From positions 62,001 to 126,000 of the forward strand of contig JABLXE010000003.1 of assembly GCA_013178225.1 (NCBI GenBank): 64,000 nucleotides of DNA, read 5' to 3'. Position numbers and translations under genes: made by a program. The stretch is from Methanotrichaceae archaeon (GTDB lineage: Archaea > Halobacteriota > Methanosarcinia > Methanotrichales > Methanotrichaceae). Below, in pieces: positions 1 to 64,000 of the stretch. Position 1 is the stretch's first letter. The number at the start of each line of letters is the position of its first letter. Below the pieces are notes generated by a model that did not search any database, was not told the origin of the DNA, and saw only the letters and a program-made list of their open reading frames with translations.

Positions 1-1
1 C

Positions 2-838
2 GACAGCTCCATTTACAGCGAGGCGGTCTTTGACCGGGAGCCAAGAGGCCGGAATTTAAGCGACGAGCACACTCCTTTCGGGCCCAGCGCAAGGCTGGAG
101 AGGTTTGATATCGGTAACGTCAAATGGGACCAGCAGCTGGAGAAGGTGTACTACGACGATCACCTGAGGGCGGCCGAGGCATTAGTGGAGCTGCACGACA
201 GGAATATTCCCTTTTCCAGCATCCAGAAGGCCTTTTCCGTGGGTGCCATGGGTACCGGCCGCCGGAGGAGATTGGTTCCGACGAGATGGTCCATCACCGC
301 CTGCGACAGCACCATTGGCAGCCGCCTGCTAAAGGAGGTCCGGCATTACGAGGCCATCGACTGCTGCCAGCTGCATGAGTTCAGCAGCCTGAATAACTAC
401 TATGCAGTGCTGCTCCTGCCCACCGCCTGGCAGTACGAGTGGATGGAGGCCTTCCTCCGCATCCTGGGAACTGAAGAGCTGATGTTCTCCGATTTCGAGA
501 AAAATGGGGGGAAAAAGGGCTACTCTCGGGTGGGTGGATGCTATTACTCCTGCAAGATGGCGGTTTTGGAGGGTCTATCCAGGCAGAAGAAGCAGGCCGG
601 GGCGATTGTCCTGAGGGAGGCCTATCCCGGCTATATTCCCATGGGGGTGTTCAATGTGCGGGAAAACGTAAGAAACGCCATGAGGCAGCCTTCTCTGGAA
701 TTCGAGGGCCTGGATTCCGCCCTGCGGTACGTGTCCACCAGGCTGGAGCTGCCGGTGTCCCGCTTCATTGGGCAAAGCGACCTTCTGAAGGATCTGGTCA
801 GGGGAGGGCAGACCACCTTGAGCAGCTTCTGCAAATAA
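2..838 (+). CDS. nreA: DNA repair protein NreA homologue (5' end outside window)
   Basis: The reading frame is open from base 2, so the N-terminus, where the family usually has a zinc finger, lies outside the window; 278 residues remain. The family signature, [19 protein letters not shown], is encoded around bases 251-307. Nre proteins are archaeal DNA-repair factors that bind the PCNA sliding clamp, and the C-terminal tail here (QTTLSSFCK) looks like the PIP-box that does so. The last aromatic position is Cys instead of Phe/Trp, so binding strength is uncertain. The next gene is on the opposite strand and converges on this one with 58 bases between them. Family assignment is firm; the exact repair role is known only in outline for the family. 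Confidence 0.9.
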
Positions 839-896
839 CACCATCCCGCGGAGATTATTTGACGGTCCTTAAAATGTCAGCATCTTCTGACAGCAT

Positions 897-2108
897 CTAT
901 TTAGATCGGGCCAGGGTCAGGCTTCCATGGGGCATTACGAGCATTCTCGCACTCCTCCCCTGCCTTTTCCGGGCCATGGCTATGGCCTGCTCCAGATCTC
1001 TTGCCGGCCTGAAAAAGCACATCTCGGCCTGGGAGGGTGGCATGGAGGATGCCAGAATCAGGTCGTGCCTCAGCGATTCCCTGGCGATTAATGCCGCCTT
1101 GTGGCCGCCGAACTCGTATTCGCGCCCGAAGCGCTCCACGCAGTCCTCAGCACACCGGGCCTCACGGGCCCAGCGCTCAAAGACGGAATGGCCCAGGCCT
1201 TCGCTGCATTCGGCCAGCAGGATGATGGACCCGCCGGGAACCGCGGCGTCTTTGGCGTTTTCCAGTGCTTTTTGCGCCTGGAAGAGGTTGATGTCCTTGG
1301 GCCTTCCGCCGGCGCAGGTCAGGACGATCTCTGCCGGCTCTACGGCTTTCCTGTACATGCAATCCACGATCTCGGCCCCTCTGCGATGGGCCTTTACAAA
1401 GTCCCCTGAGACCGCCTTAACGATCTCCTTTCGGCTGTTCAGAACTACGTTAAGGATGAGGTCCAGGCCGGCAATGGATGCCGCATCCTCCATGTCCAGC
1501 CTGACCGGACCATCAAGACGCCCGGTCGAGGAGCGCGGGTCCCTCATCATCTCGTGGTTCTTCTCAACCGTGGTCTTCGAGCTGACGCCCGGAAGCAGAG
1601 CCTTAGCCCCTCCGCTGTAGCCGGCATAGTAGTGATATTCGATGTTTCCCGTGCCGATTATCAGGTCTGATGAAGCCACGTCCTCCAGGATCTCCACCGG
1701 CGTTCCCCGAGAGGTCTCTCCTACATGGGTGCATCTGTCTACATCGTGCTGCAGGTGCGGAAGCTCGATTGACTCCTTTAAGAGGTGCCGTTCTTCTTCT
1801 TCGGTCATCCGGCGGTGGGTTCCAAGCCCGAACACCACTTTAATGTCGGTGAGGCCCGTCTCCTTCAGGAGCCTCACCAGCGGCGGAAGCATCAGGTGGG
1901 TTGGAGCAGGTCGCGTGATGTCGCTTACCAGAATTGCGGCTGACCTGGCGCCGGCTATTCCCGATAGCCCCTTTCCTATGGGGCTATATAGCGCCCTTTC
2001 GATCTCGCCCTTTCCTGCTGCCGGCAGCTCGTCCGGAAGGACCACTTCGAAGTCGCCGCCGGGCTCGAAATCCACCCGCCCGCGACCATAGCCCAGCGAA
2101 ATTTTCAT
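897..2108 (-). CDS. LarA-like nickel-pincer racemase family protein (DUF2088)
   Basis: 403 residues, full length for the lactate racemase LarA family. Recognisable elements are SDITRP near residue 65, GTHR near 100, a HYYAGYSGGAKALLPG segment near 162-177 and EKNH near 187. These supply the His/His/Lys/His set that in LarA holds the nickel-pincer cofactor and does catalysis. No larB, larC or larE cofactor genes are in the window, so the substrate (lactate or another 2-hydroxy acid) cannot be named. Start: ATG at 2108 overlaps the stop of the DUF58 gene by 4 bases (ATGA), the usual coupling; an in-frame GTG nine bases upstream is the alternative. It is the third gene of a MoxR-DUF58-LarA operon. 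Confidence 0.82.
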   Translation of the reverse strand: MKISLGYGRGRVDFEPGGDFEVVLPDELPAAGKGEIERALYSPIGKGLSGIAGARSAAILVSDITRPAPTHLMLPPLVRLLKETGLTDIKVVFGLGTHRRMTEEEERHLLKESIELPHLQHDVDRCTHVGETSRGTPVEILEDVASSDLIIGTGNIEYHYYAGYSGGAKALLPGVSSKTTVEKNHEMMRDPRSSTGRLDGPVRLDMEDAASIAGLDLILNVVLNSRKEIVKAVSGDFVKAHRRGAEIVDCMYRKAVEPAEIVLTCAGGRPKDINLFQAQKALENAKDAAVPGGSIILLAECSEGLGHSVFERWAREARCAEDCVERFGREYEFGGHKAALIARESLRHDLILASSMPPSQAEMCFFRPARDLEQAIAMARKRQGRSARMLVMPHGSLTLARSK

Positions 2109-2962
2109 ACCTTCCACACCACCGCTCTGGAAAGCATCTCGGAGAAGGCCTCGAATATGGGCTTGTCGGTCTTAAAGCTGAAGAAGTCGGCTCCAACCTG
2201 ATTACAGGCAGCGACTATGCGGGAGTTGTGCTCCTCCATTTTGGCAAGGTAGTCCCTGCGTTCATCCTCGGTCACCCGGGTGACGACCGGCAGTCGGGTT
2301 TCCATGTCCACGAACTTGACGTCTCCGCGGAAGTTCAGCAGAGCCTCGTCGGGCGCCAGGACCTGAATCATGACCAGATCGTGCCCGCCCAGCCGGTAAA
2401 TGCTGGACAGGACCTCTTCGGTGTCTGCCAGGAAATCGGATATCACAATCACCAGGCTGGTGGAGCGAACCAGGGTCTCGAATTGGTCTGCTACCTGCCT
2501 GGGGTTGGTTGACCCTCTGGGATTGATCTCATCCAGCTCCCCAATGGTCTGAAAGAGGTATCTTCTGCCCCGGCGTGGTTCTCCTGGGTGAAGTCTGTTG
2601 CAGAACAACGAGACCGAGTATTTCTCGTTCTCGAGCGTTGCCAGATAGCCAAACCCGGCCGCGATCTGGGAGGCGTAGCCGAACTTGCCGCCGTAGTTCA
2701 TGCTCCCGCTGGCGTCCAGCAGGATGTGCACCACCAGGGACCTCTCCTCTTCGTGCTCCCTGATGTAGAGCCTCTCAGTCCGGCCGTACACTTTCCAGTC
2801 CACCAGCTTGAAGTCATCGCCCTTGCGGTACTCGCGATATCCGACCGGGCTGATTCCATGGCCGAAGCGGAGGGACCTGTGGGCCCCGGTGTAAGCTGTA
2901 GAGACTCGTTTCTTGACCAGCAGGGAGAACCTCTCCAGCTCCTTAAAGAATTCAGTGTCCAT
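2105..2962 (-). CDS. DUF58 protein with von Willebrand A-like domain
   Basis: 285 residues. The N-terminal half carries the DUF58 hallmark GDDFKLVDWKVYGRTERLY (about residues 48-66). The second half is a vWA-like fold with a MIDAS-type DASGS motif at about residues 83-87. DUF58 proteins pair with MoxR AAA ATPases, and the two are thought to act together as a chaperone-like module on protein complexes or metal insertion; the client is unknown. The gene lies one base downstream of the MoxR gene and overlaps the LarA-like gene by 4 bases, so the three should be co-translated. Confidence 0.85.
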   Translation of the reverse strand: MDTEFFKELERFSLLVKKRVSTAYTGAHRSLRFGHGISPVGYREYRKGDDFKLVDWKVYGRTERLYIREHEEERSLVVHILLDASGSMNYGGKFGYASQIAAGFGYLATLENEKYSVSLFCNRLHPGEPRRGRRYLFQTIGELDEINPRGSTNPRQVADQFETLVRSTSLVIVISDFLADTEEVLSSIYRLGGHDLVMIQVLAPDEALLNFRGDVKFVDMETRLPVVTRVTEDERRDYLAKMEEHNSRIVAACNQVGADFFSFKTDKPIFEAFSEMLSRAVVWKV

Positions 2963-2963
2963 G

Positions 2964-3920
2964 TCAGATGTTGATATCTTTTAGAAGGTCGGTCACAACC
3001 TGGTCGCGGGTCATCCCCTTTCTCTCCGCCTCGAAGTTCAGGATGATGCGGTGTCTTAAGACGGGGTAGGCCATCACATGCAGGTCTTCTTTGGAGACGT
3101 AGTTCCTTCCCAAGAGCAGTGCTCGCGCCTTGGCGCACAGGATCAGGCCGATAGACGCTCTGGGGCTGGCACCGTACTGAACTCCCTCCTCTTTGCGGGT
3201 GGCCAGCACCAGCTTGACCGCGGCAGACTTCAGGTCATCGGATACCGGAACCTCCCGGCATAGCTGCTGCAGCGACAGAACCTCCTCTTTGCTCACCACC
3301 CTCTCCACCGCAGGCTCTGACCGTCCGGTGTACCTCTCCAGGATCTGCAGCTCTTCGTCGTATGACGGGTAGTCCATGAAGATCTTTAAGAGAAAGCGGT
3401 CCAGCTGGGCCTCGGGCAGGGGAAAGGTGCCTTCCATCTCGATTGGGTTTTGGGTGGCCAGGATGAAGAACGGCTTGTCCAGGAGGTAGGTGCGATTTCC
3501 GACGGTCACCTGTTTTTCCTGCATGGCTTCGAGAAGTGCGCTCTGGGTCTTGGGAGATGCCCGGTTGATCTCGTCTGCCAGCACGATGTTGGCGAAGACC
3601 GGGCCTGGCTCGAACCTGAACTTCTTGCTCCCGTCGGTCTCCTCGATTATGGTGGTGCCGGTGATATCGGCCGGCATCAGATCCGGGGTGCACTGAATCC
3701 GGCTGTAATTGAGCCCCATGGCGCTGGCCGTGGTCTTCACCAGAAGCGTTTTGGCAAGGCCAGGATTGCTCTCCAGGAGGGCGTGCCCACCGGCCAGTAT
3801 GGCCACCAGCAGCTGCTCGATGGCCACGTTCTGCCCCACCATCACCTTATCTATCTCGCCCCTGAGCCTCTTGAAGATATCAGGAGCCGCGCTGTAAACT
3901 GCTTTGAGGTCCTCGGTCAT
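2964..3920 (-). CDS. MoxR-family AAA+ ATPase
   Basis: 318 residues from the chosen ATG. The Walker A region reads LLESNPGLAKTLLVKT, in which Ser-Asn replaces the more common Gly-Val before PGLAKT. The Walker B and second region of homology reads VLADEINRASPKTQSALLEAM, and sensor motifs follow at ATQNPIEMEGTFPLPEAQLD. The C-terminal lid is complete. MoxR ATPases use ATP to remodel proteins with a vWA partner, here the adjacent DUF58 protein. Start: ATG at 3920 has GGAG six bases upstream; an in-frame ATG at 3932 is possible. First gene of the operon, transcribed from an AT-rich region shared with the divergent DUF1622 gene. Confidence 0.9.
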   Translation of the reverse strand: MTEDLKAVYSAAPDIFKRLRGEIDKVMVGQNVAIEQLLVAILAGGHALLESNPGLAKTLLVKTTASAMGLNYSRIQCTPDLMPADITGTTIIEETDGSKKFRFEPGPVFANIVLADEINRASPKTQSALLEAMQEKQVTVGNRTYLLDKPFFILATQNPIEMEGTFPLPEAQLDRFLLKIFMDYPSYDEELQILERYTGRSEPAVERVVSKEEVLSLQQLCREVPVSDDLKSAAVKLVLATRKEEGVQYGASPRASIGLILCAKARALLLGRNYVSKEDLHVMAYPVLRHRIILNFEAERKGMTRDQVVTDLLKDINI

Positions 3921-3932
3921 TCCAGTCTCCAT

Positions 3933-4226
3933 TATCTCTATGTTCCTCTTCAGGTAGAGCTTTTCTATCGTGGATCTTAAGCTTTCCCGTTTTTTCGGAA
4001 AGCATCGCTTATGGGCTTTTGGGTCAGGGGATTCTGACCTTTAGCTTCACCTTCATTCGCGGTCTTGGTCTCAGTGGTCTTTAATATGTATTGGTGGGAT
4101 TATTTTATTTCTGTGGTTGGGTATATCCATTTCGTGCCGTATTAACCTCAGAAGCAATCTTTATCTACTAATTATTAAATTATCAAATGAATTGAAGAAA
4201 CCTGAGTCGGAGGCAACCACCATAAA
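3933..4226. other. Divergent intergenic region
   Basis: About 300 bases between the MoxR operon and the DUF1622 gene. No open frame looks coding. It becomes AT-rich toward 4100-4200. On the minus strand a TTAAG element near 3978-3983 is a possible TATA box for the MoxR operon. A T6 run near 3992 lies beside the short GGAAAGC-type inverted element at 3985-4005. Confidence 0.5.
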
Positions 4227-4236
4227 CGCTTAAATC
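4227..4236 (+). promoter_or_regulatory. TATA-like box for the DUF1622 gene
   Basis: CGCTTAAATC centred about 28 bases before the ATG at 4260. That spacing puts the transcription start at or within a few bases of the start codon, and no ribosome binding site is visible, so the mRNA is probably leaderless. Confidence 0.5.
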
Positions 4237-4259
4237 CATTCAAACTGTAATTAGACATC

Positions 4260-4619
4260 ATGGAAGAGGCGGTCCTGGAGATTCCGCAGTGGGTTGGCAC
4301 TGCAGCCACGGTGGTAGAAGTCTTTGGGGTAACTGTAATCATTCTGGGAATCGCCTGGGCCAGCCTGAATTTCCTGCTCGGTCGGGTTAGACATCTACAG
4401 ATCGCTCAGAGCTATGACGATTTCAGGATAAAGATAGGCAAGACTCTGCTCTTGGGGCTGGAGATTCTGGTGGCAGGCGACGTAATCAGGACCGTATTTC
4501 TGGAACCCACGTTTGAAAATCTCATAACGCTCGGCATTCTGGTGATTATCCGTACCATCCTGAGCTGGTCACTGATTGTAGAAATTGAGGAGCGCTGGCC
4601 CTGGCAGAAACGAAGTTGA
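4260..4619 (+). CDS. DUF1622 family integral membrane protein
   Basis: 119 residues with three likely membrane segments (about residues 13-38, 58-75 and 84-107). The charged loop between the first two contains the family pattern of a tyrosine-aspartate-containing stretch (QSYDDFRIKIGKTLLLGLE). DUF1622 proteins are small membrane proteins of unknown function, common in bacteria and methanogens. No ribosome binding site is visible; a TATA-like box 28 bases upstream suggests a leaderless message. It stands alone, about 200 bases before the next gene. Confidence 0.75.
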   Translation: MEEAVLEIPQWVGTAATVVEVFGVTVIILGIAWASLNFLLGRVRHLQIAQSYDDFRIKIGKTLLLGLEILVAGDVIRTVFLEPTFENLITLGILVIIRTILSWSLIVEIEERWPWQKRS

Positions 4620-4826
4620 TTGGCCAGAAGAGTTTCAGAGAGCGTTTCTAGAAAGAACTGACTCCAAATGGCCAGGTTTGAAGATCAAAACTATTTTGTA
4701 GTATTGAGGCCATTAGAATTGATGGAGATGGCGGAGTATTTCCAGATCATTTCCGGATCCGTTTGTAGATTTGCAAGAGATTGGAATAGATTTGAATAAT
4801 TTCAGACGTTGTTGGAGAGATGAAAT

Positions 4827-5333
4827 ATGGTAATGTACGGTCCTGTGCAGATGTTCGTGATAGGCTTTCCGGGCAACCAGTTTAGTGGAGAGATCGTGCC
4901 TGCGATTGAAGACGCAAAGAAGAAGGGTCTGATCCGGCTAATCGATTACCTGTTCGTGATGAAGGATAAAGACGGGAACATCGCAGCCATTGAGGGCACA
5001 GACCTGGGCAAAGATGAGGTGGTCAAGCTTGGTGCTGCTGTTGGTGCTCTCCTGGGCCTGGGGGCAGGAGGCATGGAGGGAGCAGAGGTGGGTGCCATGG
5101 CCGGGGCTGAGATGGCGGAAGAGAGGAGCTTTGGCCTGGACGCGGACGACATTGAGGATATCGCAGAAGAGATTCCCAATAACAGCTCGGCTCTGATAAT
5201 GCTGGTAGAGCATCTCTGGGCCAAGCGGATAAAAGAAGCGCTCAAAAATTCCGGTGGAGTCATGATAGCACAGGGCATGTTGCAGCCGGAAATGATAGTC
5301 CTCATGGGAGCCGCCCTCGCGGAAGCTGAGTAA
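4827..5333 (+). CDS. DUF6325/DUF1269-like protein
   Basis: 168 residues. The N-terminal ferredoxin-like part (MYGPVQMFVIGFPGNQFSGE, then a GLIRLIDYLFVMKDKDG stretch) is typical of the DUF6325/DUF1269 group. A glycine- and alanine-rich segment at about residues 69-95 resembles a glycine zipper that may contact a membrane. Function is unknown in the family. The gene stands alone; a T6 run at 5352-5357 just after the stop is a plausible terminator. Confidence 0.75.
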   Translation: MVMYGPVQMFVIGFPGNQFSGEIVPAIEDAKKKGLIRLIDYLFVMKDKDGNIAAIEGTDLGKDEVVKLGAAVGALLGLGAGGMEGAEVGAMAGAEMAEERSFGLDADDIEDIAEEIPNNSSALIMLVEHLWAKRIKEALKNSGGVMIAQGMLQPEMIVLMGAALAEAE

Positions 5334-5558
5334 TTTTGCGTGGCCCTCTAATTTTTTGAATCAGTGCTTTTCAATCCCAGGAAAATACAATGACGGAATG
5401 CTTCAGGCAAGGCCATCTGCCGATATGTTAAATGATATGCGAGCAATATACTATTGCAAAACTTTTTTCCGACGTTCCGAAATTTTTATATATTACAGCA
5501 TATTTTTATGAGAACCCGGCAAACGTTTATTACCATAAACTGATAATTCTAATTGATT

Positions 5559-5717
5559 ATGTTCGGACTTAGAAATAAGTTGATTTTGGCTGTAATGGGG
5601 TGGGCCGTTACCCGGGTGCTGAGGAAGCTGAGCTTGCCAGGGCTGGCAATGGCCGTTGCCTTAGAGATAGTCCTCGGACTGGTGCAGTCAAGGCTTCACG
5701 GAAGGGGAAAGGACTGA
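5559..5717 (+). CDS. Small hydrophobic protein, 52 residues
   Basis: A short intact frame starting ATG-TTC-GGA and ending TGA at 5715-5717. The product is hydrophobic and amphipathic (LILAVMGWAVTRVLRKLSLP, then GLAMAVALEIVLGLVQSR) with a basic tail, which suggests a membrane-associated peptide. GTTTATTA at about 5525-5532 lies some 30 bases upstream and fits a TATA box for a leaderless mRNA; no ribosome binding site is seen. I do not recognise the family. The residue pattern looks like real protein, but at this length chance cannot be excluded. Confidence 0.45.
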   Translation: MFGLRNKLILAVMGWAVTRVLRKLSLPGLAMAVALEIVLGLVQSRLHGRGKD

Positions 5718-5831
5718 AAAGCAGCGGCAAGGATTTTGAATCTAAGAGTCGGATGGCAAAAAGATAGAGCTGCCGCTCTGTAAAATTTTAGGGGGGGCGG
5801 TCACTTCCGGCTGCATCAAGCCGCTTTATGG

Positions 5832-6029
5832 CTAACACTTCCTGAACAATAGCTGGACCGCCAGGAAAAAAGCAGCTGCGGAGACGAGAATTAATGCCAG
5901 AAAGCTGGCGAGGCCGTTGATCTTCCCTTTCCAATCGGGCTCTCTCAGAGAGCCAGCAAGAATATAGACAGCAAGAGCTGAAAGTACAATTCCAAATGTA
6001 AACAGCCCAATCGATCGGATATCCAGCAT
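5832..6029 (-). CDS. Small two-helix membrane protein
   Basis: 65 residues with two clear hydrophobic segments (about residues 7-26 and 38-60) joined by a short charged loop (SLREPDWKGKINGL). No known family is recognised. The ATG at 6029 has a weak GGGAT element upstream, and an AT-rich TATAATT at about 6070-6076 could be its promoter. The strong membrane topology and compact size support a real gene of unknown role. Confidence 0.5.
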   Translation of the reverse strand: MLDIRSIGLFTFGIVLSALAVYILAGSLREPDWKGKINGLASFLALILVSAAAFFLAVQLLFRKC

Positions 6030-6091
6030 CGTATCCCGTTTACAAACTCATCGCCCGGCCGGGCAGGAATTATAATTTTCCTCCTCAAATA

Positions 6092-6133
6092 TCTAACTGT
6101 CGTTCGTTAATCTAACAGAGTGTCATTCGTTAA
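6092..6133. repeat. Imperfect direct repeat in intergenic DNA
   Basis: TCTAACTGTCGTTCGTTAA is followed at once by TCTAAC, four extra bases, then GTCATTCGTTAA. It lies in the roughly 330-base stretch between the two-helix membrane protein and the chagasin-like gene, which otherwise shows no coding frame. It could be a regulator site or a chance duplication. Confidence 0.4.
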
Positions 6134-6358
6134 GAGCAGCTCGCGGTCTCCTAACAATCGTCAATCTAGTCACCGGTTCCAGCCTTCCGGCCCGGAATAA
6201 TTGTTGACCCTCTCTTCCTCTCTGGTCCAAACCAGGCTCTGAGTTTAATCTAATGGCCTTTGACCTTCAGGTTTTCCCAAGCAGGCTGACCTTAACCCTG
6301 CTGTGGCATGCCCTTAAATAGAATGCAGTCTAAATTATTGCGAAATTGGAGGTTTCAG

Positions 6359-6742
6359 ATGATGAAGAGATATGCAATTTCAGCGCTGGCCTTGCCCTTT
6401 GTAATGATAGCGCTGGCATTGGGGAGCAGCGTATGCGATAATGCTCCCTGCGAGCCGATGATAAATGCCAGTGTTGGGGAGGATTTTATCATATCGGTTC
6501 GGTCCAATCCTTCCACAGGCTTCAGCTGGTGGACTCAATTCGACCCTCAGTACCTGAGCCTCGTAGGCTCCAGCTTTAATGAAGGCAGTGCCAGTCCGGG
6601 AATGGTAGGCGTTCCTGGTACCGAGGTCTTCACTTTCCGGGCGGAGGCTGCAGGTGAGACCGATGTGTACCTGCTGCTGCTGCAGCCCTGGGAAAACGGC
6701 ACCATCGCCGAGAGGCAAATTTTCCCGGTGACGATATCTTGA
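6359..6742 (+). CDS. Chagasin-family (I42) cysteine protease inhibitor, secreted
   Basis: 127 residues. An N-terminal signal peptide (about residues 1-24, hydrophobic ALPFVMIALALGSS) precedes an inhibitor I42 domain. The two diagnostic loops are visible: NPSTGFSW (near residue 50) and, after GVPGTEVFTFRA, the LLLLQPWE segment. Chagasin-type inhibitors insert such loops into the active site of papain-like proteases. Start: ATG at 6359 has GGAGGT five bases upstream (6348-6353); an adjacent ATG at 6362 is equally possible. Single gene, with a T6 run near 6784-6789 after it. The target protease is not in the window. Confidence 0.85.
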   Translation: MMKRYAISALALPFVMIALALGSSVCDNAPCEPMINASVGEDFIISVRSNPSTGFSWWTQFDPQYLSLVGSSFNEGSASPGMVGVPGTEVFTFRAEAAGETDVYLLLLQPWENGTIAERQIFPVTIS

Positions 6743-6923
6743 TAATGGTGTGATAGGCCGAGGCTCCAGCCTCAAAACCCCAGTTTTTTCGAAATCTCAT
6801 TCGATCTTTTGCAAATACTAAATTATGTGTTATTCATCCAGCTTGAGATTTCGCATCAGATAAGTTCAAATTCCATTCTATCCCTTGAGCCATTGACACA
6901 GAATCATATTTCAGCGTGATCTC

Positions 6924-7871
6924 ATGGTGAAGGTATTGATCTACGGTGCTGGGGCCATCGGCTCGTTCCTGGCCTATCTGCTCTCCTCCGGTGATGAAGT
7001 GAATCATGCAGTGGACGACGTGGCGCTCCTGGGAAGGCCTGGCCACATGCAGGAGATCGGGGAATCGGGGCTTCAGATCAAGTCTTCCGAAGGCATAAAA
7101 ACAATCTATTTCAGACACTGCTTTTCCCAATTGAATGAGCTGAGCAGTTCCTCCTTTTTTCCGGAAGTCGTGGTTTTGTGCGTCAAGACTCATTCTCTGG
7201 CTGCAGTCTCGCAGGAGATCGAGCAGTCCGGATTGGCTGGCGGGAGACTTAAACGGGCCGAGTTCATCCTACTCATGAACGGAATGGGCAACCGCGAGAG
7301 GATCGATCTCCCTTCTGATCAGGTCTTCGAAGGCATCACCTCAATTGGGGTCGTTTTTTCCGAAGGGGGAAAGATCGAACTCAAGGGAAGGGGAAAGACC
7401 ATAATCGAGTCGGGAATATCTCCGGAAACCAGACAGCTCTTCCAGGAGAGGTTTGCAGAGAAAGGCTTCGAGATCGAGTTTGCTGAGAACTTCAGGGCAC
7501 AGCAGTGGAACAAGCTCTTTGCCAATGCGGTCATCAATCCCATAACTGCTCTCACCGGCAAGAGGAATGAAGTCATCCTCTGCCAGGATCTGCGGAAAAC
7601 TGTAGAAGGGGTGGTGGAAGAGTGCGTCGCTGCCGCTGCCCTGGAAGGTCAGCGGTTCGACGCGGGTCAGGTCCTGGATTTCGTGTACTCCGTGGCCTCC
7701 AAGACCTCCAGCAACATCTCCAGCATGCTGCAGGACGTGCAGAAGGGAAATAAGACCGAGATCGATTCCATAAACGGTTACATAGACCGCCTGGGAGAGA
7801 AGCATGGCCTGAAAGTACCCGTTAATCGAACGCTGTACCAGCTGGTAAAGGCCAGGGAGAAGCGAAAATGA
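6924..7871 (+). CDS. panE: Ketopantoate reductase family protein (PanE/ApbA-like)
   Basis: 315 residues, the normal size for 2-dehydropantoate 2-reductase. The Rossmann start is VLIYGAGAIGSFLAYLL (GxGxxG for NADPH). The helical domain has NKLFANAVINPITALTGKRNE around residue 193-213, which carries the conserved Lys and Asn of the active site, and SSNISSMLQDVQKGNKTEID matches the family's SSMxQDxxxGxxTEID pattern. The reaction is reduction of ketopantoate to pantoate for coenzyme A synthesis. Some family members act on other 2-oxoacids, so the substrate is inferred. The GVVFSEGGKIELKGRG insert is ordinary for archaeal members. Confidence 0.85.
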   Translation: MVKVLIYGAGAIGSFLAYLLSSGDEVNHAVDDVALLGRPGHMQEIGESGLQIKSSEGIKTIYFRHCFSQLNELSSSSFFPEVVVLCVKTHSLAAVSQEIEQSGLAGGRLKRAEFILLMNGMGNRERIDLPSDQVFEGITSIGVVFSEGGKIELKGRGKTIIESGISPETRQLFQERFAEKGFEIEFAENFRAQQWNKLFANAVINPITALTGKRNEVILCQDLRKTVEGVVEECVAAAALEGQRFDAGQVLDFVYSVASKTSSNISSMLQDVQKGNKTEIDSINGYIDRLGEKHGLKVPVNRTLYQLVKAREKRK

Positions 7872-8050
7872 AGGTGGTAGCGGTGTGGCGAAAACCTCTG
7901 GGGATCTTCAGGATATAATCGGGTGATCTCGCCTTGGCATCGGTTGATGCTCTGAAATATAAGGAATGAGCTTTTTGGGCCGGAGCTGTGGTCTGATCTC
8001 AGCGAAGACTTAAGAAAAATTTATTGCTTATCGAAACGTTATTGTTCTTT

Positions 8051-8422
8051 ATGAAGAATGTTATATCCTGGTTCGAAATTCCCACCGAAAATTTCGACCG
8101 CGCTGTGAAGTTCTACTCCCATATTCTTGCAGAAGAGATACGAGTAGATTCATTTGCGGGACAGAAGCTGGGCTTTTTTCCAATGGAAGGACGGGAAGGT
8201 GTGGGCGGAGATCTGACCCCTCCGGGAACGGGCAACCGACCATGCCAAAATGGAACTCTGGTCTATCTCAGCTGCGAGGGAATCCTCGATCAGGTCATGG
8301 CGAGAGTGGAAGAGGCTGGAGGAAAGATCGTCAAGCCCAAGTTCCGGATGGGTGAAGCGGGCTGGATTGTGCTGATTGCAGACAGCGAAGGAAATACGGT
8401 GGGGCTGCACAGCTTCAAATAA
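8051..8422 (+). CDS. VOC (glyoxalase/bleomycin-resistance-like) family protein
   Basis: 123 residues. The start MKNVISWFEIPTENFDRAVK and the end GWIVLIADSEGNTVGLHS are the two beta-alpha-beta-beta-beta halves of a single VOC domain. The metal or substrate role is unknown, and such stand-alone proteins are often annotated only as glyoxalase-like. I start it at ATG 8051, where homology begins, not at an upstream TTG. A TATA-like TTAAGAAAAATTTATT lies at about 8010-8025. It converges on the winged-helix gene, and a strong hairpin separates them. Confidence 0.8.
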   Translation: MKNVISWFEIPTENFDRAVKFYSHILAEEIRVDSFAGQKLGFFPMEGREGVGGDLTPPGTGNRPCQNGTLVYLSCEGILDQVMARVEEAGGKIVKPKFRMGEAGWIVLIADSEGNTVGLHSFK

Positions 8423-8558
8423 AACCATCCGGCTCTCCCTTTGGTCCCTGTCGAAGTATCGATCACTCGGGAGTCTTTGAGAGCAAACTTCGCCCTTCCA
8501 ATGAGCAACTAGGGGCAGATAGCGAAAATAGATATCAAAATTTTTGCATAAAATAGTC

Positions 8559-8594
8559 TTGAAAACAGCTACCCATAACGGAAGCTGTTTTCAA
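8559..8594. terminator. 12-bp perfect inverted repeat between convergent genes
   Basis: TTGAAAACAGCT (8559-8570) and its exact complement AGCTGTTTTCAA (8583-8594) enclose a 12-base loop. The right arm covers the stop codon of the minus-strand winged-helix gene. The position between two convergent genes suggests a bidirectional terminator or an mRNA 3'-end stabilising hairpin. Confidence 0.65.
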
Positions 8595-8842
8595 ATTTCG
8601 CTTAGCTGATTCTGAATCCTTTCATAGCTATCAAGAAGATTTACTCCCTTATCCGTAGTCTCATACATTACAATCTTCTCTTGCTTGGACCTTATGAGAT
8701 CGTTCTTGATCAACAGATCCAGATATGGATTTACGGTCCTGAAATTCAGATTAGCCTGATACACAATACGAGTTTTGCTCGCGCCGTCTTTGCAGATATC
8801 CAGAATTTGCGAAACGATCTCATGCCTGCTTCTCTTCATCAA
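8591..8842 (-). CDS. Winged-helix transcriptional regulator (archaeal small wHTH)
   Basis: 83 residues. The pattern MKRSRHEIVSQILDICKDGA, then SKTRIVYQANLNFRTVNPYL, followed by LLIKNDLIRS and a YETTDKGVNLL wing, is the typical archaeal single-domain winged helix (HTH_45-like) found by the dozen in methanogens. GGAGG lies about 12 bases before the second ATG. No neighbouring operon reveals a target; the upstream region (8843-9603) is AT-rich and otherwise empty, so autoregulation is possible but not shown. Confidence 0.8.
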   Translation of the reverse strand: MMKRSRHEIVSQILDICKDGASKTRIVYQANLNFRTVNPYLDLLIKNDLIRSKQEKIVMYETTDKGVNLLDSYERIQNQLSEI

Positions 8843-9603
8843 TAATCCTGCCTCCTGAAAGCAATTATAGCTCTAACCTATTCTTTTCATAATCAGTAAT
8901 ATAAATTAGATTAAACAAGTCATAAAAGTTTAATGAATCTATAATAAGGTTCTTTGATACGTATCAAATAATAATAGCATCCAGCTAAAAATGATCCGGA
9001 AAAAATATATCCAACCTTTTGCTGGAGAAATAGAGTTTAAAAAACATCTTGAAGTTTTAGGGATTCGATCCTAATTGCAATACCAAACTTCTATTTTTTT
9101 GAGGTAAAACCATTCGCTTGTATATTCATCTATTAATGAACTACCCATCTCAGGCCTTCGACAGGAGTTCTATTTCGCGATAAGAATCGTCAATAATGAT
9201 CGTTATGCATAAAAATATGGAGTTCGCTCACATTTGCTCAAATCAAGCACAATCTGAGTCAACCATACCACAGGAAGGCTTACGAAAGCTCGGTATAACA
9301 GCACCATGTTCAACCGATTCAAAAATGAAGAGGTTCGATCGATTGAACACGGAGGCCCTTCATCGAACTAATGTGAGTGAGGGATGGCGGAAATTCTATA
9401 GCCTCCTGCGCCTCTCCCGCCTCTGTGGTTCAGATTAGAGAATCGCGGTTCACCACATCACCACAGTGGCGCGAAAGAACGAGAGATTATGCAATTCAAG
9501 CTCTCCTACGGCAAATGGCGAGGAGCCAGAATGAGGACCGTCCTCGCCCGGCCCCGTCTTAAATGTCCTAAGAAAATGACCGACCTTCCAATTGGCTGGA
9601 GAC
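8843..9603. other. Long AT-rich intergenic region
   Basis: About 760 bases with no convincing gene. The first 250 bases are AT-rich with several TATA-like stretches and probably contain the promoter of the winged-helix gene. Frames of 60-80 codons at 9196-9704 on either strand lack ribosome binding sites, family resemblance or coherent residue patterns. It may be a decayed gene or a region for untranslated RNA; I see no structure that decides this. Confidence 0.4.
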
Positions 9604-10920
9604 CTATCCTGCCCCTCCAATGGTGGCCTTTTCGATCAGAAGATGCGGAGATCCATCTGATACCGGCACCAGTTGACCGGATTTTCCGCATCGTCCGGAG
9701 TTGAATTTGAGATCGTTTCCAACCGCTTTGATATCTCTCATGATCTCCAGAATATTTCCTGAGAGCGAAACATCTCTTAACAGGCGAACCTTCTCGCCGT
9801 TCTCGACTACGTAGCCGCGTTTGGCATTGAACTGGAAGACACCCTCGGCGGTATTGACCTGCCCGCCACGGCTGCCTTTGAGGTAGATTCCATCCTTCAG
9901 CTCCTGCAAAATCTCCTCTTCCTTCCAGTCTCCGTTATCGATATAGGTATTGCTCATCCTGACGATCGGCCGATCCATGCCCTGCGAACGGGCGTTTCTG
10001 GGAATGCCGCCAAGCTTTCCCGCGGTCTCGCGAGAATGAAGATACGAGTTGAGAACTCCATTCTCAACCAGAACGGTCTTCTGGGAAAGGCTTCCTTCAT
10101 CATCGAAGGGGTAATAGCCGTTCTGCCTCAGGCCCGGATCATCTATTACGGTCACGATATCGGAGCCTATACGCGTTCCCAGCTTCCCCTCCAGACAGGA
10201 ACCGCCTTCGAGGATGATGTCTGCTTCGGTTGCATGTCCCACCGCCTCGTGAATGAAGACTCCTGCCAGCTCCTGGTCCAGAATTACCGGAAACCTGCCC
10301 CCTCTGGCGGTCTCGGCATCCAGCAGCTCCAGAGCCGTCTTTCCCACCTCCTGGGCCAGGGTCAGCGGGTCCTCGCGGTCGAATAGCTCAAGGCCGCCTA
10401 CAGCGGCCCGCCCCTCTGCGCTGGCCTGATAGAGTCCGTTCCTGCGGGCCACGGCGGTGATCACGAAGCCCATTCGGGTGATCTCCGACTCCAGGTCGAG
10501 CCCTTCTGAGCTGCTGTAGTGAGCACGAACTCGAAGTTCGGAATAAACGGCCTGGGTGCTGGAAATTCCCGGCAGCTTGGCTTGGTTCTCGATCTCCCTC
10601 AAGAGTTCAACCTTCTCCTCCAGGGATAGGTCTCTTGGGTCTTTCTTGGGAAGGATATTGATGCTCGTTCCGGGCGGAGCCTCCGCCAGCAACAGTTCAT
10701 CCGGGCGGTCGATTTTGTGTGCTATCCTCTGTGCCAGATCGATCTTATCCTCAAAGCTGTTGATGATGTCGGTGGTCACGAAGCCCCAGGCTCCTCCGGC
10801 CAGCGCACGCACCGCCGCGCCCTGAAAGGGAACTTCCGAGATCTCCTCCAGCCGGCCGTTGTCCAGCACGATCCTGGTGCGGTCTCCCTGGAGGACCCTT
10901 ACATCATAGAAGTCTGCCAT
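9604..10920 (-). CDS. tldD: TldD/PmbA family metalloprotease, TldD-type
   Basis: 438 residues. The zinc-binding motif HEAVGH sits at about residue 228-233, followed by the family's RIGSDIVTVIDDP and NSYLHSRETA stretches and, near the C-terminus, the SGNILEIMRDIKAVGNDL segment. In bacteria TldD works with TldE/PmbA to degrade small unfolded peptides; the TldE partner is not adjacent here. The ATG at 10920 shares one base with the LonB stop (TGATG), so translation is coupled to LonB. As last gene of the HTH-CDC48-LonB-TldD cluster, it plausibly digests peptides released by LonB; that link is inference. Confidence 0.88.
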   Translation of the reverse strand: MADFYDVRVLQGDRTRIVLDNGRLEEISEVPFQGAAVRALAGGAWGFVTTDIINSFEDKIDLAQRIAHKIDRPDELLLAEAPPGTSINILPKKDPRDLSLEEKVELLREIENQAKLPGISSTQAVYSELRVRAHYSSSEGLDLESEITRMGFVITAVARRNGLYQASAEGRAAVGGLELFDREDPLTLAQEVGKTALELLDAETARGGRFPVILDQELAGVFIHEAVGHATEADIILEGGSCLEGKLGTRIGSDIVTVIDDPGLRQNGYYPFDDEGSLSQKTVLVENGVLNSYLHSRETAGKLGGIPRNARSQGMDRPIVRMSNTYIDNGDWKEEEILQELKDGIYLKGSRGGQVNTAEGVFQFNAKRGYVVENGEKVRLLRDVSLSGNILEIMRDIKAVGNDLKFNSGRCGKSGQLVPVSDGSPHLLIEKATIGGAG

Positions 10921-12896
10921 CAAAGGCTCCTGGAAGGAGCGGTGATAGGCTCGGGAAGGTTGATGCCTATCTTCTTCTCCGTGGCAAACTTCTTCAGCTT
11001 CTCGATGAGCCTGGTTCTCTGGCTGCCCATGGCAAACTCAAAGACCTCGGAAATGGTCGAGACCGGGATGATCTGTATCTTGTCCTTAATGCTGTCGTCG
11101 ATCAGCACGTCTCCCAGGTTTGACTTGGGGATCAGCACGGTATTGATGCCTGCCTGGGCAGCGGCCTCTATCTTCTGGGTGACTCCTCCCACCGGCAGGA
11201 CGTCTCCCCTAACAGACAAGGAGCCGGTCATGGCTACGCTCTGCTTCACGGGCACGCCTTCCAGAGCGGATATAACTGCGGTGGCGATGGATATGGAGGC
11301 ACTGTCTCCTTCCACGCCCTCATAGGTGCCGATGAACTGAATGTGCACGTCTTTGTTGGTGATGTCCTCGCCCAGGAACTTCTTGATCAGCACTGAGACA
11401 TTGGTGACCGCCTCTTTGGCGATCTCCTGCAGCCTGCCGGTAGCGATTACCCTGCCTTCCTCTTTAGACTGAGCCGGCGTCACCTCGGCCATGATGGGCA
11501 GAACTATCCCTGAGTCGCCCATTACCGCCAGGCCGTTGACCCTTCCCACCTCGTCGCCGGAGGAATGGTACATGCTGTAATCCTTGCGCCTCTCCAGATA
11601 CCTGTCGGCCAGCTGCTGCTCCACCGATCTTGCCATCTTCTTGGCCGACATCACATGCTTGCTATCGGTCAGGTTGGCGCCTTCGGACCGGGCTACGTCT
11701 CCGGCTACCCTTATCAGTCCGCCCAGGTCCCGGAGCATGAGGCTCAGATGGCCCTTTCTGCCCGCCCGCCTTCTGGCCTCTCTTACGATCTCGGCCACGG
11801 CATCGCGGGTGAAGTGAGGAATCTTGCCGTCTCTCACCACTTCTTGAGCCACGAACCTGATCAATTTGTCGCGGTTCTCCATCGTATCGTCCATGGTATC
11901 CCGCATGTAGACCTCGTATCCGTAGCCCTTGATGCGGGAGCGGAGCGCGGGGTGCATGCCCTGCATGGCGTCGAGATTTCCGGCTGCGATCATGATGAAG
12001 CTGCACGGAACGGGTTCGGTTCTGACCAGCGCGCCTGAGCTGCGCTCGCTCTGTCCGGTGATCGGATACTCGCCTTCCTGCAGAGCGGTGAGCAGGCTCT
12101 GCTGCGACTCCAGCCGAAGCGTATTGACCTCATCGATGAAGAGCACGCCCTTGTGGGCCTTGTGAATGGATCCACACTCCACCCGTTCGTGCGAGGGCGT
12201 CTCCAGGCCTCCGGACTGGAAGGGATCGTGCCGCACATCCCCCAGCAGCGCTCCGGCGTGAGCGCCGGTGGCATCCACATAAGGTGCCTTCTTCTTGGCG
12301 TTGTTGTCCACCAGCAGCTTGGGCACCATGGCATCCTCTTTGGGAAGCATGTAGCGCAGCGACAGAAAGATCAGGGCCGCTGCGATGACTCCGAAGAGCA
12401 GCTGTCCGGTGTAGTAAGCATAAACAATCAGGGCCATCACGATCAACATGAGGAACATGTTGCGCGTCTGGACCTTCTTTCGGGCCTCCATCTTCTGAGC
12501 ATCGACGATCTGCTTGCCCCTTCCTGCCGGAACCACCCGAACGCGCGGACAGTTGTTATCCTCCGGATTGGGGTAAACCAGGACGTCTTGCAGCTCTTCG
12601 ACCGGCAGAAGCTCGCTCATGGCCTTCCCGAGCATGGACTTGCCAGTTCCAGGGGATCCGATGAGCATCACATGCCTTCTCTGGTGAGCTGCCTTTTTAA
12701 TGACCTCAACCGCCTCGTCCTGGCCGATCACCTGATCTATCAGATTGTCTGAGACGGTAATGCTGCTCGTATCTTCAAAATTAGCGCTGCCGAGCAGGTC
12801 CTTCGATTCATCTGCATTCAAATCTTCGGCCCTCATATCATATTTTGGCTCTTCTGACCTATATAACTGATGCCTTAATTCAGGCTCCTGTTTCAT
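10920..12896 (-). CDS. lonB: Membrane-anchored archaeal Lon protease (LonB)
   Basis: 658 residues. Walker A GSPGTGKS at about 80-87 and Walker B FIDEVN near 253-258 form the AAA+ ATPase. Between the two a pair of transmembrane helices (about 147-184) anchors the enzyme with its active chamber in the cytoplasm. The C-terminal Lon domain has the catalytic Ser in EGDSAS (about 532) and Lys in GVTQKIEAAAQAG (about 575), the Ser-Lys dyad of LonB. It degrades misfolded and regulatory proteins. Start: ATG at 12896 with AGGA five bases upstream, chosen over a TTG one codon earlier. It lies 10 bases after the CDC48 gene. Confidence 0.95.
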   Translation of the reverse strand: MKQEPELRHQLYRSEEPKYDMRAEDLNADESKDLLGSANFEDTSSITVSDNLIDQVIGQDEAVEVIKKAAHQRRHVMLIGSPGTGKSMLGKAMSELLPVEELQDVLVYPNPEDNNCPRVRVVPAGRGKQIVDAQKMEARKKVQTRNMFLMLIVMALIVYAYYTGQLLFGVIAAALIFLSLRYMLPKEDAMVPKLLVDNNAKKKAPYVDATGAHAGALLGDVRHDPFQSGGLETPSHERVECGSIHKAHKGVLFIDEVNTLRLESQQSLLTALQEGEYPITGQSERSSGALVRTEPVPCSFIMIAAGNLDAMQGMHPALRSRIKGYGYEVYMRDTMDDTMENRDKLIRFVAQEVVRDGKIPHFTRDAVAEIVREARRRAGRKGHLSLMLRDLGGLIRVAGDVARSEGANLTDSKHVMSAKKMARSVEQQLADRYLERRKDYSMYHSSGDEVGRVNGLAVMGDSGIVLPIMAEVTPAQSKEEGRVIATGRLQEIAKEAVTNVSVLIKKFLGEDITNKDVHIQFIGTYEGVEGDSASISIATAVISALEGVPVKQSVAMTGSLSVRGDVLPVGGVTQKIEAAAQAGINTVLIPKSNLGDVLIDDSIKDKIQIIPVSTISEVFEFAMGSQRTRLIEKLKKFATEKKIGINLPEPITAPSRSL

Positions 12897-12906
12897 CAAG
12901 GTCCTT

Positions 12907-15114
12907 TTACACCTCGAAGTCCCTTATCATCTGGGTATATTCCTCTAACATATCGGTTGACAAATGCGGCTTGATGTGTGAAAACGCGTCTTCGAAATGA
13001 TCCTTGTTAACTATGATCTCATCCAATATAAGCTCCTCTCTGCTCATGCCGGGCCGGATGTGCTCTCGAAGGGCCAGCATTCCCGCTTCCCGGCACAGCA
13101 TCTCCAGGTCCGCGCCGCTGTAATTTTCAGTAATGGACGACAGCCACTCGGACGATAGCTCTTTGGATGCGGCCATCTTCGATAGATGAATGTCGATGAT
13201 CTTCTTCCTCGAATTCCTGTCCGGCATTGGGATATAAATCAGGCGATCGAACCTTCCCGGCCGCAACAGCGATCTGTCCAGCAGGTCCGGCCGGTTGGTG
13301 GCTGCCACCACCACCACGTCCTTCAGCTCTTCCAGCCCGTCAAGCTCGGTTAGAAACTGGCTGACCATCCTCTCCGTGACGTGGCTGTCCGAGCCGCTGC
13401 CCCTTGCCGGAACCACAGAATCGATCTCATCGAAGAAGACTATGGTCGGCGCTGCAGCACGTGCTTTCCGGAACACCTCTCGCACCGCCCTCTCCGATTC
13501 GCCCACCCACTTGCTGATCAGCTCCGGGCCTTTGATGCTTATGAAGTTCACCTGGGCCTCAGTCGCAAGAGCCCTTACCAGTAGCGTCTTCCCGGTGCCC
13601 GGCAGCCCGTAAAGCAGTATGCCCCGGGGTGGTCTCACTCCCACGGTGGTGAAGGCCTCTGCATACTTGAGCGGCCACTCCACGGATTCGATCATGGCCT
13701 GTTTGGCCTCCTCCAGTCCGCCAACTTCGTCCCAGCGAACCTCGGGCACCTCCACAAACACCTCTCTCATGGCCGAAGGCTCGATCTTTCTGAGCGCTGC
13801 CGAGAAGTCTTCCCGGGTTACCACCAGGCTCTCCAGAACCTGAGGAGGGATGTCCTCTTCGACGTCCAGATCGGGAAGAGCCCTCTCTAAAGTGCGCATG
13901 GCTGCTTCTTTGCACAGGGCAAAGAGATCGGCTCCCACGTAGCCGTGAGTCACCTCCGCCAGCTCCTTCAGGTCCAGGCTCTCCTCTAAAGGCATGCCCC
14001 TGGTGTGCACATAGAGTATCTCCAGCCGCCCGTTCTTGTTGGGAATGCCGATCTCGATCTCACGGTCGAAGCGGCCGCCCCTTCGCAAAGCCGGGTCTAG
14101 CGCATTGGGGCGGTTGGTGGCGGCAATCACGATCACCTCGCTTCTGGAGGAGAGGCCGTCCATCAGGGCCAGGAGCTGTGCCACCACCCGCCTTTCCAGA
14201 TCTCCGGATACCTCTTCGCGTTTGGGGGCGATGGAGTCCACTTCATCGATGAATATTATGGAGGGCGCGGCCTTCTGGGCCTCTTCGAAGATCTGGCGGA
14301 GCCTCTGCTCGCTCTCGCCGTAGAACTTGGAGACGATCTCCGGCCCGGAGATGGATACGAAGTTGGCGTCCGTTTCGCTGGCCACCGCCCGGGCGATCAG
14401 GGTCTTGCCGGTTCCGGGCGGCCCGTGCAGGAGAACGCCAGTTGGCGGCTTTATGCCCAGCTTGGAGAAGATCTCCGGGTGCCGGAGAGGGACCTCGATC
14501 ATCTCGCGAATGGAGCGTATCTCCTGCGAGAGCCCACCGATATCCTCATAGGAGATATCCCGCACCTGCAGCACCAGCTCTTCCAGGGTCTCGCGGGTGA
14601 TTGATATGATGGTATCTGGCGTGATCAGCACCGGGCCTGCGGGAACCGTCGAGACCACGGCCAGGTTCAGCGAATTGCTGATCATCTCCAGACGCAGCAT
14701 CTCACCTTTCACCACTGGACGGCCCTGCAGCATGCGCAGCAGGTAGTCCGGTCCTCCGATCAGCCTGACCTGGCGGGTTGGGGAAACAACCACTTTTCTG
14801 GCCGCCCTGGCCTGAGCTTTCGAGACCTTCACCCTGGCATCGATGGCCACGCCCAGGTTGGCCCTGGTATTGCCGTCAATCCTAATGACGTCCTCGGGAT
14901 CCTCTGGACCTCCCGGCCAGGCCCGGGCATAGGTCTTCTCTTTGCCGGAGATCTCCAGTACGGCTTCGCTCTCCAGGCCCAATTGGCTCATCAATCCCAC
15001 GTTTATGCGGGCCACTCCCTTTCCGGCATCTCGATGATAGGCCTCTGCCACTCGCAGCTGAACCGAATCCAGGCCCTTTTCCGGCGTCTGCCCTGCAGGG
15101 GTCACGCGCTCCAT
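12907..15114 (-). CDS. cdc48: CDC48/VAT-type double-AAA ATPase
   Basis: 735 residues, normal for archaeal VAT. Order: CDC48 N-domain (about 15-190), AAA D1 with GPPGTGKT (231-238) and IIFIDEVD (286-293), and AAA D2 with GLPGTGKT (503-510) and IVFFDEID. D2 has Leu where Pro is usual in the P-loop, a mild variation. The ring unfolds ubiquitin-like-tagged or unstructured proteins and feeds them to proteases. It overlaps the upstream regulator gene by 13 bases and sits 10 bases before lonB, so unfoldase and membrane protease are co-expressed. Confidence 0.95.
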
Positions 15115-15722
15115 TCTTTATCCCTCAGCTGCACAGCGCCTTCTGCCTTCAGCCTTCTCAAACAGTCCTCCACCACCACCAAAGGAACCTCGAGCTTATC
15201 GGCCAGGGCCGCGGAGCTAGAGCGGCCGGACAGTAGTGCGATCAGTATCTCGGCTTCCAGCAGGTCGGAAGCCTTCTCCACAATCGCACCTGCGGCCAGG
15301 TTCTTGATCTCTAGCTCGCGGGACTCGATCTCGTCCAGCATCTTTCGAAGCTCGCTTCTCTTCGCTTCCAGATGCGAAAGCTCTTGACGCAGCTTGCTCA
15401 TATCCTGGGCCCGCCCGGTCCGATCGGGCGAGACGTCTTCGGATTTGTAGACTCGAACGCCGTAGGTGTGAGGAGATACCGCAACCTCGATCACCGTCTT
15501 TCTGGCAATGCGGAAGTATTTTCTCCTCTTCTGGTCCTGGTAGCACTCGACCAGCCCCGCTTTTTCAAGCATCTCCAGGTGATCGATGACTGCCTTGGGT
15601 CCAACGTCCAGCCGCTTCGCTATTTCGTTAAAATAGAAGGGCCGAAAGGACAGGAGCTGAAGGATCCGTCTCCTGTTTTCGTTTCCCAGTATATCCAGTA
15701 GCTCTATTGGGTCCAAGGTCAT
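15102..15722 (-). CDS. ArsR-type HTH regulator leading the proteostasis operon
   Basis: 206 residues. An N-terminal winged helix (LDILGNENRRRILQLLSFRP, then DVGPKAVIDHLEMLEKAGLV) is followed by an effector-like region, a coiled coil (about 108-145, LRQELSHLEAKRSELRKML) and a second helix-turn-helix-like end (about 165-205). The architecture is known from archaeal regulators with unknown ligands. It overlaps the start of CDC48 by 13 bases. Start ATG 15722 or the GTG one codon earlier. A perfect dyad (15737-15749) just upstream is a likely binding site, suggesting control of its own operon, perhaps by protein stress; that last point is inference. Confidence 0.8.
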   Translation of the reverse strand: MTLDPIELLDILGNENRRRILQLLSFRPFYFNEIAKRLDVGPKAVIDHLEMLEKAGLVECYQDQKRRKYFRIARKTVIEVAVSPHTYGVRVYKSEDVSPDRTGRAQDMSKLRQELSHLEAKRSELRKMLDEIESRELEIKNLAAGAIVEKASDLLEAEILIALLSGRSSSAALADKLEVPLVVVEDCLRRLKAEGAVQLRDKEWSA

Positions 15723-15736
15723 CACTCATAAACTTT

Positions 15737-15749
15737 ATGTTACTAACAT
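15737..15749. promoter_or_regulatory. Dyad operator candidate before the HTH-CDC48-LonB operon
   Basis: ATGTTA-C-TAACAT is a perfect 6+1+6 palindrome 15 bases before the regulator's start. TATA-like elements on the minus strand (GATATAAAG and CTTAAATAG, 15768-15785) would place the transcription start near 15746-15755, on or beside the dyad, where a bound repressor would block RNA polymerase. Confidence 0.5.
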
Positions 15750-15819
15750 CAAGTTATAGATCTCTGGCTTTATATCTATTTAAGCTTTATTCTTTGCCTC
15801 TGAATTTTAGGATTTCAAG

Positions 15820-16122
15820 CTATCGGATCAATAGCACCAGCCAGAAGGACGCTACTGCAATCAGTAAAAGCAGCACATTAACGATTCCGCTGTGGCCGAC
15901 CCGCCAGCGGGCCAGAGCGAATTTGCTGCTTATGAGAACATGGACCAGGAAAAAGAATACCAAAGCCAGGTCCAGCTTGGTGTGCATGTTCCGGGCCATC
16001 TGAAGCGGCATAAGGATTCGGTTGTACCAGGCGTACCCCGATACCAGGAAGATCATCATCAATATCAGCAGCATCCAGGCGCTGATCCTGTTCAGCCTGA
16101 CCGCCAATCGACCCCAGTTCAC
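15820..16122 (-). CDS. Four-helix membrane protein, possible heme-binding
   Basis: 100 residues with up to four membrane helices (ISAWMLLILMMIFLVSGYAW; then the MHTKLDLALVFFFLVHVLI helix; and a C-terminal VLLLLIAVASFWLVLLI). Histidines at the start and end of the central helix (NMHTK, LVHVL) and in RVGHSG resemble the axial ligands of small cytochrome b-like or DUF4405 proteins, so heme binding is possible but unproven. GTG start with GAGGTGA six bases upstream. It lies between rimI and the HTH-CDC48 operon on the same strand. Confidence 0.65.
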   Translation of the reverse strand: MNWGRLAVRLNRISAWMLLILMMIFLVSGYAWYNRILMPLQMARNMHTKLDLALVFFFLVHVLISSKFALARWRVGHSGIVNVLLLLIAVASFWLVLLIR

Positions 16123-16245
16123 AGCACTTCACCTCGATCATTCGGGACCCAAATCATCTGAGACCAACCATATTGGACGGCTGTTGACGGAAGGTCCGGG
16201 AAAGAGATGCAGATGGGAAAGAGATGGAAATTATCATACAATTCT

Positions 16246-16707
16246 CTAAGCCGGTCCGTGAGATTCTCCGGGCTCGAGAAGCTTCCACATCCGGAGCGCG
16301 TGCTTTTGCCGTCCGTAGTAGTTGCGCAACAGCTCGCTTTCCTGATATCCCGCCCGAATGTAAAGCCCCCTGGCCTCTTGGTTTGCGACAGCCGCTTCAA
16401 GTCTAATCGCTCTTGCTCCCAGGGATTGTAGTTCACTTTCCAGAGCGCGTATCAACTCGCTGCCGGTGCCTCTTTTCCGGAAAAGGGGATGAACATCCAG
16501 GGTATAGATGGCCCCCACTCTTCCGCTTACATACCCGGCGATGAAGCCTACTATCTGCTCTGGAGGATCGCAGGCCACCAGAGTCACTGCGTACTTGATC
16601 AGATAGGCAAACATCCCTGGAGGAAACGCGGCCTCCTCCGGAAAGCATTGCTCCTCGATCTCCACCATTCGCGGCATATCTGCGAGCGCTGCCCGCCGGA
16701 TCCTCAT
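16246..16707 (-). CDS. rimI: GNAT N-acetyltransferase, RimI-like
   Basis: 153 residues. The acetyl-CoA binding signature is RKRGTGSELIRALE (about residues 77-90), preceded by the strand IYTLDVHPLF and followed by IRLEAAVANQEARGLYIRAGY, the typical RimI ending. Archaeal RimI homologues acetylate protein N-termini (Ard1-like) or ribosomal protein S18; which one cannot be told. The ATG overlaps the DUF2111 stop by 4 bases, so the two are co-translated. Confidence 0.85.
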   Translation of the reverse strand: MRIRRAALADMPRMVEIEEQCFPEEAAFPPGMFAYLIKYAVTLVACDPPEQIVGFIAGYVSGRVGAIYTLDVHPLFRKRGTGSELIRALESELQSLGARAIRLEAAVANQEARGLYIRAGYQESELLRNYYGRQKHALRMWKLLEPGESHGPA

Positions 16708-17081
16708 CTCCTCTCTGAGACCTGCTTTAGCACATCGGTATAGGCTCCGAAGACCTCTGGTATGTCGATTGTTCCCACCACGTCCACGATGCCTATGGCC
16801 GCAATGACTTTTCCCTCCGCCATGATGGGCGCAACCGAGACCGGGATGCCCTTGTAGGCACCGCTCTCGGGCACAGTTGTCGAGGGCTTTCCGGTCTTCA
16901 GGACCTGTTCTAAGATCGGACCGCTGTAGCTGTCGTCCACGATCTTTCCGTGCTCTACTCTTACCCCCGGGAAGTTTGCGCTCTTCATGGTAACGGGCAG
17001 CCTGACGATCTTGTGGACCGCCAGGGCCAGAGGAACCAGGTCTTTCGATCTGGAGTCTTCGGATAAAACGAGGCTGGCCAT
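16704..17081 (-). CDS. DUF2111 family protein
   Basis: 125 residues from the ATG at 17081 (MASLVLSEDSRSKDLVPLAL). Conserved parts include a VHKIVRLPVTMKS stretch, an RVEHGKIVDDSYSGPILEQV segment and a PIMAEGKVIAAIGIVDVVGT ending, which looks like a small-molecule sensor fold. DUF2111 is essentially confined to methanogens and its role is unknown. A longer upstream extension would run 65 bases into argG and is rejected. Downstream it is coupled to rimI by an ATGA overlap; upstream argG ends 40 bases away. Confidence 0.8.
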   Translation of the reverse strand: MASLVLSEDSRSKDLVPLALAVHKIVRLPVTMKSANFPGVRVEHGKIVDDSYSGPILEQVLKTGKPSTTVPESGAYKGIPVSVAPIMAEGKVIAAIGIVDVVGTIDIPEVFGAYTDVLKQVSERR

Positions 17082-17121
17082 GATTAATATCTGCCCCGTG
17101 ATATCACATAAATGCTGCCCT

Positions 17122-18297
17122 TCAGGTGCACTTTCTTTTAAGCAGACGGGCCTGGAAGCCGTGATACTTGGCAAAGCCCTCTGCATCGCGCTGGCTCAGG
17201 GTTTGGGAGTCGAATGAGACCATGTCCTGAGAGTAGAGTGCATCCGGCGACTTCCGCCCGACCGGGATCGCACAGCCGGCGTAAAGCTTCATCTTAACCG
17301 ATCCGTTCACCCTCTTCTGGCTCTGGTCGACGAAGGCGTTGACGTCCGCGTAGAGCGGGTCTTCCACCAGTCCCATGTAGGCCAGCTCCGACCAGGTCTG
17401 GTCTATCATGGCCTTGAAGCGCAGCTCGGCCCGGGAAAGGACCAGATGTTCCAGGTCCTGATGCGCGGTCAGAAGCACTGTGGCTGCCGGGTGCTCGTAA
17501 TTCTCGCGAGCTTTGAGCCCCAGCACCCGGTCTTCGACCATGTCGGTTCTTCCGACACCATGCTCTCCGGCAATCTCGTTTAGCCGCTCGATCAGCTCCA
17601 TACCCTCCATCCGGCAGGAGTCCAGGGAAACCGGGACGCCCTTCTCAAAGCCGATCTCCACGACCTGCGCAGGCCGGCTGGCGTCCGGAGTCCGGGTCCA
17701 GGCATAGATCTCCTCCGGCGGCTCGAAGTAGGGGTCCTCAAGACGTCCTCCTTCGATGGAGCGGGACCACAGGTTCTCGTCGATGGACCAGGGCCGCTCC
17801 CGGGTCACCGGAACGTCTATCCCGTGCTCTCGCGCATAGTCGATCTCCCACTCCCGGGACAGGTCCAGGTCTCTCATGGGTGCGATGACTCTGCAGCTGG
17901 TGGCCCGGAATATGGCCTCGAACCTCAGCTGGTCGTTTCCGCGTCCGGTACAGCCGTGGGCCAGGTTGGCGACGCCCTCTTTTTCCGCCACTTCAGCCGC
18001 CTTCATGGCTATCAGAGGCCGGGCGATGGCCGTTCCCAGAACATAGCCCTCATACGAGCCGTTGGCCTTGATCAGCGGGAACAGATAGTCTTCTACAAAT
18101 TCCCGTCTGGCATCGATGTGGTAATGCCGGTCGGCAAGCTTCAAAGCTCTCGTGTTCCCTCTTTCGATATCGCTCCGGGGCTGGCCCACGTCCACCAGGA
18201 CGGTGATCACCTTATCGAATCCATAGCGTTCTCTAAGCAGAGGAATGCAAACGGATGTATCCAGGCCTCCTGAATAAGCTAACACGACTTCAGACAT
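17122..18297 (-). CDS. argG: Argininosuccinate synthase
   Basis: 391 residues, full length. The PP-loop [15 protein letters not shown] is at residues 7-21, and the family motifs [33 protein letters not shown]-like and [19 protein letters not shown] follow. The enzyme joins citrulline and aspartate using ATP, the penultimate step of arginine synthesis, in the cytoplasm. argH and argF are not in the window. The 100-base divergent region before it holds an AT-rich TTAAATT element that may serve as its promoter. Confidence 0.97.
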
Positions 18298-18397
18298 GAA
18301 AATCCTCGCTCTCCGGTACAGGGAAATTTCTCAATTTAACGTTATCTCTGCTCCTAGGCGATAACTCTTTAACTGTCCCGAAAAAAAAGAAGGCCCA

Positions 18398-19510
18398 ATG
18401 ACCCTGCTACTTAAGACGGCGGCTCTCAGCGTGGACTTTGATCCGGACAAGCACGATCTCAAAGCCCATGGGGCACTGGCGTTAATGGTCCAGCCGGTCC
18501 TGAAAATGATGAACCAAAGGCTCTGCGAGGAAAAGCCGGCCCTGGTCAGAGAGACGGACATAGTTGCCTCCACTTGGCTTCCCCCTATTCCAAGCGGGCC
18601 TTTTCGAAGGCTGCTGTTAAATGAAGCCAAGATCGCCATCGGTAGACCAATTCCACAGACGGTCTCCATAGAGGTGACGCGACAGTGCGGGGCCAGATGC
18701 GATCACTGCCTGATTCGAGAGGGAGAAGGGGAGCTGTCTTCAGAGCAGATCAAAAGCGTCATCGATCAGGCGCTGGATCTTGGCGCATGCATCATCACCT
18801 TCACCGAGGGAGACCCGCTTCTGCGCGAGGACATTATTGATTTGATACGCCACGTCGATCCGGAACGCGCTGTGGTCAACCTCTTTACTCCGGGCCTTGA
18901 TCTGACGAAAGAGCGGGCAGAAGAGCTGAAGAAAGCCGGTTTGTACAATCTGATAATCGGAGTTTACAGCACCGTTCCGGAAGAGCACGACCGCGTTCGC
19001 GGCCTCGAGGGTGCGCACCAAAGGGCGGTAGAGGCCATAAAAACGGCTCTATCCGCAGGCCTGATGGTGACCATGGCCGCTCACGTCAAATCGGGGGATG
19101 TCGATCGAATACCCGATCTGTACCAGTTCGCAGCTGAGCTTGGTGTACAGGAGCTGTCCATCTGGGAGGGAATGCCCAGGAATCCCGAAGAGCAGATAAC
19201 CCAGATCGAGCGCGAGAAGATTATCGACCTTTACCGGAAGATCAACTCCACTCCCGGCGGCCCCCGCCTGTTTGCCAACACCTACTTCGAAGGACAGATG
19301 ATGGGCTGTATGGCCGGCCGCAGGTGGCTGCATGTGGCCGTGGACGGATCGGTCAGGGCCTGTCCCTATCTCAAAGAGAGCTTCGGAAATGTGCTGGATT
19401 GTCCCATAAAGGAGATCTGGAAGGCCATCAGAAGATCCAAGGAGTTCGAGGGATTTGTGAGCGGCTGTCCGGCCCAGAACCTCTATCTCCAGGATCTCCA
19501 GCCGAGGTAG
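18398..19510 (+). CDS. Radical SAM / SPASM-like protein
   Basis: 370 residues. After a 70-residue leader, the cluster motif CGARCDHC (CxxxCxxC, about residues 93-100) follows SIEVTRQ. The TEGDPLL segment replaces the common GGEP motif, and a C-terminal SPASM-like part contains MGCMAGRRWLHVAVDGSVRA followed by CPYLKESFGNV and a further cysteine (SGCPA). Such proteins act in cofactor or peptide modification (MoaA/PqqE/heme d1-like), but the substrate is not identifiable. GAAGG lies four bases before the ATG. It is divergent from argG and stands alone. Confidence 0.82.
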   Translation: MTLLLKTAALSVDFDPDKHDLKAHGALALMVQPVLKMMNQRLCEEKPALVRETDIVASTWLPPIPSGPFRRLLLNEAKIAIGRPIPQTVSIEVTRQCGARCDHCLIREGEGELSSEQIKSVIDQALDLGACIITFTEGDPLLREDIIDLIRHVDPERAVVNLFTPGLDLTKERAEELKKAGLYNLIIGVYSTVPEEHDRVRGLEGAHQRAVEAIKTALSAGLMVTMAAHVKSGDVDRIPDLYQFAAELGVQELSIWEGMPRNPEEQITQIEREKIIDLYRKINSTPGGPRLFANTYFEGQMMGCMAGRRWLHVAVDGSVRACPYLKESFGNVLDCPIKEIWKAIRRSKEFEGFVSGCPAQNLYLQDLQPR

Positions 19511-19699
19511 GTGGGGTCCAGCCTTTAAGCGTCTCACCTTTTTATAATCGAGTTACGCTATTATCAATACTGCCAATATAATAATAGTATCAAGGATCTT
19601 CTCGTTTCTGTGTAGTCGAATCTGAGTAGTCAAATCCCGAATATTAGTTATGGAAAATTATTAGTAGAGACATGGGCTCTATCAGATATGAGGTAGGAT

Positions 19700-20338
19700 A
19701 TGGGTGTCATCAACAGCCTCAAGTGTAACCTTGGGGCTTGGATACGAAGGATTTTCAAGAAGAAGAGGGCAAAGATCGGGCTTTACGGTCCGCCCAATGC
19801 TGGAAAGACCACTCTGGCCAACAGAATCGTGCATGATTGGAGCGATGGCGGCAGCCTGGGAACGGTCTCCAGCATCCCCCATGAGACCAGAAGGGCCGTT
19901 CGCCGTGAGGGCGTAATCATCAACGGCAACGGATCGAGCATAGAACTGGATATCGTGGATACTCCCGGCATGGCCACCAAGATCGACTTCATGGAGTTTA
20001 TGGCCTATGGCATGAGCGAAGAAGAGGCCAAGAAAAGGGCTAAAGAAGCCACTGAAGGCGTAATTGAAGCCATAAAATGGCTCGACGATCTGGACGGAGT
20101 CTTGCTGGTGATGGATGCCACCGAAGACCCCTACACGCAGGTCAATGTGACGGTGATCGGAAACATGGAGGCCAGAGGGCTGCCTCTATTGATTGTGGCC
20201 AACAAGATCGATCTGCCTGAGTCCTCACCGGCTCGGATCAAGGCGGCATTTCCGCAGCACAACATGGTGACGATCTCGGCCCTGGAAGGATCGAACATAG
20301 ATGAGCTGTATCAGGCAATAGCCGCCAACTTTGGGTGA
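19700..20338 (+). CDS. Era-like GTP-binding protein of the DUF2073 cluster
   Basis: 212 residues. G1 GPPNAGKTT (about 30-38), G3 DTPG (about 89-92), G4 NKID (about 161-164) and G5 SALEG are intact, so it should bind and hydrolyse GTP. An N-terminal basic helix precedes the G domain. In archaea this GTPase is found with DUF2073 and a zinc-ribbon protein, as here (4-base gap, then directly abutting stop and start). I recall the partners being annotated OapB/ArvB-like and OapC/ArvC-like. The process they serve is not established. Start ATG has GAGGTAGGAT just upstream. Confidence 0.85.
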
Positions 20339-20342
20339 TCGG

Positions 20343-20702
20343 ATGCAAGAAGTGCAGATGGATCTCATCTCCGGGGAGAAGCTGGAGAAGATGACCTCCA
20401 TGGAGAAGATCAGGCTCATCCTGGACAAGGTAAAGACCGGGAGGATCGTGGTCCTGGAAAGCGGCCTTTCTCCGGATGAGGAAGTCAGGCTGATAGAGAT
20501 GACCATGACCGAGATTCGGGTGGATGAGTTTTCCGGAATCGAAATCGAGAGCTACCCCACCAAGAAAGGAGGCTCTTTCTTCGACAAGCTCCTGGGCAAA
20601 GCCGGCAAGGGCCGAATGACGGTCATAGGTCCTGCCAATCAGCTGCGCACCATCGAGAAGGACCAGTACCAGATAAGCACTAAGGTATCTGTGGGAGACT
20701 AG
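20343..20702 (+). CDS. DUF2073 protein (OapB/ArvB-like)
   Basis: 119 residues (MQEVQMDLISGEKLEKMTSM, then KIRLILDKVKTGRIVVLESG). The family forms a compact alpha-beta fold. Its only consistent clue is constant linkage to the Era-like GTPase 4 bases upstream and the zinc-ribbon gene that starts right after its stop codon. A role as RNA- or GTPase-partner is plausible from the name of the bacterial OLE-RNA-binding relative, but is not visible in this sequence. Confidence 0.82.
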   Translation: MQEVQMDLISGEKLEKMTSMEKIRLILDKVKTGRIVVLESGLSPDEEVRLIEMTMTEIRVDEFSGIEIESYPTKKGGSFFDKLLGKAGKGRMTVIGPANQLRTIEKDQYQISTKVSVGD

Positions 20703-21185
20703 ATGCCTCATATCTGCACCAGGTGCAACAGCTCCTTTGATTCGGGCGAGGATATATTGAAGGGCTGCCCGGTCTGCGGCTGGAAGAAGTTCATGTTCAT
20801 GAAGCGAAGGCCGGAGGACGTCGATGACAGGGCATCTGGGCAGCTCATAAGTCAGGCCATGGGCGTGAAGATTCCGCCCAGAAAGACGGCTCAAGGCGTT
20901 CCTGAAAGCCGGGGTGCATCCGAGGGGGTAGCTGCCAGACCACCGCCGGCCCGCCAGGTGCCAGAAAAAGTGCCAGGAAAACTGTCTCCTGTCCCTGGGG
21001 CCTCGAACGTATCAGAAGGACGGTCTCAGGCAGACAAGCTGGAGAGCATAAAGATCATGCAGCCTGGAAGCTACGAACTCAATCTGCCTTCTCTCTTCGA
21101 GAGGGAAGAGCTGATAATGGCGGCCAAAGACGGGACTTACTTCATCGACCTTTCTTCAGCCTTCAAGAAAGGCAAAAAAGAATGA
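20703..21185 (+). CDS. Zinc-ribbon protein (OapC/ArvC-like, COG3364 type)
   Basis: 160 residues. An N-terminal zinc ribbon (CTRCNSSF and GCPVCGW, residues 5-23) is joined by a proline- and glycine-rich linker (about 57-110, low complexity) to a C-terminal strand-rich tail ending in YFIDLSSAFKKGKK. It starts with the base after the DUF2073 stop, completing a three-gene operon. The tail likely docks to a partner; the function is unknown. Confidence 0.82.
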   Translation: MPHICTRCNSSFDSGEDILKGCPVCGWKKFMFMKRRPEDVDDRASGQLISQAMGVKIPPRKTAQGVPESRGASEGVAARPPPARQVPEKVPGKLSPVPGASNVSEGRSQADKLESIKIMQPGSYELNLPSLFEREELIMAAKDGTYFIDLSSAFKKGKKE

Positions 21186-21186
21186 G

Positions 21187-21336
21187 TTACGGCTGCACCC
21201 GGACTACGATCTCTTGGCAATCTTTTTCTACGCCGCGAAGGGTTTGAGCCATTGCGGTGACTGCATTGCCGATGATCTCTTGAGTGAATTCGTTAAGAGT
21301 TATGCCCTTGCCGTCCACTGTCAGCTCGACCTTCAT
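21187..21336 (-). CDS. Small conserved-looking protein, 49 residues
   Basis: A complete short gene: ATG at 21334-21336, TAA at 21187-21189. The product begins MKVELTVDGKGITLNEF and ends EIVVRVQP, a beta-helix-beta arrangement, and residue use is typical of coding DNA. AGGAG with seven bases to the ATG is a good ribosome binding site. I recall similar 50-60 residue proteins in methanogens, with no function assigned. It ends two bases beyond the zinc-ribbon gene on the other strand, so the two converge. Confidence 0.72.
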   Translation of the reverse strand: MKVELTVDGKGITLNEFTQEIIGNAVTAMAQTLRGVEKDCQEIVVRVQP

Positions 21337-21397
21337 CTCCTGGCTCCTGAGGTCCGAATTGCTCTTGTGAATCCTTGCTTCTTGCGAATTGCTTGGT

Positions 21398-21802
21398 TTA
21401 AGACCCGCCGAATATGGCTATTGCCGGGGTGTATACAGCGTTGGCAGATATGGCCTGCGGCAAGGTGAACACGGTATTGGCTTCAGCGGTCACGTTGGAA
21501 TTCCTGATGGAGAAGCTGGGGGTGACCGTTATGGGTGACGAGCCCTGAATGAAGGTTGCGGCTACCGAGGCGGTCTTCTTCTGGTTTAAGGTGCTGAGAT
21601 CGATGACATCGCTGCTCACTTTTCCGCCCAGAGCAGCGGGAGGAATGGTGGGCATGGTGGCTGTGAGCTGGGGAAGAGTTATGGGTTCCAGGGACACTTT
21701 CTTTCCCAGAGTGCTTAGGTCGATTGCGTTTTGAGCGCTGGCAGTGGCCAGGGCACCGGCAAGCAATGCCGAGACAACTAGAACTGTGAGAATGAACTTC
21801 AT
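21398..21802 (-). CDS. Secreted protein of unknown function
   Basis: 134 residues. A signal peptide (about 1-23, ILTVLVVSALLAGALATASA) is followed by an Ala/Thr/Ser/Pro-rich body. A short internal repeat is visible: AIDLSTLGKK near the mature start and VIDLSTLNQKK about 40 residues later. Nothing suggests an enzyme. AGGAGGT six bases before the ATG is a strong ribosome binding site, suggesting good expression. Confidence 0.7.
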   Translation of the reverse strand: MKFILTVLVVSALLAGALATASAQNAIDLSTLGKKVSLEPITLPQLTATMPTIPPAALGGKVSSDVIDLSTLNQKKTASVAATFIQGSSPITVTPSFSIRNSNVTAEANTVFTLPQAISANAVYTPAIAIFGGS

Positions 21803-22158
21803 TTATGAACCTCCTTATCCAATGGGTATGGATGTACCCCTCTGATTCTGGTAATTGGGCTTTACCCATTTATTCCTTTTGCTGAAAGATTTAGCCGGTC
21901 ATATTATTATAACTATTCGTAGTCGTCATCTATCCATTAATTAGATATCGTGCTATGATGATACCTATGTTGAAGAACGCTCCAATAAGAGGCGGCAATC
22001 ATGAGGAGATCGTGGGGCGTGAAAGCAATGACAACGCCTGCTAGCTTCGTAGGCGGCGAGGCCAAGGCCGTGGGCCATGCAACCGAGCGCTGAAAATCTC
22101 AAGAAGCCTATCATATCAAGAAGCCTATCATAATTTGTCTCAAGCCAAAGAGAATTGA
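21803..22158. other. Divergent intergenic region
   Basis: About 355 bases between the secreted-protein gene and the esterase homologue. The left half is AT-rich and should contain the secreted gene's promoter. A 29-codon frame at 22001-22090 is too short to support. A 16-base direct repeat lies close to the esterase gene. Confidence 0.4.
22099..22131. repeat. 16-base tandem duplication
   Basis: TCAAGAAGCCTATCAT occurs at 22099-22114 and again at 22116-22131, separated by one base. It ends 27 bases before the start of the erythromycin-esterase-like gene and so falls in its promoter or leader. Confidence 0.75.
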
Positions 22159-23466
22159 ATGACTCCCACTCCAGCTCATACGACGCTCGACGATTGGATT
22201 GCGGACGAGGCAGTTCCCTTCTCCGTCGATTCGCCCCTGTCCTTCAGCGCCGCAGTTGACGGGCTGATGGCCTCGCTCGGCCGCTGTGTGGAGCTGCTGG
22301 GCTTGGGCGAAGCCCTTCACGGCGGAGAAGATATCCTGAGGCTTCGCAACCGGCTCTTCCAGCGCCTGGTGCAGAATCACGGCTTTTGCGCCATTGCCAC
22401 CGAGAGCAGTTTCCCGAGAGCGCATGCGGTGAACGAGTACCTGGCCGGCCGGGGCCCGGCATGTTATGAGGATGTAAAGGTGGCCGGGTTTAGCCACGGC
22501 TTTGGCCGACTGGAAGCGAATCGAAAACTCGTGGAGTGGATGAAGAGCTACAACGCCGATCCGGCAAACCGCATCAAGCTCCGGTTTCACGGATTCGACA
22601 GCCCGAGCGAGATGACCTCGACGGATAGCCCACGAGGGGTACTGCATTTTGTTCTCAATTACCTGGAGTCGGTTGACGGCGCCAGCGGCCGGGAGCATCG
22701 AGAGCGGATCGAGTCGCTTCTGGGGCAGGACGCCGATTGGGAGAACCCGGAGGCGATGATGGATCCTGCGAAATCAATTGGACTGTCGCCAGCCGCAACT
22801 GCACTCCGGATTGAAACCGAGGAACTCATATCGCAGCTTCGAATGCGCCGTCCCGAACTGGTGGCAAAAAGCGGCGAAGGACCCTATCTGGAGGCGGTGC
22901 AGTATGCCTCTGTGGCGCGGCAGCTGCTGAACTATCATGCCGCTTTAGCGAAAAAAACGGAGATGGGAAGGCGAATCGCCGAAGGTCTGGGCTTGCGTGA
23001 TCTTATGATGGCTGATAACCTGGATTATATCGTGTCCTGTGAACGCAACCGGGGAAAAGTTTTGGCCTTTGCCCACAACAGCCATCTGCAGCTGGGAAGG
23101 GCACAGTGGCAGCTGGGACCGCATTCGCTTGTCTGGTGGCCAGCGGGATCGCATCTCAGGGAGATGTTAGGAAAGCGCTATGCCGTAATCGGAACTGCGG
23201 TGGGCGTCTCAGAGGACAACGGCATCGGCCGTCCGGAATCCGGAACCCTTGAGGAGCGGCTCACTGCCGCGCCGGGGCCAGCGCGGTTCATTCCAACTCA
23301 CCTGGGCCAGGGGTTTTCCGCCTCAGAAGTCGCAGCTCTTCCGGTTCGCTCGGGCAGCGCAAAGAACCAGACCTACTTTCCACTAACGCCTCAGAGCCTG
23401 AGAGACTTCGATTTCCTGGCGGTACTGGACCTGTCGACCTACAGCCTCGGCGGGCCGGTCCTCTAG
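22159..23466 (+). CDS. Erythromycin esterase family protein
   Basis: 435 residues. Motifs of the family: GLGEALHGGED (about 47-57, with the catalytic Glu and His of Ere enzymes), IATESSFPRA, RDLMMADNLDYIV and LAFAHNSHLQLG (second active-site His). In resistant bacteria Ere enzymes open the macrolide lactone; most environmental members have unknown esterase-like substrates, and in a methanogen this need not be resistance. No ribosome binding site is obvious. It may have been gained from bacteria, as its neighbours do not share its theme, but I cannot test this. Confidence 0.85.
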   Translation: MTPTPAHTTLDDWIADEAVPFSVDSPLSFSAAVDGLMASLGRCVELLGLGEALHGGEDILRLRNRLFQRLVQNHGFCAIATESSFPRAHAVNEYLAGRGPACYEDVKVAGFSHGFGRLEANRKLVEWMKSYNADPANRIKLRFHGFDSPSEMTSTDSPRGVLHFVLNYLESVDGASGREHRERIESLLGQDADWENPEAMMDPAKSIGLSPAATALRIETEELISQLRMRRPELVAKSGEGPYLEAVQYASVARQLLNYHAALAKKTEMGRRIAEGLGLRDLMMADNLDYIVSCERNRGKVLAFAHNSHLQLGRAQWQLGPHSLVWWPAGSHLREMLGKRYAVIGTAVGVSEDNGIGRPESGTLEERLTAAPGPARFIPTHLGQGFSASEVAALPVRSGSAKNQTYFPLTPQSLRDFDFLAVLDLSTYSLGGPVL

Positions 23467-23524
23467 CGAAAGAGCATGCCTACTGAAAATCAAAAAATTG
23501 GATGAGGATTGGGATCTTCGATTA

Positions 23525-23980
23525 TTACAGGATGCTGAAGAAGATCTTGATAGCCTCTCCGCTTGACAAAGCTGCAGCCAGCTTGAGCCTTGCGCCCAGG
23601 GTGTTCCCCTGAATCTTCACCTGTCCTGCCTTTTCTGCCTCCTTATAGGCAGCAGCAGGGTCGTTTGAGTTTTCTATCCTGCGGATTGCATCCTCCTGAG
23701 CATACACCTCTATCGTTGGATTCTCGATGACTCCGCTCTCTGCTCTCACGATCTTCGCGTCCCTGGTCTCAAAGCCCCATTGTATTGTGCTGCTGTTGTT
23801 GAGAAGTATGGTGATGTCCATTCTTTCATCACCCAGAAGAGCTTTTAAGACTGACGGAGCCTGATCGATCTTCTGGTTATAGCTATCTATGCTACTTTGA
23901 AGATTGTTCAAATCGACTAACGCCATGGCCAGGGATGAGCTCAAGAGGATCAGGGCTGATAGAATTAATAGCGATCTCAT
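23525..23980 (-). CDS. Secreted SCP2-like lipid-binding domain protein
   Basis: 151 residues from ATG 23980. A signal peptide (LLILSALILLSSSLAMA) precedes a small domain. Its end, NDPAAAYKEAEKAGQVKIQG followed by ARLKLAAALSSG, resembles the sterol carrier protein 2 pattern in which a short hydrophobic tunnel binds lipids. The central ITILLNNSSTIQWGFE strand fits too. Substrate and place (membrane surface) are inferred. The longer frame that begins at 24055 would put 25 residues before the signal and is rejected. Confidence 0.6.
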   Translation of the reverse strand: MRSLLILSALILLSSSLAMALVDLNNLQSSIDSYNQKIDQAPSVLKALLGDERMDITILLNNSSTIQWGFETRDAKIVRAESGVIENPTIEVYAQEDAIRRIENSNDPAAAYKEAEKAGQVKIQGNTLGARLKLAAALSSGEAIKIFFSIL

Positions 23981-24220
23981 ATAAATACAAAAGCGTTTGA
24001 ACACATAAAAATTTTTCCTGAAATGTTTTCGGATCTTAGAACCAGGAGAGCCCAATCTCGAATCCAGAAGATTTGACCCTGATTAGCCGGGGACAGAGCA
24101 ATGGATCCACCTTGTGATGCCCCCAACCGTGCTTTTTCAAAAGCTGTAATCCCCAGGGCCCAAATGCCGGAGATATCTTCATAAATTGGAAAATAAAATG
24201 GAATATGGATGGGGAAAGAC

Positions 24221-24826
24221 ATGGGCAAATTCGCAGCACAAGTGGCAGCCCTGATCCTGGTGCTGACTATATCTATGGCGACCTGCATTGTGACCTGTTC
24301 TTCGGCACCTGACGAAGCCGTCGGGCGGGTGGTGACGGTGGTCTCGGGCGATTCCTTTGGCATTGAATTGAAGCTGATTGATCCGAGAGCAAACCCAATT
24401 GACAGTGTAAAGCTTGCAGATATCGAATCTCCATCAACCATCTTTCCAGAGGGAAAGACGGCCAAAAAGTATGCCGCCTCGCTTCTCAAAAATAAGACCG
24501 TTTATCTGGATATAGACGATAGTGTGGCTAGCGGCCGGAATGAATTCAACCAGCTGGTGTGCGTGGTTTACCTGATGGATGACCAATCCCGGCCGGTTTG
24601 GCCGCCTGTAAATCGAATACTGGTGGATTCCGGCTACGCCACGCTCAAGGATGACCAAAAGAACGAATTCAACAGCACAACCTGGTGGCAGGAGCCTGTC
24701 TTTCCGAAGATAGATATCAGGTCGAAGCTGATCGATCAATCGCAAAAGGCCGTTAGCGAAAACAAGGTTTTGGAGATAGACCCCAATTCCTCGATGATCA
24801 GCATCGGGTATCGAAGAAGCCTGTAG
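24221..24826 (+). CDS. Secreted SNase-like (thermonuclease fold) protein, probably inactive
   Basis: 201 residues. A signal peptide (VAALILVLTISMATC) is followed by a staphylococcal-nuclease-like OB fold: VVTVVSGDSFGIEL, VKLADIESPS, GKTAKKYAASLLKNKTVYLD. In active nucleases the VRL arginine and the PE glutamate are catalytic; here they are Lys and Ser, so hydrolysis of nucleic acid is doubtful. A binding role outside the cell is more likely. Start ATG 24221 has GGGGA about six bases upstream; an ATG at 24209 is the alternative. Confidence 0.6.
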   Translation: MGKFAAQVAALILVLTISMATCIVTCSSAPDEAVGRVVTVVSGDSFGIELKLIDPRANPIDSVKLADIESPSTIFPEGKTAKKYAASLLKNKTVYLDIDDSVASGRNEFNQLVCVVYLMDDQSRPVWPPVNRILVDSGYATLKDDQKNEFNSTTWWQEPVFPKIDIRSKLIDQSQKAVSENKVLEIDPNSSMISIGYRRSL

Positions 24827-25034
24827 GCTTTGCAGCTCTAAAGCTGCTTTCTGAGTTCAATTAAGCAATACCGGGGCCGAAGTGCAAATAGACCGCGCAG
24901 ACCGGCAAGGATAGAAGAAGGATAGAAGTTCCCCAGGGGACCGCTCCAGGTAGCCAGGGGAACCGCCAGGGGCTCTAAGATTCGGGAAAGATTATTTATC
25001 CGTCTTATCCCGATAATATATCAGGTGCAAAAAA

Positions 25035-25547
25035 ATGAAGATCTTGAACGAATCTGAAGCCGTGGCCCTTTCAGCTCCTTTCGTCTACACCCTGATATCG
25101 TCGCTGGATAGGGAGGGGCGGCCAAATGTCATGGGAGCCTCCTGGGCAACCCAAACGTCCTTTCAGCCGTTTCTGTGGCTGATCTCTATCGATAGACGCC
25201 GCTACTCGCATGCCGGAATCGACATGCACAAGGAGTTCGTGCTTCATTTTCCCTCAGAAGAGCAGGCTGAGGCCGCCTGGGTTTGCGGCACCAGGTCGGG
25301 ACGCGATGAGGACAAGATAAAATCATCCGGCTTCAGGCTTTTGCCTTCCCGAAGCGTGAAGGTCCCGACAATTGATGGAGTAACCGCAGCATTTGAGTGC
25401 AGAGTCGTGAACCAGATTGAGACCGGCGATCACACCGTCTTCGTCGGTGAGGTGGTGGGGATCAGCGGCAGCCCGGAGAAGGCCAGGCATCTTTTTGTGT
25501 CTTCGGACCGCAAGCTGTTTGCAGTGGCAGGAACGGGGAAGCAATAG
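25035..25547 (+). CDS. Flavin reductase-like (flavoredoxin) protein
   Basis: 170 residues. The FMN-binding split-barrel pattern is present: SAPFVYTLISSLDREGRPNV, GASWATQTSFQPFLWLISI, VLHFPSEEQAEA, then FECRVVNQIETGDHTVFVGE. Members transfer electrons between NADH or ferredoxin and flavin, or act as flavoredoxins. A TATA-like GATTATTTATCC and TATATC lie within 45 bases of the ATG. It is not in an obvious operon. Confidence 0.85.
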   Translation: MKILNESEAVALSAPFVYTLISSLDREGRPNVMGASWATQTSFQPFLWLISIDRRRYSHAGIDMHKEFVLHFPSEEQAEAAWVCGTRSGRDEDKIKSSGFRLLPSRSVKVPTIDGVTAAFECRVVNQIETGDHTVFVGEVVGISGSPEKARHLFVSSDRKLFAVAGTGKQ

Positions 25548-25763
25548 CCGCCGAAATTTGCAAGTAAGGCAACCGCGGGGCAGTCCTTTGGACCCACTAT
25601 CGTCTTGGCCTTATGCCTTGAGGAAGCGGGTCCGGAAAAAGCGACATTTTCCCGCAGCAAGATGCCCTGCAACAGACGCATTATGGAATATTTATGGGAT
25701 CGGGAAGGCTTATATCTCGCACCCGGCTAGTCCATCATCTTTAAGGACAGGCGGTCATCCCCG

Positions 25764-26342
25764 ATGGCAGAAAGGAACCTGCAAATCTTCGATGAAATTG
25801 CTGATATTGTCGAGAAGGCCGAGCTGGCGAAGGTTTTAGCTGCGGAGCTGGCCAGGTTCTCGATTTATGATATTATGAAGATTGCCGGCGAATTGCATAG
25901 GGAGATCGATCTCCTGCCGTCACCTTACCGCGAGAAGTCGCATCCTTACTTCGTGGAGCAGCTTTTCGGCCGGTACCAAAAGATCATGACGATGCGCTCA
26001 AAAGGCGATTTTCAGGGCTTGAGAGGACGGATAGGCAATTTGAGCATATACCGGGAATTCTGCAGTGCCGAAAGCAGGCATATCAAAGAGATCGGGGATG
26101 ATGAAGGAGACGAGGATGCAGAATACCGCCAGTTTTCCAGCCTGTATTATTTCCTGATAAGCTGCTTTTACATGTTCGTGATAGAGGAACCCGGGCATCC
26201 GGTAGGCACTCCGTTTCCCGGAGGATTCGCGGTCCTTCATTGCGGCAATGACTATTATTGTCCTATACGCGATAAGGAAGCGGATGTGTTGTTTTCGATC
26301 AGCAACTTCTGCCCTGCAAAACAGGATGAGAGCAACAGATGA
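25764..26342 (+). CDS. UPF0305 / DUF2115 family protein
   Basis: 192 residues. The C-terminal signature CPIRDKEADVLFSISNFCPA, with several cysteines (LHCGNDYYCPIRD before it), is that of the methanogen-only DUF2115 family and may bind a metal or cluster. The N-terminal half is helical (FDEIADIVEKAELAKVLAAE). Function is unknown. It is followed by about 250 bases of unassigned DNA and a long tandem repeat. Confidence 0.82.
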   Translation: MAERNLQIFDEIADIVEKAELAKVLAAELARFSIYDIMKIAGELHREIDLLPSPYREKSHPYFVEQLFGRYQKIMTMRSKGDFQGLRGRIGNLSIYREFCSAESRHIKEIGDDEGDEDAEYRQFSSLYYFLISCFYMFVIEEPGHPVGTPFPGGFAVLHCGNDYYCPIRDKEADVLFSISNFCPAKQDESNR

Positions 26343-26594
26343 AACAGATGAGATTTGGAATGATGATCAGGGCCGCCAACCAGCAGACGGTTCCTTTTGC
26401 CTTCGCTCTGCGGCTGAATGCCAACTTCTGCAATCTGAAAAGGAGAGAAGCATTCGCCGGTGTTCGCGCGGGTTCGCGGGATGGCGGCACTTTTCCACCT
26501 GACACCGCCCAGAGGGCCTCTGCGAGGCATTGGATGCAGTATGGAAACGAAATGGGACGGGAGAAAGGAAATGGGACTGGACAGCAGTCCTCAG
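26343..26594. other. Unassigned DNA before the tandem repeat
   Basis: No gene is supported. Frames that cross into the repeat array (up to 162 codons) stay open only because the repeat lacks stop codons in all three forward frames. Confidence 0.5.
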
Positions 26595-26793
26595 CAGAAA
26601 TCAGGCAGAAATCAGGCAGAAATCAGGCAGAAATCAGGCAGAAATCAGGCAGAAATCAGGCAGAAATCAGGCAGAAATCAGGCAGAAATCAGGCAGAAAT
26701 CAGGCAGAAATCAGGCAGAAAATCAGGCAGAAATCAGGCAGAAATCAGGCAGAAATCAGGCAGAAATCAGGCAGAAATCAGGCAAAAATCAAG
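26595..26793. repeat. 11-bp tandem repeat, about 18 copies
   Basis: Unit CAGAAATCAGG. Copies start at 26595 and recur every 11 bases to 26715; the twelfth is 12 bases (one extra A, 26716-26727); five further copies run to 26782 and a degenerate one (CAAAAATCAAG) ends at 26793. The near-perfect copies suggest recent slippage. Since 11 is not a multiple of 3, all three forward frames read the same peptide period of 11 residues. It lies between the UPF0305 gene and the initiator tRNA. Confidence 0.95.
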
Positions 26794-26890
26794 AAAACCG
26801 AAGCCGGCAGCAACGGAAATCCCTTGAGGCCTTCAGTGCTGCCTGGATATCGTAATAGCGGGTTACGAGTTCCGGTGATTATTCGATAAA

Positions 26891-26965
26891 TAGCGGGGAG
26901 TAGATTTGAACTACTGATCTACGGGTTATGAGCCCGTCGGGATATCCTGACTACCCTACCCCGCT
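26891..26965 (-). tRNA. Initiator tRNA-Met (CAT)
   Basis: 75 nt. Acceptor stem AGCGGGG/CCCCGCT with discriminator A. The anticodon arm is ACGGG-CTCATAA-CCCGT, anticodon CAT. The T arm is AGTAG-TTCAAAT-CTACT. The A1:T72 pair and the run of three G:C pairs next to the anticodon loop are marks of the initiator, not the elongator. CCA is not encoded, as is common in archaea. A TATA box lies upstream. Confidence 0.95.
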
Positions 26966-26997
26966 TCAGTGTTGACCACTACCCCTTCACATACTAG

Positions 26998-27007
26998 TGT
27001 ATAAAGC
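26998..27007 (-). promoter_or_regulatory. TATA box of the initiator tRNA gene
   Basis: On the minus strand the element reads GCTTTATACA, 35-42 bases before the mature 5' end at 26965. That places the transcription start a few bases before the tRNA. Confidence 0.6.
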
Positions 27008-27173
27008 TTGCGTATCAGGTCAGTCTCGAAGCTCCGGAAGAGAGGAATGGAACTGATCAATTCTGCTCCGCGGAAGATTTACCCTTCCGTGAGAAAGTTT
27101 ATATTATTTCAGATAGATTGAGGTACAACAAAAGGGGGAATGGGTTATCCGATATGTTTCAAGCCTGAGATTA

Positions 27174-27911
27174 TTGTCGCTGGCCATATTGCTTTTCTTA
27201 ATATCGATGGCCGCGTCGGCAGAGGATTGTGGCAGCAAGGTGCAATCCGGCGATTTTGATGAATCGAGAGCGCTTAGTCCCTTCAACTCCGGGCCGGAGT
27301 TCGCGTTCATCGATGTGAACAACAACGGCATGTTCGAGCCGGGAGATCCGGTGTACATCAACATCTATCCCGCGGACTGCATAGTCAGCGAAAACGATGT
27401 GCGAGTAACGCCCTTTCAGAACGAGCTGCTCTATCCCGCGGGAAGCCAGGTGAGAGCCACGGACCCGGATCACGACAAGCAGCTGATCCGGTTTGCTACC
27501 TCTCGTTATCCTCCGGCAGAGCTGCGCTACTTCGATATGGATGGCGATAAAACCTACAGCATAATCGATTCCGTGTATCTGGACCTAAATCCCGGAACGG
27601 TGAGCGCCGGAGATATCAGGATTTCCGGATATCCACTGGACGGCCCTATTATCTACGCTCCGGGAACCAGAGTTCGGGATGCGGACTTGGATAGCGATAA
27701 GCCGACCACAACCCTTCCGGGAATGCTGAGCTTTTACAACGCCAACGGCAACATCAACAACGGCGGTTGGGCCATATACGATACAGGCGATGTTATCTAC
27801 ATGGACACCCAGTATCCGTTCAATGCCGTGACCATAAACGACATAAGGATGTCTGCAACCTGGTTCCTGTCCTCTGCGGCTGGCGGAGTCTGCCAGACCT
27901 ACCTCAATTGA
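27174..27911 (+). CDS. Secreted protein with EF-hand-like calcium motif
   Basis: 245 residues. A signal peptide (SLAILLFLISMAASA) is followed by about three repeats of a unit that ends in a short acidic loop: FIDVNNNGMFEPGDPVYINI (a dockerin/EF-hand-like calcium loop), YFDMDGDKTYSIIDSVYLD and YNANGNINNGGWAIYDTGDVIYMD. Each is followed by NDIRMS/GDIRIS/ENDVRVT. Probably a surface or extracellular calcium-binding protein. The start is uncertain: only a TTG is available in frame, and the open frame extends back to 27117. Confidence 0.7.
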   Translation: MSLAILLFLISMAASAEDCGSKVQSGDFDESRALSPFNSGPEFAFIDVNNNGMFEPGDPVYINIYPADCIVSENDVRVTPFQNELLYPAGSQVRATDPDHDKQLIRFATSRYPPAELRYFDMDGDKTYSIIDSVYLDLNPGTVSAGDIRISGYPLDGPIIYAPGTRVRDADLDSDKPTTTLPGMLSFYNANGNINNGGWAIYDTGDVIYMDTQYPFNAVTINDIRMSATWFLSSAAGGVCQTYLN

Positions 27912-27917
27912 GAAGCA

Positions 27918-27964
27918 CTCTCTCGATCAGGAGAGCTTTCCTGATTTTTTCCCTGATTTTTTTT
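27918..27964 (+). terminator. Terminator after the calcium-motif protein
   Basis: A CTCTC/GAGAG stem is followed by CCTGATTTTTT and CCTGATTTTTTTT, giving T6 (27945-27950) and T8 (27957-27964) runs. Consecutive T-runs are typical archaeal termination signals. The rest of the gap to 28137 has no coding frame. Confidence 0.65.
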
Positions 27965-28137
27965 CGGCCTGGAGCCGGATCTTTTCCGTTCTGCAAAGCT
28001 TGATTTTTCAGAAATATCTGCAGCAATTGCTGGAGCGGGAGGATGAAGAAAAACATGCCAATCGACATCGCCGCCGGATAGTTTTCGCCAGCTCCCGCTC
28101 TCGCGATGGCCCTAAAAAAAGGACGAAAAAAATAGAA

Positions 28138-31100
28138 TTATCTTCTCTCCGATCCTGGACCGGCAGTCGCCTCCTCGGCGTGGATCCTGACCCAGGCATC
28201 CTCGTCCTTTAAGGCGCTCCTGATGGCATCCGAGGCTCTGGGGTCGTCGAAGTTCGCCAGAGCATCGGTTATGTAAATCTGGACTTCGTCCACCTCTTCA
28301 CGCAGCGATGAGATCAGAGGATCGATGGCCCTTGCATCTTTTATTAGTCCCAGGGCCCTGGCCGCCTCTCCCCTGACTTCGATCTCAGGATCTTTCAAAG
28401 CCTCGATCAGAGGCAGGACCGCAGCCTCATGGCCGATATTTCCCAGAGATTCGGCTGATGCCGCTCGAACCTCTGCGCTTTCATCCTTGAGGCTTTCCAC
28501 GAGCGGTTTTGCGGCTAAGGAATCCCCGATGCTTCCCAGGGCCTTGGCAGCCGCTCTTCTGACCGCCAGGTTCTCATCTGCCAGAGCCGTGATCAGAGGT
28601 CCGACCGCCACCGGGCCCACTTTGGCCAGAGCCTCCTCGGATTTCCTCGCCACCCAGGGGTTCTCGTCCCCTAGAGCCGTGATCAGAGGACCCACGGCCA
28701 TGGGATCTGCCCTGTTCCCCAGGGTCTCGGCCGCATCTCCCCGAACAACCGGGTCCTCATGACGCAAGAGCTTAAGGATCTCGATGCTCTTCAGATCCTC
28801 CATGCTTGCCGGCGCCCGGTCCAGCTTCACCCGGACGCCCTCTCCTTCCGGAGAGACGAATATCACTGACCTCATGGACGGCATGCCGATTCGTTCCATG
28901 GCCGTCTTTGCCCTGCCTCTCACCATGGGGCTGTCGTCTTCGAGCAAGGAGACCAGATGCTGAACCGCCCTGGCATCCTTGATGCTTCCCAGGGCCTCGG
29001 CGGCCTTCGCCCTCACCCAGGGTTCCTCATCGTTCAGTGAGGCAACTAGCGGATCAAGCGCGCCGGGATCTCTGATCTTCCCCAGGGCTTCGGCAGACTT
29101 GAGCCGCACCCACGGGTCCTCGTCCTTCAGGGCCAAGGCAAGAAGCTCCTGCGCCCGCGGGTCACGGAGGCTTCCCAGGGCTTCCGAGACCTGTCCTCGA
29201 ACATCTGCCTCCAGATCCTCAGACGCCCTGACCAGAGGTTCGAATGCTCTCATGTCGCCGATGGACTGCAGACCTTCCACCGCCTGAATCCTGACCCAGG
29301 GATTGGTGTCGTTTAGTAGCGGTATCATGGCCGTAACCGCCCTGCAGTCCCTGATCCGGCCCAGAGAGGTCACAGACTCCCCCCTGACCTGGTCGTAGTC
29401 GTCCTGCAGAGACTGGATCAGAGCCGGCACGGCCCTGGGATCTGCGATAAATCCCAAAGCTCTCGCCGCCATGACCCTGGGATGCTCCTCCTGATCGCTC
29501 AAAGATTGGGTCAGGGGCTTAGTCGCTCTCGGATCTCTTATCCGTCCCAGGGCCTCGGCTGCAGTGGCTCTAACCTTCCAAGCATCATTGGATAAAGCGC
29601 CGACGAGGGGATTTACAGAAGGCGGGCCGATCTGTATTAGTGCCTCCTTGGCTGCTTCTCGAACCTGGCTGTCTTCTTCCATGGCCTGGCAAAGTGGTAT
29701 GGCAGCAGGCGCGCCAATGGCAACCAGGATCTTCGAGAGCCTGCCTCTGGCCTGAGGATCGTCTCTGAAGGACTGCATGATGGGGACAACGGCAGGCGCT
29801 CCAATCCTCACCAGCACCTCCTCCTTTTGCGCTTGAGCCTCCGGGCCCTGGTTCAGGCTCTGCACCAGAGGCTCTACGGCTGGCGCCCCGATTCTGACCA
29901 GAACCTCCATTGCCTCGCTTTGCAGAGATTCGTTGTCATCCGATAAGGCCCGGATTAGCGGCTCAACAGCCGGCAGGCCGATTTTCACCAGCGTCTGTGC
30001 AGCCACGGCCCTGAAGCTGTCGTCTTGAGAAAGAGAGTCTATGAGGTATCCAACCGCCAGCGCTCCCATCCCGGCCAGGGCCTCGGTGGCCTCAACCTGG
30101 ACCGCCCGGTCGGCATCCCGGGACGCCTGGATCAGCGGGCCAATAGCCCTTGAATCTCCGATCTCTCCCAGTGCTCTTGCCGAGCAGACCCGCACGGCGG
30201 CCTTCGGATTACTCAGGCCTGCGATCAACGGCTCAACCGCCGGCTCTCCGATGCGGGCCAGCGTCTCCGTTACCTGGGATCTGAAATCGTCGTCCTCATC
30301 CTCGTCCCTTAAGGCCTGAGCCAGAGGCTCTACAGCCATTGCTCCCAGGCGCGCCAGTGCCTCCCCGGAGCGGGTCTGCAGATCTTTGTCCTTGTACTTT
30401 AAAGACCGGATCAGCGGCTTTACGGCCGGCTCTCCGGTGCGAACGATCAGCTCGGATGACAGTTCTCTGATGTCCCGGTCCTGGTCTTTCATAGCCCATA
30501 TCAAGGGCTTTACCGCCGGCTCTCCGATTCGAACCAGGATCTCTCCTGCCCTCTCCCTTTGGTCCTGACCGGCATCCCTCATGGCCGCAACCAGCGGGTC
30601 GGCAGCCGGCCCTCCGATCCGGACCAGGACTTCTCCTGCCTCAGCCTGAAGCTGCAGATCCTCACCCATCAGGCCTGCGATCAACGGCCCAACAGCCGGC
30701 TCACCCATTCGGGCCAGCACCTCTCTGGCCTCCTGCCTCCGGCCCCGGTCTTCGTCTCTTAAGGCCTGCATCAGAAGCTCGATGGCCTGATCTCCCATCC
30801 TGAGCAATGCCTCAGCACTCTTGTTCCTGACCCAGGGCTCTCCATCGCTCAGGGCCTGAATCAGCGGTGCAATGGCCCTTGGCTCTCCTATCCGTCCCAG
30901 GGCCTCGGCCGAGTAGAATCTGACTTCGCCATCTCCGTCACTCAGAGCCTCGATCAGGCCTTCCACAGCTCTCGCGTCTCCTATCCGTCCCAGCGCCTCG
31001 GCTGACTTGCTGCGAACCAGAGCATCCTCATCGCTCAGCGACTGGACCAGCGAGTTGAGACAATCCGGATCTCCCATCTCCCCCAGTGCCTCTGCGGCAG

Positions 31101-31197
31101 ATGCCCTGACGTTGGGATTCGTCTCATCGCGAAGCATATTCTTGAGCGCCGAAACATCTTTTCGGTCTTTATACCCGGCCGGATCGTTGCTCTCCAT
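28138..31197 (-). CDS. Giant HEAT-repeat protein (PBS-lyase type)
   Basis: About 1019 residues made almost entirely of about 31-residue HEAT repeats of the pattern xxDxxxxVRxxAAEALGxIGDPRAxxPLIxxL; roughly 30 copies, with no enzymatic domain. A short charged interruption (VSPEGEGVRVKLDRAPASME) lies about two thirds along. Such solenoids are protein-interaction scaffolds; PBS-lyase-like repeats are also near metal-center assembly factors in methanogens. Start: the ATG at 31197 has GGTGA close upstream, preferred over one 18 bases earlier. It is monocistronic, with no clue to the partner. Confidence 0.9.
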   Translation of the reverse strand: MESNDPAGYKDRKDVSALKNMLRDETNPNVRASAAEALGEMGDPDCLNSLVQSLSDEDALVRSKSAEALGRIGDARAVEGLIEALSDGDGEVRFYSAEALGRIGEPRAIAPLIQALSDGEPWVRNKSAEALLRMGDQAIELLMQALRDEDRGRRQEAREVLARMGEPAVGPLIAGLMGEDLQLQAEAGEVLVRIGGPAADPLVAAMRDAGQDQRERAGEILVRIGEPAVKPLIWAMKDQDRDIRELSSELIVRTGEPAVKPLIRSLKYKDKDLQTRSGEALARLGAMAVEPLAQALRDEDEDDDFRSQVTETLARIGEPAVEPLIAGLSNPKAAVRVCSARALGEIGDSRAIGPLIQASRDADRAVQVEATEALAGMGALAVGYLIDSLSQDDSFRAVAAQTLVKIGLPAVEPLIRALSDDNESLQSEAMEVLVRIGAPAVEPLVQSLNQGPEAQAQKEEVLVRIGAPAVVPIMQSFRDDPQARGRLSKILVAIGAPAAIPLCQAMEEDSQVREAAKEALIQIGPPSVNPLVGALSNDAWKVRATAAEALGRIRDPRATKPLTQSLSDQEEHPRVMAARALGFIADPRAVPALIQSLQDDYDQVRGESVTSLGRIRDCRAVTAMIPLLNDTNPWVRIQAVEGLQSIGDMRAFEPLVRASEDLEADVRGQVSEALGSLRDPRAQELLALALKDEDPWVRLKSAEALGKIRDPGALDPLVASLNDEEPWVRAKAAEALGSIKDARAVQHLVSLLEDDSPMVRGRAKTAMERIGMPSMRSVIFVSPEGEGVRVKLDRAPASMEDLKSIEILKLLRHEDPVVRGDAAETLGNRADPMAVGPLITALGDENPWVARKSEEALAKVGPVAVGPLITALADENLAVRRAAAKALGSIGDSLAAKPLVESLKDESAEVRAASAESLGNIGHEAAVLPLIEALKDPEIEVRGEAARALGLIKDARAIDPLISSLREEVDEVQIYITDALANFDDPRASDAIRSALKDEDAWVRIHAEEATAGPGSERR

Positions 31198-31426
31198 TCC
31201 TTCACCTTCTGACATTCTGTAACTGCCCGATGATCAATCATCAAAATTTTTATTGGAAGGATAAGGTTGGTGATCAACATTTATAAGGATTTCTTGATAG
31301 CGAAAAAACTGCACTGAGAATATCATCATCAACGGGCATCTTCTGGGAGCATACGCTGCAGAGTTCATCAAATGTATTATAATATCTCAACTAAAATTCA
31401 GAAAAATATTTAAAAAGACCTGCGGA

Positions 31427-32083
31427 CTACAGGACCTCCTGCTTGAACTTCTCGAAACCTATGCTCTCGATGAACTCGCCCAGGCGCTGCTTCTGGGCAT
31501 GAGCCTTGTAATAGTTGATGACCCGGTCTATCAGCTGGAAGGCCTCCTCGTCGGAAAGGTTCTCGGCCAGCACCTGCCCGATGCGAGGCTTGACCCCGCT
31601 GCTTCCTCCCACCAAGAGCTTCCAGCCTTTGGAGGTTCCAATCAGGCCCACGTCCTTTACCGCAGGCTCGGCGCAGGAATTTGCGCAGCCGGATACCCCA
31701 ATCTTGAACTTCGAGGGAAGCGCCATGCCGTGATACTTCTGGTCAAGCTGCAGCCCCACGCCCACCGAGTCCTGCTGTCCCCTCTTGCAGAAGGTGGTCC
31801 CTGGGCAGATCTTGACGCTTCTAACGCACAGGCCGATAGCGGCTCCGGGCTTCATGCCCAGGTCCTTCCAGGCGGAATCGATATTTTCCGGATCGATGCC
31901 GACGATGGCGATCCTCTGGGCCGATGTCACCTTGAGAGCCTTGGCGTTGTACTTCTCGGCCACGTCCGCGATCTTTCGCAGGCCTGCGGGATCAATTATT
32001 CCGCCGGGAATGTGCGGGGCAATGGCGAAGGTCTCCTTGTCCCTCTGAACTATTGCACCTTTTTCAGGTAAGTCCTTGCTCAT
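31427..32083 (-). CDS. Small siroheme-[4Fe-4S] reductase-like protein
   Basis: 218 residues. The CPGTTFC and CANSC pairs (C-x5-C near 101-107, C-x3-C near 142-146) are the ligand set for coupled siroheme and [4Fe-4S], and GVSGCANSCAEPAVKDVGLIG is the typical surrounding sequence. The domain is a single half-size sulfite/nitrite reductase unit with no extra ferredoxin domain. In methanogens such small Dsr-like proteins are common; the substrate is unresolved. Start ATG 32083 with GGAGGA about ten bases upstream rather than the ATG that contains that site. Monocistronic. Confidence 0.85.
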   Translation of the reverse strand: MSKDLPEKGAIVQRDKETFAIAPHIPGGIIDPAGLRKIADVAEKYNAKALKVTSAQRIAIVGIDPENIDSAWKDLGMKPGAAIGLCVRSVKICPGTTFCKRGQQDSVGVGLQLDQKYHGMALPSKFKIGVSGCANSCAEPAVKDVGLIGTSKGWKLLVGGSSGVKPRIGQVLAENLSDEEAFQLIDRVINYYKAHAQKQRLGEFIESIGFEKFKQEVL

Positions 32084-32304
32084 GCTAACAATTTCCTCCA
32101 TTATCTTGGCTATTTCATTGATATTGCATTCAAAGCCTGATTAATCCTGCGGCAGAGCGATCGGGACCGCTGTCGGGGTCAGGGATGTGAATCACTTCAA
32201 TAGTTTACGGTGATAGATTTGTAGCCAATTTATGATAAAGAACAAGACCGCTCCTCTCGAAGAAATTATTTATCTTCATACGGCATAAAGTGCATTGTGG
32301 TGGC

Positions 32305-32583
32305 ATGAAGTTCGATCACGTTGACGGAACAGACCGGGGCCGGATAACCCTCTACGCTCTGAGCACCTGCATCTGGTGCAAGAAGACCAAGGATTTTCTA
32401 TCCAGCAATGGGGTGGGGTTCGATTACATCTACGTGGATCTGCTGAAGGGTGAGGACAGATCCCGGGCCATTAGCGAGGTCAAGAGCCACAATCCCAGCG
32501 CCTCGTTTCCGACCCTGGTCATAAACGACCGGGCCATCGTCGGCTTCCGCGAAAAGGAGATCAAGGAGGCCCTGAAGCTGTGA
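32305..32583 (+). CDS. Glutaredoxin-like protein
   Basis: 92 residues. The redox pair is CIWC (about residues 22-25, after ITLYALST), followed by the cis-proline FPTLVI and the GFREKEIKEAL end of the glutaredoxin/NrdH fold. It shares a 4-base GTGA overlap with the FTR-rubredoxin gene downstream, so it is probably a thiol substrate or partner of that reductase. Start ATG 32305; a GTG at 32290 is possible. Confidence 0.88.
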   Translation: MKFDHVDGTDRGRITLYALSTCIWCKKTKDFLSSNGVGFDYIYVDLLKGEDRSRAISEVKSHNPSASFPTLVINDRAIVGFREKEIKEALKL

Positions 32584-33104
32584 ATGACGATTATCCTGAG
32601 CCCAGCGGCGAGGAGATTGAAGGTCTGCATGCCCGCCTGAGCCGCGAGGCCCAGAGGGGAGGCTACAACCTCAACCCGGATGCGGATTTCACCAGGGGCC
32701 TGGCGAAGGGGCTGCTGGTAAACGATAAGCGATACGGCTACATGGCCTGTCCCTGCCGTCTGGCAGCAGACGACCGGGAAGAGGATCTGGACATCATCTG
32801 CCCCTGCTACTACCGGGACGCCGACGTGGTCGAGTTCGGGGCCTGCTACTGCGCGCTTTACGTGTCCAAGGACGTGCTCGACGGCAAGAGAGAGCTTGCT
32901 GCCGTTCCCGAGAGGAGGCCGCCTCTGGAAGACAGATCAAAGCCCAGGCCCCAGGCCTCTTCGGCAGCCTCTGCCGGACCTCTGCAGCTTTCGGTGCCGG
33001 TCTGGAGGTGCCTGGTCTGCGGCTACCTCTGCGGCAGGGACGAGCCGCCGGAGGTGTGCCCAATCTGCAAGGCGGGCAAGGAGAGGTTCGAGAGGTTCAT
33101 CTGA
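32580..33104 (+). CDS. Ferredoxin:thioredoxin reductase catalytic chain fused to rubredoxin-like domain
   Basis: 174 residues. The FTR beta-type half holds CPCRL, CPCYYRD and CYCALY (about 57-98), the cysteine set for the [4Fe-4S] cluster and the redox disulfide. After a Pro/Ser-rich linker the end has a rubredoxin-type iron site (CLVCGY and CPICKAG). The fused enzyme should use one-electron donors (ferredoxin or rubredoxin) to reduce a disulfide, most likely that of the glutaredoxin encoded just upstream with a 4-base overlap (GTG start). FTR with a rubredoxin tail is known in archaea and syntrophs. Confidence 0.88.
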
Positions 33105-33259
33105 TTGAGTGCAATCAATCCCAAAGATGCCAAACGGCAAATCAATTAAAAATCTATGGCAAGACGCCCCAGCAATATCCTAATTTCTATTCTATTTTTC
33201 TAGTCTGCCTTTTGCGGGAAGGCATTTATGGAAAGGCAATAATTAATAACACGACTGAA

Positions 33260-35722
33260 ATGAAAAAGGCAGAGCTAAAGGTGGCGGGCATGGTTTGTGC
33301 GGCCTGCTCGGCCTCCATTGAGAAATCCCTGAGAAAATTGGATGGCGTGGCCGAGGCAAGCGTGAACCTGGGAACGGAGACCGCCTATGTGCAGTACGAT
33401 TCTGAGAAGCTCAAGCTGATCGATATTGAGAGAGCCATCAGGGGAGCGGGATACGAAGTCATCGACGAAAAGGTGGTCCTGAAGGTCGGTGGCATGGCCT
33501 GTGCCATGTGTGTCCGGGCCCTGGAGACCGGCCTCCTGAAGCTGGACGGAGTGGCGGAGGTCCGGGTCAACCTCGCTGCGGAGAAGGCCTACGTCACCTA
33601 CAACCCTCGAATGACCGCGCTTGAGGACCTGAAAAAGGCCGTCGAGCAGACCGGCTATCAATATCTGGGCCTGGCCGGCGAAGAGGCGGCGGAGGACCTG
33701 GAGAAGAAGGCGCTGGAGAGGGATCTCAGAGACAAAAAGCGCCGCATAATCATAGGCTTTGCCACCAGCCTGTTTCTGATGGCATTGATGTACCTTCCTT
33801 TGGACCGGATAATTCCAATGGAAGCCATGATGGCCATTCCCATGAACCTGGTCATGCTGGTGATCTCCACTCCGGTCTTCATCTACGTGAGCTATCCCAT
33901 TTTCACTGCCGCGGTCAGGGCCCTCTCCAACCGGACCCTGGACATGGACGTGATGTACTCCATGGGAATCGGAGTGGCCTACGTCTCCAGCCTCCTCGGG
34001 ACCTTCAAGATCGTCCTCACCCCCGACTTCAATTTTTACGAGACGGCAATAATGCTGGCCTCTTTTCTCACCCTGGGCCGCTATCTGGAGGCCAAGGCCA
34101 AGGGCCGAACCTCGGAGGCCATCAAGACGCTGGTGGGCCTGCAGCCCAAGACCGCTACCATCAGAAAGGACGGGCGTGAAGAGCAGATCTCAGTCGAGGA
34201 GCTGGTGGTGGGCGACACGATCCTGGTCAAGCCCGGCGAGAAGATTCCGGTGGATGGAACGGTGATCGACGGCCAGAGCTACGTGGATGAGTCCATGATC
34301 AGCGGAGAGCCGCTGCCGGTCTTCAAGGAGAAGGGTCAGCTGGTGGTGGGAGGCACCCTCAACAAGAACGGCGCTCTGGCCTTCGAGGCCACAAAAGTGG
34401 GAAGAGATACCATGCTGGCCCGCATCGTCTCGCTGGTAGAAGAGGCCCAGGGCTCCAGGCCTCCCATCCAGAGGATCGCCGACCGGGCGGTCACCTACTT
34501 CATTCCGGCCATACTGACCATCGCTCTGGCCTCCTTTGCCTACTGGTACTTCGTGGCCCATAACACCCTCCTCTTCTCACTGACCGCTCTGATCTCAGTC
34601 CTGGTGGTGGCCTGCCCCTGCGCCCTGGGCCTGGCCACGCCGACGGCGGTGACGGTTGGAATCGGCAGGGGGGCCGAGCTTGGGATTCTCATCAAGAGCG
34701 GCGAGGCTCTGGAGTCCTGCGACAAGCTGAACGCCGTGGCATTCGATAAGACCGGCACCTTGACCCTTGGAAAGCCGGAAGTAACTGACATAGCCGCTTA
34801 CGGAATGGACGAGCGGGACCTGCTCAGGCTCGCGGCGGCAGTGGAGGCGAACTCTGAACATCCCCTGGCCGAGGCCGTGCTGAGACGGGCGGAGTCGCTG
34901 GGAATTGAGGTCCGGGGAGCAGAGATGTTTCAGGCCCACTCCGGAAAAGGCGTGACGGCAATGGTGGATGGGCGGGAGGTCCTGGCCGGAAACAGGATGA
35001 TCTTCTCCGAACAGGGAATCGAGATTCCCCCTGAGATGTCGTCTACGGCCACCGAGCTGGAAGAGCAGGGCAAGACCGCGATCCTGATTGCCAGGGACGG
35101 GCTGGCCGCAGGAGTCGTAGCCGTCTCGGACCGGCTGAAAGGTTCAGCGCGCCAGGCCGTGGCCGAACTGAAGAACATGAAGCTGCGGGTGATAATGGTC
35201 ACCGGCGACAATTCCCGCAGCGCGGCAGCTGTGGCCGCCACAGCCGGAATTGAGGATGTCTACTCCGAGGTCCTGCCGGAGGAAAAAGCGCTGAAGGTGA
35301 AATCGCTGCAGGCAAAGGGACAGAAGGTGGCCTTTGTGGGAGACGGCATAAACGATGCTCCGGCTCTGGCCCAGGCCGATGTGGGAATAGCCATAGGAAG
35401 CGGGACCGACGTGGCCATCGAGACCGGTGAGATCGTGCTCATCAAAGACGAGCTGCTGGACGCTGTGGGGGCAATTCAGCTCAGCCGCAAGGTCATGACC
35501 AGGATCAGACAGAACATCTTCTGGGCCTTTGCCTACAACGCTGCCCTGGTCCCGGTGGCGGCAGGTGTGCTCTACCCCTTTTTTGGGTTCACCTTCCGCC
35601 CGGAGCTGGCTGGCCTGGCCATGGCCATGTCCTCGGTCACGGTTGTCAGTTTGTCCCTGCTGCTCAAGAGGTATACGCCTCCGGCCAAGCTGCTCTCCCT
35701 GAAGTCGGGCCGCGAGGCCTGA
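33260..35722 (+). CDS. copA: Copper-translocating P1B-type ATPase
   Basis: 820 residues. Two N-terminal heavy-metal domains ([10 protein letters not shown] at about residue 10 and GMACAMC at about 80), then the P-type core: SGEPLP actuator, ACPCALG (about 450, metal site in the sixth helix), DKTGTLT (about 496, phosphorylated Asp), SEHPL (about 533) and GDGINDAP (about 694). The order fits a Cu(I) exporter. ATG at 33260 begins the conserved part; the longer frame from 33008 overlaps the FTR gene in another phase and is rejected. A TATA-like stretch near 33224-33245 suggests its own promoter. Confidence 0.95.
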
Positions 35723-35817
35723 GCCGGAAACGAAAACCTGAGGTCGCCCCCCACAGCCAGACGAAGTGGGTCAGCCGAAATAGATGATCCGCCTCAGGCC
35801 CAGGGGGGCTAACGGGC

Positions 35818-35835
35818 CTGATGCCCGGGCATCAG
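35818..35835. repeat. 18-bp perfect palindrome
   Basis: CTGATGCCCGGGCATCAG reads the same on both strands and lies between copA and a convergent small gene. No spacer separates the arms, so it fits a protein-binding dyad better than a terminator hairpin. Confidence 0.6.
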
Positions 35836-35867
35836 CTCTTTCAGGATGCGGCCGTACGGGCGATTGG

Positions 35868-36107
35868 CTACCGCCTCTCCAGATCTCCGATTCTCCTTTC
35901 CAAAGCGGCGACCCTCTGCTCCAAATCGAGAACCAGCCCCTCCAGGCAGGCCATCTTCTCGGCGTCAATGACGGCAGGGCCGGAACGCACTCCCAGCGCA
36001 GGCTTGTACAAGAGCTCCTCTTTGAACTCCTCGGCGATTGGATTGTCGGACTCCCTCGGAACCGCGGACGGCTTTGGTTTTTCGGTGTCTTTTTGTCGAT
36101 TGGTCAT
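35868..36107 (-). CDS. Small coiled-coil protein
   Basis: 79 residues. The N-terminal half is polar and charged; the C-terminal end (about 52-79, ACLEGLVLDLEQRVAALERR) is a heptad-rich coiled coil, suggesting self-association or a partner interface. GGAGAG lies eight bases before the ATG. No family is recognised. A 150-codon frame on the other strand overlaps it but has arginine- and serine-rich noise composition. Confidence 0.55.
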   Translation of the reverse strand: MTNRQKDTEKPKPSAVPRESDNPIAEEFKEELLYKPALGVRSGPAVIDAEKMACLEGLVLDLEQRVAALERRIGDLERR

Positions 36108-36277
36108 TCTCAGAACTCTCCCGTTTTTCCGTGATGCTCAATTATCGGATCTGCGAGAATTTAAATTGATTGAGCCGTTCTCATGCCTTCGATCAAAAAG
36201 CACTGTGCTTTGCGAAGTCTGTTTATATAACCCAAACCGCTATTTAGAGATGGCTAGAAATTTCTCAGGGTGATTTT

Positions 36278-37699
36278 ATGTTGCAGAAGTTCGACCTGAT
36301 CGTCATAGGTTCCGGGGCCGGGATGCACGTGGCCTCCCAGGCCTCCAAGCACGGCCTGAATGTGGCTCTGGTAGACCGCGGTCCCACCGGCGGAACCTGC
36401 CTCAACAACGGCTGCATACCCTCCAAGATGCTGATCTATCCGGCGGATGTGATCCGCGCTCTAGAAGACGCAAGCGCAGTTGGAGTGCAAGCTGGCCCAT
36501 TAAATGTTAGTTTCTCAAAGATAATGGGGCGGATGCGTTCGGTGGTCAACGAGACTCGAACGGAGCTGGAAAAGGCAATCGAGGCCCGGGAGAATCTCTC
36601 CTGGTACAGGGCCACCGCCGAGTTCACGGGCGAATACACTCTTCAAGCAGGCGATGACCAGATCACCGCCCCCCGGATAGTGATCGCCACGGGAGCCAGA
36701 ACCCTCATTCCGCCCATAAAGGGCCTCTCAGAGACCGGCTTTATCGATAACGTTAGCCTCCTGGACCAGGACAGGCTCCCCCAGAGCCTGATTGTTATCG
36801 GAGCCGGATACATCGGATGCGAGTACGGCCACTTCTTCTCAGCCCTGGGAACCGAGGTCACCATCCTGGGGAGAAGCCAGGCAGTCTTAAACCAGGAAGA
36901 CCCGGAGATCTGCAGGGTCGTGAAGGAGGTCCTGTCCCGGGATGTTATACTGCGGACCGGCCATGAGGTGGTGGAGGTAGGACGTCAGGGAGACCAGAAG
37001 TTCGTGTCAGCTATCGATCGCTCTGACGGTCAGATCTATCGCTTTAAAGCCCAGGAGATACTGCTGGCCGCCGGCCGTCGCTCCAATGCCGACCTGCTGC
37101 ATCCAGAGAGGGCCGGAGTGCAGACCGACCAGAAGGGCTGGATTAAAGTCAACGAGTTCCTGGAGACCAGCCGAAAGGGAATTTGGGCCCTGGGTGATGC
37201 CATAGGCAGGTACATGTTCAGGCACACCGCCAACTACGAGTCCGAGGTGGTGCTGCACAACCTCCTTCATGCCGGGAGCGATGAGGACCGGGAGATGGCC
37301 GACTATCACGCGGTTCCACATGCCGTATTCACTCACCCCCAGGTGGCGGGCGTGGGGCTGACCGAGGCGAGAGCCATAAAAGCCAAACACAGGATACTGG
37401 TGGGACGATCCCGGTATACAGACGTGGCCAAGGGGGTCGCCATGGCCGAAGAGCACGGATTCGTGAAAGTGGTGGTCGAAGAGGAAACGGGAAAGATACT
37501 GGGATGCTCTGTAGTCGGCTCCGAGGCTCCTTCGCTGGTTCAGCAGGTGGTCTACCTGATGAACGCCGACTACCAGGACCTGATGCCCATGATCCGGTCC
37601 CAGGTGATCCACCCCACCATCAGCGAGGTTGTGGCCGCCGCCTTTGCCAACCTGGAGCACCCCTACCACAAAGCCGGGGCAAAAGAAACGGAGGACTGA
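36278..37699 (+). CDS. Pyridine nucleotide-disulfide oxidoreductase (dihydrolipoamide dehydrogenase-like)
   Basis: 473 residues. FAD-binding start IVIGSGAGMHVASQAS; redox-active CLNNGCIPSK (about 46-55); NAD-binding IVIGAGYIGCEYGHFF (about 171-186); dimerisation end IHPTISEVVAAAF with the His-Glu pair of the family, though it reads IHPT where lipoamide dehydrogenase has HAHPT. Could be a mycothione/mercuric-type reductase or a dihydrolipoamide dehydrogenase; no lipoate-enzyme genes are nearby. Divergent from the coiled-coil gene and convergent with the VOR operon. Confidence 0.85.
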   Translation: MLQKFDLIVIGSGAGMHVASQASKHGLNVALVDRGPTGGTCLNNGCIPSKMLIYPADVIRALEDASAVGVQAGPLNVSFSKIMGRMRSVVNETRTELEKAIEARENLSWYRATAEFTGEYTLQAGDDQITAPRIVIATGARTLIPPIKGLSETGFIDNVSLLDQDRLPQSLIVIGAGYIGCEYGHFFSALGTEVTILGRSQAVLNQEDPEICRVVKEVLSRDVILRTGHEVVEVGRQGDQKFVSAIDRSDGQIYRFKAQEILLAAGRRSNADLLHPERAGVQTDQKGWIKVNEFLETSRKGIWALGDAIGRYMFRHTANYESEVVLHNLLHAGSDEDREMADYHAVPHAVFTHPQVAGVGLTEARAIKAKHRILVGRSRYTDVAKGVAMAEEHGFVKVVVEEETGKILGCSVVGSEAPSLVQQVVYLMNADYQDLMPMIRSQVIHPTISEVVAAAFANLEHPYHKAGAKETED

Positions 37700-37746
37700 G
37701 AGGTTTTCCGCTCCTCTGCCGCCTTTTTATTCAATATCCGTTGTCT

Positions 37747-39192
37747 CTATCTTCCTGCCGACATCTCCAGCACGCGGGCAGCCTTTGCCCCCTCTTCCAG
37801 GATCTTCAGGTTTAAGGGAATCAGCTTGGGCTTCTTGGCAAAGGTCACCTTGAAGGCGTTTTCGTACGCCTCCTCCGGCAGGCCCAGATCGCCGGCCTCT
37901 TTCAAGGCGCCGAACATGGCCGTGTTGGCGGCCTGATGGGCCCCCATCTCTGTGGCAATCTGAGTGGCGGGCACAGATATCGCCAGCACTCCTTCCGGCG
38001 GCTGGAACTGCCCGGCCAGCGAGTCGTAAAGTATCACCCCGCCCTTCCTGACCGTGGGGGCAAACTTCTCCAGCGAGGGACGGTTAAAGGCCACCAGCAC
38101 ATCGGGATTGTCGCTGGTGGGAGATCCAATGGGCTCGCCTGAGATTACCACCGTGCAGTTGGAGGTTCCTCCCCTCTGCTCCGGTCCGTAGTCAGGATAC
38201 CAGGAGACGGATCTTCCCGAGCCGAAGGCCGTCTGGGCCAGAGTGAGCCCCATCGACAAGACGCCCTGACCGCCAAAGCCGGCGATCTTCACGCTTCTGA
38301 GGGAAAACTCCGGGTCCTCGGCGATCTGGGCGCAGGCAGCTCCCTCACAGCCGAACAGCCGGTCCAAAGTCTCCTTTGAGAAGTCGCTTTCCGGCCTGGA
38401 GATGGGATGGGATTCTGCCGAGCGATCCCGGAACTTCTTCAACGGGAACTCCCGCTCCATCTCCTCGTTGACGAACTTGGCCGCTCCCTTGGCATCCTTG
38501 CGAAGGATGGTGGGGCAGGGAGAGAGACACTCCACAAAGGCGTATCCCAGCTTGTCCCTCTGAATCTCCAGCGCCTTTCTGACCGCCCGCCTGGCCTTGC
38601 GTATGTGCTCGATATCCGAGAGCGAGACCCGCTCGATATAGATCGGAGCCTGAAGGGTGTCCAGAAGCTCGCAGATGTGAGTGGGATAGCCGCACTCCAC
38701 CGGGTTCCGTCCCGCCGGAGTGGTGGCTGTAACCTCACCGATCAGGGTGGTCGGTGCCATCTGGCCCCCAGTCATGCCGTAGACGGTGTTGTTCACGAAG
38801 AAGACCGCCAGCTTCTCGCCCCGGTTGGCCGCCTGCAGCGTTTCGTTCAGTCCGATGGAGGCCAGATCTCCGTCTCCCTGATAGGAGATCAATATGGCAT
38901 CATCCTCGGCTCTGGAAACGCCGGTGGCGATCGCCGGGGCCCGGCCGTGGGCCGCCTGGAAGTGGCCGCAATCCAGGTAGTAATAGGCGAAAACGGCACA
39001 GCCCACCGGGGAGATCACTACGCAGCGGTCCTGAATGCCCAGATCGGCCATGGCCTCGCCTATAAGCTTGTGCAGCACGCCGTGCCCGCAGCCCGGACAG
39101 TAATGAGTGGCGGTGGGTGCCGCCCCCCCTTTGCGGGGAAAGCTCGGGTACATGCCGGAATGCCCGCCGATTATCTTTTCCTTAGCCGCCAT
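37747..39192 (-). CDS. 2-oxoacid:ferredoxin oxidoreductase, beta-gamma fusion
   Basis: 481 residues. About 1-280 is the thiamine-diphosphate beta subunit ([31 protein letters not shown]). About 300-481 is the gamma subunit ([28 protein letters not shown]). VOR-type enzymes oxidise 2-oxoacids from branched-chain amino acids to acyl-CoA plus CO2 with ferredoxin, or run the reverse. It starts two bases after the stop of the alpha gene, as the last gene of the XRE-synthetase-VorB operon. The fusion is known; the delta subunit is found on the upstream synthetase instead. Confidence 0.9.
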
Positions 39193-39194
39193 TC

Positions 39195-40238
39195 TCAGGC
39201 CACCTCCCTGATCTTATCCATTATCTGATCCATGCGAATCAGATTTCCTCCGTAGCGTGCAACCAGGCCCACGTCCTCGGTGCCAGCTGCCCGCCTCACG
39301 TCCTCTCTCATCATGCCGTTGCTCATCTCGACCGATATGAACCTGCAGCCCTTCTCAGACAGCTCTCGAATTCCGGCCTCCGGGAAGGGGAAAAGTGTTA
39401 GCGGCCGGAACAGCCCCGCCTTCATTCCCTCGCGCCTGGCTCTATCCACGGCCGACCGGGCAATCCTGCTGCTGATGCCGTAGGATACCAGAACGATCTC
39501 GGCGTCCTCCAGCCGATAGCCCGTCCACGCAGTTTCGTTCTGCTTGATACGGTCGTACTTGGCCTGCAGCTTCAGGTTATGCTTCTCCATCTCCTCGAAG
39601 TCCAGGTCGATTGAGGTGACCAGGTTGTGGCGGGTGGCCGAATTGCCTGAGACCGCCCAGGACGTGTCGATATTCGGCACCACGGCCTCCTCGGGAAAGT
39701 TCAGGGGCTCGACCATATGGCCCAAAACTCCGTCCGCTAAAACTATGGCCGGATTGCGATATTTGAATGCCAGGTCAAAGGCCTTCATGGTGAAGTCGCA
39801 CATCTCCTGCACGCTATTGGGAGCGAGCACGATGCTGTTGTAGCAGCCGTGTCCGCCGCTCTTGACCGCCTGGTTGTAGTCGGACTGCTCGGGACCGATG
39901 TTTCCCAGGCCCGGGCCGGCTCTGCAGATGTCCACGATCACGCAGGGCAGCTCGGCTCCGGCTATGTAGCTTATCCCCTCCTGTTTGAGGCTCATTCCCG
40001 GCCCGGAAGACGCCGCCAAGACGCGGTGCCCCGCGCCGGCGGCTCCGTAGACCATATTGATGGCCGCTTCCTCCGACTCGGCCTGCACGAACTTGCGGCC
40101 GGCCCGGGGGAAGAACCTGGATGCTTCATGCAGAATCTCGCTTGCCGGTGTAATGGGATAACCGAAGAAGCAGTCGCAGCCTGCGTACATCGCACCTATG
40201 ATCACTGCGCTGTTTCCTGCAACTAATTGAGCAGGCAT
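39195..40238 (-). CDS. vorB: 2-oxoacid:ferredoxin oxidoreductase alpha subunit VorB
   Basis: 347 residues, typical of Vor[17 protein letters not shown] near the start, [20 protein letters not shown], then [20 protein letters not shown] and the [20 protein letters not shown] segment match 3-methyl-2-oxobutanoate dehydrogenase closely. Together with the beta-gamma fusion two bases downstream and the ferredoxin domain on the synthetase one base upstream it gives a complete four-function enzyme. The substrate is inferred from the family: 2-oxoisovalerate and related branched 2-oxoacids. Confidence 0.9.
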
Positions 40239-40239
40239 T

Positions 40240-42138
40240 TCAACTCTCCTCTGCTTTCTCCTTTTTTGGAATATGAACTTCGATTGCTAAGGGCTCGGGA
40301 CAGGTGTAGTAGCATGCCCCACAGCCGATGCAGCCATCTCCTGAATAGACCACGTAGTTGTAGCCCCTCTCGTTCAGCTCTCCGCCCATCCTCAGAACCT
40401 CTGCCGGGCAGGCCAGAACGCACCTCTCGCAGGCTTTGCATTCCAGGATGTTGATCACCGGATAGGGTTTGTCCTTCTCCCTGATCTCCACTCTGCGAAT
40501 CTTGCCGCTGATGGTCTTGGGAAGCTCTTCTACGAACTCGACGATTCTCGGATACTTATAGGGTGCCGTGACATTTTTTACATGCTCTTGAAGCTCTTTT
40601 TTGAGCTCTTCAGAGGCGGTGTATTCCCGGGTCAGGACCACCGTGGCCTTGACCACCTGTCCTCTGATGGGATCGGGAACTCCGGTGATCGCCACCTCCA
40701 TGACGGCAGGGTGGGACATGAGCGCGGACTCCACCTCGAAAGGCCCCACCCGGTAGCCGGAGGACTTGATCATGTCATCGGTTCTGCCCACGAACCAGAA
40801 ATAGCCGTCTTCGTCCATCCAGGCGGTGTCACCAGTATGGTAATAGTCGTCGTGCCAGGTGTTCTTGACCTTCTCCGGGTCCTGGTGATAGTCCACGAAC
40901 AGTCCGATGGGCTTCCCTTTGTCGGTCTTAATGACGATCTCTCCCTCTTCGCCCACCTCGCAGACCTTATTGTCCTTTCCGACTAACACTATGTCATATC
41001 CTGGGGCAGGCTTGCCCATCGATCCGGGCTTCGGCTCCATCCAGGGGTAATTGGCGATGCACACCACCGATTCCGTCTGGCCGAAGCCCTCCATCAGCTT
41101 GAGGCCGGTTGTCTTCAGCAACTTCTCGTAAACCGAGGGGTTCAAGGGCTCGCCGGCGGTCACCAGGTAATTGAGGCTGGAGAAATCGTACCGGGACATA
41201 TCGCTCTTGATCATGAAGCGGAAGATGGTCGGCGGAGCACAGAAGGTGGTGACTCCGTAGTGGACCATCCTGTCCATCATGGTTCCGGCATCGAAGCGGT
41301 CGTAATCGTAGACGAAGACCCCTGAGCCGGCGATCCACTGCCCGAAGATCTTTCCCCAGGCGCACTTGGCCCAGCCGGTATCGGCAACTGTATAGTGAAG
41401 GCCGTCTTCGCCCACGTTCTGCCAGTACCTGGCGGTGATGATGTGGCCCAGCGGATAGGTCTGGTCGTGCCGGACCATCTTGGGGTATCCGGTGGTGCCG
41501 GAGGTGAAGTATCCGAGGAGGATGTCATCGTTTTTGGTGGCTTCTTCTCCCACAGGCCTCTCAAAATCGGGGGAGGACTTCTCCAGCTCGAGACCGAAGT
41601 TGATCCAGCCCTCTCGTTTCAGGTCGGTGGATCCGGCAAGCGCCTTTACCAGGGGAATGTTTCCCAGAGCTAGATCTGCAGCATCGACCTCGCCGGGAAC
41701 ACCGTTTTCCCCGATGCAGATCACCATCTTGATATCGCCCTTCTTGATGCGGTACACCAGGTCTTTCTCCTTCAGCATGTGGGTGGAGGGAATGGATATG
41801 GCGCCGATCTTGTTCAGGCCAACCATGGAGACCCAGAACTCCCAGCGGCTCTTCAAGGTGAGCATAACCGTGTTGCCCTTCCGGAGCCCGAGGCGCAGAA
41901 ATAGGTTGGCCGCCTGGTCGCTCAAGCGTTTTAGCTCTCCGAAGGTGATGATCTTCTCCTCTCCGTGATCGTTGCACCATACCAGAGCAGTCTTTTCCGG
42001 GAAGTCCTCGGCATAGGCGTCCACGATATCGAAGGCGAAGTTGAAGTTCTCTGGAACAATGATTTTGAAGTTCTCTTTGAAGTCCTCGTAGGACTCGAAT
42101 TCGGATCTGGAGACAAATCTCGATAATAATGAAGACAT
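40240..42138 (-). CDS. AMP-forming acyl-CoA synthetase fused to a 2[4Fe-4S] ferredoxin domain
   Basis: 632 residues. The synthetase holds [23 protein letters not shown] (ATP loop, about 220), [29 protein letters not shown] and the catalytic Lys near SGKIRR. From about 565 a ferredoxin-like domain has [12 protein letters not shown] and [12 protein letters not shown], two cluster sites laid out as in VorD. The next genes encode VorB (one base on) and a beta-gamma fusion. Activation of an organic acid to acyl-CoA next to a VOR suggests a reductive carboxylation route to 2-oxoacids. Start ATG 42138 with AGAGG seven bases upstream, or GTG 42159, overlapping the regulator gene. Confidence 0.88.
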
Positions 42139-42155
42139 TTTAGGGCCTCTTTTCC

Positions 42156-42704
42156 TCACATGACCAAGACCAGCAGCTGGGCAGGCTTATCGTCAACCGC
42201 CTCCAGGGCGTGTTTATAGGACGAATCGAAGAATATCGAATCGCCCTGGTTCAGCATGACCTCTTGATCGTGAATATAGAGTTTCAGGGTGCCTGCCAGC
42301 ACGAAGTCGAACTCCTGGCCAGGGTGGCTGTAGAACGATGGCTTCTCTTTTCTGGGCTCGACCGTAACAATAAAGGGTTCGGCTTTCTTGTGAACAAAGT
42401 TGCCTGCCAGGCTCTGGTATCTGTACTGCTTCCTGCGCTCCACCTCCACTCCCTGACCCCTGCGGGTCACCGAAAAGATGTTCATGCGGGGCTCGTCCCC
42501 GGTTAGCAGCAGGCTCATATCCACATCGAATTTGCGAGCGATCTCGATCAGCTTGCTCGCCGGAATATCCAGCTTTCCCTGCTCGTAGCAGGTGTACGCC
42601 TCAGCGGATATATTGAGGTACTCTGCCATATCTTCTGGAGTGATATCAGAGAGTTCCCTCAGTTCGCGAAGGCGCGACCCTATCTCTTCCAGCCTCTCCT
42701 TCAT
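42156..42704 (-). CDS. XRE-family regulator with cupin sensor domain
   Basis: 182 residues. HTH_3 region (about 7-60: [20 protein letters not shown] and [19 protein letters not shown]) followed by a C-terminal cupin barrel (about 105-180: [20 protein letters not shown] and [15 protein letters not shown]). Such proteins sense a small molecule in the cupin and regulate the neighbour operon. It lies directly upstream of the acyl-CoA synthetase, so synthetase and VOR genes are its likely targets; the ligand could be an acyl-CoA or fatty acid (inference). ATG 42704 has AGAGGA upstream. Confidence 0.85.
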
Positions 42705-43035
42705 TTTCGTATTCCTCTGCTGCAATCCACCCGGTTTCTTTGGGCTTCATACGTGCCGGAATGTGACTCCCTTCACAGCATATTTTAAGTTATCTCTGCA
42801 AATGATAATCTGATAATTTGAGTTGTGTTTAATTGTTCCGCGAATTTATTATATATATTAATTTAGTTCCCGGCTCGAGGCCAGGCAGAAAAATGATCGA
42901 AGGAGGAAGACTTGGGCATCATCCGGCATGTATTCGACAAAATGTCCAAAAATTGAGCAGAAGGACTAGACAAATTTATCATGATAGACCATTTGCATTC
43001 GCCCTGTGCAGATGCGCCATCCTTTATGCTGGGAT
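42705..43035. other. AT-rich intergenic region
   Basis: About 330 bases. The segment 42775-42860 is AT-rich, with TTTATTATATATATTAATTT near 42844-42863, and likely holds the promoter of the XRE-synthetase-VOR operon. No open frame resembles a protein. Confidence 0.5.
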
Positions 43036-43413
43036 TTACATCTCCCAATCATCGTCCTCGAACATTTTCCCCATGTGGCCGGAGGTGGCCTTCATCTTGG
43101 CTTCTCCCGACTGGCCTTTACTCACTCCCAAAAGCTTTGACACGTCCTGGCGAACGACTGTGCCGCGCATCATCTGGAGGGTGATCTCTGGATCTATATC
43201 GTATTTTTCAAGATACGCGCTGCGGGAGAGGTGTTCTCCATGAGCGGATATGTATATCGGATCGCCGACCACAGGCGAGATCTTTCCCAGAGGAAGAATC
43301 CATTCGAAGCCCTGGGGCAGCGTGCACTCCAGCCACTCTTCGTCGTCTTCTCCCAGGACCTCTGTTTCAACTTCATTTACTACCCCACAATTCTTACAGA
43401 TTATCTTCTTCAT
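43036..43413 (-). CDS. Protein with N-terminal CxxC, unknown function
   Basis: 125 residues from the ATG at 43413 (MKKIICKNCGVVNEVETEV). One CKNC pair near the start could be half a zinc site. The rest includes FEWILPLGKISPVVGDPIYI and a charged, acidic C-terminus (KMFEDDDWEM). No family is recognised. AAGGGTG six bases before the ATG supports the start; an upstream in-frame start is less likely. It is divergent from queE. Confidence 0.62.
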   Translation of the reverse strand: MKKIICKNCGVVNEVETEVLGEDDEEWLECTLPQGFEWILPLGKISPVVGDPIYISAHGEHLSRSAYLEKYDIDPEITLQMMRGTVVRQDVSKLLGVSKGQSGEAKMKATSGHMGKMFEDDDWEM

Positions 43414-43597
43414 GCCAAACACCCTTAGCCGGAACATTGTCTATTACATTATATATAATTTACTATTTAAATAAAATTAAGCTCAGGATTTACTAATGAT
43501 AATATATCGAGGGCTTTAAGTTTCGCCCGCCGACTTATCCGGCCTCGCGCCGGATGGCAGCAAATTTAAGGTCTATGGCCGCCAGCTTCCACAACAG

Positions 43598-44197
43598 ATG
43601 CGCGTATCCGAGATCTTTTATTCCATTCAGGGAGAGGGGCCGGCCATGGGCAGGCCGGCCACCTTCATCAGGCTGGCAGGATGCAACCTTTCCTGTCGCG
43701 GCTGCGACACCCAGGCCAAAGGCTATGAAGAGATGAGCATTCCAGACGTCATAGAGTTCATAAAGGGCAAACGGGTGGTCATCACCGGCGGCGAGCCGAC
43801 CCAACAGATGGATGATCTGCAGGCGCTCATAGACCGCCTGCATCTGCAGGATATCGAGATCCATCTTGAGAGCAACGGAACCGGCATCCTGGCGGACGGG
43901 ACCCTGAAACGGCTTCACTTTGCGGTGATCAGCCCCAAGCGGGGGGCGCCGTGCGACCTGCAATACTGGGGCAGCAAGGGGAACGTTCACCTGAAGTTCG
44001 TCCTCGGGCCGGAGGCCTGGTGCTGGCCCCCCGCCGTTCTGAGGTCGATTCTTCCCGATCTTCCCTCCGAGAGGGTATGGCTCATGCCCTACGGGACAGA
44101 CTGGGCAATGAGGGGTGCTGAGGTGGCCTGGGATCTGGCTCTAGAGCTGGGCGTGAACTACTCGGACCGGCTGCACGTGAGGATTAGAAGGCCGTAG
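43598..44197 (+). CDS. queE: 7-carboxy-7-deazaguanine synthase QueE
   Basis: 199 residues. FYSIQGEGPAMGRPATFIRL leads to the radical SAM site CNLSCRGCDT (about 29-38), and VVITGGEPTQQ follows. QueE makes the 7-deazaguanine core, used in archaea for archaeosine in tRNA. A TATA-like AAATTTAAGG about 30 bases before the ATG, with no ribosome binding site, suggests a leaderless mRNA. Other archaeosine genes are not here. Slightly shorter than many bacterial homologues but with all core motifs. Confidence 0.9.
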   Translation: MRVSEIFYSIQGEGPAMGRPATFIRLAGCNLSCRGCDTQAKGYEEMSIPDVIEFIKGKRVVITGGEPTQQMDDLQALIDRLHLQDIEIHLESNGTGILADGTLKRLHFAVISPKRGAPCDLQYWGSKGNVHLKFVLGPEAWCWPPAVLRSILPDLPSERVWLMPYGTDWAMRGAEVAWDLALELGVNYSDRLHVRIRRP

Positions 44198-44296
44198 AGG
44201 CGGATAGTCGAACAGCGTCGCTGATTACGGCTTGATTTCGATCTCCAGCCAGGGGCAGCAAGGCGACCAGCAAAGATCGACTTTTTATATACATTT

Positions 44297-44974
44297 TCAC
44301 AGCACGTTGAACCGCTTCCAGGCCTCTTCGATGTGCAGGGTCTTCATGCCGATTCTTGCCGCAGGGACGATATCGTTATCGAAATTGTCGCCGATGGCCA
44401 GCAGCTCCTCGGGCTCTAAATCGAGCTTCCTTGCCGCCTCCAGAAAGATCCTCGGGTCCGGCTTCTTGTGGCCGAAGTCGGAGGAGAAGATCACATGCTC
44501 AAAGCGGTCATAAAAGCCCAGGTACCTGAGCTCGAGCTCAGAGAATACCCTCTGTCCGTTGGATACTATGGCCTTCGGGTAATCGTTCAGCTCCTGCAGC
44601 AGCCGCTCGCTCTGGGGAAAGGGCTGCAATCTCTCCAGGGTTGCGGCTCTAAAGGTCCGGCTGGTCTCTTTTCCCAGAGCCTCGCTATCGATCTCCCATA
44701 CGGCATGCCTTTCGCAGATCTTTCCCCATACCGCTTCAACTCTTACCTCCGGATAGGCTTCCCACCTGCTCTCCATGTATTCCTTCACCCCTCTCCGGTA
44801 CTCGGCCATCAGCTCCTCCGGGGAGACCCTGACCCCTTGATAGATCAGCCATCTGGCCACCGGCTTGTAGCTGCTGATATCCCCTTCGTCGGTGCTGATA
44901 TTAATGAGCGTGTTGTAGCAGTCGAATATCACTCCCTTGATGCCTTCATATCCCAGCTCCTCCAAATTGGCCAT
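44297..44974 (-). CDS. HAD-superfamily hydrolase
   Basis: 225 residues from ATG 44974 (MANLEELGYEGIKGVIFDCY). The HAD motifs are DCYNT (I), VSNGQ (II), GHKKPDPRIF (III) and AIGDNFDNDIVPA (IV), all intact; the nucleophile is the first Asp. Substrate is probably a phosphorylated metabolite and cannot be named. AGAGGT lies about seven bases before the start. The upstream in-frame extension to 45058 overlaps the shared promoter and is rejected. Confidence 0.88.
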   Translation of the reverse strand: MANLEELGYEGIKGVIFDCYNTLINISTDEGDISSYKPVARWLIYQGVRVSPEELMAEYRRGVKEYMESRWEAYPEVRVEAVWGKICERHAVWEIDSEALGKETSRTFRAATLERLQPFPQSERLLQELNDYPKAIVSNGQRVFSELELRYLGFYDRFEHVIFSSDFGHKKPDPRIFLEAARKLDLEPEELLAIGDNFDNDIVPAARIGMKTLHIEEAWKRFNVL

Positions 44975-45028
44975 AGTCAAAACCTCTAAAAGATCCTTAA
45001 GGATTGCACCTGAAGTCTTCGCTATAAA

Positions 45029-45040
45029 GATATATAAAAA
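45029..45040. promoter_or_regulatory. Divergent TATA element for HAD gene and candidate RNA
   Basis: GATATATAAAAA reads as TTTTTATATATC on the minus strand, a strong box for the HAD gene, and as TATATAAA (45031-45038) on the plus strand, which places a plus-strand start near 45059. TATA boxes are nearly symmetric, so the element can serve either or both. Confidence 0.5.
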
Positions 45041-45058
45041 TTGTTCAACTATATTCAT

Positions 45059-45245
45059 GCCGGTGATACCCGTACCGGTGGCCGCCCAGATCTAAGAGGG
45101 GATGAAACCGCCCGCAGGGAGTAGCCAAAAGTGTATTAGCGGACGGCCTAGGCTGATAATACTAGTAGAGAATATGTGTAGGTTGGCCTGGCAGGACGAA
45201 AGTATTAGGGCGCGCATTTGGCCGATGCCCAGGTGCGTTTTTTTT
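45059..45245 (+). ncRNA. Candidate structured RNA of about 185 nt
   Basis: No protein frame covers this stretch. A plus-strand TATATAAA at 45031-45038 would start RNA near 45059. The RNA can fold: CCGGT(9)ACCGG at the 5' end; CGGCCTA pairing TAGGTTG across about 28 bases, needing two G-U pairs; and a 3' hairpin CGCATTTGG(7)CCAGGTGCG directly followed by T8. Both wobble-containing stems form only in plus-strand RNA, which supports the direction. It ends 80 bases before the next gene and does not match an RNA family I know. Confidence 0.5.
45213..45245 (+). terminator. Hairpin and T8 ending the candidate RNA
   Basis: A nine-pair stem CGCATTTGG (45213-45221) and CCAGGTGCG (45229-45237), including two G-U pairs, with a seven-base loop, then eight T (45238-45245). 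The layout matches an intrinsic terminator on the plus strand; the complement strand would break two pairs. Confidence 0.7.
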
Positions 45246-45324
45246 GCGGCAGCGTTGAGTTGAAGAGGTTTGCCGCAATCTCAACCTTCATTAGGGAACC
45301 GTTTAGCAGAAGAGGTGGACTGAA

Positions 45325-45690
45325 TTGGAGTCATTTTTGAAGTCATTTGAAATTGTGGTCCGGGGAAAGGGAAAGGCGCGAGCGGAGCTGGACCAGCGAA
45401 ATCCGAGAACGTCCGAAGCCTTCTTCGAACTGCTGCCTCTGGAGGCGAGTGCTATGATATGGGGTGAAGAAGTCTACTTCGATATTCCGCTACAGACAGA
45501 CGACGAGAATCCGAATTCATCGGCTGAGCCGGGCGACATCTCCTACTGGTCGCCAGGGCCTGCGCTGTGCATATTCTTCGGCCGGACCCAGCCGGTTTCA
45601 GGCGTCAATCACCTGGGACGTGTGAGAGAAGGTCTGGGTATATTCAAGGAGGTCAGGGCAGGAGATAGGATAATATTAAATAGATTATAA
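45325..45690 (+). CDS. Cyclophilin-like fold protein (TM1367 family)
   Basis: 121 residues. MIWGEEVYFDIPLQ, GDISYWSPGPALCIFFGRTQ and GVNHLGRV are hallmarks of the small cyclophilin-like (TM1367) proteins, which have the barrel but no shown isomerase activity. TTG start with AGAGGTGG six bases upstream. The flavodoxin-like gene follows after 27 bases, so they may be co-transcribed. Confidence 0.8.
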   Translation: MESFLKSFEIVVRGKGKARAELDQRNPRTSEAFFELLPLEASAMIWGEEVYFDIPLQTDDENPNSSAEPGDISYWSPGPALCIFFGRTQPVSGVNHLGRVREGLGIFKEVRAGDRIILNRL

Positions 45691-45717
45691 GGGCATGAAT
45701 TTTTGAAGGTGTTGCAC

Positions 45718-46203
45718 ATGGTTAAGGTCCTGGTAGCTTACCACTCTAGAACGGGGAACACGGCCAAGATGGCCGAAGCGGTAGCATCGGGCGTCCGGTC
45801 CGCTGGGGCAGAAGCCTTTCTCAAGAAAGTTGAGAACGTGACGAACGATGACCTGATAGCCTCCGACGGCATAATCATCGGCTCGCCCACTTATTACGGC
45901 CTGATGTCGGCCGAGGTCAAAAAGGTGTTCGATGGCTCGGCTGAGATCCGGGGCCAGCTAGAGAACAAGGTCGGCGCGGCCTTCACCTCATCGGCCAGCG
46001 CTGATGGAGGAAATCAAACCACGCTCCTGTCAGTCCTGCAGGCCATGCTGATTCACGCCATGATCGTGGTCGGCGATCCCATGGATTCTGGGGGGCACTA
46101 TGGGGCGATAGCTGTAGGTTCGCCGGAGGCAGAATGCCGGGAAACCTGCAAGATGCTGGGAGAAAGGGTGGCACGCCTGGCCAAAAGGCTGGCACCGGGA
46201 TGA
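45718..46203 (+). CDS. Flavodoxin-like / WrbA-type flavoprotein
   Basis: 161 residues. FMN-phosphate loop VAYHSRTGNTAKMAEAV at residues 5-21, then GSPTYYGLMSAEVKKVFDGS and AAFTSSASADGGNQTT, which fit the NAD(P)H:quinone oxidoreductase/WrbA group. It carries electrons or reduces quinone-like compounds. Start ATG 45718 with GAAGGTG six bases upstream. Follows the cyclophilin-like gene. Confidence 0.85.
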   Translation: MVKVLVAYHSRTGNTAKMAEAVASGVRSAGAEAFLKKVENVTNDDLIASDGIIIGSPTYYGLMSAEVKKVFDGSAEIRGQLENKVGAAFTSSASADGGNQTTLLSVLQAMLIHAMIVVGDPMDSGGHYGAIAVGSPEAECRETCKMLGERVARLAKRLAPG

Positions 46204-46296
46204 TGCCGCTAATTTCAACTCATCTTTTCTGGCTTTCAGTTCCGTCGGTTCCGTCGGAAAAGCGTTTTTATCCTCTCCTGCCCAATTGATTGAAGG

Positions 46297-47214
46297 ATGA
46301 CTCAGGAAGAGAAGCTGCTGGACACGGCCGGGAAGATCAGGTCCATGGAGATCAGGGGGGCGGGTCGAATTGCCACAGCTGCCGCCCAGGCGCTGAAGGA
46401 CTATGTGCTGGAGCTTGATACGTCAAGCCTGGAGGAATTCGACCGGCAGCTCAGGTGGGCGGCAGATTCTCTTCTCAACACCAGGCCTACCGCGGTCTCT
46501 CTGTTCAATGCCATAAAGCTGGTCACCAGATACAGCGCAACCGATGCTCAGGCTGCGAAAGAGGCGGTGGTAAACAATGCCGATCGCTTCATCAAGAACT
46601 CACAGCGGGCGGTGGAGCAGATAGGAATAATCGGAAGCCGCACCATACGCGATGGCGATACCGTGCTCACTCACTGCAACTCTATGGCTGCCCTCTCCGT
46701 GATCGGCACCGCCCACCGGTCCGGCAAGAGGATCAAGGTGATAGCCACGGAGTCGCGGCCCAGGTATCAGGGAATAACCACTATAGGAATGCTCGATCGC
46801 ATGGGAATAGATGTCGAGCTGATAGTGGATTCGGCCGCACGAAGCGTCATGAACGAGGTGAATCTGGTGGTGGTGGGGGCCGATGTCGTCACCGCCAACG
46901 GGTCGCTGGTGAACAAGATCGGCACCGCGCAGATCGCTCTGTGCGCCCACGAGGCCCGCACCCCTTTCATGGTGGCGGCAGAGACCTACAAGTTCAGCCC
47001 CAAGACTCTGGCCGGAGAGCTGGTTGCAATCGAAGAGCGCAGTCAAGAGGAGGTTTTAGAAACCATATCTCAATACCGGCAGGTGCGGGTCAGGAATCCG
47101 GCCTTCGACGTGACTCCCAGGCAGTATATCGACCAGATCTGCACCGAAGCGGGCCTGATACCGCCGGAGATGAGCTACATGATCATAAAAGAGCGGCTGG
47201 GATGGGAGCTTTAA
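46297..47214 (+). CDS. Ribose-1,5-bisphosphate isomerase (eIF2B-like)
   Basis: 305 residues. The eIF2B/MtnA-fold signature is visible: LTHCNSMAALSVIG (about 130-143), ESRPRYQG, then GADVVTANGSLVNKIGT, and FMVAAETYKFSP. In archaea this enzyme turns ribose-1,5-bisphosphate, made from AMP, into ribulose-1,5-bisphosphate for type III RuBisCO. Neither RuBisCO nor AMP phosphorylase is in the window. The TATA-like TTTTTAT 30 bases before the ATG suggests its own promoter. Methionine-salvage isomerase is the close alternative but has different active-site surroundings. Confidence 0.88.
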   Translation: MTQEEKLLDTAGKIRSMEIRGAGRIATAAAQALKDYVLELDTSSLEEFDRQLRWAADSLLNTRPTAVSLFNAIKLVTRYSATDAQAAKEAVVNNADRFIKNSQRAVEQIGIIGSRTIRDGDTVLTHCNSMAALSVIGTAHRSGKRIKVIATESRPRYQGITTIGMLDRMGIDVELIVDSAARSVMNEVNLVVVGADVVTANGSLVNKIGTAQIALCAHEARTPFMVAAETYKFSPKTLAGELVAIEERSQEEVLETISQYRQVRVRNPAFDVTPRQYIDQICTEAGLIPPEMSYMIIKERLGWEL

Positions 47215-47234
47215 AAAAAAGGGGGATCGAACGG

Positions 47235-47259
47235 GCCGGCTTGTTTTCGAGAAGCCGGC
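47235..47259. terminator. Bidirectional hairpin terminator
   Basis: GCCGGCTT (47235-47242) and AAGCCGGC (47252-47259) with a nine-base loop lie between the convergent isomerase and SIMPL genes. On the minus strand the hairpin is followed by a T8 run (complement of the A run at 47213-47220); on the plus strand AT-rich DNA follows. Confidence 0.75.
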
Positions 47260-47287
47260 TTAAGATTCTCGCATTTAAAAATTTTCT

Positions 47288-48079
47288 TCAGGCAACTTCG
47301 TAGGTCACATCCACATAGGCCGTTACGTCAGCCATGCCTGCCGGAATCTCCCTCCAGGCGAAGAACCGGTTCATGCTCCAGGGAGAGCCCATCCACATCA
47401 TGGGATTATGCCTTCCGAAGAGCCGTCCTGCGGTCCAATCGGGTCCTGTCCAATCCGATCCTATTTCGACGTCGGGATACCCAAGCTCATTTATGGAAAC
47501 AACGTTTCCGATTTTCATGCCGAGTGCAGAGGCGTAGTCCACGGCATTTTCTTTAGCATTTGCGATAGCCATCTTCTTGGCCTCTTTAAAGGCCTCGCTG
47601 GTATCGCTCAGGGCATATCCGGACACTTCCGCACCGGCTCCGGCATCCTCTGCAGCCTGTAAGATCCTGTCAATTCTCGTTTGATCGCTGTCATTGAGCC
47701 TGATAAGCAGCTTCTCGGTCAGCAGATAGGCCTTGCTGTCCCGGCAGACGGATGTGTTGTTTTCACGATCGCAAATTCTGGTGTAATAGGTTGCCAGGCC
47801 CTTGTAGCGTCCGGGCAGTATCTCTCCGTCTTTTACTCCTGCTGATTTCAGGGCCTCAATGGTGAGGTTTAGCTGATCATCGCTGCTGGAGGTATCCACG
47901 CTGGCATTATCGAGAGTGCTCTCTTTACTGACCGTTATATATGCGGTATCAGTAGGCACGGTCACGGTCCCCACGCCCGTAACTCGCAGAGTGCCTTTGT
48001 CTTGCGCGCTCGAACAGGCGCACAAGAGCAGGATCATCAGCCCCAGGGCAATAACTGGCTTTGTTTTCGTTCCAAACAC
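47288..48079 (-). CDS. SIMPL (DUF541) domain protein, exported
   Basis: 263 residues. A signal peptide (PVIALGLMILLLCACSS) with a possible lipoprotein-type Cys is followed by a SIMPL domain: LRVTGVGTVTVPTDTAYITV, TIEALKSAGVKDGEIL, KMAIANAKENAVDYASALGM. SIMPL (DUF541) proteins are oligomeric, outer-surface proteins of unclear function. GTG start. It is the last of three consecutive minus-strand exported proteins. Confidence 0.83.
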   Translation of the reverse strand: MFGTKTKPVIALGLMILLLCACSSAQDKGTLRVTGVGTVTVPTDTAYITVSKESTLDNASVDTSSSDDQLNLTIEALKSAGVKDGEILPGRYKGLATYYTRICDRENNTSVCRDSKAYLLTEKLLIRLNDSDQTRIDRILQAAEDAGAGAEVSGYALSDTSEAFKEAKKMAIANAKENAVDYASALGMKIGNVVSINELGYPDVEIGSDWTGPDWTAGRLFGRHNPMMWMGSPWSMNRFFAWREIPAGMADVTAYVDVTYEVA

Positions 48080-48204
48080 CTCTGATTATTGGTTTGTTCC
48101 ACACCGAAATCGACGATTATGTTATCGTCGTCTGCCTATTATCAGTGCAGGCACAAAAATTTATCGGCCCGTATCATCAGAAAAATTTTGGGACAAATTT
48201 CGTT

Positions 48205-48777
48205 TCAGAGCATCTTTCGACCCGCCAGCAAAAGAGCGAGCAGGGCCAGGGCGATTCCCGGAGCAGGTGCGGACTCTGTCTCCGGTCCAGCCGTCTCCTC
48301 TGAAGTCTCCTCTGGGACCTCTTCTGTAGCCGATTTACCGACCACAACGGGCTCGGCGGTCCGGTAAGCTGCGGCCTCAGGCGCGGCGGTCTCAAGCGGC
48401 GAAGAAACGGTGACGTTCACCTTGGTGAACCCGGGAGGTGACCCCGTGGCCGCGGTTCCGACTTCCAGGGAATAGGTACCCGGGGTCAGGTCCGCGGCAC
48501 GAATTGTCACATTGAAGGCGGTCGTTCCCGTAGGAAAAATGTAGCGCAGACGGTCCCGGTCCACGATGGTCAGGCCGTCGCTCAGATTTCTGAAGGTCAG
48601 GCCGACATAGGCGCCATCGCTTCCCAGGCCCTTCACGGTGACCGTGAAGTTGGCATCGCTATTGGGCGCGACGCTGACCGGAGAGACTTCTATCACCTTG
48701 AACCAATAGGATGCTCCGGCAAGCCCGCATAAAAGCAGAATAAGTAAAAAAAACAGTAAAGCGTTAGCCTTTTTCAT
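48205..48777 (-). CDS. Surface protein with PGF-CTERM-like sorting signal
   Basis: 190 residues. Signal peptide (LLFFLLILLLCGLAGASYW), then an Ig-like beta domain, a Pro/Thr/Glu-rich stalk (EEVPEETSEETAGPETESAP) and a C-terminal end made of PGI, a hydrophobic stretch and a short basic tail (PGIALALLALLLAGRKML). The last part resembles the PGF-CTERM/PEF-CTERM signal processed by an archaeosortase and attached to a lipid; PGI in place of PGF is a deviation. It is probably exposed on the cell surface. Confidence 0.75.
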   Translation of the reverse strand: MKKANALLFFLLILLLCGLAGASYWFKVIEVSPVSVAPNSDANFTVTVKGLGSDGAYVGLTFRNLSDGLTIVDRDRLRYIFPTGTTAFNVTIRAADLTPGTYSLEVGTAATGSPPGFTKVNVTVSSPLETAAPEAAAYRTAEPVVVGKSATEEVPEETSEETAGPETESAPAPGIALALLALLLAGRKML

Positions 48778-48874
48778 GATAGTAGAAATGTCGAATATTT
48801 ATAAAGATGTTTCGCATGAAAAAAGAATCGATTATTAAATTCGCCCAAAAAAAAGTTGAGGTTTTAGAATTCAA

Positions 48875-49642
48875 TTAGCCCATCGATCCGCCCATGCCTA
48901 TGGGTATCTGGCTCAAATCGCCTACTCCGGTCAGGACCTGATCAGCATACTGGCGCACATCGCTGAACCTGGAGGATGAACCGAGCTGCACGGGTTGCTG
49001 GGTCTCCTCGGCCACAGGGGTCGTGCTGGCCTCTGCAGAGACGGTCTCGGTTTCGACCGCGGGCTGTTCAACTGCTGCCGGGGCATAAGCGGTTATGTCA
49101 TCGTTGATCCACATGGCACTGAAGTCGCCGCGGCCGGCTATCTGACCCTCACTGGTCTGGAAGTAGCTTCCGGATAGCGCTTCATCGGCAAAGCTTCCGC
49201 TGACAAGCGTCGAGACCAGAGTCCCTTCCTTCAGAGCGGTGATCGCCAGGTTAACCTGATCGCCGAAAACTGTGCCGATCACAACGCCGTTCCAGGCCTC
49301 TCCGGCTTCCGGCTCGTACTTGGCCTGGCCGAATAGTTCCGTGCCCTCCTGATTGAGGGCCATGGTTATCTGCTCAGGCTCGATGCCGCTGACCATCCAG
49401 ATGTATTTAAGGTTGGCCGGGACTTCGGGCGCAGCCTCAGCAGTCTCAACTGCGACCGGCTCCTCAAGGGTCACGTTTTCGGTAGCTGCTTCGGCTTCAA
49501 CTGCGGCAGCCTCCTCGGTCGCGTTTATGTCCTCAGTAATTGTCACGTTATCGATGGTGCTCGAATTATCATCCACCTGCGCAAGCGACAGGCCGGTGAT
49601 AAGGAATACGAGCAATGCAGAGAGAATTACATACTTACCCAA
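48875..49642 (-). CDS. Secreted acidic protein of unknown function
   Basis: 255 residues. Signal peptide (LVFLITGLSLA), a long Ala/Glu/Thr/Val-rich acidic stretch (about 25-75), a compact beta domain (about 80-195, including YFQTSEGQIAGRGDFSAMW) and another low-complexity part before the C-terminal SRFSDVRQYADQV. No family is recognised. The TTG start at 49642 has GGAGG seven bases upstream, far better than the apparent ATG at 49690. Confidence 0.65.
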   Translation of the reverse strand: MGKYVILSALLVFLITGLSLAQVDDNSSTIDNVTITEDINATEEAAAVEAEAATENVTLEEPVAVETAEAAPEVPANLKYIWMVSGIEPEQITMALNQEGTELFGQAKYEPEAGEAWNGVVIGTVFGDQVNLAITALKEGTLVSTLVSGSFADEALSGSYFQTSEGQIAGRGDFSAMWINDDITAYAPAAVEQPAVETETVSAEASTTPVAEETQQPVQLGSSSRFSDVRQYADQVLTGVGDLSQIPIGMGGSMG

Positions 49643-50115
49643 ATTTAAGCCTCCATATCCGTCCCACTCTTCACTTAGGCTTTTCGTCATTTGCCTAAAG
49701 CGATCCCTAGTCTCACCTTCCCCTTTATAAACTTTTCACATGGCCGGACCATGCCGAAAATCCCGGCAGATCAACATCATCCGATGGGCAGACAATTTCC
49801 TTACGGCTCTCTGATAGCGTAGTAGTGCGCCTCTCTCAGAAGGGCGGATCTTAGACTAGTGACGAAATTCACGATTCTTCGCCTGGAGGGTCGTTAATCC
49901 ATGTCATGTCGCATCCAGGCCGTGTCGAATTGAGATTGAACCTGGGGCAGGGCGTTTGCGGGAATTGGGCCTCTTCGTTCCGTTCCCCGGTCTATCCTGT
50001 CTCCTCCTCTACACTGGCATCTTCCGGCAAAGAGCTGCTTGGAGCATCTCCATAGAAAAATTTCTGTAGATCCTGAGGCCATAACTTGAGGCTATAGTAT
50101 CAGGGAAGGCGGCAG
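49643..50115. other. Divergent intergenic region
   Basis: About 470 bases between the acidic secreted protein and photolyase. A 62-codon frame at 49894-50082 (minus) has no ribosome binding site and an unnatural residue pattern. Near 49740-49772 two small stems (CATGG/CCATG, TGCCG/CGGCA) follow each other. No other supported feature. Confidence 0.4.
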
Positions 50116-51486
50116 ATGAGAATGAAAGGTCGAGGAGGATTCGTGGCTGTGAACCCAAAAAGGGTGAAGACCCTGGTCGAGGCAGAGGGAAAAGAAGGGC
50201 CGGTCATCTACTGGATGAGCCGGGACCAGCGGGTCAGAGATAATTGGGCGCTTCTCTTTGCGCAGGAACTGGCCCGAAAAAACACTTCTCCAGTGGCTGC
50301 TCTCTTCTGCCTTTCGCCAGAATTTCTCGGAGCTACCAGCCGGCAGTACCATTTCATGCTGCGCGGTCTAAAAGAAGTTGAGAAGGATTTAAGGCAGTTG
50401 AATATCCCTTTATTCCTGCTTCATGGTGATCCGGGACGGAAGATTGCACAATTCCTGAAAGCTCATGATGCGGCGGCTTTGGTATCCGACTTCTCTCCTC
50501 TGCGCATAAACAGGAGCTGGAAGGTGTCGGCAATTGAGCAGATAGCCATTCCATTCTATGAAGTCGATGCTCACAACATCGTTCCCTGCTGGGTTGCATC
50601 CTCCAAGCAGGAGTGGGCCGCATATACCTTCCGGCCTAAAGTTCGCCGCCTTTTGTCCGAATTCCTGGAGGAGTTTCCCGCCGTTTCCAAGCATCCCTTT
50701 CGCTTCGAGGATTGGGCGGAGAACGATTGGGATGAGGCGGAAAAGAGCGTCAAGGCCGGCGCTCTTCCCGAGGTGAAATGGATCCAACCGGGAGAGAAGG
50801 CGGCCAGAGATCATCTGATAGATTTCTTGAACCATAGGCTGTCCGGATACGAATCGGGGAGAAATGATCCGGCCCGCGATGCCCAGTCCGGTCTGTCTCC
50901 GTACCTGCACTTCGGCCATATTTCAGCTCAGAGAGTGGCCCTTCAGGTCCTGAAAGGCTCGCAGGATTCGAGTTCCTTCCTGGAAGAACTGATTGTGCGA
51001 AGAGAGCTGTCAGACAATTTCTGCTACTACAACTCCAACTACGACTCTTTCGACGGCTTTCCGGATTGGGCCAAAGAGACGCTGAGAATACATGAGAAGG
51101 ATCGACGGGAATACATCTACAATTTGAAGGAGCTTGAGGCGGGACAGACCCATGACGTGCTGTGGAACGCGGCGCAGCTGGAGATGGTGCATAAAGGCAA
51201 GATGCACGGATACCTGAGAATGTACTGGGCAAAAAAGATCCTGGAATGGACAGAAACGCCAGATGAGGCTCTGCGAGCGGCCATTTACCTGAATGACAAG
51301 TACGAGCTGGACGGCAGAGATCCCAATGGTTACACCGGAATTGCCTGGAGCATAGGCGGCATCCACGACCGCGCCTGGAAGGAGCGTGAGGTGTTCGGCA
51401 AGGTGCGCTATATGAGCTATAAAGGGGCCGGCCGCAAGTTTGATATCGACGCCTATATCCGGAAGGTGGAGTCAGTGGTCCGATAG
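50116..51486 (+). CDS. phr: Class II CPD DNA photolyase
   Basis: 456 residues. N-terminal antenna domain (GPVIYWMSRDQRVRDNWALL), and in the FAD domain the class II stretches DYSPL-like SDFSPLRINRSW, RRELSDNFCYYN, AQLEMVHKGKMHGYLRMYWA and NDKYELDGRDPNGYTGIAWS followed by GGIHDRAW. The enzyme splits cyclobutane pyrimidine dimers with blue light. Class II enzymes occur in Methanosarcina relatives. Monocistronic. Confidence 0.93.
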   Translation: MRMKGRGGFVAVNPKRVKTLVEAEGKEGPVIYWMSRDQRVRDNWALLFAQELARKNTSPVAALFCLSPEFLGATSRQYHFMLRGLKEVEKDLRQLNIPLFLLHGDPGRKIAQFLKAHDAAALVSDFSPLRINRSWKVSAIEQIAIPFYEVDAHNIVPCWVASSKQEWAAYTFRPKVRRLLSEFLEEFPAVSKHPFRFEDWAENDWDEAEKSVKAGALPEVKWIQPGEKAARDHLIDFLNHRLSGYESGRNDPARDAQSGLSPYLHFGHISAQRVALQVLKGSQDSSSFLEELIVRRELSDNFCYYNSNYDSFDGFPDWAKETLRIHEKDRREYIYNLKELEAGQTHDVLWNAAQLEMVHKGKMHGYLRMYWAKKILEWTETPDEALRAAIYLNDKYELDGRDPNGYTGIAWSIGGIHDRAWKEREVFGKVRYMSYKGAGRKFDIDAYIRKVESVVR

Positions 51487-51663
51487 AGATAGAGGGACCT
51501 AACGGCTTTGATTTTTGGTGGATTCGCTTGTGGCCAGCGGCAGCGAAAATTCGTCCAAAATTGATAAAATGCAGATGGTGGGCAACGGAAAAGGCGGTTA
51601 TCCTCTGCCCACCTTACTTTATCAGAGCATTATTATCAGAGCATTAAATACAGGAGCACAGGA

Positions 51664-52338
51664 TCAGGACAGCTTATAAATCCTGATCCGGTCGTTGTCA
51701 AAGGCCTTCGAGAACCCCTCTATATCATCGCCGTCGACCATTCGGGTGAAGATGGTCTGCTTTTTCAGATACGGCCTCATATCTGTAACCGGAACGCTGA
51801 TGTTTGTGGGCCTAATTATGTAGTCGCTGAAGTTTCCTCCGGAGGCCATCACCAGGGCAAAGTACTTGCCCAGATCGCCGGACATCACAAGTGCGTAGTC
51901 AGATCCGTGCTCCCGGGCTATTTCCTTGGCCGATGTGGCATTCTCTGATAGGAAGAATTCTGCCACGTCCTTGACTTTCTCCTCCGACTCAAAGGGATAC
52001 CACAAAGCATATTCTATCTTATGCCAGGGCTTTCCGGGATCCATGTAGCCGCCAATCGCATTCCTGATGTTTTTGGACGCTTCGTCTATCACAGCTTCGC
52101 GGTTTCCGATCTTCTCAATGCCGTCGGCATAATCCCACCAGGCCAGGACTGCGGCATCCGTCTCGGTGTTGTTCGCCAACCATTGGTATCCTTCTGCGGT
52201 TTTTGGATCGCTAAAGATCCAATCCGGGGATTGCAGGCTGTCGAACTCCAGTCGCATTCCCACCAGGGCAGCGACCAGCACCAGTATAATTGCCGCGATG
52301 CCCGTCGTCCTGCTCCTCGTGCTTATCTGTGTCTTCAT
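51664..52338 (-). CDS. Single-pass protein with STT3/AglB-like WWDY motif
   Basis: 224 residues from ATG 52338, with GGAGGG eight bases upstream. One N-terminal membrane helix (about 13-29) is followed by an outer globular part. It contains YQWLANNTETDAAVLAWWDY near 55-74, then an IEKIGNREAVID stretch, resembling the substrate-binding WWDYG region of the oligosaccharyltransferase AglB, in which Ala here replaces the Gly. The multi-pass catalytic domain is missing. It might bind glycosylation sequons or be a partner of AglB; the latter is inference. The longer frame upstream overlaps the HTH gene and is rejected. Confidence 0.7.
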   Translation of the reverse strand: MKTQISTRSRTTGIAAIILVLVAALVGMRLEFDSLQSPDWIFSDPKTAEGYQWLANNTETDAAVLAWWDYADGIEKIGNREAVIDEASKNIRNAIGGYMDPGKPWHKIEYALWYPFESEEKVKDVAEFFLSENATSAKEIAREHGSDYALVMSGDLGKYFALVMASGGNFSDYIIRPTNISVPVTDMRPYLKKQTIFTRMVDGDDIEGFSKAFDNDRIRIYKLS

Positions 52339-52442
52339 GGATGTTTCCCTCCACAGAAAACCTGTTCCGGAAGCCTTCTGGGCCATCTGCTTCTTTGGAC
52401 ACCACCCGGTCCAGTGTTCAATAATCTCGCTAAAATGCACGA

Positions 52443-52889
52443 TCAGACCATCTCCTTCACCTTTGCGAACAGCTCCTCCGCCATTTTCGTGGGATCGGCG
52501 GTCCGATTCAGCACGATGTCGAGCTCTCTTGCGTAATCCCAAAGCAGTTCGATGCACTCTGCATATTCCGCACAAGTCCCGCAATCGCCGTCGTGTTCGT
52601 ACCAGACCTGGACGCCGTGGCTCCCGGAGACAAAGATGATGGCATCGACTCCCAGTGGAACTGAACGGCCAAGGAGGACGCCCAGCTGGGGATTAATTTT
52701 CACGACTGCGATCTTGTTGGCCTTTGCCATATCGCGGAGGGCGGCCTCGATCTTCTCGTCTATTGTTAGGAGAGCCTTCGAGACCGCCTGCCGGGAGATT
52801 CCAAAGCTTGTGGCGATGGCTATGTTGGATGCTCGGGAGCGTCTCAGCTTCCAGAACTCGAACTGTTTCTCGTTAATGAACAGGTTCAC
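52443..52889 (-). CDS. Tfx-like HTH transcriptional regulator with Cys-rich motif
   Basis: 148 residues. N-terminal HTH (FEFWKLRRSRASNIAIATSF and ISRQAVSKALLTIDEKIEAA), then a sensor half with DCGTCAEYAEC (C-x2-C-x5-C, about 102-112), which may bind metal or a cluster. GTG start. An inverted repeat (52892-52911) sits between the TATA box and the start, as expected for an autorepressor. The WWDY-motif gene begins 104 bases downstream on the same strand and may belong to the same unit. Confidence 0.78.
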   Translation of the reverse strand: MNLFINEKQFEFWKLRRSRASNIAIATSFGISRQAVSKALLTIDEKIEAALRDMAKANKIAVVKINPQLGVLLGRSVPLGVDAIIFVSGSHGVQVWYEHDGDCGTCAEYAECIELLWDYARELDIVLNRTADPTKMAEELFAKVKEMV

Positions 52890-52891
52890 AC

Positions 52892-52911
52892 GTCAACCTT
52901 TTCGGGTTGAC
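52892..52911. promoter_or_regulatory. Inverted-repeat operator at the HTH gene
   Basis: GTCAACC (52892-52898), six bases, GGTTGAC (52905-52911): a perfect seven-base dyad directly before the GTG at 52889. ACTATATATTG on the minus strand (52911-52921) is the likely TATA box, so the dyad lies between TATA box and transcription start. Confidence 0.6.
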
Positions 52912-53097
52912 AATATATAGTTTTCCCTAACTCTTAACTCCTGCTTAAGTCAGGTATCAAGTCCTATACCTCAAAACCTCAAACGCTCAAACATCAAATT
53001 TCCATACCTACGTATCATGATGATCTTCTTGAATTATGCACAAAGATTATTAGCGGGTGCAGGCGAGGTGTTGACCGATAGGATCGGGTGAAATAAT

Positions 53098-53802
53098 ATG
53101 GTCGATGCCGCGAAGCCGGAGGGAAGTGTCCAGAAAGATGTACGGGGAAATGTCGTGGTCTCCTGGACGGGGGGAAAGGATGGATGCTATTCTTGTTACA
53201 GGGTGATGAAAGATGGGTACAGGGTCAGCCATCTGCTGAACTTCAGAAACGTGAAAAAGACCGGGTCCCATGAGATCAATCCGGGAATCATTCGGGCCCA
53301 ATCAGAGGCCCTTGGAGTTCCCCTGATACAGAGAGATTTCACCTCCTACGAGGAGGAGTTCAAGAAGGTGGTCGCGGATCTCCGGGCCCAGGGTGAGAAG
53401 ATCGATGGCGCGGCCTTCGGGCACATCCAAACCCACAAGATGCTGGTCGACCGGATCTGCCGGGACTTGCAGATAGAACAGCTGCTGCCCATCTGGAAAC
53501 AGGATTCAGAGAAGGTCTTAAGGGAAATTATCGGCTGCGGGTTTGAGGTCTTTGTGGTCAGCGCAAAAGACGGCCTGCTGGGCAAAGAGTGGCTGGGCCG
53601 CAGGATCGATGAGCAATTCATCAGCGATTTGCGCGATTTGGATTCGCACATCGATCCCTGCGGCGAGGATGGGGAGTTTCACACCTTCGTGGCCGACGGC
53701 CCGATGTTCAAAAAGAAGATCGTCATAACCGGGAGCGAGCCGGTTTTGAAGGAAGGCTACTGGTTCCTGAACATAACGGATTATTCTCTGCAGGAAAAGT
53801 GA
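53098..53802 (+). CDS. dph6: Diphthine-ammonia ligase (Dph6-like)
   Basis: 234 residues. PP-loop SWTGGKDGCYS at about 22-32, and CGEDGEFHTFVADGPMF near 187-203 is the Dph6 signature. The enzyme makes the last amide of diphthamide on elongation factor 2. Slightly longer than usual at the N-terminus (MVDAAKPEGSVQKDVRGN); the start could be later. No other diphthamide gene is nearby. Confidence 0.88.
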   Translation: MVDAAKPEGSVQKDVRGNVVVSWTGGKDGCYSCYRVMKDGYRVSHLLNFRNVKKTGSHEINPGIIRAQSEALGVPLIQRDFTSYEEEFKKVVADLRAQGEKIDGAAFGHIQTHKMLVDRICRDLQIEQLLPIWKQDSEKVLREIIGCGFEVFVVSAKDGLLGKEWLGRRIDEQFISDLRDLDSHIDPCGEDGEFHTFVADGPMFKKKIVITGSEPVLKEGYWFLNITDYSLQEK

Positions 53803-53842
53803 CATAGGTTTCCCGGCATTTTGATGTGGCTGGATGGAAATC

Positions 53843-54007
53843 TTATGCAGCCAAAATTCCAGGCCCTATCGGAAGTCCTTTCCGTCGCTTTATCCATCGC
53901 TCATCGCTAAAATCTTCGCTCAATTCCGGGCCAAGATCCTCGCATTTATTAAGCATCTTTTCGATCAATCTCAGATCCCCATATTGTTCTTCCGATCTTT
54001 GTCTCAC
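53843..54007 (-). CDS. Small hydrophilic protein, 54 residues
   Basis: GTG at 54007 to TAA at 53843-53845. The product (MRQRSEEQYGDLRLIEKMLN, then KCEDLGPELSEDFSDERWIK) is charged and helical, and ends in GLPIGPGILAA; it resembles coding sequence more than its opposite-strand frames. No ribosome binding site is clear, and the open frame goes further upstream to a TAG without a better start. It could be an antitoxin-like or other small regulator; no family is recognised. The surrounding DNA (53803-54233) has nothing else. Confidence 0.42.
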   Translation of the reverse strand: MRQRSEEQYGDLRLIEKMLNKCEDLGPELSEDFSDERWIKRRKGLPIGPGILAA

Positions 54008-54233
54008 ACTATCGCCTAAAGATCGGTTGATGAATTTAGTCTATGCAACTACCGCCGCTGGGGGCAGATCTCAATCTTCAGGCCAGAGATCGGATCGCAT
54101 CCAATTGTGTTGATGCGGAAAAATTAAAGGGGATCGTGTCGTCATTTTAAAGGCTGCAATTGAGACCCGCCAGGGGCTTGAGGCAGAGTTCTATGAGCGG
54201 GTCGCTATGAGCAGGTCGAGCGGGAGGATGGTC

Positions 54234-54383
54234 GTGCATATGAAGTGCGATATCTGCGGAAACGATACCCTGAAGCTGTCGAAGGTGAATCACAGGCAAC
54301 GAGGCCGCCTCAAAGTATGCCCGGCCTGCCTGGAAAGGGAGAAGTCCAATCTGATTTCTTCGGTGGGATGCGGTTGCCGCTGA
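54234..54383 (+). CDS. Small zinc-ribbon protein, 49 residues
   Basis: GTG 54234 (GGAGG six bases upstream; an ATG at 54240 is the alternative) to TGA 54381-54383. Two CxxC pairs (KCDICGND and VCPACLER, about 22 residues apart) make a zinc ribbon, and the end SVGCGCR has another Cys pair. It overlaps the ArsR-family gene by 16 bases in another phase, so the two may be translationally coupled. Metal binding is a prediction from the motif. Confidence 0.7.
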   Translation: MHMKCDICGNDTLKLSKVNHRQRGRLKVCPACLEREKSNLISSVGCGCR

Positions 54384-54796
54384 ATTCGGATAAAAAATGC
54401 AGCCGGGAGGTGACCGATGAGTCTGCAAAGAGGCTCTTCCTTCTGATAGGCGACAAAAAGCGCGCCAGAGAGAGGGTCGAAAGATTGCGATCGGCGGTCT
54501 CTGCTCTGGATGAGCAGACGATCAGAGGAGAGGCTGAGGTCTTCAGGGCGATGGCCGATCCGTGCCGTCTGGCCATCCTGAAGCTGCTTTTAGAAGGTGA
54601 GCTGTGCGTCTGCGAAATAATGGCTGCCCTGAACAGGCCTCAGTCCTCCACTTCCCACCATCTGAGCGTGCTCAAGGAGGCTGGACTGATAAAAGAGCGA
54701 AAGGATGGCAAGTGGTCCTTGTACCGGCTTTCAGAGGGTGCGGTAATCGAGATGATGAACCTGGCAGAGCTGCTGCAGCAAGAGACTGCTTTATGA
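54368..54796 (+). CDS. ArsR/SmtB-family metal-responsive regulator
   Basis: 142 residues from ATG 54368. The winged helix (FRAMADPCRLAILKLLLEGE, then LNRPQSSTSHHLSVLKEAGL) contains ELCVCEIM, the metal-binding box of ArsR/SmtB repressors (arsenite, cadmium and similar). The N-terminal part before the HTH is longer than usual (about 60 residues). A GTG at 54410 is an alternative start. Overlaps the zinc-ribbon gene. A methyltransferase-like remnant follows. Confidence 0.82.
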   Translation: MRLPLNSDKKCSREVTDESAKRLFLLIGDKKRARERVERLRSAVSALDEQTIRGEAEVFRAMADPCRLAILKLLLEGELCVCEIMAALNRPQSSTSHHLSVLKEAGLIKERKDGKWSLYRLSEGAVIEMMNLAELLQQETAL

Positions 54797-54806
54797 GACA
54801 ACCTAA

Positions 54807-54993
54807 ATGAAAAGAGCGGAATTCGTTCTGGGCGACGGGGCTCGACTGCCATTCAGAGATAAGTCATTCGATCCAGGTCCATGAGAGCCTGCAAGAGGCG
54901 GGCTTTGAGGTCCTCGATTCTCGATGCATTTCCCTATGTGGTCTTTCGGTGGAGATCGCGGTGGCAGGAATGCCTCAATTAAATTTTGCTTAA
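54807..54993 (+). pseudogene. Methyltransferase-like remnant
   Basis: Two pieces in different frames. ATG 54807 to TGA 54884 encodes VLGDGARLPFRDKSFD, the SAM-methyltransferase motif II/post-II pattern. The next frame, ending TAA at 54991-54993, carries VHESLQEAGFEVLDSRCISL and VEIAVAGMP, which looks like the end of such an enzyme. The intervening core is missing, so a deletion plus frameshift is likely. Lying after an ArsR gene, it might have been an arsenite methyltransferase. The rest of the gap to 55227 is AT-rich with a T7 run at 55124-55130. Confidence 0.4.
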
Positions 54994-55227
54994 ATTTTGC
55001 AGGCTGCAATTATTACATTCGTGCAGCGTGCTCCTTCAAGAACAAATGCTGGATATCTGTTTGAATTTTATATAGAATTTGAGATACGAATAGTTGGTCT
55101 CATTCAGGTCTCCTGATCCAAGAATTTTTTTAGGATTCCCAGCAAAATAATTATCAATAATGGCCTCGATGGGGGAAAACATATTTAACTAACTGAGTGC
55201 ATTATTGTTGATTGAAGAGTGATATCT

Positions 55228-55563
55228 ATGGATATTTTGGAAGAGCTATTTCAAATGGAAGGAGTGACTGCCGTAGCCAAGCTGGACGATATTGGAAGGA
55301 TTGTCGATTGGAAGGCCAAAGGTACGGTCAGCCCTGAGTTGAAAGAGGAAACCTCAAAAGAGCTATCGGCGGTCATATCTATTTTCGTTGGCGGAGCTCG
55401 CAAAAGGCCCAGAAACTGGACTCCCTTTCACGGCATTGCTTACAGCGGCGGAGACATGACCATGATAATCAAAGGGGAGAACGCCGCAATAGTAGAGACT
55501 GACAAAGTGGAGATGGAGAAGGTCTTCAGGCTATTGGGGATGAAGGGATACTGCAAGAAATAG
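55228..55563 (+). CDS. DUF2173 family protein
   Basis: 111 residues: ELFQMEGVTAVAKLDDIGRI, FVGGARKRPRNWTPFHGIAY and GMKGYCKK. DUF2173 is a small alpha-beta, roadblock-like family found in methanogens and sulfur-oxidising bacteria, sometimes near redox genes; its role is unknown. I start at ATG 55228, which has GTGAT four bases upstream, rather than the GTG at 55219. TATTTAACTAAC about 45 bases before is a possible TATA box. Monocistronic. Confidence 0.78.
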   Translation: MDILEELFQMEGVTAVAKLDDIGRIVDWKAKGTVSPELKEETSKELSAVISIFVGGARKRPRNWTPFHGIAYSGGDMTMIIKGENAAIVETDKVEMEKVFRLLGMKGYCKK

Positions 55564-55635
55564 ATTCACGTCCGATATTGTAAGGCTTAAAACCATATAT
55601 TTTTGATCAAACGTTATCTGTGAGAGGTTCAATTT

Positions 55636-56175
55636 ATGGAAGTTGCGGAGGCACAAGTCACCACCGTGGAAGTCACACTCGTTCCTTGGTGGATAGTCTT
55701 TTTAGAAGGGGCAGTGGCATTAATTATTGGTCTCTTCCTGTTGTTCAGGCCGGACACGACTCTGGCTCTCCTGGTTCAGCTGCTGGGATTCTTCTGGCTG
55801 GTAAGCGGAGTCCTGACCCTTTTCAGCATGCTCAAGGACAGCGAGAACCGTGGCTGGAAGCTATTTGGCGGAATACTGGGGATACTTGCAGGCTTGATCC
55901 TCATCGGCGAACCCCTGGTCAGCACTTACATCGTGATCACCACATTAGTCGTAATCGTTGGAATCATGGGCATTATCATAGGAGCCATGGCCGTATTCCA
56001 GGGATTCAGGGGCGACTGGGGAATAGCAATTATCGGCCTTATCAGCATACTGTTCGGTCTGCTGCTGCTGGGATCGCCCTACATCGGTTACGCATCTCTG
56101 CCCTATATCCTGGGAATCCTGGGAGTTGTAGGGGGACTTGCCGCAATGATAATGGGATTCAAGATGCGTGCTTGA
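55636..56175 (+). CDS. HdeD/DUF308 family membrane protein
   Basis: 179 residues with six membrane helices, arranged as three DUF308 repeats, each a helix pair with a short loop. VEGAVALIIGLFLLF-like FLEGAVALIIGLFLLFRPDT and GILGILAGLILIGEPL are the diagnostic parts. In enteric bacteria HdeD is linked to acid resistance; in archaea its role is unknown. GAGAGGT seven bases before the ATG; GCCAA-c-T8-GGC after the stop is a terminator. Confidence 0.88.
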   Translation: MEVAEAQVTTVEVTLVPWWIVFLEGAVALIIGLFLLFRPDTTLALLVQLLGFFWLVSGVLTLFSMLKDSENRGWKLFGGILGILAGLILIGEPLVSTYIVITTLVVIVGIMGIIIGAMAVFQGFRGDWGIAIIGLISILFGLLLLGSPYIGYASLPYILGILGVVGGLAAMIMGFKMRA

Positions 56176-56192
56176 GCCAACTTTTTTTTGGC
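56176..56192 (+). terminator. T8 terminator after hdeD-like gene
   Basis: GCCAA, then C, T8 (56182-56189) and GGC: the T-run begins right after the stop codon, within a small hairpin. It lies before the convergent metallo-beta-lactamase gene. Confidence 0.6.
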
Positions 56193-56299
56193 GGCTGACA
56201 TAAGAGAATCTCAGCGTTTTCGTGCCTGTTCAGCCAGGGCTGCTCTGGCCGTATCGGACCTTTTTCCGACCAACGATATGATGGCTTTGGTCAGAGTTA

Positions 56300-58027
56300 T
56301 CAAATGACAAACTCATCGCCCAGCGCCGAGAACTCTATCTCCACTGATGGTCCCTCCTTTGCAGTCGAGGTCTGTAACAATCCTCCACATAGCGCCAGGC
56401 TTCGCTCGAAGAACCGGAGCGACCTTTGCAGCGGGTGAACCGGCATTGAACAATTTCCCCAAATACGAACCTGAACCCAATCATCATTTAAGGAGGTGCT
56501 GACTGCAATTTCATCTGCCCCGGCGCTCTTGAAACGTTCGAAGATGTCAATTAAGCCGTCGCAGAACCGTTCCCGGTCCATGCGAGCAAAAGGCCTTTGA
56601 GAATCCGGCAGAAATGATATGGTCACGTCCTCAAAGAGATCAACATATGCGATCCTGGCCTTCAGGGCCCTGAGATATTCTTCCTGGCTCTCGGCCAGGA
56701 TTATGTCCTCTTCATGGTAGGGCTTCTCCCTCATCCTCGACAATTCGTCCTCTACGACCCTGTTAACATCGTCGTATGAGACGTAGTAAGGAGGACGAAA
56801 GCCCCGGTAGACGACCGAGTAATCGTTAAGCAGGCGGTGAGCTCTCCTGAGAAGGGATTGATCCATGACCGATCCCAGCTTTCGTCCATCGATCATCCGG
56901 TCAAGCTTTCCGACGATCTGCCCCGCCTTGTGGACCATCTCCAGATCAAGTCTCTTTCCCACCCGGAGCTCCACAGAGAAGCGCTGAAAGTCGTCGAAGA
57001 GACTGTCCAGGGCTTTGGGATCCAATAGGGCTTCAGTCTCCCCGGCCGCGCAAGTCTCCTCAAGCTCGTCCAGAACATGGACGATGAAGGCCAGCCTGCC
57101 GGCGATAATGGTCGATATTCGCTCCAGCTCTCTCATGAGGTCTTCGGCGTAGGATGCCGTTCGTTTGGCCCAGTCCGGGGTAATCCTCTCTAGATCTTTC
57201 AGACAGAAGGCATCGTTGTACATGACCTCCAGGGTCTTTCTCGCGGTCAGGGCATCAATCGGCCTCCCGTGGCCCGAGCAGCAGTACTGCACATCTTTGT
57301 TATCCAGCACCCAGAGAACCTTTTGAATTGAGTCCAGAAGATCTCTATGGCTCCAGCCGCAAGTCCCAGCCATTCCGGGATTGGGGGCGAAGAAGAGATC
57401 TCCCACAAATAGCAGAACGCCGGCCAGTATGCAGATGCTGTCAGGGCTGTGGCCGGGTGTGTGATAGAACTCGAGATGATCGCCTTTTCCCATCGGAACA
57501 ACCTGGCTCTTCAGATCCATTCCCTCGCCGATGGTCTGAGACCTGATTTCGTAATCGCAGGTGGATTTGCCCAGTTCCAGATGATGATCTCCGCCTTGAT
57601 TCGTATCCCACGGGCAGAGCAGCTTCAGCTCCACAGGGACCCTGACCATTGCTCTTCCCAGAAGGTCTGCCAGAGTTATTCCCGGGTCCGGCTTTTCCAG
57701 CGCGGCGGCTCCGTCGGCCTGAACAGCCAGCAGAGCGTCAGAAAGCGGGCCGTGATCGCCCCTCTCTTTTATCTGAATCCAGTGATCCATGTGAACATGG
57801 GTCAGATAAATCACCACCGGCCTGGGAAGCTCATCTTGCAGCCCGGAGACCACCTGTTCCAGTAATGTTATCTGTTCCTTCAAGCCGCCCGGATCTATGA
57901 GGGCAATCTGATCCGCCGCCGATAAGATGTAAGAATTGGAGAACATCAGATCGATCTTCCTGATGTATGGAATGAGGGTTATGTCTCTGCTGCCCTCCAC
58001 ATGCTGTGATTTCATGTGCTCGATCAT
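56300..58027 (-). CDS. Metallo-beta-lactamase fold fused to kinase-like region
   Basis: 575 residues. About 15-270 is an MBL hydrolase: YLTHVHMDH (about 75-83, HxHxDH), FYHTPGHSPDSI, FVGDLFFAPNP and CCSGHGRP supply the metal ligands. About 280-470 is helical, resembling a histidine-kinase dimerisation region. The end, LRFFERSLALCGGLLQTSTA and KEGPSVEIEFSAL, looks like the last strand-helix of a GHKL ATPase, but clear N- and G-boxes are missing, so it is probably degenerate. ATG 58027 with AGAGGG close by. Divergent from the PAS-phosphatase gene. Confidence 0.75.
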   Translation of the reverse strand: MIEHMKSQHVEGSRDITLIPYIRKIDLMFSNSYILSAADQIALIDPGGLKEQITLLEQVVSGLQDELPRPVVIYLTHVHMDHWIQIKERGDHGPLSDALLAVQADGAAALEKPDPGITLADLLGRAMVRVPVELKLLCPWDTNQGGDHHLELGKSTCDYEIRSQTIGEGMDLKSQVVPMGKGDHLEFYHTPGHSPDSICILAGVLLFVGDLFFAPNPGMAGTCGWSHRDLLDSIQKVLWVLDNKDVQYCCSGHGRPIDALTARKTLEVMYNDAFCLKDLERITPDWAKRTASYAEDLMRELERISTIIAGRLAFIVHVLDELEETCAAGETEALLDPKALDSLFDDFQRFSVELRVGKRLDLEMVHKAGQIVGKLDRMIDGRKLGSVMDQSLLRRAHRLLNDYSVVYRGFRPPYYVSYDDVNRVVEDELSRMREKPYHEEDIILAESQEEYLRALKARIAYVDLFEDVTISFLPDSQRPFARMDRERFCDGLIDIFERFKSAGADEIAVSTSLNDDWVQVRIWGNCSMPVHPLQRSLRFFERSLALCGGLLQTSTAKEGPSVEIEFSALGDEFVI

Positions 58028-58370
58028 CCGGCCCTCTTATCAAAATCAGAGTGTCTATTGATCGCTCATGCGGCTTATATTTAATGGTCATGGCGGAGAG
58101 GGCCTCGCGATCAGGCGGCCTGGGCACTGCAATCTCTGCCATTCCCGGAATTGACGGGCTTGATATCTGTCCCGGGATACAGGTCTTGATTAAGACCGAA
58201 ACTATCCTATCTATTTATGAAGGTTCATGTGCAAATATGAATAATGAGCAGTCAAAACTCAAAGGCAAACAACTGGCAGGTACGGACCTGAAATCGTTCG
58301 CTGCTCTAGATTTCTGGACTTGCTCCAATCAATTATGGAAAAAAACTGAAATTATCGATGAAGGTCGAAT
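58028..58370. other. Divergent regulatory region
   Basis: About 340 bases between the MBL fusion and PAS-phosphatase. TTAAATATAAG on the minus strand (58072-58082) fits the MBL gene's TATA box. A 122-codon forward frame across it lacks a convincing start or family and is not accepted. Confidence 0.45.
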
Positions 58371-60797
58371 ATGAAGCTGAATAATGAAACTGCAACCGGA
58401 GAAGATAAATCGGAATTGGAGACCGGGGAGATGGCCCTGTTCTCGGCAGAAGCCATCGATTTTTTGCCTGATGCCACAATGGGCATCGACAGATCCGGCA
58501 GGATCACCATCTGGAACAGGGCTATGGAGAGCCTCACCGGAGTATGCGAGAGAGATATGCTGGGAAAAGGAGATTATGAATACGCCCTGCCTTTTTATGG
58601 ATCCAGAAGGCCCATTTTGATCGATCTGATTTTTAATTCTGGGGCATCAATTGAAAGCAGATACGATTTCATCCAGCGGGACGGTGAAACGCTTACTGCA
58701 GAGATTTTCGTTCCCACTTTTGGGGAAAAGGGAGCATACCTGTGGGCCAAGGCCTCTCCCATTTATAATTCATCTGGCGAGCTGAAGGGAGCAATCGAAT
58801 CCATACGAGACATAACTTCGCGCAGGAGAACTGAAGATGCTCTGAGAAGATCCGAGCAGGAGAAAGAGGCCATTTTAAGCGGCCTGAAAAATGTCGCCGT
58901 AGAGTACCTGGACCAGTTCATGCGCATCATTTGGGTGAATGGTGCAGTCCAGAAGTCTTCCGGCCTCTGCATGGAAGAGCTGAAGGGAAGGCACTGCTAC
59001 GAGGTGCTTCAGAAGATCGAGAATCCCTGTCCGGGCTGCAAAGCAGTGCTGGCGCTCCAAGAAGGAGGGTCCCAAGAAGGAGAGCTGACGACCCCAGACG
59101 GCCGGTCGTGGCTATCTCGCAGCAGTCCCATTCGCGGCGTCGATGGAACGATTGCCGGCGTGGTAAATGTGGCCGTCAACATCACCAAGATCAAGCTTGC
59201 CGAGCAGAAGGTCTGCAGCATGAAGCAGCACCTCGCCCAGATCATCGACTTCCTCCCGGACCCTACCCTGGCCATAGACAGAGGAGGCCGGGTCACTGCC
59301 TGGAACAAGGCCATGGAAAAGCTAACCGGGTCCTCTGCCGATAGCATGATCGGCAAAGGAAACTACGAGTATGCGCTGCCCTTTTATGGCGTCAGAAGGC
59401 CCATACTTGTAGACCTGGTTCTCATGCCCGAAGACCGGATCGAAGGCCGGTACGATCTCATCCAGCGTGACAACAAAACACTAACGGTAGAGATCTTCAT
59501 TCCCGGCTTTGGAGAAAAGGGCACTCACCTATGGGCGAAAGCCACTCCAATTTACGACTCGCAGGGAAATGTGGCAGGAGCAATCGAGTCCATAAGAGAT
59601 ATCACCGACCGCAAGAAGGCTCTGGAAAAGATAGCGGCCATGAAACAGCGCCTGGCAGAGGTGATTGAATTCCTGCCGGATGCAACTTTTGCAATTGACT
59701 CGGAAGGAAGGGTCATAACCTGGAACAGGGCGATGGAGAAGATGACCGGAGCTCTGGCCGAGAACATGATGGGCAAGGGTAACTACGAATATTCGCTGCC
59801 CTTCTACGGCCTGAGAAGGCCTCTTCTGGCAGACATGGTTCTAAAGCCTGATCGGGAAGTGGAGAAGAAGTATGCAAACCTGCAGCGAGAGGGGAAGACT
59901 CTGGTGAGCGAGATATTCATACCCACATTTGGGCGGGAGGGATCTTTCATATGGGCCAAAGCCACACCGCTCTACGATTCCAGGGGAGACACAATCGGCG
60001 CCATTGAATCCATTCGCGACGTCACTAATATGAGGAAGACGGAGGAGCAGCTGGAGCGGTCGCGGTCTGAGCTTCGCATAGCATCTGACATCCAGAGAAG
60101 CTTTCTTCCAGAATACATTCCACCTGTACCAGGGTACGATATGGCAGCCATCTCCGTTCCGGCCATGGAAGTCGGAGTAGATTTCTACGACTTCATTCCC
60201 GGAGATGATGGAAAGCTGGGCATGGTCATAGCCGACGTCTCGGGAAAGAGCATTCCTGCCGCCCTGTTCATGGCTCTTTCCAGGACTATAGTGCGGGCCA
60301 ATGCCACTCACCATGAGAGCGGAACAGATGTCCTGCAGGATGCCAACGATATGATATCGGAAGATTCCAGATCGGGCATGTTTGTGACTCTTTTTTACGG
60401 CATTTTGGATGGCGAGGCCGGCAGCCTGGTTTATGCCAATGCCGGACATCCCCCACCGCTTCTCTTCAGGAGCACGAAAGACGATTTTGTCGAGCTCGAG
60501 GTGACAGGAATTGCATTGGGGGCCCTGAAAGGAATGAAGTACGAAGAACGCCGGGCGGACCTCTTAAAGGGCGACATCCTGGTCCTCTACACTGACGGCG
60601 TGACTGAGGCCATCAACGGCCAAATGGAGCAGTATGGCATGAAGCGGCTTCGATCCGTTATCCGGGAATCCGGAAGCCTGCCAGCACAGGAAATAATGGA
60701 GAAAATACTGGAGGATGTATCTCACTTCAGCGGCGATCAGCTCCAGTTCGACGATATCACCATGATAGTTGCCAAAAGAAATGAGGCTCCTCGCTGA
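58371..60797 (+). CDS. Four-PAS protein with SpoIIE/RsbU-type phosphatase
   Basis: 808 residues. PAS1 (about 24-148), PAS3 (about 285-415) and PAS4 (about 420-555) are close copies, sharing FLPDAT/FLPDPT, an AxDxxGRxxxWNxAMExxTG stretch and GKGxYEYxLPFYGxRRP. PAS2 (about 165-280) differs and has a NPCPGCKA motif. From about 570 is a PP2C-like phosphatase of the RsbU/SpoIIE type (IQRSFLPEYIPPVPGYDMAA, IADVSGKSIPAALFMA, YANAGHPPPLL, LYTDGVTE, QFDDITMI). VGVDFYDF replaces the more usual VGGDYYDF. It should dephosphorylate a Ser/Thr protein on PAS signals. No membrane segments. Confidence 0.9.
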   Translation: MKLNNETATGEDKSELETGEMALFSAEAIDFLPDATMGIDRSGRITIWNRAMESLTGVCERDMLGKGDYEYALPFYGSRRPILIDLIFNSGASIESRYDFIQRDGETLTAEIFVPTFGEKGAYLWAKASPIYNSSGELKGAIESIRDITSRRRTEDALRRSEQEKEAILSGLKNVAVEYLDQFMRIIWVNGAVQKSSGLCMEELKGRHCYEVLQKIENPCPGCKAVLALQEGGSQEGELTTPDGRSWLSRSSPIRGVDGTIAGVVNVAVNITKIKLAEQKVCSMKQHLAQIIDFLPDPTLAIDRGGRVTAWNKAMEKLTGSSADSMIGKGNYEYALPFYGVRRPILVDLVLMPEDRIEGRYDLIQRDNKTLTVEIFIPGFGEKGTHLWAKATPIYDSQGNVAGAIESIRDITDRKKALEKIAAMKQRLAEVIEFLPDATFAIDSEGRVITWNRAMEKMTGALAENMMGKGNYEYSLPFYGLRRPLLADMVLKPDREVEKKYANLQREGKTLVSEIFIPTFGREGSFIWAKATPLYDSRGDTIGAIESIRDVTNMRKTEEQLERSRSELRIASDIQRSFLPEYIPPVPGYDMAAISVPAMEVGVDFYDFIPGDDGKLGMVIADVSGKSIPAALFMALSRTIVRANATHHESGTDVLQDANDMISEDSRSGMFVTLFYGILDGEAGSLVYANAGHPPPLLFRSTKDDFVELEVTGIALGALKGMKYEERRADLLKGDILVLYTDGVTEAINGQMEQYGMKRLRSVIRESGSLPAQEIMEKILEDVSHFSGDQLQFDDITMIVAKRNEAPR

Positions 60798-61115
60798 TTC
60801 GCACGGGGGTCAGGAAGTTGGAATTCCCAGCGCGCCAGCTCGGGGGATTTCATCGAAGTCTATCCGTATTTATTTTCGTTCTCAATCGCGAATCGAATTA
60901 CCGCTGCAGAAACCCTCATCGGCCCATTCATCAACTCCGTCAACGAGCTTGTTTTCCTACTGCTGGAGAAAAAAAATGGATGAAGGAGAAATTCAGAATA
61001 TTTGAAAAAATTTATATTGATATCAGATTAAACTTTGCCTGTATGACAGGGATTCGACTATGAAGAGAAAAATGTAAATCCTATTGAGTGAACCATTAAT
61101 GAAGGGTGAAAATCT
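60798..61115. other. Intergenic region
   Basis: About 318 bases with no supported gene. Short forward frames are shadows without ribosome binding sites. AAATTTATATTGATATCAG near 61009-61027 is probably the promoter of the next gene. Confidence 0.4.
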
Positions 61116-61439
61116 TTGAAGAGAGAAGAGTTCATGAATATGATAGCGGAGTGTAACGTTCCTGAGAATATCGATCAGAAGCTCCTGGATGATGCATCTG
61201 TAATGATGACCAAATGGGGCGAGGGTCTGGTACATGTAGGCTCAGATAAGGATCATCTTTTCACGCATTATGGTCTCAAGGAGAAGCCTGGGGACAATGA
61301 GGCCACCAAAAAGGCAAAGGCCGCACTGCGCTGTATAGCATCCAAGATCTTCAAGAGCGAGCTTCCCAAAACTGATGCTGTGGGCATAATGAAGAACTTG
61401 AATGACCTGAACAAGCCGGGCTTCCGCTGGCTGCAATAA
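61116..61439 (+). CDS. Hypothetical small soluble protein
   Basis: 107 residues, mostly helical and charged (MKREEFMNMIAECNVPENID, then KLLDDASVMMTKWGEGLVHV). Two Cys (AECNVP and ALRCIAS). No family recognised. TTG start with GGGTGA about six bases upstream. Followed directly by an A/T-rich terminator-like stretch. Confidence 0.6.
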   Translation: MKREEFMNMIAECNVPENIDQKLLDDASVMMTKWGEGLVHVGSDKDHLFTHYGLKEKPGDNEATKKAKAALRCIASKIFKSELPKTDAVGIMKNLNDLNKPGFRWLQ

Positions 61440-61787
61440 AAAAAATTATAATTTTATTTTTAATAATAGTTATAATAGCAAGCGATAATCAGGGCCTGCC
61501 GCCGCAAATTCCACCGCCTGGCAGGATACAGAGTATCTGAATCTATGATACCGAATCGGCGATACCGAATCGGTGATATTACAGTCCAGTAGCGGAGCCG
61601 TTAAAACAAGCAGGAGCTGCTTTGCCGGCAGCATCGTATCCAAGATCTAAAAAACGCATTTCCACACACTTCAGAGGTTTATTCATTTGGATGACTCACA
61701 ATTGATGGAAAGAGCCGAGAACAGAAATAATATTTAGCAGAATTAAGCAAACAGAATTCCGGCAACCAGACTTTCGAGGATGATCAA
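61440..61787. other. Intergenic region with terminator and a small duplication
   Basis: About 348 bases. The first 40 bases (AATTATAATTTTATTTTTAA) are likely the terminator of the preceding gene. A 14-base duplication lies at 61547-61574. No gene is supported. Confidence 0.5.
61547..61574. repeat. 14-base tandem duplication
   Basis: GATACCGAATCGGC (61547-61560) and GATACCGAATCGGT (61561-61574), followed by a further GATA. Differs in one base. Confidence 0.8.
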
Positions 61788-62483
61788 ATGGCTGAGGCGG
61801 GAGAGACGAATATAGAGATTGCCCATAAGCTCTGCGAACAAAAGGATGCAAAACCGCCGCGTTCATCCCGCACCGAGTTTGCAGTCGAGATCATGGAAGC
61901 GGTCATCCTGGCCCTGGTAGCCATAGCTACTGCTTGGAGCGGCTATCAGGCTGCGCAATGGGATGGGCATCAGGCAGAACTTTATGCTGAAGCAAACATC
62001 CTAAATGTCGAAGCAGCAAGCCTAACAGGTGCCTACGGTCAGGAGCTTCTCTACAACACCAACACACTTGCCGCCTGGCAAAATGCCCAATCCCAGGGAG
62101 ACCAGGAGCTGGCCCAGTTTTACGAACGGCGTTTCCTGGAAGAGTACAAAGTAGCCTTCGATGCATGGGTCCAGACAGATCCTTTCAATAACAGCCAGGC
62201 CCCCCTGGGGCCGATCTTCATGCCCGAATATCGCAGCTCCAAGATGGAGGAAGCAGCTAACTTGACGCGCGAGGCTTCGGCCAAATTTAAGGAGGGGACA
62301 GAGGCCCGGTCCACTGCTGATGATTATATACGAGACACGGTATTTCTGGCAACCGTCCTGGTGCTGATTGCCATCAGTCAACGGTTTGAGATAAGGTCGA
62401 TTCGAACCGGGCTAATCGTCCTGTCCTTCGGGCTGCTGCTGTTCGGCATATTGACGCTATTTATGCTTCCAAGATTTCAGTGA
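61788..62483 (+). CDS. Membrane protein of unknown function
   Basis: 231 residues. One membrane helix near 31-50 (IMEAVILALVAIATAWSGYQ), a long helical soluble part (about 60-175) and two C-terminal membrane helices (about 180-197 and 205-227). It resembles DUF4337-like proteins. Possibly a homo-oligomer; no known function. ATG 61788; weak ribosome binding site. Confidence 0.68.
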   Translation: MAEAGETNIEIAHKLCEQKDAKPPRSSRTEFAVEIMEAVILALVAIATAWSGYQAAQWDGHQAELYAEANILNVEAASLTGAYGQELLYNTNTLAAWQNAQSQGDQELAQFYERRFLEEYKVAFDAWVQTDPFNNSQAPLGPIFMPEYRSSKMEEAANLTREASAKFKEGTEARSTADDYIRDTVFLATVLVLIAISQRFEIRSIRTGLIVLSFGLLLFGILTLFMLPRFQ

Positions 62484-62688
62484 TATCCGGATTAATTCAT
62501 TGATGTTTAAATTAAGAGTCCGGGATTTATGAGACTGGAACAGAGGCCTTCCCCCGCTTGGAGGAAAAGGCTTCGAGGGATGTTCGAAATCACCTGATCT
62601 CCGGGATTGGCCAGGGAGAAGGTGGCGAAAATATCATGACTGTAACGCATGAGGTGGTGACCTGAAGATAGATGAAATAGGCAGAAGC

Positions 62689-63546
62689 ATGTGGCAGATC
62701 TCGGGGGACCTTCCCGGCACCCGCATGGCGGTTTTGGGCGGCGTTCATGGAGACGAGGAGACTGGCATTGGCTGCATCAGATCCCTGTACGACCTGTTCG
62801 CCTCCGACCAGAAAAAGCTGAAATGCGGAAAATTGACTCTGATCCTGGGAAATGTTGAAGCCATTAAGATCGGCAAGAGGGGAACATCCCCGGAGCACAA
62901 CCTCAACCGCATGTTCTCTGACCGGCACCTGGCCGGCCCGGCCCTGGACTTCTACGAATCCCGCCGGGCCCACGAGCTGGCCCCGGTTCTCAGGTCTGCA
63001 GACGTATCAATCGACATTCATTCTACCTCTGTGCCCACGGTTCCCTTTTTGCCGTGTGCGTATTCCCCCCGTCATGAGAAGGTCTACAGATGGTTTGATG
63101 CCGATATTGTGCTCTCAGATCCGGATTTCATTCTGGGCGGCTTTCGGTCCACCACGGACGAGTACGTCGATCATTGTGGCGGAATCGGCATTTGCTTTGA
63201 AACAGGCTACGCAAAAGACACCAGCCGCCTTCCGGCCGTGATCGGCGGCATTCTGAACATTCTGGCGGATCAGAGGATGATCGAGGCTTCAGGGCATCTT
63301 AAGCCGCCCAGGCCAACCTACAGAGTCTATCAACTCACAAAGAAGATAATCCTCACCGATGCCGGCTTTTCTTTCGTCAAGGACTTTCCACAATCGTTTC
63401 ATAAAGTCGAGAAGGGCGAAGTGATCGGATACCACGGCCGCATTCCGGAGATAGCTTCAGAAGACGGGGTGATAGCCTTTCCCAGGGCCGCAGACCAGTG
63501 GATAAAAGGACATGACATCTTCTTCCTGGCCAGAAAAATTAAATAA
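62689..63546 (+). CDS. Succinylglutamate desuccinylase/aspartoacylase family protein
   Basis: 285 residues. The zinc-binding HGDE (VLGGVHGDEETG, about 17-28), EHNLNRMFS (about 67-75) and SIDIHSTSVPT (about 107-117) match M14-type AstE/AspA deacylases. It may remove an acyl group from an amino acid or other amine; substrate unknown. The ATG at 62689 is used, though the open frame continues upstream to a CTG at 62662 that has better spacing to GAGG. Stands alone. Confidence 0.83.
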   Translation: MWQISGDLPGTRMAVLGGVHGDEETGIGCIRSLYDLFASDQKKLKCGKLTLILGNVEAIKIGKRGTSPEHNLNRMFSDRHLAGPALDFYESRRAHELAPVLRSADVSIDIHSTSVPTVPFLPCAYSPRHEKVYRWFDADIVLSDPDFILGGFRSTTDEYVDHCGGIGICFETGYAKDTSRLPAVIGGILNILADQRMIEASGHLKPPRPTYRVYQLTKKIILTDAGFSFVKDFPQSFHKVEKGEVIGYHGRIPEIASEDGVIAFPRAADQWIKGHDIFFLARKIK

Positions 63547-63722
63547 TAACGCTTCAATCTAAAATAATCCAGAATCAATCTGAAACATGGGCAGGTTCCG
63601 GGACTTTCGAAAAACACGATTGAAAGGCATGAAAGTGGTCAGAGAGAGGCGAACTTGAAAGCGCGGGCTTGAAGCTTCACCCGGGATTCAATCTTGAGTG
63701 AAGCAGCAGGTCAGGAGGCATC

Positions 63723-64000
63723 ATGTCCATCCCCGTTATTTGGATAGCGATAATTCTGATTATCATGGCAATCATCCTCAGCCTGGTGGGCATTCGCCGT
63801 GTGCCTCCCAAAGTGCTGGAGACGCGGATAGCAAAGCTGATCCTGAAGAATACCACTCTGGGCGATAGGCTGTGCGAAATCTTTTACGGAGTGGCCATGG
63901 TTACCGTCGTGAGCGGCATTGTGAATGTCGAGGCTTCCGGCTATGAGAATATAGGATTCACCTTGCTATTCGTTTCGCTGGGCGTCAACATCACCTGGGG
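63723..64000 (+). CDS. Membrane protein, 3' end outside window
   Basis: First 92 codons only. Signal-anchor helix (VIWIAIILIIMAIILSLVGI), a basic loop, then two further hydrophobic stretches ending with TLLFVSLGVNITWG at the window edge. The last part resembles the GVNxxWG segment of some VIT/CCC1-like transporters, but the sequence is too short to be sure. AGGAGG four bases before the ATG supports the start. Confidence 0.65.
   Translation, partial: MSIPVIWIAIILIIMAIILSLVGIRRVPPKVLETRIAKLILKNTTLGDRLCEIFYGVAMVTVVSGIVNVEASGYENIGFTLLFVSLGVNITW

Follow-up and report, generated by a model that had tools for sequence, protein, structure and literature searches.

A candidate small RNA of methane-producing archaea, read from the minus strand, with a promoter operator common to DNA-repair genes and a tail complementary to ftsZ start regions

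What lies between a HAD hydrolase gene on the minus strand and a cyclophilin-like gene on the plus strand in a 64,000-nt stretch of a Methanotrichaceae genome (the whole of this stretch is called the window hereafter)? The gap holds an A/T-rich box and a hairpin followed by T8, and the original prediction had seen in it an unassigned structured RNA that is neither RNase P RNA, SRP RNA nor a tRNA. This core of the prediction stands, although with a different strand, a different promoter and a different terminator; the gap is indeed non-coding for the most part, its ORFs being short and overlapping. The RNase P RNA and the SRP RNA of the same genome are found elsewhere (G000:C8:10603-10908 and G000:C12:22673-22988, respectively), and the covariance models of Rfam 15 matched neither the region or its vicinity, permissive settings included, nor the copies from Methanosarcinaceae presented below, on which ground a known RNA family was rejected for the locus. 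Nor did we find the RNA described in the open-access papers searched.

An initial search of relatives gave the conserved core in one other species. A short pattern then placed it in 17 of the 50 genomes of the family Methanotrichaceae, the reversed pattern giving 0; a covariance model (R1) recovered it in 8 of the 11 genera of this family, in some of them through weak matches, and also reached Methanosarcinaceae; finally, the two conserved ends, joined by a gap into one pattern, were matched in 66 of 238 Methanosarcinia genomes, and the reversed pattern at one place only. An exact-pattern scan of genome contigs was discarded, its matches being mostly chance ones in bacteria. In total, about 60 conserved copies are spread over the two families; in putative Methanosarcina, no full copy was found with the gapped pattern or with a sequence-only model (R2). 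The alignment of relatives does display a conserved stretch with compensatory changes, but this stretch covers about 45095-45206 and is to be read on the minus strand; the sequence flanking the element showed no conservation in relatives. Small insertions and deletions separate the copies, which argues against coding, and these indels, together with in-frame stops, led us to reject a self-encoded small peptide. One has to keep in mind that two loci of the alignment A7 and of model R2 (L178 and L179) are hef promoters in which coding sequence mimics the tail of the RNA; they are not copies of it and were excluded from the structure and target tests. The window's own genome carries a second, divergent copy at G000:C5:19079-19190 (L172), and a second, divergent kind of this RNA gene can be recognized in Methanotrichaceae (L172, L187, L189, and L190), with a P1 hairpin of the form GGAG-CAGCC/GGCUG-CUCC and a tail ending in UCCCU. 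That the locus is a small-RNA gene of methane-producing archaea, not listed before, is in our opinion well supported by this comparison of genomes.

The strand of the gene was the next point to settle. The stems had been thought to need G-U pairs valid only in plus-strand RNA; the aligned copies contradict this, as wobbles in hairpin P1 are G.U on the minus strand (A.C on the plus strand) in 25 cases vs 12 that are G.U on the plus strand. Folding points the same way: the minus-strand RNA of the window is more stable than shuffled sequences (z -2.04), its plus-strand counterpart less stable (z +1.19), and of 58 copies, 49 have their lower z on the minus strand. Model R2 yielded many partial matches that cover only the plus-strand 3' half of the element; on the opposite strand, these places are promoters, with AWTACTTTCRNNCYGC, followed after about 10 nt by a TATA box and then by a protein gene, which indicates that the element is read on the minus strand. 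We thus consider the minus-strand position of the RNA gene, as judged from aligned sequences, well supported.

The features of the locus are collected in Table 1. The RNA would begin near 45150, a position deduced from the TATA spacing, and would consist of hairpin P1, whose pairing is retained across copies through compensatory changes while its sequence varies, and of a tail that is single-stranded except for its first base in the predicted fold of the window. The possible minus-strand terminator is not conserved, and its T5 overlaps the box formerly read as a plus-strand TATA box; in many copies from Methanosarcinaceae the tail is followed by U-runs, which are not uniform in Methanotrichaceae. 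Three further elements were considered and set aside: a second plus-strand helix after P1 is weak, and its region proved to be the promoter; a pseudoknot proposed by RNAalifold shows no double changes and spans the promoter; a pairing of plus-strand GGGGAUG with the 3' end of the 16S RNA was abandoned, as its mismatched base is conserved.

Table 1. Coordinates of the predicted features in the window and loci of the putative regulon.
Feature	Position	Strand	Basis
Predicted small RNA, core of about 56 nt (start within a few nt)	~45095..45150	-	about 60 conserved copies; minus-strand folding
Hairpin P1, 11 bp (arms 45149-45139 / 45115-45105)	45105..45149	-	fold; compensatory changes and wobble pattern
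C-rich loop segment CUACUCCC (GGGAGUAG on the plus strand)	45117..45124	-	alignment, conserved in Methanotrichaceae
Tail UCAUCCCCUC, predicted ftsZ-pairing seed	45096..45105	-	conserved; complementary to ftsZ ribosome-binding sites
Operator AATACTTTCGTCCTGC (consensus AWTACTTTCRNNCYGC)	45191..45206	-	common to DNA-repair gene promoters; pattern count vs reversed pattern
TATA-like box TACACATATTC	~45170..45180	-	operator spacing same as in 64 operator-bearing promoters of other genes
Possible terminator, tentative: hairpin CCGGU/ACCGG (45078-45060) and T5 (45040-45036)	45036..45078	-	sequence and fold
Putative regulon loci	L272, L282, L283, L297, L298, L302, L314, L323 and others		AWTACTTTCRNNCYGC upstream of TATA

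The promoter of the RNA is the part of the element that it has in common with other genes. The operator pattern has 64 sites in 17 genomes, against 1 for the reversed pattern, and the site at the RNA gene is the sole one in the window, even allowing one mismatch; the TATA-like box is, in Methanotrichaceae, a weak match to the TATA consensus. The genes found behind the operator include radA, replication factor A (RPA), rSAM_link_UDG, uvrA, DNA polymerase IV (dinB), xseA, recQ, hef, and tnpB, as well as mcm and nre; the window's own genome has three operator sites, of which one is the radA promoter (L302). An operator placed before repair genes is the signature of an SOS-like DNA-damage regulon and, as a signature read in sequence, AWTACTTTCRNNCYGC ahead of TATA would define such a regulon in Methanosarcinia. 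As this operator is common to the promoters of radA, RPA, uvrA, recQ, hef, dinB and others, the RNA is expected to be made when DNA is damaged. Other sites deserve mention in their own right. In the window's own genome, an operator site stands ahead of a coiled-coil protein (L307:4080-4624; G000:C24:68579), some 2.4 kb away from that of radA. The operator also precedes tnpB genes (L258, L261, L320, and L321), as if these elements had captured a host damage promoter, and a haloarchaeal upstream region (L276 and L340, in G543) has a TATA-like box and CACTTTCACTCCGCGTGGCTC, a sequence close to this operator.

Could these data be explained without a minus-strand, stand-alone RNA? A plus-strand structured RNA running as a complete unit from the TATA box at about 45029 to the T8 at about 45245, as first proposed, can point to real letters: an A/T-rich box does exist at about 45029-45040 and the hairpin plus T8 is present. 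However, relatives have conserved neither the box nor the T8, shuffled sequence folds as stably as the plus strand of 45050-45245 (z -0.24), and wobbles and folding favor the minus strand, so that this unit seems extremely unlikely to us. We find it hardly more credible that conservation is limited to a promoter operator, the hairpin and tail downstream being no functional RNA; the operator half does occur in multiple copies by itself, but beyond the operator the tail stays fixed while P1 is rebuilt by compensatory change. The hairpin might, on the other hand, act in cis, as the 5' leader behind a regulated promoter of a minus-strand protein gene, here the HAD hydrolase: downstream of the element, both the window and genome G024 have a HAD gene on the minus strand, and at L008 and L050 it is a co-directional GTP-binding gene that comes next. 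Against this stands the neighborhood of the other copies: the next gene is convergent in most of them (MfnA-like, queE, purQ, MsrA, or HIT), leaving nothing to lead into, so the RNA stands alone and a leader function is unlikely; we hold this explanation to be improbable. Independently of this question, the HAD gene (44297-44974, minus strand; L291) lies downstream on the same strand as the small RNA, here and in G024, and read-through could add it to the regulon.

If the minus-strand RNA acts in trans, its conserved tail is the obvious place to look for a target. In four Methanolobus-like genomes, ftsZ has an exact 11-nt complement of the tail at its start. As this first lead came from a search with the tail itself, ftsZ was re-tested on loci obtained by protein homology: the gene was re-fetched from 15 genomes, and four of the proteins were confirmed as FtsZ by Pfam. 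In Methanosarcinaceae, the start of ftsZ carries GAGGGGAUGAA or a near variant. We ranked start regions by the energy of their duplex with the tail of the genome in question, leaving out the loci obtained via the 11-mer; the background consists of a few hundred ORFs from the retrieved loci, and ftsZ genes of one family, being related, do not count as independent. With one representative tail for each family, seven ftsZ genes of Methanosarcinaceae rank 1-7 of 202 and seven of Methanotrichaceae rank 1-5, 11, and 12 of 246; a 16S anti-Shine-Dalgarno probe fails to pick out the same genes, placing them at 43-61 and 7-203, respectively. Composition-shuffled tails did equally well, by mean rank, in 5 of 100 trials for Methanosarcinaceae and in 0 of 100 for Methanotrichaceae. 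The window's own genome, queried with its own tail, gives a lesser result, its two ftsZ genes ranking only 8 and 14 of 246. An ftsZ site near-complementary to the tail is kept in G041 and in putative Methanosarcina, where the RNA was not recovered as a full copy.

We regard as probable that the locus encodes a DNA-damage-induced, minus-strand antisense RNA that blocks ftsZ translation. DNA damage would activate the operator-bearing promoter, common to repair genes, and the small RNA would be transcribed; this trans-acting RNA, a hairpin followed by the C-rich single-stranded tail CAUCCCCUY, would pair in the cell with the ribosome-binding site and start codon of the ftsZ mRNA (GAGGGGAUGA and variants); initiation of ftsZ translation would be blocked and FtsZ lowered; with less FtsZ, division would be delayed during repair. 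The same small RNA of the damage regulon may nonetheless have its main target elsewhere, its tail pairing with other ribosome-binding sites or binding a protein. The operator and RNA evidence is independent of ftsZ, and the tail has matches in further start regions, namely that of a small membrane protein and, twice, the leader of an uncharacterized gene; yet, in both families, ftsZ genes obtained through protein homology come before almost every other gene, and we judge a main target other than ftsZ rather unlikely, while giving it real weight. Two observations made along the way concern neighboring matters. The leader of a protein of about 250-320 aa with no Pfam match (L341, L351, L364, L379, and L384) has UGAGGGGAUGA-like sites complementary to the tail of the small RNA, two of them in tandem in several genomes. 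A conserved intergenic element of Methanosarcinaceae, GAGGAAACGG...UGAGGGGAUGAAUGGUUUUGCUUGGUUACAG (L353, L361, L369, L371, L372, and L375), is perhaps another small RNA.

The analysis bears on two questions: how DNA damage is coupled to cell division in Archaea, and whether methanogens possess an SOS-like regulon. It offers a candidate regulon defined by sequence, with its operator and roughly a dozen families of genes, together with an RNA that is named, can be deleted and has its predicted target among the components of cell division. We lean towards the view that an SOS-like transcriptional regulon for DNA damage exists in Methanosarcinia and that one of its members, a small RNA, halts division through a block of ftsZ translation; this RNA would then be an archaeal RNA counterpart of SulA, evolved independently of the bacterial RNA DinR.

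Among archaeal systems, sRNA162 of Methanosarcina mazei is likewise a methanoarchaeal trans-acting small RNA with mRNA targets and, as described (PMC3510493), differs from the present RNA in role and targets. The operator recalls the UV-B motif TTTCACTTTCA of Halobacterium sp. NRC-1, which precedes the TATA box of radA1 and of further UV-induced genes and has a near-match at a transposase gene (PMC2556686); our operator likewise precedes TATA at the radA of the window's own genome (L302) and of others. The two have only the core ACTTTC in common: the exact 11-bp TTTCACTTTCA does not occur in the window operator AATACTTTCGTCCTGC, which, unlike the UV-B motif, continues with CRNNCYGC and lacks the TTTCA repeat, and the study of TTTCACTTTCA describes no RNA gene (PMC2556686).

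In bacteria, RNA control of ftsZ or cell division is exerted by the prophage-encoded DicF and the cis-antisense StfZ, both of E. coli; in the accessible parts of their descriptions, neither is presented within a DNA-damage regulon (PMC5069750, PMC9628754). OxyS of E. coli, an oxidative-stress small RNA, halts division for DNA repair indirectly, via nusG and KilR (PMC5793797), whereas the archaeal RNA is predicted to pair directly with ftsZ; no homology is claimed. The closest parallel is DinR of Klebsiella pneumoniae, an SOS-controlled small RNA that occupies the ftsZ ribosome-binding site, is processed from the LexA-controlled dinI mRNA and depends on Hfq (PMC10907235). Like DinR, the archaeal RNA would belong to a DNA-damage regulon, here through the operator common to repair genes, and would have the ftsZ ribosome-binding site as its target, to judge from the complementarity ranks given above for both families and for the window's own genome (8 and 14); unlike DinR, it has its own archaeal promoter and a different operator, most of its copies do not lie behind a co-directional gene, and here again we claim no homology. 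If true, the same logic as that of bacterial DinR would have arisen in another domain, a clear case of convergence.
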